The notes beneath the pieces were generated by a model that searched no databases, was not told the origin of the DNA, and saw only the letters and a program-made list of their open reading frames with translations. DNA of 36,777 nt from the NCBI GenBank assembly GCA_947631845.1, contig CANRMY010000024.1, positions 1-36,777 of the forward strand, written 5' to 3'. Position 1 is the stretch's first letter. Each line of letters opens with the position of its first letter. This document shows positions 1-36,777 of the stretch, piece by piece. The position numbers were made by a program, and so were the translations under genes. The stretch is from an uncultured Oscillospiraceae bacterium (GTDB lineage: Bacteria; Bacillota; Clostridia; Oscillospirales; Oscillospiraceae).

Positions 1-35
1 TCCGTACGGGCCGGACGGCGTCGTCGCGGAACCGG

Positions 36-118
36 CTTAACCTCGGGCTCCAAGTATTCGCCCTCAGGCGCCAGGTTTGCTCCTCCTTTCCCCATCGGGC
101 GACAGCCCGATGGGGGCC
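36..118 (-). repeat. Dispersed repeat, unit A (inverted copy)
   Basis: Read on the minus strand, this stretch closely matches 21062-21161: a hairpin with arms CCCCATCGGGC / GCCCGATGGGG, then GC-rich sequence containing GCCTGAGGGCGAATACTTGG and GAGCCCGAGGTTAAG. In this copy the hairpin arms lie at 90-100 and 105-115. The two copies differ by scattered substitutions and are in opposite orientation, 21 kb apart. No coding potential is convincing. It looks like a non-autonomous intergenic repeat; its nature is unknown to me. Confidence 0.8.
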
Positions 119-167
119 CCAAGGCGGCCCGATGGCGTTGTTCGATAGATTTCCGGGGATTCGATAC

Positions 168-250
168 ACGGGCCGGCCAGTGTCCGGCCCCTACGGGTGC
201 GATATACGCAATACGCCGGGAATACGATGGGCGGGCCGGCCCATGCGGAC
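168..250 (+). repeat. Dispersed repeat, unit B
   Basis: This GC-rich stretch resembles 21239-21318 in the same orientation. Shared words include GGGCCGGCC, GTGTCCGGCCC, TACGGGTGCG, a TATACG-AAT core and a terminal GC palindrome (here around ATGGGC...GCCCAT). Unit A occurs beside it in inverted orientation here but in direct orientation at 21 kb, so the units behave as separate modules. The rest of 1-258 holds no gene I can support and no clear U-tract terminator for the leftward GH3 gene. Confidence 0.7.
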
Positions 251-258
251 CAAAGGGC

Positions 259-2676
259 CTATCCCATCAGCTCCTCGATCATCCGCACAAGGCTGGAGGC
301 GTTTCGCAGAAGCTGTGCCCGCTGGACCTTGCCCTCCTTGACGGCGTCCAGCAGGGCCTTGTAATCGGCGGGGGAGCCGGGCATGAAAAGCTCGCCGCCG
401 GCGTTTGCCACACGGGGGCTGGCGGCTCCGGGGTGAACGGACGCGCCGTCCGACTGCCCCGCGATGACCCAGTCGGTCATAACGATCCCGTCAAAGCCGA
501 ATTCGCACCGCAGTACGTCCTCGATGAGCTCCCGGCTCTCCGAGGTGTGGACGCCGTTCACCAGGTTGTAGGAGGTCATCACCGCCCTGGGCCGCGCCTT
601 GCGCACGCAGATACCGAACCCCCTGAGATACATCTCCCGGAAAGCCCGCTCAGAGATCCGGCTGTTGGAGTTATAGCGGTTCGTCTCCTGATTGTTGGCG
701 GCGAAGTGCTTGACGGTGACGCCCCGTCCCGGATGCCGCTGTACCCCGCGTGTGACGGCGGCGGCTGTCAGGCCGGTGATCAGGGGATCCTCGGAGTAAT
801 ATTCAAAATTCCGCCCGCAGCGGATATCCCGGTGCAGATTCAGCGCCGGGGCCAGCCACAGATGGACGCCGAAGCGCTCCATTTCACTGCCCACCAGGTC
901 GCCGCACGTTTCGCAAAGGCCCGTGTCCCAGCTCTGGGCCAGCGCGGTGCCGATGGGCAGGGACACGGCGTACTGCTCTTCGATGACCGCGCCCTTGGGC
1001 GGCCTCCTGCTCATGAGCTTCAAAGCCGCCCTGGCGGGGGCGGGGAGAAACTCCAAAAAGCTCTCCGGCATACCGCCGCCCAGGCCGTGAGCACCCGCTT
1101 CATCCCGGTAGAAGCGCGGCGTCAGCCGCAGTCCCGCCGGGCCGTCCGCCATCACCAAAGAGCCGATGCCCTTGCCCGTCAGGGCCGTGGTGGTCTGTCC
1201 GGCGGCCCCGGCCACGGCGGAGGCCTGATTGCCGATGACGCTCATGATCCCGCCCTTGGGGTCAAAGGAGCCGATGCCCAGATAGACCAGCTCCTCGTCC
1301 GACAGCGCCGTTACCGCCGGATCGATCTCCACCATGCGCTGATAGTTCACCTGCCCGCCTGTCAGGACGGCGCAATCCGCCGTCAGCACGGGGATATTAT
1401 CGGGTATTTCCGGCCTCGCGGACGGCGCGGGCCGCCAATCGGTAAAATCGGCCCCGGCAAAGCCGCCCTTGACCCTCAGCGTCACCGCCTCCCGGGGGAG
1501 CCTCACCACGGCGGCGGGGGATACCTCCCGGGCGTTCCGGCCCGTCAGGACGATGTAATCCCCGGCCTCCAGCACCCAGGCGGAGCGTGCCTCGTCATAA
1601 GAGGCGAGCTCCGAGAGCCGGAAGGAGGCGGCGACCGTCTGGGCCTGTCCCGGCTTCAACGCGCGTGTCTTGGCGTAGGCCGCCAACATCTTCGGCGGCT
1701 GATCCAGCCGGCCGGCGGGGACAGAGACATAGACCTCCAGCACCTCGCGCCCCGGCCGGGAGCCGGTGTTCTCGATCTCCGCCGTCACCGTCACCGTGTC
1801 CCGTTCCAGGGTTGTTTTGACGATCCGCGTGGAAAAGCTGGTGTAGGAGAGGCCGTACCCGAAGGGGAACAGGGGCTCCTTGCCCGCCGCGTCAAAATAC
1901 CGGTAGCCCACATAGATGCCCTCCCGGTATCGGGTGTCGTCCCGGCCGCCGAAATCGCCCTCCCGGCAGTAGTCCTCCCAGGCGCTCCAGGTGCCGGCCA
2001 GCCGGCCCGAGGGCGCGGCCTTGCCCAGCAGGATGTCCGCCAGCACCTCGCCGGTGACGGAGCCCAGCTGTGAGAGCAGCAGGATATTTTTCACCTCCGC
2101 CAAAGGGGACAGATCCACCACGCCGCCCACGTTCAGCGCCAGCAGGAAGCGCTTATATTTGTGCTGGAGGAACAGGATATCCCGCTTCTCCGTCTCGGTG
2201 AGCAGGATGTCCCCCGGAATGGGGCTCCTGTCCGCCCCCTCGCCGGAGCTGCGCGCCAGCACATAGACGGCCGTATCCCCCGCGCCTGTCAGCGGGATGC
2301 GGTATTCCGGCTCGGGCATCACCGCGCCCATGCCGAAGGAGACGGCGTTCACATGGGCCGCCCGCGCCTTTTTACGGATGTCGTTGACGAACCGCCGCCG
2401 GGCCCCGGCGTATTCCTGATCGTACCGGGTGAGCCAATCCTTGGTGGTGATGTGAAAGCCCGCCTTCTCCAGCCCCTTTTCCACGGACACGTTAAAGCGC
2501 GTGTTCACCTCCCCGGAGCCCGTGCCGCCGGGGACCGTCCTGCGCGCGCCGCCGCCGTAGAGCGCCACGTCGCAGGCGCTCTCCAGGGGAAAGGTGCCGT
2601 CGGAACGCAGCAGCACCACACATCCGGCGGCCAGCTCCCGCACCCGCTCCCGGTGCTCCCGTTCAAATTTTTCCAT
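259..2676 (-). CDS. GH3 beta-glycosidase with permuted domain order
   Basis: This is a glycoside hydrolase family 3 protein of 805 aa with no signal peptide, so it probably acts on imported oligosaccharides in the cytoplasm. The domain order is reversed from the usual one. The alpha/beta sandwich (GH3_C type) comes first (about 1-275, ending at FPFGYGLSYTSF), then a fibronectin-III-like domain (about 285-400), then the TIM-barrel catalytic domain (about 500-800). The barrel carries KHFAANNQETNR, then VMTSYNLVNG, then GIVMTDW, where D735 is the expected nucleophile. This reversed order is known from Ruminococcus/Butyrivibrio-type beta-glucosidases. The start is the ATG at 2676, with AAGGAGGG five bases upstream. 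It is transcribed alone and leftward from a promoter at 2715-2743, divergent from the glp-like operon. The substrate (beta-glucoside or beta-xyloside) cannot be decided by eye. Confidence 0.9.
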   Translation of the reverse strand: MEKFEREHRERVRELAAGCVVLLRSDGTFPLESACDVALYGGGARRTVPGGTGSGEVNTRFNVSVEKGLEKAGFHITTKDWLTRYDQEYAGARRRFVNDIRKKARAAHVNAVSFGMGAVMPEPEYRIPLTGAGDTAVYVLARSSGEGADRSPIPGDILLTETEKRDILFLQHKYKRFLLALNVGGVVDLSPLAEVKNILLLSQLGSVTGEVLADILLGKAAPSGRLAGTWSAWEDYCREGDFGGRDDTRYREGIYVGYRYFDAAGKEPLFPFGYGLSYTSFSTRIVKTTLERDTVTVTAEIENTGSRPGREVLEVYVSVPAGRLDQPPKMLAAYAKTRALKPGQAQTVAASFRLSELASYDEARSAWVLEAGDYIVLTGRNAREVSPAAVVRLPREAVTLRVKGGFAGADFTDWRPAPSARPEIPDNIPVLTADCAVLTGGQVNYQRMVEIDPAVTALSDEELVYLGIGSFDPKGGIMSVIGNQASAVAGAAGQTTTALTGKGIGSLVMADGPAGLRLTPRFYRDEAGAHGLGGGMPESFLEFLPAPARAALKLMSRRPPKGAVIEEQYAVSLPIGTALAQSWDTGLCETCGDLVGSEMERFGVHLWLAPALNLHRDIRCGRNFEYYSEDPLITGLTAAAVTRGVQRHPGRGVTVKHFAANNQETNRYNSNSRISERAFREMYLRGFGICVRKARPRAVMTSYNLVNGVHTSESRELIEDVLRCEFGFDGIVMTDWVIAGQSDGASVHPGAASPRVANAGGELFMPGSPADYKALLDAVKEGKVQRAQLLRNASSLVRMIEELMG

Positions 2677-2714
2677 ACAAACCCTCCTTAAAGCGGAACA
2701 CAGATTATGCCATT

Positions 2715-2743
2715 ATCATAACACACGGATATGTATTTGACAA
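2715..2743 (-). promoter_or_regulatory. SigmaA promoter of the permuted GH3 gene
   Basis: On the minus strand, TTGTCA (2743-2738), a 17-bp spacer and TATGAT (2720-2715) precede the GH3 start by about 40 bases. The two hexamers each match the consensus at five of six positions. Confidence 0.75.
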
Positions 2744-2759
2744 TATTAGAAATTCACTA

Positions 2760-2788
2760 TTGACAAATTGGCACAAAAAAGAGATACT
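2760..2788 (+). promoter_or_regulatory. Promoter of the glp-like/GH3 operon
   Basis: A perfect -35 TTGACA (2760-2765) is followed after 17 bp by GATACT (2783-2788, four of six). It lies 17 bp from the divergent GH3 promoter, so one regulator bound between them could control both glycosidase transcription units. Confidence 0.6.
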
Positions 2789-2822
2789 ACTGTTATGTAT
2801 TTTAACGAAGGAGGCAGTGGAT

Positions 2823-4259
2823 TTGACAGATGTTGTGATCATTGGCTGCGGCGTGATCGGCGCCGCCGCGGCCATGGAGCTTTCAAGATACGACCTGGAT
2901 ATCACCGTCCTGGAGCGGGAAAACGACGTGGCGGTGGGCACCACCAAGGCCAATTCAGCCATCCTGCACGCCGGATACGACCCTAAACCCGGCACCCTGA
3001 TGGCGCGGCTCAACGTGCGCGGCTCGGCGCTGGCAAAGGAATACTGCGCCGCCCTGGACGTGCCGTACCGGCAGTGCGGCTCTATGGTGCTGGCCTTTTC
3101 GGAGCGGGAGATCGATACCCTCCGGGAGCTTCTGGAGCGGGGCGTCAAAAACGGCGTCCCCGGCCTTCAGATCCTCTCCGGCGACGAGGCAAGAGCCCGG
3201 GAGCCGGCGCTGGCGAAAACCGTCCTGGCGGCCCTCTGGGCGCCCACGGCGGCCATCGTCTCCCCCTGGGAGCTGTGTCTGGCCTTCGCCGAAACGGCGG
3301 TGAAAAACGGCGCGTCTCTCCGGCTCAATACCGCCGTCACCGGCCTTGAGAGGCGGGAGAACGGCTGGCTCGTCCACACGAACGCCGGGGATATGGAGAC
3401 AAGATTTGTGGTCAACGCCGCCGGGGTGGACTCCGACACCGTCCACGATATGGCCGCCCCTCACAGCTTTGACATCAAGCCCAGCCGGGGGGAGTATTAC
3501 CTGCTGGATAAGGCCGAGGGGACAAGGGTGAACACCGTTGTGTTCCAGTGCCCCTCCGAGCGCGGCAAGGGCGTCCTGGTGTCGCCCACCGTCCACGGGA
3601 ACCTGATCGTGGGCCCCAACGCCGAGGGGTCGGACAAGCACGACCTGGCCACCACGGCCCAGGGCCTGGATTTTGTCCGGGAGACGGCGAAGCTGTCCGT
3701 GCCGTCCGTGGATTTTTCCAAATCCATCCGCAACTTTGCCGGCGTCCGGGCCAATACGGGCCGGGACGACTTTCTCATCGGCGTGGCCGCCCCCGGCTTT
3801 GTGGATTTGGCCGGCATCTGCTCTCCGGGTCTCACCTCGGCCCCGGCCATCGGCGAATACGCCGTGGAGCTTCTGGCGGGGGAGGGGCTGGCGCTCAGAA
3901 AGAAGGAGAAGTTTATTTTTGAGCGCCGCCGCGTCCGCTTCAAGGAGCTTTCCGAGGCGGAGCGTCAGGCGCTGGTGGCGCGCGATCCCGCCTACGGGTG
4001 GGTGATCTGCCGGTGCGAGACGGTGACGGAGGGGGAGATCCTGGCCTGCCTGCGCGCCCCCATCCCGCCGGTATCGGTGGACGGCGTCAAGCGCCGCGTC
4101 AACGCCGGCATGGGCCGGTGCCAGGGCGGCTTCTGCGCGCCGCGCGTGGTGGAGATCCTCTCCCGGGAGCTGAAGGTCTCTCCCGGTGAGATCGTCAAGG
4201 ACAGAGCCGGTATGAATATCCTCACGGAGGAGACGAAAGGGGGCGCGGCCCATGTATGA
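2823..4259 (+). CDS. GlpA-like FAD-dependent dehydrogenase with BFD [2Fe-2S] domain
   Basis: This is a DAO-superfamily flavoprotein of about 478 aa, related to anaerobic glycerol-3-phosphate dehydrogenase subunit A. The N-terminal FAD-binding motif is VVIIGCGVIGAAAA. The C-terminal BFD-like domain has the expected four cysteines: C396 and C398 (CRC), then C433 and C438 (CQGGFC). I chose the TTG at 2823 because AAGGAGG (2808-2814) lies eight bases upstream. An upstream in-frame ATG at 2760 has no ribosome site and would overlap the promoter. The next gene overlaps by 8 nt. In many Firmicutes this protein, the next flavoprotein and a DUF1667 protein form a three-gene set that probably oxidises glycerol-3-phosphate to dihydroxyacetone phosphate. 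The exact substrate is inferred, since related dehydrogenases act on other 2-hydroxyacids. Confidence 0.85.
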   Translation: MTDVVIIGCGVIGAAAAMELSRYDLDITVLERENDVAVGTTKANSAILHAGYDPKPGTLMARLNVRGSALAKEYCAALDVPYRQCGSMVLAFSEREIDTLRELLERGVKNGVPGLQILSGDEARAREPALAKTVLAALWAPTAAIVSPWELCLAFAETAVKNGASLRLNTAVTGLERRENGWLVHTNAGDMETRFVVNAAGVDSDTVHDMAAPHSFDIKPSRGEYYLLDKAEGTRVNTVVFQCPSERGKGVLVSPTVHGNLIVGPNAEGSDKHDLATTAQGLDFVRETAKLSVPSVDFSKSIRNFAGVRANTGRDDFLIGVAAPGFVDLAGICSPGLTSAPAIGEYAVELLAGEGLALRKKEKFIFERRRVRFKELSEAERQALVARDPAYGWVICRCETVTEGEILACLRAPIPPVSVDGVKRRVNAGMGRCQGGFCAPRVVEILSRELKVSPGEIVKDRAGMNILTEETKGGAAHV

Positions 4260-5499
4260 ACTGATCGTGGTGGGCGGCGGGCCGGCGGGCCTCGCCGCCG
4301 CCTGCGCGGCCTGGGAGAACGGTCTGCGGAGCATCCTCATCGTGGAGCGCGACCGGGATCTGGGCGGCATCCTCAACCAGTGCATCCACAACGGCTTCGG
4401 CCTCACCTGGTTCAAGGAGGAGCTGACCGGCCCCGAGTACGCCCACCGGTTCATCGAAATGCTTTCGCAGACGGGGGTGGAGGTGCGCACGGATACCATG
4501 GTGCTGGACGTGACGCCCGACCTTCAGGTACACATGACCGGCCCCGCCACGGGGTACAGGATCGAGCGGGCCAAGAGCGTCATCCTGGCCATGGGCTGCC
4601 GGGAGCGCACCCGGGGGGCCATCGGCATCCCCGGCACACGCCCCGCCGGCGTCTACACCGCCGGAGCGGCCCAGCGGTACGTGAACGTGGAGGGCTGGCT
4701 TCCCGGCAAACGGGTGGTCATCCTGGGGAGCGGCGATATCGGCCTCATCATGGCCCGCCGCATGACCCTGGAGGGCGCGAAGGTGCTGGCCTGCGTGGAG
4801 GTGATGCCCTATTCCGGCGGCCTCACCCGCAACATCGTCCAGTGCCTCCAGGACTTCGACATCCCCCTCTACCTGAGCCATACCGTCACCCAGATCCGGG
4901 GGAGGGACCGGGTGGAGCAGGTGGTGGTGAGCCAAGTGGACGAGAGCAGAAGGCCCATCCCCGGCACGGAGATGGTCTTTGACTGCGACACGCTCCTGCT
5001 GTCCGTGGGCCTCATCCCGGAAAACGAGCTCACCGAGCGGGCCGGCGTGGCGCTGGATCCCCGCACCAAGGGCGCCCTGGTCTATGAGAACATGGAGACC
5101 TCCGTCCCCGGTATCTTCACCTGCGGCAACGTGACCCACGTCCACGACCTGGTGGACTTTGTCAGCGCCGAGAGCCAGCGGGCCGGCGCGGCGGCGGCCA
5201 AATTTGTCCTGCAGGGCCCGGCGGCGGGGGAGAGTATCGCCCTGAAAAACGGCTTTGGCGTCAGCTACACCGTCCCCCAGCGGGTGAGGCCCCAGAATGT
5301 GGAGAAAGCTGTCAACGTGTTTTTCCGGGTCAACCGGATCTTCGGCAAAAACGAGATCGCCGTCCGCGCCGGGGAGCGGGAGCTTTGCCACTTCAAGCGG
5401 GACAGGCTGGCCCCCGGCGAGATGGAGAATATAACCGTCCCCGTGAAGCTCTTAGAGGATGTGACCGGGGAGATCACCGTAGAAATTCGGGAGGTGTGA
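4252..5499 (+). CDS. FAD/NAD(P)-dependent oxidoreductase (GlpB/HcnB-like partner)
   Basis: This 415-aa pyridine nucleotide-disulfide oxidoreductase-fold protein has two dinucleotide-binding motifs. GGGPAGLAAA near residue 9 binds FAD, and GSGDIGLIMARR near residue 160 would bind NAD(P). A late CGNVTHVHDLVD motif is typical of the family. There is no redox-active CxxC in the reductase position, so electrons presumably pass to its partners, namely the BFD cluster of the upstream gene and the DUF1667 protein downstream. Relatives include sarcosine oxidase alpha and HcnB-like subunits. It overlaps the upstream gene by 8 nt and leaves one base before the next, which indicates a co-translated complex. 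Confidence 0.85.
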   Translation: MYELIVVGGGPAGLAAACAAWENGLRSILIVERDRDLGGILNQCIHNGFGLTWFKEELTGPEYAHRFIEMLSQTGVEVRTDTMVLDVTPDLQVHMTGPATGYRIERAKSVILAMGCRERTRGAIGIPGTRPAGVYTAGAAQRYVNVEGWLPGKRVVILGSGDIGLIMARRMTLEGAKVLACVEVMPYSGGLTRNIVQCLQDFDIPLYLSHTVTQIRGRDRVEQVVVSQVDESRRPIPGTEMVFDCDTLLLSVGLIPENELTERAGVALDPRTKGALVYENMETSVPGIFTCGNVTHVHDLVDFVSAESQRAGAAAAKFVLQGPAAGESIALKNGFGVSYTVPQRVRPQNVEKAVNVFFRVNRIFGKNEIAVRAGERELCHFKRDRLAPGEMENITVPVKLLEDVTGEITVEIREV

Positions 5500-5500
5500 G

Positions 5501-5842
5501 ATGCGGGAGCTTATCTGTATCGTATGTCCCAGAGGGTGCCACATGCAGGTGGACGACAGCCTCAATGTGACCGGGAACTTCTGCCCCCGGGGCGCCGCCT
5601 ACGCCAAGGCGGAGCTTAATCACCCCACCCGCGTGGTCACCAGCACCGTGCGCCTCACCGGCGCGCCCTACCCCCGCTGTCCCGTCAAGACAGCCGCCCC
5701 GGTGCCCAAGGAGAAGGTTTTTGAGGTGATGGACGCCATCGGACGCGTCACCCTTACGGCCCCGGTGAAGGTGGGCCAGACGGTGATCGAGGACGTCTGC
5801 GGCACCGGCGTGGCGGTGGTCGCCGCCAGGGAGCTGCCATGA
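5501..5842 (+). CDS. DUF1667 cysteine-rich protein
   Basis: This 113-aa DUF1667 protein has four clustered N-terminal cysteines, C6, C9, C13 and C28 (CIVCPRGC, then NFCPRG), and a further cysteine in YPRCPVK. The pattern suggests an Fe-S cluster or zinc site. DUF1667 proteins are regularly encoded beside the two flavoproteins found just upstream and are presumed to be the electron-transfer subunit of the dehydrogenase. It starts one base after the preceding stop. Its own stop overlaps the start of the downstream GH3 gene (ATGA), which is unusual company for this trio. Confidence 0.85.
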   Translation: MRELICIVCPRGCHMQVDDSLNVTGNFCPRGAAYAKAELNHPTRVVTSTVRLTGAPYPRCPVKTAAPVPKEKVFEVMDAIGRVTLTAPVKVGQTVIEDVCGTGVAVVAARELP

Positions 5843-7980
5843 AGCGCCAGGAGGCGCGCGAGCGCGCCCGACGCCTTGTGGCCCGCATGACCCTGGAGGA
5901 GCGGGCAAGTCAGCTGCGCTACGACGCCCCGGCCATTAAGCGCCTCCGGATCCCCGCCTACAACTGGTGGAACGAGGCCCTCCACGGCGTGGCCCGGGCC
6001 GGGAACGCCACGGTGTTCCCCCAGGCCATCGGCCTTGGGGCCACCTTTGACGAGGCCCTTTTGCGAAAAATCGGCGAGGCCATCGGCCGGGAGGCCCGGG
6101 CCAAATACAACGTCCAGGCCCGCTTCGGCGACCGGGACATCTACAAGGGCCTGACCTTCTGGTCGCCCAACGTGAACATCTTCCGGGACCCCCGCTGGGG
6201 CCGGGGGCAGGAGACGTACGGGGAGGATCCGTACCTGACCGCCCGCCTGGGCGTGGGCTTTGTCCGGGGCCTCCAGGGCACGGACCCCGCTCAGGGCGGC
6301 ACCATGCTGGCCGCCGCCTGTGCCAAGCACTTCGCCGTCCACTCAGGTCCCGAGGGGGAGCGCCACCGCTTCGACGCGCGCGTGTCCAAAAAGGATCTGG
6401 CCGAGACGTACCTGCCCGCCTTCGAGGCCCTGGTGCGGGAGGCGAAGGTGGAGGCGGTCATGGGGGCCTACAACCGGGTCAACGGCGAGCCGGCCTGCGC
6501 CAGCGCCTTTTTGCAGGAGAAGCTGCGGGGCGAGTGGGGCTTCGAGGGCCATTTCCTCTCCGACTGCTGGGCCATCAGGGATTTCTTCACCGGCCACGGA
6601 GTCTCGGAAAACGCCGTGGACGCGGCGGCCCTGGCCGTCAACCGGGGGTGCGACTTAAACTGCGGCAGTACATACCAGTTCATCTTAGAGGCTTACGAGC
6701 GGGGCCTTGTCTCCGAGGAGACCATCACGGAAGCCTGCGTGCGCCTCTTCACCACCCGGTACATGCTGGGCCTTTTCGGCAAGACCGGCTGGGACAACAT
6801 CCCCTATACCGAGGTGGAGTCCCCGGAGCATCTGGATCTGGCGCGGAAGGCGGCCTTGGAGAGCGCCGTCCTGCTGAAAAACGACGGCGTCCTGCCCCTT
6901 GACCGGGAGAAGATCAAAACGCTGGGCGTCATCGGCCCCAACGCCGACAGCCGCCGGGCGCTTTTAGGCAACTATCACGGCTCCGCCTCCCGGTATATCA
7001 CCGTCCAGGAGGGGCTTCAGGATTACCTCTACGGCAGCGGCATCCGCATCCTGACCAGCGTGGGCTGTGAACTTGTCCGGGACAGGACCGAGGGCCTTGC
7101 CAGAAGCGGAGACCGCCTCAGCGAGGCGGCGGCGGTGTGTGAGGCCAGTGACGCGGTGATCCTGGTCCTGGGCCTGGACGAGACCCTGGAGGGCGAGGAG
7201 GGGGACGCCAGCAACAGCTATGCCTCCGGCGACAGGGAGACCCTGGAGCTGCCAAAGGTCCAGCGGGAGCTGATGGAGCTGGCGGCGAAGGCGGGCAAGC
7301 CCACCGTTCTTTGCCTGATGGCCGGGAGCGCCGTGGATCTGTCCTTCGCCGAAAAGCACTTTGGGGCCATCCTGGATCTCTGGTATCCCGGCTCCATGGG
7401 CGGAAGGGCGGCGGCGGAGATCCTGTTCGGGGAACAGTCCCCCTCCGGCAAGCTGCCCGTCACCTTCTACCGCCGGGTGGAGGACCTGCCTCCCTTTGAG
7501 GACTACGCCATGACCGGCCGGACGTACCGGTATTTCCAAAAGCCCGTCCAGTACCCCTTCGGCTACGGCCTCACCTACGGCAATGTGATCATCCGCTCCG
7601 CCCGCCTGAAGGGAGACGCCCAAAAGGGCTTCACCCTGGAGGCCGACATCGGCAATCGCGGTCCCCGGGACACCGGGGAGGTCCTGCAGGTCTACTGTAA
7701 GCGCCTGGATTCCCCCGACGCCCCGCCCAATCCCGTCCTGTGCGCCATGAAACGCGTCTTTTTGCCCGTGTGGGGCCACGACACGGTGTCCATCCCTCTG
7801 CCCGCCCGGGCCTTCACCGTGGTGGACGGGGAGGGGAACCGCCACTATGGCGGGAAATTCCGGATCTTCCTGGGCACCGGCCAGCCGGATAAGCGCACCG
7901 CCGCCCTCACAGGCAAAACGCCCCTCCGCTTTGAGGTGACTGTCCCGGAGGGCGAAAACCCGCCGGATTTGACGCCTTAA
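5839..7980 (+). CDS. GH3 beta-glycosidase, xylosidase-like, normal domain order
   Basis: This 713-aa family 3 glycoside hydrolase has the conventional order: TIM barrel (about 1-300), alpha/beta sandwich (about 340-560), then a fibronectin-III-like domain. Key motifs are NEALHGVAR, WSPNVNIFRDPRWGRGQETY, AKHFAVHSGPE and FLSDCWAI, where D242 is the expected nucleophile. GLDETLEGEEGD in the second domain probably supplies the acid/base. SDCWAI and PRWGRGQETYGEDP are typical of the bacterial beta-xylosidase/arabinosidase branch. There is no signal peptide. It overlaps the DUF1667 gene by 4 nt and so depends on the glp-like operon promoter. No hairpin terminator follows; the next gene has its own promoter two bases after the stop. 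Confidence 0.9.
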   Translation: MKRQEARERARRLVARMTLEERASQLRYDAPAIKRLRIPAYNWWNEALHGVARAGNATVFPQAIGLGATFDEALLRKIGEAIGREARAKYNVQARFGDRDIYKGLTFWSPNVNIFRDPRWGRGQETYGEDPYLTARLGVGFVRGLQGTDPAQGGTMLAAACAKHFAVHSGPEGERHRFDARVSKKDLAETYLPAFEALVREAKVEAVMGAYNRVNGEPACASAFLQEKLRGEWGFEGHFLSDCWAIRDFFTGHGVSENAVDAAALAVNRGCDLNCGSTYQFILEAYERGLVSEETITEACVRLFTTRYMLGLFGKTGWDNIPYTEVESPEHLDLARKAALESAVLLKNDGVLPLDREKIKTLGVIGPNADSRRALLGNYHGSASRYITVQEGLQDYLYGSGIRILTSVGCELVRDRTEGLARSGDRLSEAAAVCEASDAVILVLGLDETLEGEEGDASNSYASGDRETLELPKVQRELMELAAKAGKPTVLCLMAGSAVDLSFAEKHFGAILDLWYPGSMGGRAAAEILFGEQSPSGKLPVTFYRRVEDLPPFEDYAMTGRTYRYFQKPVQYPFGYGLTYGNVIIRSARLKGDAQKGFTLEADIGNRGPRDTGEVLQVYCKRLDSPDAPPNPVLCAMKRVFLPVWGHDTVSIPLPARAFTVVDGEGNRHYGGKFRIFLGTGQPDKRTAALTGKTPLRFEVTVPEGENPPDLTP

Positions 7981-7981
7981 C

Positions 7982-8010
7982 TTGACAAAGTGAGGAAAAT
8001 CCTGTATAGT
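7982..8010 (+). promoter_or_regulatory. Strong sigmaA promoter of the SLH/LRR gene
   Basis: TTGACA (7982-7987), a 17-bp spacer and TATAGT (8005-8010) give a near-consensus promoter immediately after the GH3 stop codon. The predicted leader is about 50 nt and ends in AAGGAGG (8051-8057) before the ATG. Confidence 0.85.
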
Positions 8011-8064
8011 AGGATCAGAAGCTGTTTATTTTCGACCTTTTCGCGGGAACAAGGAGGAATTTTC

Positions 8065-9516
8065 ATGAAAAAACGTGCCTTTTCCCTTTTGATGGCGCTG
8101 GCGCTTCTCTGCGGCCTTGCCGTGACCGCGTCGGCGGGGGAGTCCCTCCCCTTTGAAAGCCTCACCTTCGACTACTTAAGCGGCGCGGGCGCCTGGGCGG
8201 GACAGCTCATCCTGCACGCCGACGGGACCTTTGAGGGGAGCGGCTATGACGAGGATGAGGATTCCTACAGCCAATGGGCCTACGAGGGCGCGTTCCGGGA
8301 CATCCAGCGGATGGGCGCCGGCGCCTGGAAGATGACCTGTGAGCGCATGGATTCCACCCTGGAGGTGGGGCCGGCGGGCAAGGACGAGGTCCTTGGTGAG
8401 GTCAATAACGTGGAGCCCGTAGGGCCCGCCCCCGACGAGGTCTGGTATCTCTACGCGCCGGGCGAGCTGCCCCTCTACACCGAGTGGGCCGAGACCGTTC
8501 GGCTCATCTACGGGGAGGAGGTCCTCAGCGGCAGCTTCCTGATGGTCTGCTCCAAGGATCCCGAGGCCCTGCCCTACGCCGCCTCCGTGGAGGATTCCGC
8601 TCAGGTCATGGCCGGATACGGCGAGGCCGCGCTGGCCATGGACGGCGGAAACATCTACCTGGACGCCGCTCAGGGCGTCGTCAAGGACGCGGACGGCTAT
8701 ATCCAGGCGGCGGATATCCCCGCGAAGGTGAACGGCAGGAGCGTGACGGCCATCGGCGACGGCGCCTTTGAAAACTGCGTACAGCTGGAGAGCGTCACCC
8801 TGCCCGACGGCGTCCGCACCGTGGGGGAGCGGGCCTTCGCCGGCTGTGAGGCCCTGCGGCACCTGACCCTTCCGGCCAGCCTGGAGAAGATCGGCAAGGG
8901 CGCCTTTTCCGGGTGCGCCCTCACCTCCGTCACCTTCACCGGAAGCGCCAGCGGCTGGAAAAAGCTTATGGGGGCCAGCGCCGGCGCTGGCCTGCCCGGT
9001 GATATCGCCGTCAACTGCGCCGTCTCCGATTTCACCGACGTCCCCCTGCGCCACTGGGCCGCGCCCTATGTGGATTTCGTGTTCATCCACGGCGTCATGA
9101 CGGGCGTGGGCGGAGGCCGGTTCGCCCCGGACAAGCCCATGGATCTGGGTTCAGCCGCCACCGTCCTGGCCAGACGCCTGGGCGTCGATACCACCGGCGA
9201 CCCCTGGTACGCCGCCGGCATGAGCTGGGCGGAGAAGGCCGGACTCACCTTCGGAAAGGGCGCGGCGGACACCCTGGAGCGGCAGGAGCTTGTCTACATG
9301 ATCTGGAAGGCCGCGGGAGGCCCCGCCGACGACGGCTATTCCCTGGAGCTGTTCCCGGATTGGGCCGCCGTGGGGGACGAGTACGTCACCGCCATGAGCT
9401 GGGCTGTCAAAACGGGTATCATCAACGGCAGCGACGGCCGCCTGGCCCCCGAGGGGGTCACCACCCGGGCCGAGTACGCCGCCGTCATCACCCGCGCCTA
9501 TGCTTTTTTCAAATAA
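8065..9516 (+). CDS. Secreted LRR (BspA-like) protein with SLH anchor
   Basis: This 483-aa surface protein has a signal peptide at 1-24 (MKKRAF, a hydrophobic core, then TASAG). The middle contains BspA/LRR_5-type leucine-rich repeats (IGDGAFENCVQLESVTLPDG, then VGERAFAGCEALRHLTLP, then IGKGAFSGC). Three S-layer homology domains occupy the C-terminus: about 335-385 (FTDVPLRHWAAPYVDF), about 395-430 (WYAAGMSWAEKAG, degenerate) and about 435-483 (PDWAAVGDEYVTAMSWAVKTG). SLH domains bind pyruvylated secondary wall polymers, so the protein should sit on the cell wall. The first 220 residues match no domain I recognise. The ATG at 8065 is chosen because AAGGAGG precedes it by seven bases. A GTG in frame at 7990 lies inside the promoter. 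The gene is monocistronic. Confidence 0.88.
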   Translation: MKKRAFSLLMALALLCGLAVTASAGESLPFESLTFDYLSGAGAWAGQLILHADGTFEGSGYDEDEDSYSQWAYEGAFRDIQRMGAGAWKMTCERMDSTLEVGPAGKDEVLGEVNNVEPVGPAPDEVWYLYAPGELPLYTEWAETVRLIYGEEVLSGSFLMVCSKDPEALPYAASVEDSAQVMAGYGEAALAMDGGNIYLDAAQGVVKDADGYIQAADIPAKVNGRSVTAIGDGAFENCVQLESVTLPDGVRTVGERAFAGCEALRHLTLPASLEKIGKGAFSGCALTSVTFTGSASGWKKLMGASAGAGLPGDIAVNCAVSDFTDVPLRHWAAPYVDFVFIHGVMTGVGGGRFAPDKPMDLGSAATVLARRLGVDTTGDPWYAAGMSWAEKAGLTFGKGAADTLERQELVYMIWKAAGGPADDGYSLELFPDWAAVGDEYVTAMSWAVKTGIINGSDGRLAPEGVTTRAEYAAVITRAYAFFK

Positions 9517-9541
9517 AAGCCGAATCTCCCATACACATCCC

Positions 9542-9569
9542 TCCCACCGGTCTCCGGTGGGATTTTTTT
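9542..9569 (+). terminator. Rho-independent terminator of the SLH/LRR gene
   Basis: A perfect 9-bp stem (TCCCACCGG / CCGGTGGGA) with a TCT loop is followed by seven T residues. Confidence 0.92.
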
Positions 9570-9586
9570 GTGAAAAAGTTTACAAC

Positions 9587-9619
9587 TTTCAGCTTCATTT
9601 CAGCTTGATGTAGTACTAT
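9587..9619 (+). promoter_or_regulatory. CiaR-like box and promoter of the two-component operon
   Basis: Two direct repeats TTTCAGCTT start at 9587 and 9598, exactly 11 bp apart, giving TTTCAG-N5-TTTCAG. A -10-like TACTAT lies 10 bp after the second hexamer (9614-9619); TATGAT at 9617 is an alternative. The boxes occupy the -35 position, as expected for an activator of the OmpR/PhoB family. The same arrangement recurs at 11550 and 14828. Its position before the regulator gene implies autoregulation. Confidence 0.8.
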
Positions 9620-9644
9620 GATAGGGACAGGGGAGGGGAATACC

Positions 9645-10319
9645 GTGAAAATTTTGATCATTGAGGATGAAAAAATGCTGGCCAACTCCCTGGCGGATCT
9701 GCTGCGGGACAAGGGCTTTGAGGCCGAGGCGGTCTACGACGGGGAATCCGGCGCGGACTACGCCCTCACCGGCGTCTACGATCTGCTGATATTGGACGTG
9801 ATGATGCCCGGTATGAACGGGCTGGAGGTGGCGCGGGCCGTGCGGGCCAAACGGAACGCCACGCCGATCCTGATGCTGACGGCCCGGAGCGCCATCGAGG
9901 ACAGGATCGCCGGCCTCAACGCCGGGGCGGACTACTATCTGACGAAGCCCTTCGACTCCCGGGAGCTGTTGGCCTGCGTCAACGCCCTTCTGCGGCGTCA
10001 GGGCAACGAGGTGGACGAGCTGCGCTATGGCAACACATCCCTGGATCTGTCCACCTCCACGCTGATCTGCGGGGAGCGGGAGGTCAGGCTTTCGGCCCGG
10101 GAATTTGACGTGATGCGCGCCCTGATGCAGGCGGGGGAGCGGAATCTCAGCAAGGAGACGATCCTGGCACGGGTCTGGGGCTTTGATTCCAACGCCGTGG
10201 AGAACCATGTGGAGGTCTACGCCGGCTTTCTGCGCAAGAAGCTGGCGGCCATCGGCTCCGACGTGGAGATCGTCTCCGTGCGGCGGCTTGGGTACCATCT
10301 GGAGGTGAAAAAGCCGTGA
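9645..10319 (+). CDS. OmpR/PhoB-family response regulator (CiaR-like)
   Basis: This 224-aa regulator has a receiver domain (1-118) with the acidic pair E7-D8, phosphoacceptor D51 (LLILDVMMPG), a T in LMLTAR and K in YLTKPF. A winged-helix DNA-binding domain (about 125-222) carries RLSAREFDVMRALM and SVRRLGYHLE. The GTG at 9645 is preferred because GGGGAGGGG lies just before it; an in-frame ATG at 9618 falls within the -10 region of the promoter. The stop overlaps the kinase start (GTGA). The direct-repeat boxes in front of this gene, the VTC operon and the HtrA operon are the obvious candidate targets. CiaR orthology is inferred from box architecture and the htrA target, not proven by sequence. 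Confidence 0.93.
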   Translation: MKILIIEDEKMLANSLADLLRDKGFEAEAVYDGESGADYALTGVYDLLILDVMMPGMNGLEVARAVRAKRNATPILMLTARSAIEDRIAGLNAGADYYLTKPFDSRELLACVNALLRRQGNEVDELRYGNTSLDLSTSTLICGEREVRLSAREFDVMRALMQAGERNLSKETILARVWGFDSNAVENHVEVYAGFLRKKLAAIGSDVEIVSVRRLGYHLEVKKP

Positions 10320-11521
10320 TCCGAAAGCTGAAAGTCAAATTTATCGTCATCAACATGGGCCTGGTGCTGACGGTCCTGCTTGTCATGTTCGGCCTGGTGT
10401 ACGGCATCACCAGCCGGGATCTCCGGGAGGAGAGCGTCCGGATGCTCCGATCCGTGGCGGCGGAGCCCATGCGGATGTGGCGGCCGGGGGACCGGGACGA
10501 CCGGATCCAGCTGCCCTATTTCGTCCTCCAATTCAGCCAGGACGGCAGTCTGGCGGCGGTGGGCGGCCATTTTGACCTCACCGACCAGGCACTGCTGTCG
10601 GAGCTTCTGGCGGCCGCCAGGGCCGACGGCCAGGAGATGGGCGATCTGCCGGCCTACGGCTTCCGCTACTGCTTCGGCAGGAGCGTCTGGGGGGAGTGCG
10701 TGGTCTTCGCGGACATCTCCAGCGAGCGGGCCACCCTGGCCAATCTGGTGCGGACGTGCCTGGCTATCGGCGTGATCGCGCTGGCGGCCTTCTTCCTCAT
10801 CAGCCTCTTTCTGGCCCGCTGGGCCGTCCGCCCCGTGGAGCGGGCCTGGGAGCAGCAGCGGCAGTTCGTGGCCGACGCCTCCCACGAGCTGAAAACGCCT
10901 CTGGCGGTGATCCTCACCGACGCGGAGCTGCTCGGCTCCCCCACGGCCACGGAGGAGCAGAAGGCCCGGTACGCCGGTGACATCCTCACCATGTCCAACC
11001 GGATGCGGGGGCTTGTGGGGAGCTTACTGGATCTGACCCGGGTGGAAAACGGCGCGGTGGAGAAGACCATGGAGCGCCTCGACCTGTCCGCCCTCACGGA
11101 GGAGGCCCTCCTGCCCTTTGAGCCCCTCTACTTTGAGCGGGAACTGACGCTGGAGAGCGAGGTCACGCCGGGGATCCGGGTGAACGGCTCTTCGCCGCAT
11201 CTGCGCCAGACGCTGGAGATCCTGCTGGACAACGGCCTGAAGTATGCCGACGCGCCGGGCACCGTCACGGTGCGCCTGGGGAAGCAGGGCCGCCGGTGCC
11301 TGCTCGCCGTGTCGACGCCGGGGGCGGCGCTGTCAAAGGAGGAGCTTTCCGACATCTTCAAGCGCTTCTACCGGGCCGATAAGGCCAGAGCCATGGACGA
11401 CAGCTACGGCCTGGGCCTGGCCATCGCCCGGGAGATCGTCACGGAGCACCGGGGCCGGATCTGGGCGGAGAGCGCCGAGGGGCGCAACACCTTCTTCGTG
11501 GAGCTGCCCACGGCGGGCTGA
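10316..11521 (+). CDS. Membrane sensor histidine kinase (CiaH-like)
   Basis: This 401-aa kinase has two membrane helices (about 8-30 and about 142-164). They flank an extracytoplasmic sensor region of roughly 110 residues that matches no domain I recognise. The dimerisation/phosphoacceptor helix contains FVADASHELKTP with H190. The ATPase domain has the N box (DNGLKYADAPG) and the G2 box (SYGLGLAIAREIV). A full HAMP domain is not obvious between the second helix and the H box. It starts with GTG overlapping the regulator stop by 4 nt. No terminator follows, so read-through into the VTC operon is possible in addition to that operon's own promoter. Confidence 0.92.
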   Translation: MIRKLKVKFIVINMGLVLTVLLVMFGLVYGITSRDLREESVRMLRSVAAEPMRMWRPGDRDDRIQLPYFVLQFSQDGSLAAVGGHFDLTDQALLSELLAAARADGQEMGDLPAYGFRYCFGRSVWGECVVFADISSERATLANLVRTCLAIGVIALAAFFLISLFLARWAVRPVERAWEQQRQFVADASHELKTPLAVILTDAELLGSPTATEEQKARYAGDILTMSNRMRGLVGSLLDLTRVENGAVEKTMERLDLSALTEEALLPFEPLYFERELTLESEVTPGIRVNGSSPHLRQTLEILLDNGLKYADAPGTVTVRLGKQGRRCLLAVSTPGAALSKEELSDIFKRFYRADKARAMDDSYGLGLAIAREIVTEHRGRIWAESAEGRNTFFVELPTAG

Positions 11522-11549
11522 GGGCGTATTTACAAATTGTTCATTTCCT

Positions 11550-11582
11550 TTTCAGGTTCCTTTCAGCTTGACCCGGTATCAT
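11550..11582 (+). promoter_or_regulatory. CiaR-like box and promoter of the VTC operon
   Basis: TTTCAG hexamers at 11550 and 11561 (11-bp period, intervening GTTCC) are followed 10 bp later by TATCAT (11577-11582, five of six). A weaker GTTCAT in phase at 11539 may be a third half-site. The layout is the same as at 9587 and 14828. Confidence 0.8.
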
Positions 11583-11630
11583 ACTAAATAGATTTTGGAT
11601 AATGACCGCAAACAGCGGGGAGGTGAAAAC

Positions 11631-12311
11631 ATGGAAAACACGGAGCTGAGACACGAATGGAAATTTGAGATCAACGCCGCCGACAGGCTGATCCTCCGCC
11701 AGCGCCTGCGGGCGGTGCTGGAGCCGGATCCCCACGCGGTGAACGGCCGGTATCTGATCCGCAGTCTCTACTTTGAGACGCCCACGGATCGGGCCCTGCG
11801 GGAAAAGCTGGACGGCGTCTCCCGGCGGGAGAAGTTCAGACTGCGCTTTTATAACGGCGACACGTCCCTGATCCACCTGGAGAAGAAGTCGAAGCTTGCG
11901 GGCCTGGGCAATAAGCAAATGGCGGAGCTGACATACGCCGAGACGGAAAGGCTTCTTGGCGGCGACACCCTCTGGATGCGGGAGGACGGGCGTGAGCTCG
12001 TGCGGGAGCTCTGCGTCAAGATGACCACGGAGGGCCTTCGCCCCAAGACCGTGGTGGATTACACCCGGGAGCCCTATATCTACGGCCCCGGCGGCGTCCG
12101 GGTGACGCTGGACTACGGTATCCGCACGGGCCTGTCCGCCACGGATTTTCTGGATCCGGGCCTCGTCACCGTCCCGGTGCCGGGGGATCCGGCGCTCCTG
12201 GAGGTCAAATGGGACAGCTTTCTGCCCCAAATCGTCCGGGACATCCTGGAGCTTCCCGGCCGGCGGGCCGGGGCCTTCTCCAAATACGCGCAAAGCAGAA
12301 TTTACGGTTAA
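11631..12311 (+). CDS. VTC-domain polyphosphate polymerase-like protein
   Basis: This 226-aa protein consists of a single VTC domain, the triphosphate-tunnel fold that polymerises polyphosphate in yeast Vtc4. Charged tunnel residues are visible in RYLIRSLYFETP, KFRLRFYNG, HLEKKSK, VVDYTREPY and LLEVKWD. The ATG at 11631 is chosen because GGGAGGTG (11617-11624) precedes it; an in-frame ATG at 11595 has no ribosome site. There is no membrane segment, but the next gene encodes a DUF4956 membrane protein, its common companion. In bacteria, VTC, DUF4956 and CotH or Cthe_2159-type genes often cluster. Whether they make polyphosphate or modify another envelope polymer is not established. Confidence 0.88.
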   Translation: MENTELRHEWKFEINAADRLILRQRLRAVLEPDPHAVNGRYLIRSLYFETPTDRALREKLDGVSRREKFRLRFYNGDTSLIHLEKKSKLAGLGNKQMAELTYAETERLLGGDTLWMREDGRELVRELCVKMTTEGLRPKTVVDYTREPYIYGPGGVRVTLDYGIRTGLSATDFLDPGLVTVPVPGDPALLEVKWDSFLPQIVRDILELPGRRAGAFSKYAQSRIYG

Positions 12312-12345
12312 TATATACGGATACAATTATCGGGAGGAAACAGCA

Positions 12346-13017
12346 ATGACTTTTTCGGACATCTTCAAATCCAGCTTTCTGGAGAACGTGACGGCGGTGA
12401 GCGTCCTGGATATGGCCCTGGCGCTTGTCCTGTCCTTCGGCCTGGGCGTCTTCATCTTTCTCGTCTATAAAAAGACCTACCAGGGCGTGATGTACTCCAG
12501 CTCCTTCGGCGTGACCCTCATCGCTCTGACGATGATCACCACCCTGGTCATCCTGGCGGTGACCAGCAACGTGGTGCTGTCCCTGGGCATGGTGGGCGCG
12601 CTCAGTATCGTCCGGTTCCGCACGGCCATCAAGGAGCCGCTGGACATCGCCTTTCTCTTTTGGGCCATTGCCGCCGGCATCGTCCTGGCGGCGGGCATGA
12701 TCCCCCTGGCGGTCATCGGCAGCGTCATCATCGGCGTCATCCTGCTGGTGTTCGTCAACCGCAAATCCCACGCCGACCCCTATATCCTGGTGCTCTCCTG
12801 CGACGGGCAGGACAGCGAGCGGCGGGCCGGGGAGCTGTTGCAAAACGCCACGAAGCTGTGCCGCGTCAAGAGCAAGACCGTCCGTCCCGGCCAGATCGAG
12901 GTCAATTACGACGTGCGCCTCAAGGACGGCGACACCGGCTTTGTGAACGCCCTTTCCACCCTTGCGGGCGTCAGGAGCGCGGCGCTTGTCAGCTACAACG
13001 GCGAGTACATGGGGTGA
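12346..13017 (+). CDS. DUF4956 integral membrane protein
   Basis: This 223-aa protein has three to four membrane helices (about 18-42, 50-75, 80-90 and 103-140), then a soluble C-terminal domain of about 75 residues. The family signature GMVGALSIVRFRTAIKEP lies between the helices. The ribosome site GGGAGG sits shortly before the ATG. DUF4956 proteins are almost always encoded next to a VTC-domain gene, as here (34-nt gap upstream, 4-nt gap downstream). A role as membrane anchor or conduit for the VTC product is an inference; no activity is assigned to the family that I know of. Confidence 0.88.
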   Translation: MTFSDIFKSSFLENVTAVSVLDMALALVLSFGLGVFIFLVYKKTYQGVMYSSSFGVTLIALTMITTLVILAVTSNVVLSLGMVGALSIVRFRTAIKEPLDIAFLFWAIAAGIVLAAGMIPLAVIGSVIIGVILLVFVNRKSHADPYILVLSCDGQDSERRAGELLQNATKLCRVKSKTVRPGQIEVNYDVRLKDGDTGFVNALSTLAGVRSAALVSYNGEYMG

Positions 13018-13021
13018 CGGG

Positions 13022-14737
13022 ATGGCCGCGAGCAAACGAATCGACGCGATCTGCGCCGTCATCACGGCCCTGACCCTGGTGATCACCGTCCTCTTCATGA
13101 ACGGCGCGGCCCTGGGCCTCACCCCCGCCGGCGACGGCGACGCGGGGGAGGGGTACTTTACGGAGAACGACCTGGACGGCGACTGGGACGCCGCCGGCGC
13201 GTATACCGTGACTCTCACGGGGGACGGCGCGAAAATCTCTGGCGGGGCGTATTTCCTGGATGGGGCTGTCCACATCGTCTCGGCGGGCAGGTATGTGATC
13301 ACGGGGACGCTGGACGGCGGACAGATCCTCATCGACGCCCAGAGCTCCGATAAGATCTGGCTGCGCCTGGCCGGGGCCTCCGTAACGAACCCGGACGGCG
13401 CGGCCCTGGAGATCCAGCAGGCGGAGAAGGTGTTCCTGACGCTGGCGGAGGGCACGGAGAACCGCCTCGTCTCCGAGAGCTTCACCGACACCGCCTCCGG
13501 CGTGGACGGGGCCGTATTTTCCCGGGACGACCTGACCGTAAACGGCTCCGGTTCCCTGACGGTGGAGAGCGCCGGCCACGGCATCGTGGGCAACGACGAT
13601 CTGGTGATCGCCGGCGGGCGCCTTGATATCACCGCCGCCCAGGACGGCCTTCACGCCAACGACAGCGTGCGGATCCGGGCATCTGAGATCACCGTAAACG
13701 CCGGGGATGACGGCGTCACCGTCTCCAACGACGCGCTGACCGGCTTCTTCTACATGGAGTCCGGCACGCTGACCGTCCCCGCCTGCTATGAGGGCGTGGA
13801 GGCCCAGCAGATCACCGTGGCCGGCGGGAGCATCGACATTCGTCCCCAGGACGACGGCTTTAACGCCAGGGAGACGGGCTCCGTGCTCACCATCTCCGGC
13901 GGCAGCGTCCGTATCGTCAACGAGACGGGCCGGGATGCGGACGGTCTGGACTCCAACGGCAGTATCTATATCACCGGCGGGGACGTGTTCATCAGCCTGT
14001 CCGACACCGGCGGGAACGCGGCCCTGGACGCCGGGACCGAGACGGGCGGCGTGTGCCTGATCTCCGGCGGCACCGTCCTGGCCGCCGGCTCGGCCGCGAT
14101 GGCGGAGAGCTTCGACGCCGCCTCCCCCCAGGGCTTTGTGTCCCAGACCGTCAGTGGCGCGGCGGGGGCCCAGGTGATTTTGACCGACGCCCAGGGACAA
14201 ACGCTCCTGAGCGAGAGCGTCCCCTGTGCCTTCTCCAGCCTGCTCCTCAGCGCCCCCGGCCTGGCGGTGGGGGACGCCGTGAAGCTGTCCGTGGACGGCG
14301 CGGAGACGGATATCACCGTCACCAACCAGTCCGCCTCGGGCTTCGGAGGCTTCGGCGGCATGGGCGGTTTTGGCGGCGGCAGAGGCCAGCGCCCGAATAT
14401 GAGCGGACAGACGGACAGCCAGAACCCCGACGGGAGCGGGCAAACAGACGCCCAATTTGACATGCGGCGTCCTGGCATGGGCGGCCAGACAGACGGCCAG
14501 ATGCCCGATATGAGCGGCCAGACGGGCGGCCAGATACCCGATATGGACGGTCAGACGAACTTCCAAAGGCCCGGAATGGGCGCCCAGCGGCCCAACATGA
14601 ACGGTCAGGGGACCCAGACGGGCGGCCAAACGGCGCTCCAGACAGAGCCTGTGGATCCCCAGACGCTCCTGCTGACGGGCGTCTCCGCCCTGTTGCTGTT
14701 GGCGGGCATCCTCATCGCCATAAAGGTCAGGCATTGA
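13022..14737 (+). CDS. Cthe_2159-like carbohydrate-binding beta-helix protein
   Basis: This 571-aa envelope protein has an N-terminal membrane/signal segment (about 8-28). A long repetitive beta-helix region follows, with recurring motifs such as DDLTVNGSGSLTV, DDLVIAGGRLDIT, AQDGLHANDSVRI and DDGFNARETGS. This matches the Cthe_2159 family, whose founder binds cellulose and pectin-like polymers. The tail (about 435-540) is low complexity, with GFGGMGGFGGG followed by imperfect repeats of a Met-Ser-Gly-Gln-Thr-type unit. A final hydrophobic helix ends in IAIKVRH, so the tail may span the wall with a C-terminal anchor. The ATG at 13022 follows the DUF4956 stop by 4 nt. Confidence 0.82.
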   Translation: MAASKRIDAICAVITALTLVITVLFMNGAALGLTPAGDGDAGEGYFTENDLDGDWDAAGAYTVTLTGDGAKISGGAYFLDGAVHIVSAGRYVITGTLDGGQILIDAQSSDKIWLRLAGASVTNPDGAALEIQQAEKVFLTLAEGTENRLVSESFTDTASGVDGAVFSRDDLTVNGSGSLTVESAGHGIVGNDDLVIAGGRLDITAAQDGLHANDSVRIRASEITVNAGDDGVTVSNDALTGFFYMESGTLTVPACYEGVEAQQITVAGGSIDIRPQDDGFNARETGSVLTISGGSVRIVNETGRDADGLDSNGSIYITGGDVFISLSDTGGNAALDAGTETGGVCLISGGTVLAAGSAAMAESFDAASPQGFVSQTVSGAAGAQVILTDAQGQTLLSESVPCAFSSLLLSAPGLAVGDAVKLSVDGAETDITVTNQSASGFGGFGGMGGFGGGRGQRPNMSGQTDSQNPDGSGQTDAQFDMRRPGMGGQTDGQMPDMSGQTGGQIPDMDGQTNFQRPGMGAQRPNMNGQGTQTGGQTALQTEPVDPQTLLLTGVSALLLLAGILIAIKVRH

Positions 14738-14753
14738 CATTGATTTTTTCTTT

Positions 14754-14784
14754 CACAGCCGGACGCCGGGCGCGTCCGGCTGTG
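14754..14784 (+). terminator. Terminator-like hairpin after the VTC operon
   Basis: A perfect 13-bp stem (CACAGCCGGACGC / GCGTCCGGCTGTG) with a 5-nt loop is followed by TTCATATATTTT. The downstream U-tract is weak, and a better T-rich run lies upstream, so termination may be partial or bidirectional. Confidence 0.7.
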
Positions 14785-14805
14785 TTCATATATTTTCCAC
14801 GTTTT

Positions 14806-14860
14806 GTTCAAAAAGAGTTCAACGTTTTTTCAGGGTCCTTTCAGGTTCGGGGGGTATAGT
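14806..14860 (+). promoter_or_regulatory. CiaR-like box array and promoter of the HtrA/ABC operon
   Basis: TTTCAG hexamers at 14828 and 14839 (intervening GGTCC) are followed after 10 bp by TATAGT (14855-14860, five of six). Upstream, GTTCAA occurs at 14806 and 14817 in exact 11-bp phase with the main pair, so four half-sites lie on one face of the DNA. This is the longest array of the three. Confidence 0.82.
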
Positions 14861-14917
14861 GGAGGCAATCAAGGGGAGAGCCCCAAAAGGGACGAGGCCC
14901 CGAAAGGAGTGTCTATT

Positions 14918-16210
14918 ATGGAAGAAAAATATGAATACACCATAGAGAGCGCGGACAGCCGGAACGAGGAGACCGCCCTGGTCCCCCGGAAAAAGTCCCG
15001 CCGTCACGGTAAGCTTTTGAAATGCACCGCCCTTTTGCTGGCGCTGGCCCTTCTGTGCGGCGTCTCCGGTCTTGGCGGCGCGGCTCTTTACGCCAGACTC
15101 AACCCACCCGCGGAAATCCCTGCGTCCGAGGATACCCCGAGCACACCGGTGAATATGTCTACCCTCACGGGGGGCGAGCTGTCCGCCGAGGATCTCTATG
15201 AGGCGGTTCTGGGCTCCTGCGTGGGCATCACCGTCTCCACCACGGTGAACATCTTCGGCCAGACCACCACCTCCGCCGCCTCCGGCTCCGGCTTCGTGCT
15301 GACCGCCGACGGCTACATTGCCACCAACTACCACGTCATTGAGGAGGCCGCCCGGAGCAGCGCCGCCATCGAGGTGTCCTTCGCCGACGGCAGCCGGTAC
15401 ACCGCCACGCTGGTGGGCGGCGAGGAGGAGGCCGACGCGGCCGTTATCAAGATCGACGCCCAGGGCCTGACCCCCGTCACCCTGGGGGACAGCGGTTCCC
15501 TGCGGGTGGCCCAGTGGGTCTGCACCGTGGGCAACCCCCTGGGGGAGCTGACCTTCTCCTTCTCCGACGGGCGTATCTCCGCTCTTGACAGGGTCATCGC
15601 CACGGAGGACGGGGAGAGCATGAACATGCTCCAGACCAACTGCGCCATCAACCCCGGCAACTCCGGCGGCCCGCTCTTTGACGAGCAGGGCCGGGTGGTG
15701 GGCATCGTCACCGCCAAGTACACCAACGCCTCCAACAACGTCAGCGCCGAGGGCCTGGGCTTCGCCATCCCCATCGACGACGTGAAGGCCATGCTGTCCG
15801 ACATCATCACCTACGGCTATGTGACGGGCAAGCCCCAGCTGGGCGTCACCGTCAGCACCGTATCCAGCGCCCTGCGCCGTTACGGCATCCCCGCCGGCGC
15901 GGCGGTAGAGGCGGTGGAATCCGGCTCCTGCGCCGAGAAGGCCGGCATCCAGGTGGGCGACGTTATCACTTCCTTTGACGGCAAGACGATCGCCTCCGGT
16001 GATGAGCTGGTCACGGCGGTGAAAAGCAAGCGCGCCGGGGACACGGTGAACGTCACCCTTACCCGCCAGGGCGAGAGCGTCACCCTCACCGTCACCCTGG
16101 ACGAGAAGACCTCCGCCGCCGTTGAGACCCCGGCGGAGGAGCGGGAGTACGCCTTCTGGCCCTTTGGCGGCAATACCGGCCGGGGCAGATCGGAGGGCGA
16201 GGAGCTGTGA
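14918..16210 (+). CDS. htrA: HtrA/DegP-family membrane serine protease with PDZ
   Basis: This 430-aa S1C protease has a cytoplasmic N-terminus (1-30), one membrane helix (about 31-55), a trypsin-like domain and one PDZ domain (about 310-395, with VEAVESGSCAEKAGI and GDVITSFDGKTI). The catalytic triad is intact: H139 (TNYHVIEE), D173 (EADAAVIKID) and S249 (NPGNSGGPLFD). It would degrade or refold misfolded exported proteins at the outer membrane face. The start at 14918 is set by AAAGGAG (14903-14909). The stop overlaps the ABC ATPase start (GTGA). Control by the direct-repeat box upstream parallels CiaR control of htrA in streptococci. Confidence 0.93.
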   Translation: MEEKYEYTIESADSRNEETALVPRKKSRRHGKLLKCTALLLALALLCGVSGLGGAALYARLNPPAEIPASEDTPSTPVNMSTLTGGELSAEDLYEAVLGSCVGITVSTTVNIFGQTTTSAASGSGFVLTADGYIATNYHVIEEAARSSAAIEVSFADGSRYTATLVGGEEEADAAVIKIDAQGLTPVTLGDSGSLRVAQWVCTVGNPLGELTFSFSDGRISALDRVIATEDGESMNMLQTNCAINPGNSGGPLFDEQGRVVGIVTAKYTNASNNVSAEGLGFAIPIDDVKAMLSDIITYGYVTGKPQLGVTVSTVSSALRRYGIPAGAAVEAVESGSCAEKAGIQVGDVITSFDGKTIASGDELVTAVKSKRAGDTVNVTLTRQGESVTLTVTLDEKTSAAVETPAEEREYAFWPFGGNTGRGRSEGEEL

Positions 16211-17259
16211 TCACTGTAAGCCATCTGACGAAATATTATGGCCGTCACCTGGCCGTCAGCGACCTGTCCTTTGAGATCGGCGAGGGCCACGTCTACGGCT
16301 TCCTGGGCCCCAACGGGGCGGGGAAGTCCACCACCATGAACATCATGACCGGGTGCCTCTCCGCCACGGAAGGGTCGGTGAGCATCGACGGCCACGACAT
16401 CTTCGAGGAGCCGCGGGCCGCCAAAAGGCTCATCGGGTACCTGCCCGAACAGCCGCCCCTGTATCTGAGCGAGACGCCGGAGGAGTACCTTCACTTCGTA
16501 GGGCAGGCCAATGGCCTGCGGGGGGAGCGCCTGCGGGCGGAGCTGGAGGCCGCCATTGAGGCCACGGGCATCGAGCCGGTGCGCCATAAACGCATCGGCG
16601 CCCTCTCCAAGGGCTTCCGCCAGCGGGTGGGCATCGCCCAGGCCCTGCTGGGCGACCCGCGTGTCATCATTCTGGACGAACCCACGGTGGGCCTGGATCC
16701 TCTGCAGATCCTGGAGATCCGGGATCTGATACGCCGGCTGGGCCGCACCCACACCGTCATCTTCTCCTCCCACATCCTCTCCGAGGTCCAGACCGTCTGC
16801 GACCGGATCCTCATCATCGCCCACGGCAAACTTGTGGCCCAGGGCGAGCCGGAGGAACTGGAGCGGGAGCTGGCTGGGGAGACCGAGATCCAGCTCACCG
16901 TGGACGCGGACGACCTGACAGCGGCGAAGATCGTGGCCTCCGTGGAGGGCCTTCACGCCCTGGAGGTCACGGGGGAGGGGAGCGTCTCCACCTTCCGGCT
17001 GGCCGCCGGGGACGGCGACCCCCACGCCATGACCCGGGCCCTCTTCGGCGCTTTTGCCAAGGCGGATACGGCCATCCTGGAGATGGGCGTCAAAAAGGCC
17101 ACCCTGGAGGACGTCTTCCTGGAGCTCACGGAAAAGGACGGCTCCGACCTCCCCACGCCGGAGGACGGCGCGGCGGAAAATGACACGCCGGAGGACGGCG
17201 CGGCGGACGATTTTAAGGAAAGCGAGGCGACCGGCCATGACGGCGATCCTGAAGCATGA
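16207..17259 (+). CDS. ABC transporter ATP-binding protein (GldA-like)
   Basis: This 350-aa ATPase has a standard ABC domain: Walker A GPNGAGKSTT, Q-loop in IGYLPEQPPLY, signature LSKGFRQR, Walker B VIILDEPTVGLD and the switch H in FSSHILSEV. A C-terminal extension of about 120 residues ends in an acidic tandem repeat (TPEDGAAEN, then TPEDGAADD). It starts with GTG inside the htrA stop and overlaps the permease start by 23 nt. With the next three genes it matches the GldA-GldF-GldG-like exporter arrangement found in many Firmicutes and Bacteroidetes. The cargo is unknown. Confidence 0.92.
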   Translation: MITVSHLTKYYGRHLAVSDLSFEIGEGHVYGFLGPNGAGKSTTMNIMTGCLSATEGSVSIDGHDIFEEPRAAKRLIGYLPEQPPLYLSETPEEYLHFVGQANGLRGERLRAELEAAIEATGIEPVRHKRIGALSKGFRQRVGIAQALLGDPRVIILDEPTVGLDPLQILEIRDLIRRLGRTHTVIFSSHILSEVQTVCDRILIIAHGKLVAQGEPEELERELAGETEIQLTVDADDLTAAKIVASVEGLHALEVTGEGSVSTFRLAAGDGDPHAMTRALFGAFAKADTAILEMGVKKATLEDVFLELTEKDGSDLPTPEDGAAENDTPEDGAADDFKESEATGHDGDPEA

Positions 17260-18100
17260 ACTGAGGGCCCATTTCCACTCCCTCACCGCCTGGGTCTTCG
17301 GCGCGTTTCTGCTGTGCTTTGTGGGGATCGGGGCGCTCCAGTACAATCTGAAGGCGGCTGTCAGCAACTTTGAGTACGTGCTGGGCTACTGCGCCATCAT
17401 CCTGGCCATCATCGTGCCCCTTCTGACCATGCGGACCATCGCCGAGGAGCGGAAGCAGAAAACGGATCAGCTTCTCTACTCCCTGCCCGTCACCACCACC
17501 CAGGTGGTGCTGGGGAAGTACCTGGCGCTGCTGGTCCTCTTTGCCATCCCGCTGTTGATCGTGTGCCTCTACCCGCTGATTTTCGCCCAGTACGGCGACG
17601 TCTACCTGCCCACCGCCTACGGCGCCATCGGGGCCTTCTTCCTGATGGGCGCGGCGCTGATCGCCCTGGGGGTGTTTATTTCTTCCCTCACCGAAAATCA
17701 GGGCTTCGCCGCCGGGCTGGGCGTGGCGGTGATGCTCTTCAACTACTACAGCGTCAGCCTGTCGGAGTACGTCTCCCGCACCACCGTGGGTTCCGGCATC
17801 GCCCTGGCGGTGCTGGCCGTGCTCCTGTGCCTGCTGATCCGGTACATGACGAAAAATACCAATCTGGCCTACGGCGCGGCGGTGGTGCTGATCCTGGCCC
17901 TCTCCGGGGTGCTCTGGTTCAAGCCGGAGCTGTTGGAGGGACTGCTGCCGGAGATCATGGAAAAGCTCTCCTTCTTTGAGCGGTTCTATACCTTTGTGGA
18001 CGGGGTCTTTGACCTGACCAGCGTGGTCTTCTACCTGACCGCCATCGTCTTTTTCCTCTTTTTATCCGTCCAGTCCCTGGAGAAGCGGAGGTACAACTGA
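17237..18100 (+). CDS. ABC transporter permease (GldF-like, ABC-2)
   Basis: This 287-aa ABC-2-type permease has six predicted membrane helices, beginning with WVFGAFLLCFVGIGAL and ending with LTSVVFYLTAIVFFLFL. The cytoplasmic motif TIAEERKQKTDQLLYSLPVT, which follows the second helix, is a hallmark of GldF/NosY-like permeases. I chose the ATG at 17237, which lies inside the end of the ATPase gene. Longer upstream reading in this frame is only the shadow of the ATPase. It overlaps the next gene by one base. Confidence 0.88.
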   Translation: MTAILKHELRAHFHSLTAWVFGAFLLCFVGIGALQYNLKAAVSNFEYVLGYCAIILAIIVPLLTMRTIAEERKQKTDQLLYSLPVTTTQVVLGKYLALLVLFAIPLLIVCLYPLIFAQYGDVYLPTAYGAIGAFFLMGAALIALGVFISSLTENQGFAAGLGVAVMLFNYYSVSLSEYVSRTTVGSGIALAVLAVLLCLLIRYMTKNTNLAYGAAVVLILALSGVLWFKPELLEGLLPEIMEKLSFFERFYTFVDGVFDLTSVVFYLTAIVFFLFLSVQSLEKRRYN

Positions 18101-19536
18101 TGAAAAAGGAAAACGAAAACAAGAGGCGGAGCGCCCTGGCCCTCCGGGGCGGGGTGTACTCCCTGATCATCACCGTCGTGGTGCTGGCCGTTCTGATCGC
18201 GGTGAATGTGTTTGCCGAGAGCCTGCCCGCCACCTACACAAAACCGGATATTTCCTCGTCCAAGCTCTACTCCATCACCAGCAACACAAAGGTGGTCGTC
18301 AACGGCCTGAAGGACGATGTGACCATCTACTGGATCGTCCAGGCGGATCAGGAGAACACCGTCTTGGAGCGGCTTTTGGAGAAATACGAGAGCCTCTCCG
18401 ACCACCTGACGGTGGTGAAGCGAAACCCGGACGTGTACCCCACCTTCGTGGAGAAGTATACCGACGAGCAGGCGCAGAACAACTCCCTGGTGGTGGAGTG
18501 CGGGGACCGGAGCCGGTATATCGCCTATGACGACATTTTTGTGACGGACATGGACATGTACGCCTACACCTACACCACCGAGTTTGACGGCGAGGGCGCC
18601 ATCACCTCGGCCATCGACTACGTGACCAGCGACGATCTGCCCAAGGTGTACCTCTTGGAGGGTCACGGCGAGGCCGACCTGCCCCAGGGCTTTGCCGATA
18701 CGCTGACAAAGGAAAATATCGAGACGGACAGCCTTTCCCTGGCCGCCGTGGACACCATTCCCGAGGACGCGGATGCGGTGATGATCTACGCGCCGCAAAG
18801 CGATATTTCCGAGGAGGAGAAGACCATGCTGGCCGGGTATATCCGGGACGGCGGTAAGCTCCTGGCGCTGGCCGGGCCCGTGGAGGACGGGGCGCTGACA
18901 AATCTCACCGCCCTGCTGGAAAACTACGGCGTCACAGCTAAGGACGGCATCGTGGTGGAGGCCGACCGGGCCCACTACGGCTTCCAACAGCCCCTCATCC
19001 TGATCCCGGATCTGGGCGACAGCCAGATCACCCAGCCCCTGACGGAGGATCGGTACTTCCCCATGCTGCCCATCGCCCAGGGCCTTGTGACCAGCGGCGA
19101 TGTGAACGGCACGGTGACGGAGCTCCTGACCACCTCCGATACGGCCTTCAGCAAGCTGGCCGGCTTCGACCTTAATACCTATGAGAAGGAGGAGGGCGAC
19201 ATCGACGGCCCCTTTGCCCTGGCGGTGGATATCGAGGACGACGGGGGCGGGGAGCTCATCTGGTTCGGGAGCGGCCAGTTTTTGGAGGATATGTACAACG
19301 CCTACTCCTCCGGGGCCAACAGCGACCTGGTGATGAACGCCCTCTCCCAGCTCATCGGGGAGCGGGAGGCCCTGGCCATCCGTTCCAAGTCCCTGAATTA
19401 TAACTACCTGACCATCTCCGAATCCACCTCCAACGTCCTGAAAGCGGTGATGATCGGCCTGGTGCCCCTGGCCTTCCTGGGAATCGGGATCGCCGTTGTG
19501 ATTCGCAGAAGGAGGCTGACAAATGAAACGGTATAA
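18100..19536 (+). CDS. GldG-like ABC transporter auxiliary protein
   Basis: This 478-aa protein has an N-terminal membrane helix (about 20-40), a large extracytoplasmic domain of the ABC_transp_aux/GldG type and a C-terminal helix (about 445-468) ending in positively charged RRRRL. DLPKVYLLEGHGE followed by a glutamine-amidotransferase-like fold (DADAVMIYAPQSDISEEE, then YIRDGGKLLALAGP) is typical. It presumably rests on the permease on the outer face and helps substrate transfer. It starts at the stop of the permease (TGATG) and overlaps the DUF4340 gene by 14 nt. Confidence 0.88.
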   Translation: MKKENENKRRSALALRGGVYSLIITVVVLAVLIAVNVFAESLPATYTKPDISSSKLYSITSNTKVVVNGLKDDVTIYWIVQADQENTVLERLLEKYESLSDHLTVVKRNPDVYPTFVEKYTDEQAQNNSLVVECGDRSRYIAYDDIFVTDMDMYAYTYTTEFDGEGAITSAIDYVTSDDLPKVYLLEGHGEADLPQGFADTLTKENIETDSLSLAAVDTIPEDADAVMIYAPQSDISEEEKTMLAGYIRDGGKLLALAGPVEDGALTNLTALLENYGVTAKDGIVVEADRAHYGFQQPLILIPDLGDSQITQPLTEDRYFPMLPIAQGLVTSGDVNGTVTELLTTSDTAFSKLAGFDLNTYEKEEGDIDGPFALAVDIEDDGGGELIWFGSGQFLEDMYNAYSSGANSDLVMNALSQLIGEREALAIRSKSLNYNYLTISESTSNVLKAVMIGLVPLAFLGIGIAVVIRRRRLTNETV

Positions 19537-20863
19537 ACGCGTCTTCGTCCTGCTGGGCGTACTGGTGATCGTGGTGGCCGCCGCCTTCGCCGTCTCCCAT
19601 ATGCGGGAGCGGAAAGAGGCCATCAAAACCTCCGGCGAGACGTTCCTCACCGTCCCCGCCGACAGCGTGACGGCCCTTGACTGGACAAACGGCGATACAA
19701 GCCTTGCCTTTCACAAGGAGGACAACTGGCTTTGGGACGACGATGAGGCGTTCCCGGTGGACCAGGAGGAGATAGCGAAGCTCCTGGCCCCCTTTGAAAG
19801 CATGGCCGCCGCCTTTGTGATCGACGATGTGACCGACTATGAGCAGTACGGCCTGACGGAGCCGGAGTGTACCGTCAACCTGACCGCCGGAGAGACGAAA
19901 ACCACCGTCAAGCTGGGCGCCTACAGCAGTCTTGACCAGCAGCGCTATGTGGACATCGGCGACGGCAAGGTGTACCTGGTGGCGGACGACCCCCTGGACG
20001 ACTACGATGTGGAGCTTGCGGACCTGATAGAGCACGACAAGATCCCCGCCCTGGACCCGGCGTCCTTCACGGTGACCGGCGCGGTGGAGCTGGACGCCGC
20101 CTATACGGAGGAGGGCGACAGCTATTGCGCCGAGGACGTGTACTTTACCGCGGACGGCCTGCCGCTGGATACGGACCGGGTGGAGGATTGGCTCGACCGG
20201 TTTGAGTCCCTGTCCCTGACAGACTATGTGACCTACAACGTCACGGACGAGGAGCTGGCCGCCTATGGTTTGGACGAGCCCGATCTGACCGTCACCGTCA
20301 CCCCCAAGGAGGGGGATCCCGTGACCTTTGAGCTCTCTGAGGTCATCCCCGAGGACGCTGAAAGCGAGGAGGAGACAAAGGCGTATATCCGGTTTAACGG
20401 CAGCCAGATCATATATTCCATCGCTCCCGGCGATTACACGGTAATCAGCCAGGCGGCCTACGATGATCTCAGACACCGGGAGCTTTTCACGCCGGAATTT
20501 GAGAGCGTCACCGCCATCGACGTGACGCTGGAGGGCGCTGCCTACCCCTTTGTCCTCACGGAAAACGAGGAGGGGGACAGCGTCTGGACCTACAGCGGCG
20601 TGGAGATCGAGATCAGCGGCGTCAGGTCCGCTCTCACGGCTCTTACGGCCTCCTCCTTCACCGACCAGGAGCCCACGGGGCAGGAGGAAATATCCCTCAC
20701 CCTCCATCTCGCCGACGAGGCGCACCCGGAGCTTACCATGACTCTCTACCGCCTGGACGGCTCCCTGTGCTCGGCCAGCGTCAACGGCCAGCCGGTCTGC
20801 ACCGTCTCCCGTTCCCTGGCCGTGGACCTCATCGAGGCGGTGAACGCCCTGGTCCTCGGCTGA
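19523..20863 (+). CDS. DUF4340 membrane-anchored protein
   Basis: This 446-aa protein has one N-terminal anchor helix (about 6-25) and an extracytoplasmic region containing duplicated DUF4340 segments (DDVTDYEQYGLTEPECTV, then NVTDEELAAYGLDEPDLTV). The latter motifs recur in DUF4340 proteins, which nearly always accompany GldG-like genes. It is the last gene of the htrA-ABC operon; a terminator lies about 105 nt downstream. Function is unknown; an accessory role in the exporter is inferred from context. A strong antisense promoter starts just beyond its 3' end. Confidence 0.85.
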   Translation: MKRYKRVFVLLGVLVIVVAAAFAVSHMRERKEAIKTSGETFLTVPADSVTALDWTNGDTSLAFHKEDNWLWDDDEAFPVDQEEIAKLLAPFESMAAAFVIDDVTDYEQYGLTEPECTVNLTAGETKTTVKLGAYSSLDQQRYVDIGDGKVYLVADDPLDDYDVELADLIEHDKIPALDPASFTVTGAVELDAAYTEEGDSYCAEDVYFTADGLPLDTDRVEDWLDRFESLSLTDYVTYNVTDEELAAYGLDEPDLTVTVTPKEGDPVTFELSEVIPEDAESEEETKAYIRFNGSQIIYSIAPGDYTVISQAAYDDLRHRELFTPEFESVTAIDVTLEGAAYPFVLTENEEGDSVWTYSGVEIEISGVRSALTALTASSFTDQEPTGQEEISLTLHLADEAHPELTMTLYRLDGSLCSASVNGQPVCTVSRSLAVDLIEAVNALVLG

Positions 20864-20884
20864 CAGTGCTTTGCCATTACGTGT

Positions 20885-20913
20885 ATTATACCACAAAGCT
20901 AAGTATTTGTCAA
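20885..20913 (-). promoter_or_regulatory. Perfect consensus sigmaA promoter, antisense to the ABC operon
   Basis: On the minus strand TTGACA (20913-20908), exactly 17 bp, and TATAAT (20890-20885) give a 12/12 match. The 30 bp upstream of the -35 are AT-rich with a TTATTTTAAAATAA palindrome, like an UP element. No leftward gene follows: the transcript would start near 20878 and run antisense into the DUF4340 gene. Confidence 0.8.
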
Positions 20914-20966
20914 GCGTTATTTTAAAATAATCTAAAATATTTCAATGCTTTGAATATAGAGGCGAC

Positions 20967-20994
20967 AAAAACCCCGGAGAAATCCGGGGTTTTT
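20967..20994 (+). terminator. Terminator of the HtrA/ABC operon
   Basis: An 8-bp stem ACCCCGGA / TCCGGGGT closed by a GAAA tetraloop is flanked by A4 and T5, so it can work in both directions. The same sequence in inverted orientation terminates degV at 21587. Confidence 0.9.
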
Positions 20995-21009
20995 CACGTT
21001 TATAAGGTG

Positions 21010-21581
21010 CCATCGAATTTCGCAATATCTAATTAATACGCTTCTGTAGGGGCCGCATCGGGGTCCCCATCGGGCTATTGCCCGATGGGGAAAGGACGAG
21101 CCGAGCCAGCGCCTGAGGGCGAATACTTGGAGCCCGAGGTTAAGCGGCTCGCGCGAGGACGAAGGCGGCCCGATATTTCAATGGCGGCGAAGCCGCAACC
21201 TTTTTTGGGGCGGCGCGTGAGAAATTCGAAGGTGCGTCGGGCCGGCCGGGTGTCCGGCCCGTACGGGTGCGTTATACGAAATGCGGCGGGAATTTGTGGG
21301 CCGCCCGGGAGGGCGGCCCCTACGACCTTTGACGAAACAAATCCCCATTAATGCCGAATTTCCGGCAATCTTCCCGCAAACGCCGTAGGGGCGGCCGTCC
21401 CCGGCCGCCCGTCCATCGAATTTCCATAAACCTTCCGTTACAACGCCGTACGGGCCGCCGCCCTCGGCGGCCCATGGGACCATCGAATTTCGCAATATCT
21501 AATTGATACGCTTCTGTAGGGGCCGCCTCTCCAGACGGCCCACGAATTTTAATAAGCGGCGAAGCCGCAACCTTTTTAACT
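21010..21581. repeat. Intergenic repeat island (direct repeats and GC hairpins)
   Basis: No gene is supported in 20864-21628. A 47-bp direct repeat with one mismatch lies at 21010-21056 and 21480-21526, starting CCATCGAATTTCGCAATATC and ending GTAGGGGCCGC. A hairpin followed by a T-run, GCGGCGAAGCCGC then AACCTTTTT, occurs near 21183 and 21555. Several GC palindromes carry a TAGGGGC/GCCCCTA edge (21298-21330, 21387-21412, 21446-21472). Units A (21062-21161) and B (21239-21318) recur at the left end of the window. It looks like a nest of non-autonomous repeats. Confidence 0.8.
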
Positions 21582-21610
21582 AAAAAACCCCGGATTTCTC
21601 CGGGGTTTTT
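21582..21610 (-). terminator. Terminator of degV, inverted twin of the one at 20967
   Basis: The stem ACCCCGGA (21587-21594) / TCCGGGGT (21599-21606) reads on the minus strand as the same GAAA-loop hairpin found at 20971-20990, followed by six U residues. It lies about 20 nt beyond the degV stop. Confidence 0.88.
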
Positions 21611-21628
21611 CGTGTTAAAAAGACTGAT

Positions 21629-22531
21629 TCAATTTTTAGATAAGTCCGCTTTTTGGATGAGGCTGAAGCCCAGGGGATAGGGGCCGGTGTGGACGGAGAT
21701 GGCCGCGCCGATGTGATAGATGGGCAGCTCCGGCCGGTGGCCGGCCTCCTGAAGATGCGCGGCGATCACGTCCCGGAAGACCTGGCCCTCCTCGTAGTCG
21801 TACCCGTAGCCGATATCGGCCACATACTCATCCGTGGAGGCGAACGTCTCGTTTACGTATTTCACCGCCAGCTTGCCCACCATATCCATGGATTTTTTCC
21901 GGGAGCGGGTGATGCCGGAGGGGAAGATCTCGCCCTCCTTCAGGGTGATCAGCGGGCGGATGCCCAGGAGCGACCCGGCCATCCCGGCCAGCTTCCCGAT
22001 GCGGCCCCCGGCCCGCAGATAGTCCAGATTCCCCACGGTGAAGAAGATGCGCCCGGTGGGAAGGATGGCCCGGAGGCGCTTGACCGATTCCTCAAAATCA
22101 AATCCGGCGTCGCGGAGCTTAACAAGCTCCAGCACCACCAGCCCCTGGAGAACGGTATCCACCGTGGAGTCGATGACCTCCACCTTGATAGCGGGGTAGT
22201 CGTCGGCCAGAAGCTCCTTGGCGGCCAGCGCCACCTCGTAGCAGGAGGAGAACTTGCGGGTGATGGTGATGCAGATGATGTCCTCGCCGGCCCTGGCGGC
22301 CTCCTCGAAGGCCTCCAGAAAATCGCTGGTGGGGGGCATGGAGCTCTTGGGGAAGCTGCCCTGATGCTCCACCATCCACTTGTAGAAGTCGGCCTTGGAG
22401 ATCTCCACGTTTTCCTTGATGTAGTTTTTGTCGTCCGTGGTCACATAGAAGGGGACGACATGGATGCCCTTTTCCTGGCAAAGAGCCTCCGGCAGATCGC
22501 AGGAGCCGTCCGAAATGATCCTGTACGCCAA
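21629..22531 (-). CDS. DegV family fatty-acid-binding protein
   Basis: This 300-aa DegV protein begins with YRIISDGSCDLP, has KSSMPPTSDFLEAF for the first lipid-contacting serine/threonine region, then TRKFSSCYEVA, VIDSTVDT, the conserved DYLRAGGRIG and a C-terminal IGAAISVHTGPYPLGF. DegV proteins bind fatty acids; some act as FakB partners of a fatty acid kinase. I chose TTG at 22531 because AAGGAGG sits eight bases upstream; the GTG at 22540 abuts the ribosome site. It is transcribed alone from a promoter overlapped by an inverted repeat. A paralogue lies at 26696-27568. Confidence 0.9.
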   Translation of the reverse strand: MAYRIISDGSCDLPEALCQEKGIHVVPFYVTTDDKNYIKENVEISKADFYKWMVEHQGSFPKSSMPPTSDFLEAFEEAARAGEDIICITITRKFSSCYEVALAAKELLADDYPAIKVEVIDSTVDTVLQGLVVLELVKLRDAGFDFEESVKRLRAILPTGRIFFTVGNLDYLRAGGRIGKLAGMAGSLLGIRPLITLKEGEIFPSGITRSRKKSMDMVGKLAVKYVNETFASTDEYVADIGYGYDYEEGQVFRDVIAAHLQEAGHRPELPIYHIGAAISVHTGPYPLGFSLIQKADLSKN

Positions 22532-22584
22532 GCTGAACACCTCCTTGAGAAGAAATCCGATTAAATCGACACAGTGTACTATTT

Positions 22585-22631
22585 CCTGCCTATTATATTA
22601 CAGCAAAATCCCGCCCTTGACAATAGGCAGG
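22585..22631 (-). promoter_or_regulatory. degV promoter flanked by an inverted repeat
   Basis: On the minus strand TTGTCA (22623-22618), 17 bp and TAATAT (22600-22595) form the promoter. Perfect 10-bp arms CCTGCCTATT (22585-22594) and AATAGGCAGG (22622-22631) bracket it, one touching the -10 and one overlapping the -35, as expected for a repressor operator. A second imperfect hairpin (AAAATCCCGCC 22605-22615 with GGCAGGATTTT 22626-22636) overlaps and might weakly terminate the upstream phosphodiesterase transcript. Confidence 0.6.
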
Positions 22632-22683
22632 ATTTTACTGGATTGTAGAATTTGGCGAAACAGTTTTTAAGGAATGTGTCGGG

Positions 22684-23523
22684 TTAATCGGGGACAAAGC
22701 CCTCGAAGATGGGGACCACGCCCTCCGCCTCCAGGGCCCGCATCAGCTGGGGATCCCGGACTGTCCAGCTGACCTCGTGGACGCCGTAGAGCTTTTTCAT
22801 GAGCTTTAAGCTGGGCTGGGACCGGTCGATCCAATTGTAGGCGATGAAGTCCGGCGCGGTGAGGAAGGTGGTCAGCAGATACGTCATGACGGCCCGCTGG
22901 GGGACGTTGAGGCTGGCGGGCTTGGAGCGCAGAAAATTCTCGCTGAGCTGGCCGCGGATCACGTCCGGGTATTTTTTCTTCAGGCACATCAGCACCGAGG
23001 GATCGAAGGACTCCAGGCAGTAGAGGCCCTGGTAGCTTTCGAGCCTCTGCATCACGGCGTCGGTGAGGGCGTCGGCGTTGCCGCCGGCGGTCTTCAGCTC
23101 CACGATCAGCGGCGTTTTCCCCGCAAAGACCTCCAGCACCTGCTCGAAGAGGGGGATCGTCTCGCCGGAGCCCTTCAGGGGGCAGGCGGTCAGGTCCCGC
23201 GCCGCCAGCTCCTCCACCCGGACGGCCTTGCCGGTGACGCGGGCAAGATCGCTGTCGTGGACCACGGCCAGGGAGCCGTCCCGCATCAGGTGGACGTCCA
23301 GCTCCGCGCCGAAGCCGTGCTCCACGGCGGCCCGGAATGCGGAGAGGGAGTTTTCCGGCCGGCCCGCGTCCAGATCGTGCAGGCCCCGGTGGGCGTAGCG
23401 GACCTTTTGCAGGGCCTCCCACCCGGGCATGTTTCGCCGGGGCGTCAGGGCGGCCAGGTACGCCCCCGCTGTCAGCGCTGCGCCGGCGGTCAGTCCGGCG
23501 GCGGCTTTGGAAAGGGATCTCAT
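22684..23523 (-). CDS. Glycerophosphodiester phosphodiesterase
   Basis: This 279-aa GDPD-family enzyme has an N-terminal hydrophobic segment (about 5-27) that may anchor it. Catalytic motifs are AHRGLHD, PENSLSAF, GAELDVHLMRDG and VVHDSDL, then LIVELKT and VSWTVRD. It hydrolyses glycerophosphodiesters to glycerol-3-phosphate and an alcohol, a product that could feed the GlpA-like dehydrogenase encoded at 2823. AGGAGG sits six bases before the ATG. The IS110 element begins only about 77 bp upstream, so the native promoter may have been displaced. A 7-bp stem (23560-23576, CGTGGCC / GGCCACG) lies in the remaining leader. Confidence 0.9.
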   Translation of the reverse strand: MRSLSKAAAGLTAGAALTAGAYLAALTPRRNMPGWEALQKVRYAHRGLHDLDAGRPENSLSAFRAAVEHGFGAELDVHLMRDGSLAVVHDSDLARVTGKAVRVEELAARDLTACPLKGSGETIPLFEQVLEVFAGKTPLIVELKTAGGNADALTDAVMQRLESYQGLYCLESFDPSVLMCLKKKYPDVIRGQLSENFLRSKPASLNVPQRAVMTYLLTTFLTAPDFIAYNWIDRSQPSLKLMKKLYGVHEVSWTVRDPQLMRALEAEGVVPIFEGFVPD

Positions 23524-23601
23524 GGGATTCCTCCTGTTACAATAAATTTACCCCAACTTCGTGGCCGCCGGCCACGGGCGGGGGCATCTCGTTGCCCAAG
23601 C

Positions 23602-23610
23602 TGTTAGAAT
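23602..23610 (+). promoter_or_regulatory. Extended -10 at the IS110 left end
   Basis: TG-T-TAGAAT is an extended -10 element (TAGAAT 23605-23610, five of six) without a good -35 in the inserted copy. If the element circularises at the proposed CT core, the TTGACT at 25155-25160 in the right end lands exactly 17 bp upstream, giving a full promoter. Promoter formation at the joined ends is established for IS621. Confidence 0.6.
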
Positions 23611-23616
23611 GGAGAG

Positions 23617-23793
23617 GCAATGGTCTGGCATTCACCTCCAAGAGCTTCGCGCTCGAAAGAAAGTCAGTCAGCCATCCCTCCCATTCGCGGCGTTCGATTT
23701 GTGCAGGTAGAGTGCCCACACGGTACACTCGCGTCAGCAAACAGATGGAATCGGCAATGGGGAAAGATGGTTCGCCATTGTAATTCTTGTATC
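23617..23793 (+). ncRNA. Candidate bridge RNA of the IS110 element
   Basis: This is the transcript expected from the left-end -10; the 3' end is a guess based on the 177-nt IS621 RNA. Two guide loops are visible. Target loop: CCAAG (23638-23642) equals the left flank next to the core, a small stem follows (GAGC 23642-23645 / GCTC 23651-23654), then GAAAG (23655-23659), the complement of CT plus TTC of the right flank. Donor loop: TGCAGG (23702-23707) equals the right end before the core, then stem GAGTG / CACTC (23710-23730), then AACAG (23740-23744), the complement of CT plus GTT of the left end. The donor loop is closed by CGATT (23695-23699) with AATCG (23749-23753). Confidence 0.6.
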
Positions 23794-23806
23794 GGGAGGA
23801 TTCCAG

Positions 23807-25048
23807 ATGTACGCTGTGGGAATCGATGTTTCCAATGGGAAGAGCACAGTCACTGTGCTCAAATCAAAACGCGAGGCCGTCATGCCCACGTTTGATGTCA
23901 CGCATACCACCGACGGGTTTGGCGCTCTGGTCGAAAAGCTGAACACCCTGGACGGAGAGGTAAGGATCGTCATGGAACACACGGGCCGCTACTACGAGTC
24001 CATCGCCGCCGTCCTGCATAACGCCGGGTTCTACGTCAGCGCCGTCAATCCCCTGCTCATCAAGGAGTACGGCGGCAATAATCTCCGCAAGATCAAGACC
24101 GACAAGGCCGACGCGAAGAAGATCGCACGCTATGCCCTTGACAACTGGGACGAATTGCGTCAATATACTCCTATGGACAACATTCGTTATGAGCTCAAAA
24201 CGCTCAACCGCCAGTTCCAACTGGCCAGCAAGAACCGTACGGCTTGCTCCAACAATCTGGTCGCCCTCATGGAGCAGTCCTATCCGGGTGTGCGCTCCCT
24301 GTTCGACAGCCCTGTCAGGGCGGACGGCAGCCAAAAATGGGTGGACTTCGCGGATACCTTTTGGCATGTGGACTGCGTGGCGAAGCTGAGTCTGAAGGCG
24401 TTTACGGAGCGTTACCGCAAGTGGTGCAAGCGGCACGGCTATAATTTCAGCGAGGGAAAGGCCGCTGAGATCCATGGGAAAGCCAAAACACTGTTCCCGC
24501 TGGTCCCAAAGACTGACGTCGCTAAGCTGATGGTCAAGGAGGCCGTGATCCAGCTCAATACTGTCTCCCGCGCTGTCGAGGTCTTTCGCGCCCAGATGAA
24601 CAGCCTGGCTTCCCAGCTCCCGGAGTATGAGGCGGTCATGGGCATGACCGGCGTCGGACCGTCTGTGGGGCCTCAGCTCATGGCTGAGATCGGGGACCTT
24701 CGCCGGTTCGAGCACCAGAAGTCCCTGGTGGCCTTTGCCGGTACGGACCCAGGCAGGAATAATTCGGGCGCCAAAGAATCCAACTCCGGCAGATCCAGCA
24801 AGCGCGGTTCACCGTATCTGCGCAAGACCCTGTTTGTCATCATGTCGGTCCTGATCCAGCTCCGGCCAGCCGATGACCCTGTCTACCAGTTCCTCGACAA
24901 AAAGCGCTCCGAGGGAAAGCCGTACTACGTCTATATGACCGCCGGCGGCACAAAGTTCCTGCGCATCTACTACGGCAGGGTCCGCGACTGCCTCAAGGAA
25001 AAGGGCCTCTGGGACAAGCCTGCTGAGGATACGGTCAACTCCGACTGA
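23807..25048 (+). CDS. IS110 family DEDD transposase
   Basis: This 413-aa recombinase has an N-terminal RuvC-like DEDD domain with D7 (GIDVSNGK), E57 (VMEHTGRYY), D99 and D102 (KTDKADAKK), spaced as in IS621. The C-terminal Tnp domain has a helix-hairpin-helix-like segment (MTGVGPSVGPQLMAEIGD, about 280-297). The catalytic serine region is FAGTDPGRNNSG, where S320 is the likely nucleophile, followed by SSKRGSPYLRKTLF. The gene appears intact, with GGGAGG before the ATG. IS110 enzymes use a bridge RNA from the same element to choose target and donor. The candidate RNA lies directly upstream on the same strand. Confidence 0.93.
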   Translation: MYAVGIDVSNGKSTVTVLKSKREAVMPTFDVTHTTDGFGALVEKLNTLDGEVRIVMEHTGRYYESIAAVLHNAGFYVSAVNPLLIKEYGGNNLRKIKTDKADAKKIARYALDNWDELRQYTPMDNIRYELKTLNRQFQLASKNRTACSNNLVALMEQSYPGVRSLFDSPVRADGSQKWVDFADTFWHVDCVAKLSLKAFTERYRKWCKRHGYNFSEGKAAEIHGKAKTLFPLVPKTDVAKLMVKEAVIQLNTVSRAVEVFRAQMNSLASQLPEYEAVMGMTGVGPSVGPQLMAEIGDLRRFEHQKSLVAFAGTDPGRNNSGAKESNSGRSSKRGSPYLRKTLFVIMSVLIQLRPADDPVYQFLDKKRSEGKPYYVYMTAGGTKFLRIYYGRVRDCLKEKGLWDKPAEDTVNSD

Positions 25049-25154
25049 CGGCGCCACCCATATATTTCCTTCTTTTGGCTGCCCCTTCAAGGCGGCCTAT
25101 TTGTGTTGCCCATTTTTACCGCCACTCTTTATTCGTATTTTTTCGCGTTTGGGG

Positions 25155-25160
25155 TTGACT
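25155..25160 (+). promoter_or_regulatory. Orphan -35 at the IS110 right end
   Basis: TTGACT (five of six) has no -10 at proper distance in the integrated copy. Joined through the CT core to the left end, it gives TTGACT-17-TAGAAT. The remaining 25049-25202 contains no gene. Confidence 0.55.
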
Positions 25161-25202
25161 TTTTATTTGCAGGCTTTCATTGGAAGCAAAGAGTTTGGTT
25201 TA

Positions 25203-26552
25203 TTAGTCGTCCATGTCCTCGAAGGCGTTCAGGCCGCGCTTGGGCTCGGCCTTCACGTCGCCGTGCTTCACGAACAGCATGGTCACAAAGCTCAGGCCCA
25301 CAAAGAGGGCGGCGTAGGGGAACAGGGTCCAGTAGCCCACATGCTCCAGAAGCCAGCCGGCGATGACGGGGGTGATCACCTGGGCGGCCATGGAGGCGGT
25401 GTAGTAGTAGCCGGTGAACTTGCCCACGTCGGAGCCCTTGCACATCTCCACCACCATGGGCAGGGAGTTGACGTTGATGGCCGCCCAGGCCAGGCCCACC
25501 AGGGCGAAGGCGATGTACATGATGATGTTGATGGAGTCAAAAACGTTGGTCAGGATCCCGCCCAGCAGGAAGCAGACGGCCAGCAGGATGACGCCGCCCA
25601 GAATGGTCTTTTTCCGGCCGATCTTAGAGGCCACGACGCCGATGGGGATGTAGCTGACGATGGCGCCGCCGGTGGCCACCATGAGGCAGGTGGACGCGCC
25701 GCCCAGGCCCTCGCCCATGACCACGTCGATATAGGTGGTGAACCAGGTGGTGACGCCGTTGTAGCCGATGAACCAGAGGGCGATGGAGGCCAGGAGGAAG
25801 CCGAGAGACTTCTTCACCGGCTTCGGCAGGATCTCATTGCCGGAGCCGTCGTCCCGGGCCAGGTCCCACTCCGGGTGCTTCTTCTCCAGAGCCTGGTTTT
25901 CGGAGGCCAGCTTCGGCTCCCGGATGGTGAGGAGCAGGATCACCACCGCCGCCGCCATCAGCGCGGAGACGATGATGAAGAGGGGCTGATAGTCCACGTG
26001 GGCCAGGCCCTCCACCTTAGACTTGGGATAGAGGACGGCCGCCACACCCAGGTAGATGATGCCGCCCACGGCCCCCATCAGGTTGATGATGGCGTTGCCC
26101 TTGGAGCGCAGGGGCTTGGGCGTCACGTCGGGCATCAGCGCCACGGCGGGGGAGCGGTAGGTACCCATGGCGATGAGCAGCAGCCCCAGAACCACCACAA
26201 AGGAGGCGAATTTAAAGGGCGCGGCCTCGGCGGCGTAGCTGTTGTCCAGGATCGGCAGAAGGTTCATGAGGATCACCGCCCCGGCGGTGCCTCCTAAGAT
26301 GTAGGGCATACGGCGGCCCAGCTTGGTGTTCGTCCTGTCGGACAGGCCGCCGAAAAGAGGCAGCAGGAACAGCGCCAGAATGTTGTCCGCGGCCATGATG
26401 ACGCCGGCCAGGGACTCGGGCATGTGGAAGGTCAGCGTCAGGATCTTGGGCACCACGTTGTCGTACATCTGCCAGAAGGCGCTGATGGACAAAAACGCCA
26501 GGCCCACTAAGATGGTGCGCTTGTTGTTGAGCTTCAGTTTTTCCTTTTCCAT
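25203..26552 (-). CDS. MFS transporter, SLC45-like sugar transporter
   Basis: This 449-aa transporter has 12 predicted membrane helices. The signature loop after helix 2 is GGLSDRTNTKLGRRMPYILG, and a large central cytoplasmic loop (about 205-240) carries EKKHPEWDLARDD. These features fit the SLC45/sucrose-proton symporter branch found in Firmicutes. The ATG at 26552 follows GGAGG closely and lies just downstream of its promoter. In-frame sequence further upstream belongs to a shadow of the degV gene. The substrate is probably a disaccharide, but this is not provable here. The IS110 element ends 27 bp beyond the stop, so the native terminator may have been displaced. Confidence 0.85.
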   Translation of the reverse strand: MEKEKLKLNNKRTILVGLAFLSISAFWQMYDNVVPKILTLTFHMPESLAGVIMAADNILALFLLPLFGGLSDRTNTKLGRRMPYILGGTAGAVILMNLLPILDNSYAAEAAPFKFASFVVVLGLLLIAMGTYRSPAVALMPDVTPKPLRSKGNAIINLMGAVGGIIYLGVAAVLYPKSKVEGLAHVDYQPLFIIVSALMAAAVVILLLTIREPKLASENQALEKKHPEWDLARDDGSGNEILPKPVKKSLGFLLASIALWFIGYNGVTTWFTTYIDVVMGEGLGGASTCLMVATGGAIVSYIPIGVVASKIGRKKTILGGVILLAVCFLLGGILTNVFDSINIIMYIAFALVGLAWAAINVNSLPMVVEMCKGSDVGKFTGYYYTASMAAQVITPVIAGWLLEHVGYWTLFPYAALFVGLSFVTMLFVKHGDVKAEPKRGLNAFEDMDD

Positions 26553-26580
26553 GGGTCTTCCTCCTTTTTCCTTTACGATC

Positions 26581-26609
26581 ATAATAACAGGAAAGGAGGC
26601 AAAAATCAA
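26581..26609 (-). promoter_or_regulatory. Promoter of the SLC45-like transporter gene
   Basis: On the minus strand TTGATT (26609-26604), 17 bp and TATTAT (26586-26581), with an extended TG element one base before the -10. Confidence 0.7.
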
Positions 26610-26645
26610 CAACAATTTTGTATAATTTGACTTTATCGAAGCAGT

Positions 26646-26678
26646 AAGACAGGGCGGGAAATTGTCCCACCCCGTCTT
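26646..26678 (-). terminator. Hairpin after the galactoside/degV operon
   Basis: A near-perfect 14-bp stem (arms 26646-26659 and 26665-26678, AAGAC...GGGA / TCCC...GTCTT) lies 18 nt beyond the second degV stop. The U-tract is poor on both strands, so its efficiency is uncertain. Confidence 0.6.
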
Positions 26679-26695
26679 TAAAATAGGCTTTTCGT

Positions 26696-27568
26696 TTACC
26701 ACCCGGCGTCGGCGGTGGAGGCGATGTAGAAGACGCCCAGGGTCCCGGGGCCGCAGTGGATGGTGACCACGCTGCCGGCGCGGGTCACATAGACGTTTTT
26801 GAAGCGGTGGAGCGAGCGCACCCGGTCCGCGATCTCGTCGATGATCTCCTGGGGGAGGCGGCCCGTGTGGGAGATAAACACGTTGTCGGGGTCGGCCTCC
26901 TTCAAAAGCGGCTCCAGATCCTCGTAGTATTTGCGGATCACGTCGGGCTGACGGCCCCGGTACTTCTTCGCCACCCCCAGGCCCCCGTCCTTCACCAGGA
27001 TCTTGGGCTTGATTTTCAGCGCGCCGCCCACCAGCGCCGTGGCCGCCGAACAGCGGCCGCCCCGGTGAATATAGGTGAGCTGCTCGATGACCGAGGTGGT
27101 GCGCACCTTTGGGATGAAGGAGTTTACATAACTCTCCACCTTCCGCAGATCCGTCTCCCCGGCCTCGATGAGGGCGGCGGCCTTCAGAATGAGGAGACCG
27201 ATGCCGGTGCACAGGTTCCTGGAGTCGATGACCGCCACGTGGTCGGCGTAATCCAGATTCTCCGCCGCGATGCGGAAGGTGTTGCAGGAGGCGGACAGGC
27301 CCGTGGAGATGCCGAAAAAGAGCACGTCGTCACCGGCCTCAATAGCCTGACGGAGGGCGTTTTCCGCGTCGCCCACGGAGAAGGCGGCGGTGACGGGGGT
27401 GGTGTTGTGCTCGTCCGACCAGGCGTAAAGCTCGTCGGGGGTGATGTTTTGCCAGTCGATGTAGGTCTTGTCCCCCATGTTCACGTAGAGGGGGATGATC
27501 TTGATGTGGTGCTTTTCCCAGAGCTCCGGGGTCAGGTCGTTGGTGCTGTCGGCGTAGATTTTGATCAT
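26696..27568 (-). CDS. DegV family protein (second copy)
   Basis: This 290-aa DegV protein begins IKIYADSTNDLTPELW, then TTPVTAAFSV, STGLSASCNTFRIA and VIDSRNLCTGIG. QLTYIHRGGRCSAATALVGGALKIKPKI and a C-terminal VVTIHCGPGTLGVFYI follow. It is diverged from the copy at 21629; the HRGGR in place of RAGGR is a visible difference. It starts 9 nt after the GH36 stop, and the ribosome site GAGTGAGG includes that stop codon. It is therefore the last gene of the GH2-symporter-GH36 operon, an unexpected place for a lipid-binding protein. Confidence 0.88.
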   Translation of the reverse strand: MIKIYADSTNDLTPELWEKHHIKIIPLYVNMGDKTYIDWQNITPDELYAWSDEHNTTPVTAAFSVGDAENALRQAIEAGDDVLFFGISTGLSASCNTFRIAAENLDYADHVAVIDSRNLCTGIGLLILKAAALIEAGETDLRKVESYVNSFIPKVRTTSVIEQLTYIHRGGRCSAATALVGGALKIKPKILVKDGGLGVAKKYRGRQPDVIRKYYEDLEPLLKEADPDNVFISHTGRLPQEIIDEIADRVRSLHRFKNVYVTRAGSVVTIHCGPGTLGVFYIASTADAGW

Positions 27569-27577
27569 GGTGAAACC

Positions 27578-29179
27578 TCACTCAAACAGTTCTTTCGGCA
27601 CGGGCAGGGAGTACGCCTCGCCGTCCAGTACAAAGCTTATCATAAAATTGTCTGCGTCGAAACGGACGTTTTGCGCCCGGGTGAGGGCCAGGAGCTCCCG
27701 GTAAAGGCCGCGCTCCTTTTCCGTATAGCCGCCCGAGTCGTCGGACAGGAGCAGGATGCCGCCGAAGAGGGCGTTGATCCGGGCCAGCAGGAGCTTCTGG
27801 TCGTCCCTGAGCTCAATGTTGTCCCGGCGGAGAAAGAACACGTCCGGGTCGCTGAGATAGGCCCGCCCGTTGAGCTCCCGGCGAAACAGGGTGTTGAGGA
27901 TGGCCTGCTTTGTGCTGACGCGCTCCCGGTGACACAGCCGCATAAAGGGCTTGTCGTCCCAGTTAAGGCCCACGTCGCAGCTGACGCGGCAGTATTCCAC
28001 CCGGCCGAAGGCGGGCATCACGGGGACGCCGCACCCCAAGAGGACGGCGGAGCCGCACAGCTTGCGCAGAAGCCCCATAGCCCGGATCATCCGGCCGGCC
28101 CGGGTCTCCCGCTCCGTGCCGAAGGGGGCCGCGCCGTAGAGAAAATCCAGCTTCAGAAGGTCGAAGCCCCACTCCCGGACGACCCGGTCAAAGACCCGCC
28201 GCAGATAGTCGGTGACGGCGGGGTTGTCAATGTCCAGGGACACGAAGCCGCCCCAGTTGGAGCCCAGGAGCCAGGGCTGGCCGTCGACGCGCAAAAGCCA
28301 GTCCGGGTGCTCCCGGACGAGGCGGGAATCGCGTCTGGCCACAAAGGGGGCCAGCCACAGGCCGGCCTTAAAGCCGGCGGCGTGGATCTCGTCTGACAGG
28401 GGCTTGAGGCCGTTGGGGAATTTGGCGGGATCCGTCTCCAGCCAGTCGCCCACCGCCGGTTCCCAGCCGTCGTCGATCTGGAAGAGATCGCCGGGGGAGA
28501 GGAGGGACTTACAGCCCTCCAGATCGGCCCGGATCGTCCCCTCGTTGATGTTCTCATAGCGGTTATACCAGCTGGTGTACCCCCGCAGCGGCGGGGCGGG
28601 CAGGGGCTTCACGCCCAGGGCGGCAAACCAGCCGTCAAAGACCTGCTCCTCACCGCCCCAGGCGGCGTACAGGTCAAAGAGGGGATATTCCCCGCCGCAC
28701 CGGATCCCTTTGCAGTCCCGCTCCAGGCGGAGGCTGGAGAGCCCGGCGTCGTAGGTGAACAGGGTGTAGCCGGGGGCTTCGTCCAGAGACGCCAGGAGCC
28801 GGAAGTCCTGACGCCGCCGGAAATAGCACCAGGAGAAGCCGTGGGTGACCCCCTCCCGGCAGGGGTAGGGGACAAAGTGGTAATCCCCGTACCGGTCAAA
28901 GGCGTACTTCCGGACAGTGGCGGCGGGCACGCGCCGCAGATCCCAGATCCGGTCACGGACGCCGTACTCCGGGCAGGAGGTCCAGGTCTGGTAGCCGTTC
29001 ATGAAGATCCTATCGTACTCCAGCGCCGCCAGGGGGATCCGGGCGGTGACGGAGACGATGACGCCCTCGGGGAGCGGGGCGGAGATATGGACAGAGCTGT
29101 TCCAGTCAAAGGGGACCTGGCCGGAGAGGGTCTCGCGCCCCTCCGCCGTGTCCACCAGCGCTTTCCAGACGATCAGCAT
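27578..29179 (-). CDS. GH36 family alpha-galactosidase
   Basis: This 533-aa cytoplasmic glycosidase has a beta-sandwich N-domain (about 1-190) and a TIM-barrel domain entered at YTSWYNRYENINEG. DLFQIDDGWEPAVGDW, LWLAPFVARRDS and GFDLLKLDFLYGA follow; D345 is the expected nucleophile. VSCDVGLNWDD contains D402, the probable acid/base. The KLDFLYGA form resembles a GH36 subgroup rather than classical KWDMNR melibiases. It should release alpha-linked galactose from melibiose- or raffinose-type sugars. The start codon overlaps the preceding stop by one base (TAATG). Substrate beyond alpha-galactoside is inferred. Confidence 0.87.
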   Translation of the reverse strand: MLIVWKALVDTAEGRETLSGQVPFDWNSSVHISAPLPEGVIVSVTARIPLAALEYDRIFMNGYQTWTSCPEYGVRDRIWDLRRVPAATVRKYAFDRYGDYHFVPYPCREGVTHGFSWCYFRRRQDFRLLASLDEAPGYTLFTYDAGLSSLRLERDCKGIRCGGEYPLFDLYAAWGGEEQVFDGWFAALGVKPLPAPPLRGYTSWYNRYENINEGTIRADLEGCKSLLSPGDLFQIDDGWEPAVGDWLETDPAKFPNGLKPLSDEIHAAGFKAGLWLAPFVARRDSRLVREHPDWLLRVDGQPWLLGSNWGGFVSLDIDNPAVTDYLRRVFDRVVREWGFDLLKLDFLYGAAPFGTERETRAGRMIRAMGLLRKLCGSAVLLGCGVPVMPAFGRVEYCRVSCDVGLNWDDKPFMRLCHRERVSTKQAILNTLFRRELNGRAYLSDPDVFFLRRDNIELRDDQKLLLARINALFGGILLLSDDSGGYTEKERGLYRELLALTRAQNVRFDADNFMISFVLDGEAYSLPVPKELFE

Positions 29180-30561
29180 TATTCAACGCCCTTTCTTGTT
29201 TTCAGCGTCTCGCCGATCTCCTCCACCCGCTTGTCCGTCAGGGTGAATTTCTTTACGAAGAAGAGGAACGCCGTCACAAGCCCGATGATGGGCAGAATGG
29301 TCATGAGCAGGCGAAGACCCGTGATGGTGGAGGCGGACTGGGCGATGATCTCGCCCGTCTCCTCCGCGTCGCCCTCCAGACCGATGAGATCGAGGCCGAT
29401 GCCGGTGATAAAGACGGCCAGACCCGAGGCGGCCTTTACCACGAAGGTCTGCATGGAGAAGATGACGGACTCCTCCCGCTTGCCGGTCTTCAGCTCCCCG
29501 TAATCCACGGAGCTGGACAGGAACACGGTGGTCAGCACCGTGAGGATCCCGTTGGCGGCGAAGACCAGCGCACCGCACACGCAGATGAGCGCCATGTTGG
29601 AGGCGAAGCCCGCGAAGCAGACGGCCAGGATGAGGGCGTAGCCCAGCATGGCGGCGCCTAACGCGCCCTTGAAGATCTGGGTGTTGCCGAACTTTTTACG
29701 GAGCAGGGGGTAAACCGCCATCATGCCTAAGATCTGGAATACGCCGCCCACCATGGTGAACATGGTATAGCTGCCCTTCCAGCCGGAGCCGCCGAAGTCG
29801 TATTTGAAGAAGTAGATGATCAGGTTGCTGGTGAGATAGAGGGCGCTGTTGATCATGAGGATGGCCAGCACCGTGATCATGGCCTGGTCGTTGCGGAACA
29901 GGGCCTTGAACATCTGGGGGATGGTGGAGGTCTCCATGCGGCCGATATCGTGCTCCCGCACCTTCAGGGAGCAGACGATCTCCGCCAGGACGAAAAGGAC
30001 CGCCACAATCAGGGCGAACAGGGCGAAGCCCCGCCGCTCGTTGTCGCCGCCCAGAAATCCCACGGCGATGACCGTTCCCACCTGGATCAGGGCGGAGCCC
30101 ACGCCGGCGCAGGTGCGGCCGATGACCGACAGGTTCTCCCGGTCGGCGGAGGTGGTGGTTATGGCCGGGATCATGGACCAGTAGGGAATGTCCATCATGG
30201 TGTAGGTGGTGCCCCAGAGGATGTAGATGACGGTGAAATAGACCATCATGGCCGTGCCCTGCACATGGGGCGCGGCAAAGAGGGCGTAGAGGGTGAAGGC
30301 GTTGAGGACGGAGCCGGACAGGAGCCAGGGCCGGAAGCGGCCCCAGCGGGTCTTTGTCTTGGCCACTAAGATGCCCATGAAGGGGTCGTTGAGGGCGTCG
30401 AAGATGCGGGCGATCATGAGGATGGTACCCACAAAGACCGAGGACAGATGCAGGATGTCCTGATAGTAGTACATGACATAGGTGGCCGACAGGGCGTATA
30501 CCATGTCCTTGCCCACGGCGCCGACGCCGAAGGCGATCTTTTGCGAGGTTGTCACCTTCAT
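29179..30561 (-). CDS. GPH-family (MelB-like) sugar:cation symporter
   Basis: This 460-aa transporter of the glycoside-pentoside-hexuronide family has 12 predicted helices. Helix-1 and -2 motifs are GVGAVGKDMVYALSATYVMYY and MIARIFDALNDPFMGIL, then KTKTRWGRFRPWLL, with the Asp/Asn residues that bind cation in MelB. The second half contains VDYGELKTGKREESVIFSMQ, a family hallmark. It sits between GH2 and GH36 genes with a 4-nt overlap upstream and a 1-nt overlap downstream, so it probably imports the galactoside these enzymes cleave. Confidence 0.9.
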   Translation of the reverse strand: MKVTTSQKIAFGVGAVGKDMVYALSATYVMYYYQDILHLSSVFVGTILMIARIFDALNDPFMGILVAKTKTRWGRFRPWLLSGSVLNAFTLYALFAAPHVQGTAMMVYFTVIYILWGTTYTMMDIPYWSMIPAITTTSADRENLSVIGRTCAGVGSALIQVGTVIAVGFLGGDNERRGFALFALIVAVLFVLAEIVCSLKVREHDIGRMETSTIPQMFKALFRNDQAMITVLAILMINSALYLTSNLIIYFFKYDFGGSGWKGSYTMFTMVGGVFQILGMMAVYPLLRKKFGNTQIFKGALGAAMLGYALILAVCFAGFASNMALICVCGALVFAANGILTVLTTVFLSSSVDYGELKTGKREESVIFSMQTFVVKAASGLAVFITGIGLDLIGLEGDAEETGEIIAQSASTITGLRLLMTILPIIGLVTAFLFFVKKFTLTDKRVEEIGETLKTRKGVE

Positions 30562-32909
30562 TTGCGTTCCTCCCGTATAGTAAAGATCACATCTACCGGC
30601 TCGGTCTGAGCCGTTGAAACGGTGAGCACGGCGCTCCCGGCGCGCCCTGCCGTTTTGATGTACGTGCCTGTGGAGCCGCCCTCTAAGACGGCTGTGGCGG
30701 GCCCCACCAGCTCGGCGTCCCCCCGGACGCTGAAGAACACCGGCAGCTGGGCGTAGGAGGCCGGATTCCCATAGCCGTCTAAAATCCGCACCCGCACGGC
30801 GCTCATATCGTAGGCGTCCCCCTCATGAAGCTCCAGGCTGCTGGCCTTCACCTCCAGGCGGAGATCGGCGGACGCGCCGCCCCTGGTGACGGAGGAGACA
30901 AGCTTTCCGTCCTTGACGGCGTCGAACCGCCAGACGGTGGACAGGCCGCCCCAGTTGGACATGTATTTCCCATAGAGCAGGGCGGCGTCCCGGAGGGTGA
31001 GGCCGTATTTATCCAGCGCCGCGCCGGCCGTTTGCCGCTCCTGAGGGGTAAGCCCCTCGATTCCCCGGCCCTTCCACGACAGCAACAGCTCCCGGACGGC
31101 GGCGGCCTTGTCCCGGTCATAGCCCTCGGCGGTTTCCAAAAGCTTCCCCACGGTGTCCGTCACCTCCAGGGGCTTCCGGGGCAGGGCGTGAAAGGCCGCG
31201 CCGGGCTGCAGGACGGTGACAAAACAGCCGTTCCGGTAAAGCCGCACCTCATCGGCGTTGGAGAATACCCAGACCGTCCCCGGATCGCAGGCGTCGTACT
31301 CGCCGATGTCCATGGAGGAGCCCACCGCCAGCACCGGCGCCTCGTCCCCCTGGGCGGCATAGACGGCGGCGGCCAGCTTGGGATTGCGGAAGGCGTCCAG
31401 GACGCCGTGATAACAGATCCGATCCCCGGAGCCGAAATCCCTGTGGGTGTTGTAATCAAACATGCACCAGCCGAAGAAGCCGGCGTGCCCGCCGTCCGCC
31501 ATGGCGGCGTCCATGACCCTGGCGTGGCGCAGGGCGTGCTCCTGGCGCTTCGACCAGGGGTCGAAGGGCTTGGTGGGGAACATATGGCCCACGGACTCGG
31601 AGATCAGGAGGGCCCGCCCCATATCGGGCGTCACGTCCTTCTTCTCCCGGCACCAGGCGTTGGAGCCGTTGTGGGAGAAGTCGTTGTAGGCGTACACGTC
31701 CTCTAAAAAGCTGCTGCGCACCCGGTCCCGGACGCCGGAGGTGGCGCGGCCGGGATCCAGCGCGTGGGCCTCGGCGTTGGTGCGGGTATAGAAGTCGTCG
31801 TAGTCCAGGCTCTCGTTGATGCGCACGCCCCACAGGATGACGCTGGGGTGATTGCGGTACTGGACCACCATCTCCCGCAGATTTTCCACCGCCTGATCCT
31901 GCCACCGGGCGCCGCCCACATGCTGCCAGCCGGGGAGCTCGGTGAACACCAGAAGGCCCTGCCGATCGCACTCGTCGATAAAATACTGGCTCTGGGGGTA
32001 GTGGCTGGTGCGGACGGCGTTACAGCACAGCTCCCGCTTCAGGATCCTGGCGTCCTCCCGCTGGAGGCTCTCCGGCGCGGCGTAGCCTATGTAGGGATAG
32101 GACTGGTGCCGGTTGAGGCCCCGGAGGAAGAGCTTTTCCCCGTTCAGGTAAAATCCGTCCGCCCGAAATTCCGCCGTGCGGAAGCCGAAGGTGGTCTCCT
32201 GAACGTCCCCCTCCACGCCGTTTTCTAAGAGGGCCGCCCGGCAGCGGTAGAGCGCCGGATCGTCCATGCTCCAGGGGCGAATTTGCCCGCCGATGCGTAT
32301 AGTTGTCTCCGGCCCGCCGTCCGCCGTCGCCACGGCGCGGCCCTCCGGGTCGATGATGTCAAAGCGCAGAACGTCCCCAGGCCCCAAATCGGCCGCGCAG
32401 GAGATCTTTACCGATCTCAGGTCCGGCGTGGTCACAAAGAGGTCGGAGATCATCTTCCGGGGCCGAATGTCCATCCATACGTCCCGGTAAAGCCCGCCGA
32501 AGGTCAGGTAGTCGATCACATAGCCGAAGGGTGGGACCTCGGGGTTTTCCGTGGTGTCCAGCCGCACCGCCAGCAGGTTGTCCCCGGGCGTCAGCGCGTC
32601 CGTCGCCTCCACCCGGAAGGCGGTGTAGCCGCAGCGGTGGGCGGCCAGCGCCCGCCCGTTCACATACACGGCGGCGATATGCGCCGCGCCGTCAAATTGC
32701 AGAAAGCTCCGCCTGCCGGCGGCGCTTTCAGGGACGCGCAGGACGCGGCGGTACCCGCAGACCATCTGATAGCTGGCGCTGTCCGCGTAGTGGAGAGGCG
32801 TCTCCTTAACCGTGTGGGGGAGCCGCACCGGTTCATATGTCCCCGCGCCGGAGAGGAACGCCTCGCTCCATTCCGGCGTAAATTCCCAGTCGTTGTTGAG
32901 CCGCGTCAT
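30558..32909 (-). CDS. GH2 family beta-galactosidase-like enzyme
   Basis: This 783-aa GH2 enzyme has a sugar-binding jelly-roll domain (about 1-170), an Ig-like sandwich (about 175-260), a TIM barrel (about 265-560) and C-terminal Ig/Big-like domains (about 640-783). Catalytic residues are E366 as acid/base in VRINESLD and E438 as nucleophile in LLISESVGH, 72 residues apart as usual. FLRGLNRHQSYPYIGYA and RTSHYPQSQYFIDECDRQGLLVFTE are typical. RINE replaces the common xGNE, so specificity could differ from lactose. There is no signal peptide. It is the first gene of the operon, with GGGAGGG four bases before the ATG. Confidence 0.9.
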   Translation of the reverse strand: MTRLNNDWEFTPEWSEAFLSGAGTYEPVRLPHTVKETPLHYADSASYQMVCGYRRVLRVPESAAGRRSFLQFDGAAHIAAVYVNGRALAAHRCGYTAFRVEATDALTPGDNLLAVRLDTTENPEVPPFGYVIDYLTFGGLYRDVWMDIRPRKMISDLFVTTPDLRSVKISCAADLGPGDVLRFDIIDPEGRAVATADGGPETTIRIGGQIRPWSMDDPALYRCRAALLENGVEGDVQETTFGFRTAEFRADGFYLNGEKLFLRGLNRHQSYPYIGYAAPESLQREDARILKRELCCNAVRTSHYPQSQYFIDECDRQGLLVFTELPGWQHVGGARWQDQAVENLREMVVQYRNHPSVILWGVRINESLDYDDFYTRTNAEAHALDPGRATSGVRDRVRSSFLEDVYAYNDFSHNGSNAWCREKKDVTPDMGRALLISESVGHMFPTKPFDPWSKRQEHALRHARVMDAAMADGGHAGFFGWCMFDYNTHRDFGSGDRICYHGVLDAFRNPKLAAAVYAAQGDEAPVLAVGSSMDIGEYDACDPGTVWVFSNADEVRLYRNGCFVTVLQPGAAFHALPRKPLEVTDTVGKLLETAEGYDRDKAAAVRELLLSWKGRGIEGLTPQERQTAGAALDKYGLTLRDAALLYGKYMSNWGGLSTVWRFDAVKDGKLVSSVTRGGASADLRLEVKASSLELHEGDAYDMSAVRVRILDGYGNPASYAQLPVFFSVRGDAELVGPATAVLEGGSTGTYIKTAGRAGSAVLTVSTAQTEPVDVIFTIREERK

Positions 32910-32923
32910 AACGCCCTCCCAAG

Positions 32924-32971
32924 CATGTTTTTTCTACCCCATATTATGCTATTTTCCAAACATGATTTCAA
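32924..32971 (-). promoter_or_regulatory. Promoter of the galactoside operon with flanking dyad
   Basis: On the minus strand TTGAAA (32971-32966), 17 bp and CATAAT (32948-32943), each five of six. CATGTTT at 32924-32930 and AAACATG at 32958-32964 form a dyad centred on the -10. It might be a repressor operator. No regulator gene is adjacent. Confidence 0.65.
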
Positions 32972-33072
32972 GTGTAAAAGCGAAAAATCAACACATTGTA
33001 CAAATAATTCCGCCCGTTTTTGTGCACTTTTTAAATTGAACAAAATCCCCTTACCCCAGCCGGAAAGCAAAC

Positions 33073-33100
33073 AAAAAAGCGGCTTGCCCAGGCAAGCCGC
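33073..33100 (-). terminator. Strong leftward terminator before the galactoside operon
   Basis: A perfect 10-bp stem (GCGGCTTGCC / GGCAAGCCGC) with a 2-nt loop is followed on the minus strand by six U residues. It insulates the GH2 operon from transcription of the tRNA remnant and integrase. Confidence 0.88.
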
Positions 33101-33114
33101 AATGTGCCGCTCGT

Positions 33115-33157
33115 ACCATGAAAAATCCTCGCCCATAGGGCGAGGATTTTTCATGGT
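33115..33157 (-). terminator. 20-bp perfect inverted repeat at the tRNA 3' end
   Basis: Arms 33115-33134 and 33138-33157 are fully complementary with an ATA loop. The outer bases overlap the tRNA CCA end, and the stem contains runs of A5/T5. It is most likely the original tRNA terminator. Confidence 0.75.
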
Positions 33158-33198
33158 CGGAGTGGCCGGATTCGAACCGGCGGCCTCTTGGCCCGAAC
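33154..33198 (-). other. 3' fragment of tRNA-Pro: attachment site of the integrated element
   Basis: Read on the minus strand, it shows the T-arm GCCGG-TTCGAAT-CCGGC, acceptor strand CACTCCG, discriminator A and CCA. It is preceded by CCAAG and a TTCGGG that resembles the loop of a CGG-anticodon tRNA-Pro. The D-arm and 5' acceptor strand are absent, so it is not a functional gene. The integrase gene follows directly. This is the pattern left when a tyrosine recombinase inserts an element into a tRNA 3' half. The intact tRNA should lie at the far end, outside the window. Confidence 0.75.
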
Positions 33199-33237
33199 GA
33201 AATAGAAACAACTGAAAAATCAGACAAAAACGAGATT

Positions 33238-33257
33238 GGTGTCCAGTTGGGTGTCCA
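33238..33257. repeat. Direct repeat GGTGTCCA between att and integrase
   Basis: GGTGTCCA occurs at 33238-33245 and 33250-33257, a 12-bp period, just beyond the integrase stop and within 60 bp of the tRNA fragment. It could be an arm-type integrase site. Confidence 0.45.
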
Positions 33258-33262
33258 TTGGG

Positions 33263-34417
33263 TTAGGCTTTAGCGATTTCACCGTACTTTGTTGTCATGT
33301 AAGATGTGAGTTTACCGAGCTGATCCTTCCGATGGCTTTCCCGGATGTCGGTATAGATCTGCATAGTGGTGTGGATGTCGGCGTGACCGAGTTGGGATTG
33401 GGAGGTCTTCATATCTACGCCGCTTTCATAGAGAAGGGTGGCGTAGCCGTGACGGAGCTGGTGAGGCGTCAACGTGGGCTTGATGTTGTGGTAGATGTAT
33501 GTTTTCCCGGTCTTGCTCTTTCTCACTTCCGGGATATCGACCACCAGGCCCACGTCTTTACAGTAGTGGCGCCAGCGCCGGCGGAAGGCGTTTTCCTGCA
33601 GCGGGCGGCCGTCCGGAGCGGCGAAGATGAGCGTGTCGTCCTTGGCATCCTTCGGCCTTTTCAGATGCGCTTTGAGCCCGGGCAGGAGCTCGATCGATCT
33701 AACGCCGGATTCCGTTTTCGGCTCTTTAAGAACGGGCATTCCGGAAGGGTATGTATACTCCTTCGTGACGTTGATTTGGTCGTTTTCAGTGTCTATGTCT
33801 CCCCACGTCAGGGCCAGGGCCTCGCCCCGGCGGCACCCGGTATGGAGGAGCAGGTAGGGGAACAGGCCGAAGGTGGCCGTATCTACGTTGTCAATGACGA
33901 CCTGCATCACGCTGTCATTCGGGCTTGAGCGCTTCTTGCGCTTCAATCCGCGGGGAATCGTCACGGCGGTGGCCGGATTGAAGGTGATATAGGGGCGCTC
34001 CTGGGTGATGGCGTAATCGAAGATCATCTTAATGACGCCCTTCTGGGTCTTCGCCGTCTTGGCGGCATAGCTCTGGGACTTCATGCGGAGAATGATCCGC
34101 TCCACGTCGGCGGGAATGATCTCATTGATGGGGCGGCTGCCGAATTCCTGGACGGCGGCATTGTAATACGGCGTGTAGGAAACGCGGGTGTTGTCCTGAA
34201 GGGTTTCCGTTTTCACCGCCCACCAGGCTTCCGCTACCTCCTTGAAGGTGGGGACGGACGGCTTTGACGCCTCTTCTACCTTCCTATAAAGCTCCTCCGG
34301 ATCCTTGGAGCGGAATTTGCGGGGGACACCGTTGATGACCCTGGAGCAGTAGTAGAGCCCACGCTTTTCATCATAGGAAAACATGGCCGCGTAGTCAACT
34401 TTTTTCACTTTTCCCAT
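33263..34417 (-). CDS. int: Tyrosine-family site-specific integrase
   Basis: This 384-aa integrase has an AP2-like N-terminal arm-binding region (about 1-50), a SAM-like core-binding domain (about 55-150) and a catalytic domain (about 165-375). Active-site residues are all present: R196 (TGCRRGEAL), K234 (PKTESGVRS), H319 and R322 (TPHQLRHGYATLL), H345 (LGHADIHTT) and Y355 (IYTDI). It belongs to the phage/Tn916-type integrases of Firmicutes. GGAGG lies seven bases before the ATG. Its stop is about 65 bp from the tRNA fragment it presumably recombines. Two stable hairpins lie in its leader (34447-34483 and 34485-34520). Confidence 0.95.
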   Translation of the reverse strand: MGKVKKVDYAAMFSYDEKRGLYYCSRVINGVPRKFRSKDPEELYRKVEEASKPSVPTFKEVAEAWWAVKTETLQDNTRVSYTPYYNAAVQEFGSRPINEIIPADVERIILRMKSQSYAAKTAKTQKGVIKMIFDYAITQERPYITFNPATAVTIPRGLKRKKRSSPNDSVMQVVIDNVDTATFGLFPYLLLHTGCRRGEALALTWGDIDTENDQINVTKEYTYPSGMPVLKEPKTESGVRSIELLPGLKAHLKRPKDAKDDTLIFAAPDGRPLQENAFRRRWRHYCKDVGLVVDIPEVRKSKTGKTYIYHNIKPTLTPHQLRHGYATLLYESGVDMKTSQSQLGHADIHTTMQIYTDIRESHRKDQLGKLTSYMTTKYGEIAKA

Positions 34418-34446
34418 TGTAAAACCTCCAATATTATGTTAATATT

Positions 34447-34520
34447 GAAGGGTAGTAGGCCCTTCCGAAACTTACTACCCTTCTTGACCGCCTCCGGTGC
34501 CGGTAACGCCGGGGGCGGTT
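34447..34520. promoter_or_regulatory. Two hairpins in the integrase leader
   Basis: Perfect 11-bp arms GAAGGGTAGTA (34447-34457) and TACTACCCTTC (34473-34483) form one hairpin. Next to it lies a GC-rich stem ACCGCCTCCGG / CCGGGGGCGGT, followed on the plus strand by T6. Both lie between the DUF4160 gene and int, where they could limit read-through into int or stop antisense transcripts. Confidence 0.55.
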
Positions 34521-34527
34521 TTTTATT

Positions 34528-34806
34528 TCAGCAAAAGTAATCTATCTGTCCGAAATGATTAAACCACTTCCGAATGATTTCGTCGCTGTTGGCCTCAATA
34601 ATGCGAAGGAGATCACGCAGAACAGGAGCGGGGATCCTGGCGTTGTTGCTGCCAAGCAGGGCCTTTCCGCGGCTGGTGATCCACACCTTTGTCCCGTTCG
34701 CGGTCGCCCGCCCCTCCGCTATGTGAACGTGTACCGGCTCCAGCGGGTCGTTTTCATTTGACCAGAAGTAGATGATATACGGCCCGACTCTAAAAATTTG
34801 CGGCAT
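34528..34806 (-). CDS. DUF4160 protein, possible toxin-antitoxin component
   Basis: This 92-aa DUF4160 protein contains the family core MPQIFRVGPYIIYFWSNEN followed by PVHVHIAEG. DUF4160 genes often pair with a DUF2442 or similar small gene in arrangements that look like toxin-antitoxin modules. The ATG at 34806 is preferred since the conserved domain starts there and GGCGGAG lies upstream; a start at 34836 would only lengthen the overlap. It overlaps its upstream partner by 17 nt. The activity of the family is not established. Confidence 0.75.
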   Translation of the reverse strand: MPQIFRVGPYIIYFWSNENDPLEPVHVHIAEGRATANGTKVWITSRGKALLGSNNARIPAPVLRDLLRIIEANSDEIIRKWFNHFGQIDYFC

Positions 34807-35062
34807 GCAGTACTCCGCCTTTCTGAGAAAACTCAAGGATCAGGTGAGCGTTGTTGCACAGGAGCTGTCTGAAGCGCTCCATTTCTTCCTCGGAGTAGCC
34901 GTGAACATCCGTCCACCGGTATCCCGGCAGGAAGCAGGTGGCGTCATGAAAGCCGTCTCGCTCGTCCGGCGTCTCAATGTACACCTTCACGCTCCCGTCC
35001 TCCCGCATCTCGGAATGCGTGATCTCGGTGTCATCATCCAACGTCAAAAAAGGATACATCAT
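34790..35062 (-). CDS. Small acidic protein, partner of DUF4160
   Basis: This 90-aa acidic protein starts MMYPFLTLDDDTEITHSEM and has a C-terminal EEEMERFRQLLCNNAHLI helix. I recall similar uncharacterised proteins encoded beside DUF4160 genes in Clostridia, but know no function. AAGGAGG eight bases before the ATG at 35062 sets the start; in-frame sequence further upstream lacks a ribosome site. Its overlap with the DUF4160 gene suggests translational coupling, as in toxin-antitoxin pairs. Confidence 0.7.
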   Translation of the reverse strand: MMYPFLTLDDDTEITHSEMREDGSVKVYIETPDERDGFHDATCFLPGYRWTDVHGYSEEEMERFRQLLCNNAHLILEFSQKGGVLHAANF

Positions 35063-35083
35063 AAAAAATACCTCCTTATTTAC

Positions 35084-35114
35084 CGTTTGACCGTCCCCGG
35101 GCCGGGGGCGGTTT
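35084..35114 (+). terminator. Hairpin with T-run on the plus strand
   Basis: ACCGTCCCCGG / CCGGGGGCGGT (one mismatch) is followed by TTTTTTATTTT on the plus strand, although all nearby genes read leftward. Very similar hairpins lie near 34485-34520 and 35667-35702. Confidence 0.6.
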
Positions 35115-35124
35115 TTTATTTTGC

Positions 35125-35352
35125 TCAGCCCAGAAGTGCCTGGACTTCCTCGTTGGAGGCAAGGACAGCGCAATCCGGATCCTCCCGAATCTGACGAATC
35201 ATTTCAAGATCGGCTTCATCCGGGGCCTCCTCCTCAATGGCGTCCCAATCGGGTGCGGAATACATGCGCTCGATCATGCTCCAAAGACGCCGCGCGGCAT
35301 CCTCGTCCATCACCGTAATGGCACCCATCAGACGGGCTTTAACTTCACTCAT
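35125..35352 (-). CDS. Putative antitoxin of the RelE-like pair
   Basis: This 75-aa acidic, probably helical protein (DEDAARRLWSMIERMYSAP, then EEEAPDEADLEMIRQIRED) fits the small antitoxins paired with RelE/ParE toxins. It starts 11 nt after the toxin stop, with TAGGAGG eight bases before the ATG. Toxin-first order is as in HigBA-type modules. I cannot assign a DNA-binding fold by eye. Confidence 0.7.
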   Translation of the reverse strand: MSEVKARLMGAITVMDEDAARRLWSMIERMYSAPDWDAIEEEAPDEADLEMIRQIREDPDCAVLASNEEVQALLG

Positions 35353-35363
35353 GATGACACCTC

Positions 35364-35597
35364 CTAATTTTTATAAACCTGACCGCGGTTGTCTATCTTT
35401 GTAACATCAACAACAGTGCCGTCCCTCAAAAACAGAACGCGGTAATCGCCGACACGCAGCCGATAGTAGGGCTGACCGGTCAGCTTCTTCACGTCACCCG
35501 CCGGAAGAAGCGCGACGGCGTTGATAATACGGGATCTTGTCGCGGCGGTTTGCTTTGAAAGAAATTTGACGGCCTGCTTCGAGTAATGGATCTCCAT
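35364..35597 (-). CDS. RelE/ParE-family toxin
   Basis: This 77-aa protein has the RelE/ParE fold pattern: an N-terminal helix pair (SKQAVKFLSKQTAATRSRIINAV), then KKLTGQPYYRLRVGDYRVLF and a final beta hairpin (VVDVTKIDNRGQVY). RLRVGDYRVLF is the hallmark strand pair of RelE toxins, which cleave mRNA at the ribosome. The ribosome site is GAGGTG. With the next gene it forms a type II toxin-antitoxin system that would help stabilise the mobile element. Confidence 0.88.
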   Translation of the reverse strand: MEIHYSKQAVKFLSKQTAATRSRIINAVALLPAGDVKKLTGQPYYRLRVGDYRVLFLRDGTVVDVTKIDNRGQVYKN

Positions 35598-35666
35598 TTT
35601 TGCGCAACACCTCGTTCCTATATTTTGTCCTGAGCTTACTTTCAGTCCGGTTCAGACTTTCCCGTT

Positions 35667-35702
35667 CCGTCATTGGTGCTTCGGCACCGGGACGGTTATT
35701 TT
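35667..35702 (+). terminator. Hairpin with UUCG loop and plus-strand T-run
   Basis: The inner stem GGTGC / GCACC closes a TTCG tetraloop and the outer stem is CCGTC / GACGG; TTATTTTT follows on the plus strand. It lies just beyond the leftward XRE stop. The rest of 35598-35707 holds nothing I recognise. Confidence 0.6.
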
Positions 35703-35707
35703 TGCCT

Positions 35708-36127
35708 CTAAGTTTCTTCTTGGCCTACTTCGTCCGCACCCTGTTTTTTATATTTCCCAGAGGACACAAGGTCATCCGCGTAATCCACGAGCTTTTCCTG
35801 CCCCTCATCGTTGAGGTGATCAAGAGCGTCGGAGAGAAGTTGAAGGTTGGGGGAATGGACACGTGTTTGAATTAAATTATTTACTTCAGGACCTTTATCA
35901 GAAAATGCGTCACTACTATCAATTTTTGCCCATTCATCCGGAGCAACAACCTCCGAAATATAGAAATTGAGTATCTGTGCCAATTTTTCAAGCTGTCCCA
36001 AAGACGGAGTTATTTCTCCTGTTTCATATTTTGATAATGTAGCCCTGTTAATACCAGTCCGTTGGGCAACTTCCGCTTGGGTCATTTTCAAGGCTTTTCT
36101 TGCATCTCTTATTCGTCGATAGTTCAC
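35708..36127 (-). CDS. XRE-family transcriptional repressor (CI-like)
   Basis: This 139-aa regulator has an N-terminal helix-turn-helix (about 4-58): RDARKALKMTQAEVAQRTGI, then RATLSKYETGEITPSLGQLEKLA. A C-terminal region of about 80 residues without a recognised peptidase motif may mediate dimerisation. I chose GTG at 36127 because GAGGAGG lies seven bases upstream. Longer in-frame starts lie in the operator region. It is divergent from a second XRE gene across a 135-bp region with two promoters and palindromes, the layout of a lysogeny switch. Confidence 0.88.
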   Translation of the reverse strand: MNYRRIRDARKALKMTQAEVAQRTGINRATLSKYETGEITPSLGQLEKLAQILNFYISEVVAPDEWAKIDSSDAFSDKGPEVNNLIQTRVHSPNLQLLSDALDHLNDEGQEKLVDYADDLVSSGKYKKQGADEVGQEET

Positions 36128-36148
36128 CAGAACACCTCCTCTAAACTT

Positions 36149-36241
36149 AATGTAACTCAAAAGCACAAATTTGTCAAGACATTTATAAAAAGTTCTTGAC
36201 AAGCACACGTTCTTGTACTAAAATGTGCCTATCAAGCACAT
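36149..36241. promoter_or_regulatory. Divergent promoters and palindromic operators of the XRE switch
   Basis: Rightward: TTGACA (36196-36201), 17 bp, TAAAAT (36219-36224). Leftward: TTGACA (36177-36172), 17 bp, TACATT (36154-36149). Candidate operators are ACAAATTTGT (36166-36175), ACAAG / CTTGT (36199-36203 and 36212-36216) and ATGTGC / GCACAT (36223-36228 and 36236-36241). The word AAGCACA recurs three times across the region. Confidence 0.75.
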
Positions 36242-36262
36242 AGCGAGAAAGGAGGGCACATT

Positions 36263-36457
36263 TTGAAAATCAACCGGCTTGAAATTGAGAAGATTCTCGC
36301 AGAACGGCAAATGACAAAAACGACATTGGCGGATTCCTGTGGAATCGCTCGGCAAAATCTCAGCACCATCTTAAACAGGGGAACGTGTGAGCCTAAAACG
36401 GTCGGAATTCTGGCTAAAGGCTTAGGTGTCCCTATTGCGACCATCTCAGGAGAGTAA
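36263..36457 (+). CDS. Small XRE-family regulator (Cro-like)
   Basis: This 64-aa protein is essentially one helix-turn-helix domain: EIEKILAERQMTKTTLADSC, then ARQNLSTILNRG and KTVGILAKGLGV. It starts with TTG, supported by GGAGG seven bases upstream. It is the first gene rightward from the switch region and probably acts as the Cro-like counterpart of the repressor at 35708-36127. The next gene begins 31 nt downstream. Confidence 0.88.
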   Translation: MKINRLEIEKILAERQMTKTTLADSCGIARQNLSTILNRGTCEPKTVGILAKGLGVPIATISGE

Positions 36458-36488
36458 ATAAAAGGAATTACTAACAGGAGGTGACTTA

Positions 36489-36777
36489 ATGAAGTTCCCG
36501 GGCGAGTTTCCGAACATAGAAGCAGAACGAGCAAGGCAATATTTTCTCCAGCTCGAAAAGGAGTGGAACAGCCCGGAGAAGGTCATGGCGAGGGCTTTGA
36601 GAATTGCGGATCGGCGAATCAAGGCCCTCGAAGCTGACAACTCCGCCCTGATCGTGGATTTGGAGATTGCAAGGCCAAAGCAGTCCATGGACAGGGCCTC
36701 CGGGTCCGGGGTGTTCGCCCGCGATCCGGACGCGCTGCTGGATCTTATCGAGCTTCCGGTCAACGCGGACACCAAGC
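36489..36777 (+). CDS. Partial gene, possible phage antirepressor-type protein
   Basis: The reading frame is open from the ATG at 36489 to the window edge (96 codons), with AGGAGG shortly upstream. The translation starts [20 protein letters not shown] and continues with [20 protein letters not shown], a coiled-coil stretch of the kind found in phage antirepressors, although no DNA-binding domain is visible in this part. Position just after a Cro-like gene supports an early phage function. The product remains unassigned. Confidence 0.65.

Follow-up and report, generated by a model that had tools for sequence, protein, structure and literature searches.

The element and its recombinase

The window, a stretch of 36,777 nucleotides from an uncultured Oscillospiraceae bacterium, very probably carries an intact insertion sequence of the IS110 group and of the bridge-RNA type at 23534-25175, this being the best explanation of the locus as a whole. 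The element reads CT-GTTACAAT...GCAGG-CT, and the gene at the insertion belongs to the GDPD family (22684-23523, minus strand). Beyond the element, the minus strand of 25203-30561 encodes an MFS transporter, a DegV-family protein, a melibiase-like glycosidase and a second MFS sugar transporter. The features of the locus are collected in Table 1.

The reading frame at 23807-25048 scores above the cut-off of each of two Pfam models, DEDD_Tnp_IS110 and Transposase_20, and its 413-residue product matches the sequences of IS621 (8wt6, E 4.1e-18) and ISCro4 (9t56, E 1.8e-17) in the PDB. Residues D7, E57, D99, D102 and S320 align with D11, E60, D102, D105 and S241 of IS621, as read off the printed alignment. 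The layout is that of the IS110 group, with 273 non-coding bases to the left of the frame and 127 to the right, and no duplication is seen beyond the shared core dinucleotide, a single CT being present in the empty site of two sister genomes. By the position of the conserved fold, upstream of the frame, the element does not fit the IS1111 group, in which the RNA region follows the transposase and the subterminal inverted repeats are long. The domains, the homology to IS621, the ends and the empty site together bear out the assignment to IS110 made in an initial annotation of this DNA.

Outside the window's own assembly, the closest relatives bear the label uncultured Oscillospiraceae. At least seven matching places, the window itself included, occur in the window's genome (G000), and at least 23 of 60 relatives hold a match, all 23 in one genus; these are lower bounds because five candidates were scored per genome, and in some of these genomes the match is confined to the conserved flanking gene or DNA.

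Table 1. Features of the element and its insertion site (positions in the window)
Feature	Position	Strand	Basis
Complete IS110 element with its two CT cores	23534..25175	+	sibling copies; empty site in G002 and G001
Left CT core, true left end	23534..23535	+	sibling copies, empty site, letters
Right CT core	25174..25175	+	sibling copies, empty site, letters
Target site: Shine-Dalgarno AGGAGG (with core) and distance to ATG of GDPD-family gene	23523..23535	-	
TACAAT, -10 box of predicted junction promoter when ends are joined	23538..23543	+	
TTGACT, -35 box of predicted junction promoter	25155..25160	+	right end 25155-25175
Predicted bridge RNA, 5' stem-loop CGTGGCC-GCC-GGCCACG	23560..23576	+	pair-keeping two-sided changes, 51-sequence alignment
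Predicted bridge RNA, structured part with target and donor loops (approximate limits)	23587..23762	+	consensus fold, single-sequence fold
Internal decoy CTGTTAGAAT, mistaken for left end	23601..23610	+	inside element and consensus fold
Left target guide (LTG) TCACCTC	23632..23638	+	covariation diagonal, letters
Right target guide (RTG) AAGAAAG, last two letters pair with core	23657..23663	+	covariation diagonal, letters
Left donor guide (LDG) TGCAGG, matches right end	23702..23707	+	letters only
Right donor guide (RDG) AACAG, complement of left-end CTGTT	23740..23744	+	follows left end in three versions
Recombinase, 413 aa, DEDD_Tnp_IS110 and Transposase_20; D7, E57, D99, D102, S320	23807..25048	+	

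Ends of the element and the empty site

Sibling copies fix both borders. The motif CTGTTAC[A/T]AT stands at the left end in all 34 left-end rows, corresponding to 23534 in the window, and the DNA differs further out; in more distant relatives CTATT or CTACT replaces CTGTT. The right end and its CT core (25174-25175) agree in 28 right-end rows, some of which are one insertion listed twice, and the common end resembles TTGACTTTTTATTTGCAGGCT, whose last base is 25175. The orthologous site without the element in G002 reads GGATCTCATAGGATGCCTC-CT-TTCGTTC, so that a single CT stands between the window's left flank (to 23533) and its right flank (from 25176). The empty site of G001, GGATGCCTC-CT-TTTATGC, agrees with it, and the occupied site in the window reads GGATCTCATGGGATTCCTC-CT-[element]-CT-TTCATTGG.

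By these copies and empty sites, the right end at 25175 and the CT core of the initial annotation stand, and the left end moves 67 bp further out. The version proposed there, with an element start at 23601, CCAAG as LTG and a junction promoter TTGACT-17-TAGAAT, draws on segments that do exist (the shared GCT letters at 23600-23602 among them), and its core scores 5+5 nt within the window. Its probability is nonetheless negligible, as every left-end row points to 23534, the empty sites of G002 and G001 join at 23533/25174, and covariation places the LTG at 23632-23638. The annotation had itself named an empty site that does not read left flank-CT-right flank at 23600/25176 as grounds for giving up its left end, and the G002 site is of this kind. 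The error is understandable because the decoy CTGTTAGAAT nearly copies the true left end CTGTTACAAT; the letters of the decoy are largely kept in relatives with a different true left end and donor guide. With the left boundary misplaced, the left flank, the left target guide and the -10 box were therefore wrong as well.

When 14 CT sites in the window were scored for guide matches, 23601 reached 5+5 nt and 23534 reached 4+5 nt. A 5-nt LTG match was found at three of the 14 sites, and the chance of a random 5-mer in the searched stretch of 71 nt is 0.06. Fixing the ends by guide matches within the window alone was rejected, since the wrong and the true left cores score alike, and for this reason sibling copies are needed to prove the ends.

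RNA region and predicted junction promoter

In the consensus fold of 51 aligned left ends, a 5' stem-loop is accompanied by an outer stem and by target and donor loops. Of its 42 pairs, 16 have changed on both sides at least once with pairing preserved, especially in the 5' stem-loop. In the window, 23549-23790 folds better than shuffled sequences (z -2.87; 1 of 200 shuffles as good), the start at 23549 being taken from the predicted junction promoter. This conserved fold and the guide-flank covariation uphold the earlier placement of a bridge-RNA region in the left non-coding end, and the stem said to close the donor loop (CGATT at 23695-23699 with AATCG at 23749-23753) is present. A search of Rfam over 23400-25300, at E values up to 1, returned no family match. 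One relative, L076, has an RNA region (left end to frame) about 120 bases longer, with the extra sequence in the donor-loop part; in another (L109, 3001-5950), about 2.9 kb separates the start of the frame from the right end, versus the usual 1.3-1.8 kb or so, as if something had been inserted between.

Both donor guides of the initial annotation, TGCAGG (23702) and AACAG (23740), hold good in their letters. Moreover, the RDG corresponds to the element's own left end in 72 of 73 cases (CTACT in 37, CTGTT in 28 and CTATT in 7), the single exception being L076, whose left end had been misplaced at the internal decoy; since there are only three versions of the left end, this covariation amounts to few evolutionary events. 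The LDG segment hardly varies and therefore falls outside the covariation test.

Joined at the true core, the ends read TTGACT-17-TACAAT. Thus, a predicted promoter across the joined ends, its -35 box TTGACT and its 17-nt spacer persist from the earlier description, and the -10 box is TACAAT, at the true left end, instead of TAGAAT. TTGA[C/T]T, a 17-nt spacer and TACAAT or TACTAT occur in 69 of 72 elements; the misses are L076 (misplaced left end), L074 and a third element with a 16-nt spacer. A scan for promoters and terminators on both strands of 23450-23830 found none, so no outward promoter is seen from the left end.

Guide-flank covariation

Guides were paired with flanks at 72 of 80 loci and in the window. 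Six loci were left out of the guide tests for a missing left end or start, mostly at contig ends (L043, L050, L058, L068, L069 and L104), as were L056 (the same insertion as L054) and L080 (an atypical left end); L055 and L076 were additionally left out of the covariation scan, and the guides of L042, L046, L064, L074 and L076 were read by eye. The initial annotation had suggested looking for covariation of guides and flanks in other insertions, and across some 70 relatives the target guides do covary with their own flanks. The LTG matches the left flank at a mean of 5.59 of 9 positions against 3.71 when permuted (n=71), and the RTG matches the right flank at 4.41 of 7 against 2.27 (n=64), neither observed value being reached in 20,000 permutations. 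The excess on the left stops at -7; to the right of the core it stays strong through the fifth base, is small at the sixth (0.34 versus 0.26) and has gone by the seventh.

The guides were located when RNA columns were scanned against 24 flank positions (300 within-clade permutations, 7,893 tests). Without exception, the top ten z values (from 8.8 down to 4.3) fall on two diagonals, RNA 23657-23661 as the complement and 23632-23637 on the same strand. The LTG is thus TCACCTC at 23632-23638 by covariation, and CCAAG (23638), present in its letters, does not hold that role. The motif GAAAG proposed for the RTG is retained (copies lie at 23655 and 23659, and also at 23762), with its position settled as the second copy, in 23657-23663. 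The window's own flanks fit its own guides weakly, at 4 of 7 LTG letters and 4 of 5 non-core RTG letters, which counts against the guided reading.

Shared ancestry and a shared Shine-Dalgarno composition might produce such matches with no RNA-guided choice, and there is something to be said for this: guides with CCTC or CCTTT and similar flanks are common to many elements, and the permuted means of 3.71/9 and 2.27/7 are high. Nonetheless, the LTG excess is weaker yet present within clades (reached in 2 of 20,000 permutations in clade A, 48 of 20,000 in clade B, of seven, and 0 in clade C). When each flank was scored on its own guide and on that of the closest relative whose guide differs (median identity of 95% outside the guides), the own guide was better in 54 cases, worse in 5 and tied in 3 for the RTG (n=62), and better in 48, worse in 12 and tied in 10 for the LTG (n=70). 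Unusual guides in L064, L084 and L100 are also paired with matching unusual flanks. An origin in ancestry and composition is thus very unlikely. It might also be supposed that a guide is copied from the target at insertion instead of choosing it, as guide and flank agree in each copy. Against such capture, all 13 pairs with a four-fold divergence below 0.05 share identical guides yet differ in their left flanks, matches drop to background outside the guide, and the window's own match is incomplete. Capture was rejected as the main mechanism on the first two of these grounds, and we consider it highly improbable.

Context of the insertion sites

On the strand opposite to the element, the left flank often presents a Shine-Dalgarno sequence followed by a gene. 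An ATG 4-16 nt from the core opens a reading frame (at least 60 codons, or 40 if running off the contig) in 43 of 85 unique insertions, the other 42 having no ATG at the tested spacing. By the same ATG criterion, with the same flanks, random sites gave 624/10,080 (6.2%) and CCTCCT sites 29/155 (18.7%); the corresponding counts were 68/508 for CTCCT and 58/763 for TTTCT. With GTG and TTG also counted, at 3-16 nt, the insertions rise to 53/85 versus 822/5,040 random sites, and the control words give 127/508 (CTCCT), 49/155 (CCTCCT), 5/11 (TCCTTTCT) and 8/29 (CCTTTCT). The target word accounts for part of the start-codon enrichment, because the sites of the control words are already raised. As a raw count, 70 of 85 insertions have a Shine-Dalgarno-like four-letter word at the core.

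The 3' end of the 16S rRNA gene in G016 (L154, G016:C158, 54-68) reads ATCACCTC-CT-TTCTGG. The L037 guides agree with this sequence at all 12 positions, and the window's guides at 11 of 12. As a predicted target, it would set the element against ribosome genes of its host. No insertion in a 16S gene was seen, and just one of 34 genomes of the genus held that 15-base word.

Guide change and apparent retargeting

No part of the RNA varies as much as the guides. Pairwise comparison of nine close copies, one of them partial, gives mean differences of 0.426 for the LTG and 0.306 for the RTG, against 0.053 over 256 other positions; the Mann-Whitney p for this contrast takes the positions to be independent. 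In seven disjoint pairs with a four-fold divergence of 0.03-0.2, 30 of 84 guide letters differ versus 159 of 1,253 four-fold sites, with the excess in the same direction in 7/7 pairs (binomial p 6e-8, treating letters as independent). Raising the limit to 0.3 yields 13 pairs and 61/156 guide letters versus 411/2,290 four-fold sites, 12 of the 13 in the same direction. At large distances (four-fold divergence 0.4-0.8) the guides differ less (0.433 versus 0.529 and 0.602 versus 0.694), a reversal that would follow if the guides kept to a limited range of targets.

It is quite possible, and we propose it tentatively, that the target guides are under diversifying selection and outpace near-neutral codon sites between close copies, the lineage repeatedly reprogramming itself, often to the anti-Shine-Dalgarno word, which is widely available, and, in hosts that possess one, to a genome-specific palindromic repeat. 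Codon bias or recombination might mimic fast guide change, and codon bias could lower the four-fold rate. An origin of guide diversity in recombination or gene conversion between elements, instead of fast point change under selection, appears possible though rather doubtful. Neighbouring guides differ at several letters at once, and each of the genomes G000 and G011 contains more than one version, as exchange between elements would have it; on the other side, a short tract would be invisible because the sequence beside the guides is so similar.

In two sister genomes, G014 and G011, guides agree with palindromic repeats peculiar to the genome. Two copies in G014 have the LTG TTGACCC-CT, one base off the register of the window (register by eye), and both of their left flanks end in TTGACCC-CT. 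Exact copies of GACCCCTTTTTCGGAAAAAGGGG number 58 in G014 and 37 in G016, with none in G000 or G011, and 29 copies of CCCCTTTTTGGAAAAGG occur in G011, with none in G014, G016 or G000. The guides of L143 in G011 fit the CCCCTTTTTGGAAAAGG repeat, its own left flank lying outside the repeat, and L011 in the same genome has a different guide. Right flanks lie in repeats at one of three right ends seen in G014, two of four in G016 and two of three in G011. On these sequences, retargeting to repeats is supported for G014 and G011, and would apply to part of the insertions there, not to every one.

High-copy palindromic repeats differ between genomes of this one genus (L155-L166 in G014/G016 and L167-L170 in G011). 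Matches to repeats of the CCCCTTTTTCGGAAAAAGGGG type number 64 in G014, 42 in G016 and 62 in G021, with none in G000.

Discussion

By its anatomy and its covariation, the element appears to work like IS621. The left non-coding end would encode a bridge RNA with a 5' stem-loop, a target loop and a donor loop, and in the circularised element the right-end TTGACT and the left-end TACAAT would form a promoter that drives this RNA. The donor loop (TGCAGG / AACAG) would read the joined ends, and the target loop (TCACCTC / AAGAAAG) a site TCACCTC-CT-TTCTT, which resembles the anti-Shine-Dalgarno tail of 16S rRNA and would thus be the complement of a gene's Shine-Dalgarno sequence. The recombinase would exchange strands at CT. 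Since the target loop is predicted to read that site and exchange to take place at CT, the element would land just 5' of the Shine-Dalgarno sequence and antisense to the gene. Close copies carry different target guides, each flank tending to follow its own. The expression of the RNA, the circle, the activity of the element and its strand-exchange chemistry are inferred here.

The element and IS621, as the accessible parts of two reports describe the latter (PMC11208160, PMC11208158), have in common a homologous DEDD/S recombinase, a CT core, an RNA in the left end, a 5' stem-loop with target and donor loops, a junction promoter, the logic of LTG, RTG, LDG and RDG, and guide-target covariation. 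In the same accounts, the LTG of IS621 is nine bases long and its RTG four, whereas covariation here extends over seven bases to the left and five to the right of the core; longer RTGs are noted there in some IS621 orthologues. IS621 targets REP sequences, while the usual target here is Shine-Dalgarno-like; the RNA region here is about 270 nt. According to the available text on the seekRNAs of ISEc11/ISXne4 and ISEc21/ISMch6 (PMC11187229), guides changed with changed targets, as they do here, the difference being that here several guide versions occur within one genus and are compared with four-fold sites. Guide-target covariation and natural reprogramming had thus already been published, as far as these sources extend (PMC11208160, PMC11187229). 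Among the literature covered, mostly titles and openings of abstracts, with few subscription papers and no bioRxiv preprints, neither an anti-Shine-Dalgarno-guided bridge RNA nor a test of the rate of guide change was found.

IS900 lands between the Shine-Dalgarno sequence and the start codon, whereas the cut here falls upstream of the Shine-Dalgarno sequence, which stays with the gene. The target motif of this IS110-family element, CATGNNNNNNTCTCCTT, comprises a start codon and a Shine-Dalgarno-like word in the accessible text of PMC8141618, whose reference list includes a 1997 title by Doran naming translation initiation signals as the target of IS900; no bridge-RNA guide analysis of IS900 was found in that text.

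The IS110 group, covariation, reprogramming and the IS900 motif are thus known, and the present element adds a clear natural record of guide reprogramming. It also shows that the ends of an IS110 element cannot be fixed by guide matches in one sequence, and that sibling copies or empty sites are needed. A bridge-RNA explanation is offered for Shine-Dalgarno-directed insertion, published as the IS900 motif, and the natural series of paired guides and targets can be used for testing mismatch tolerance. If it is true that guides outpace near-neutral change, then target choice in RNA-guided elements would be a trait with measurable evolution.
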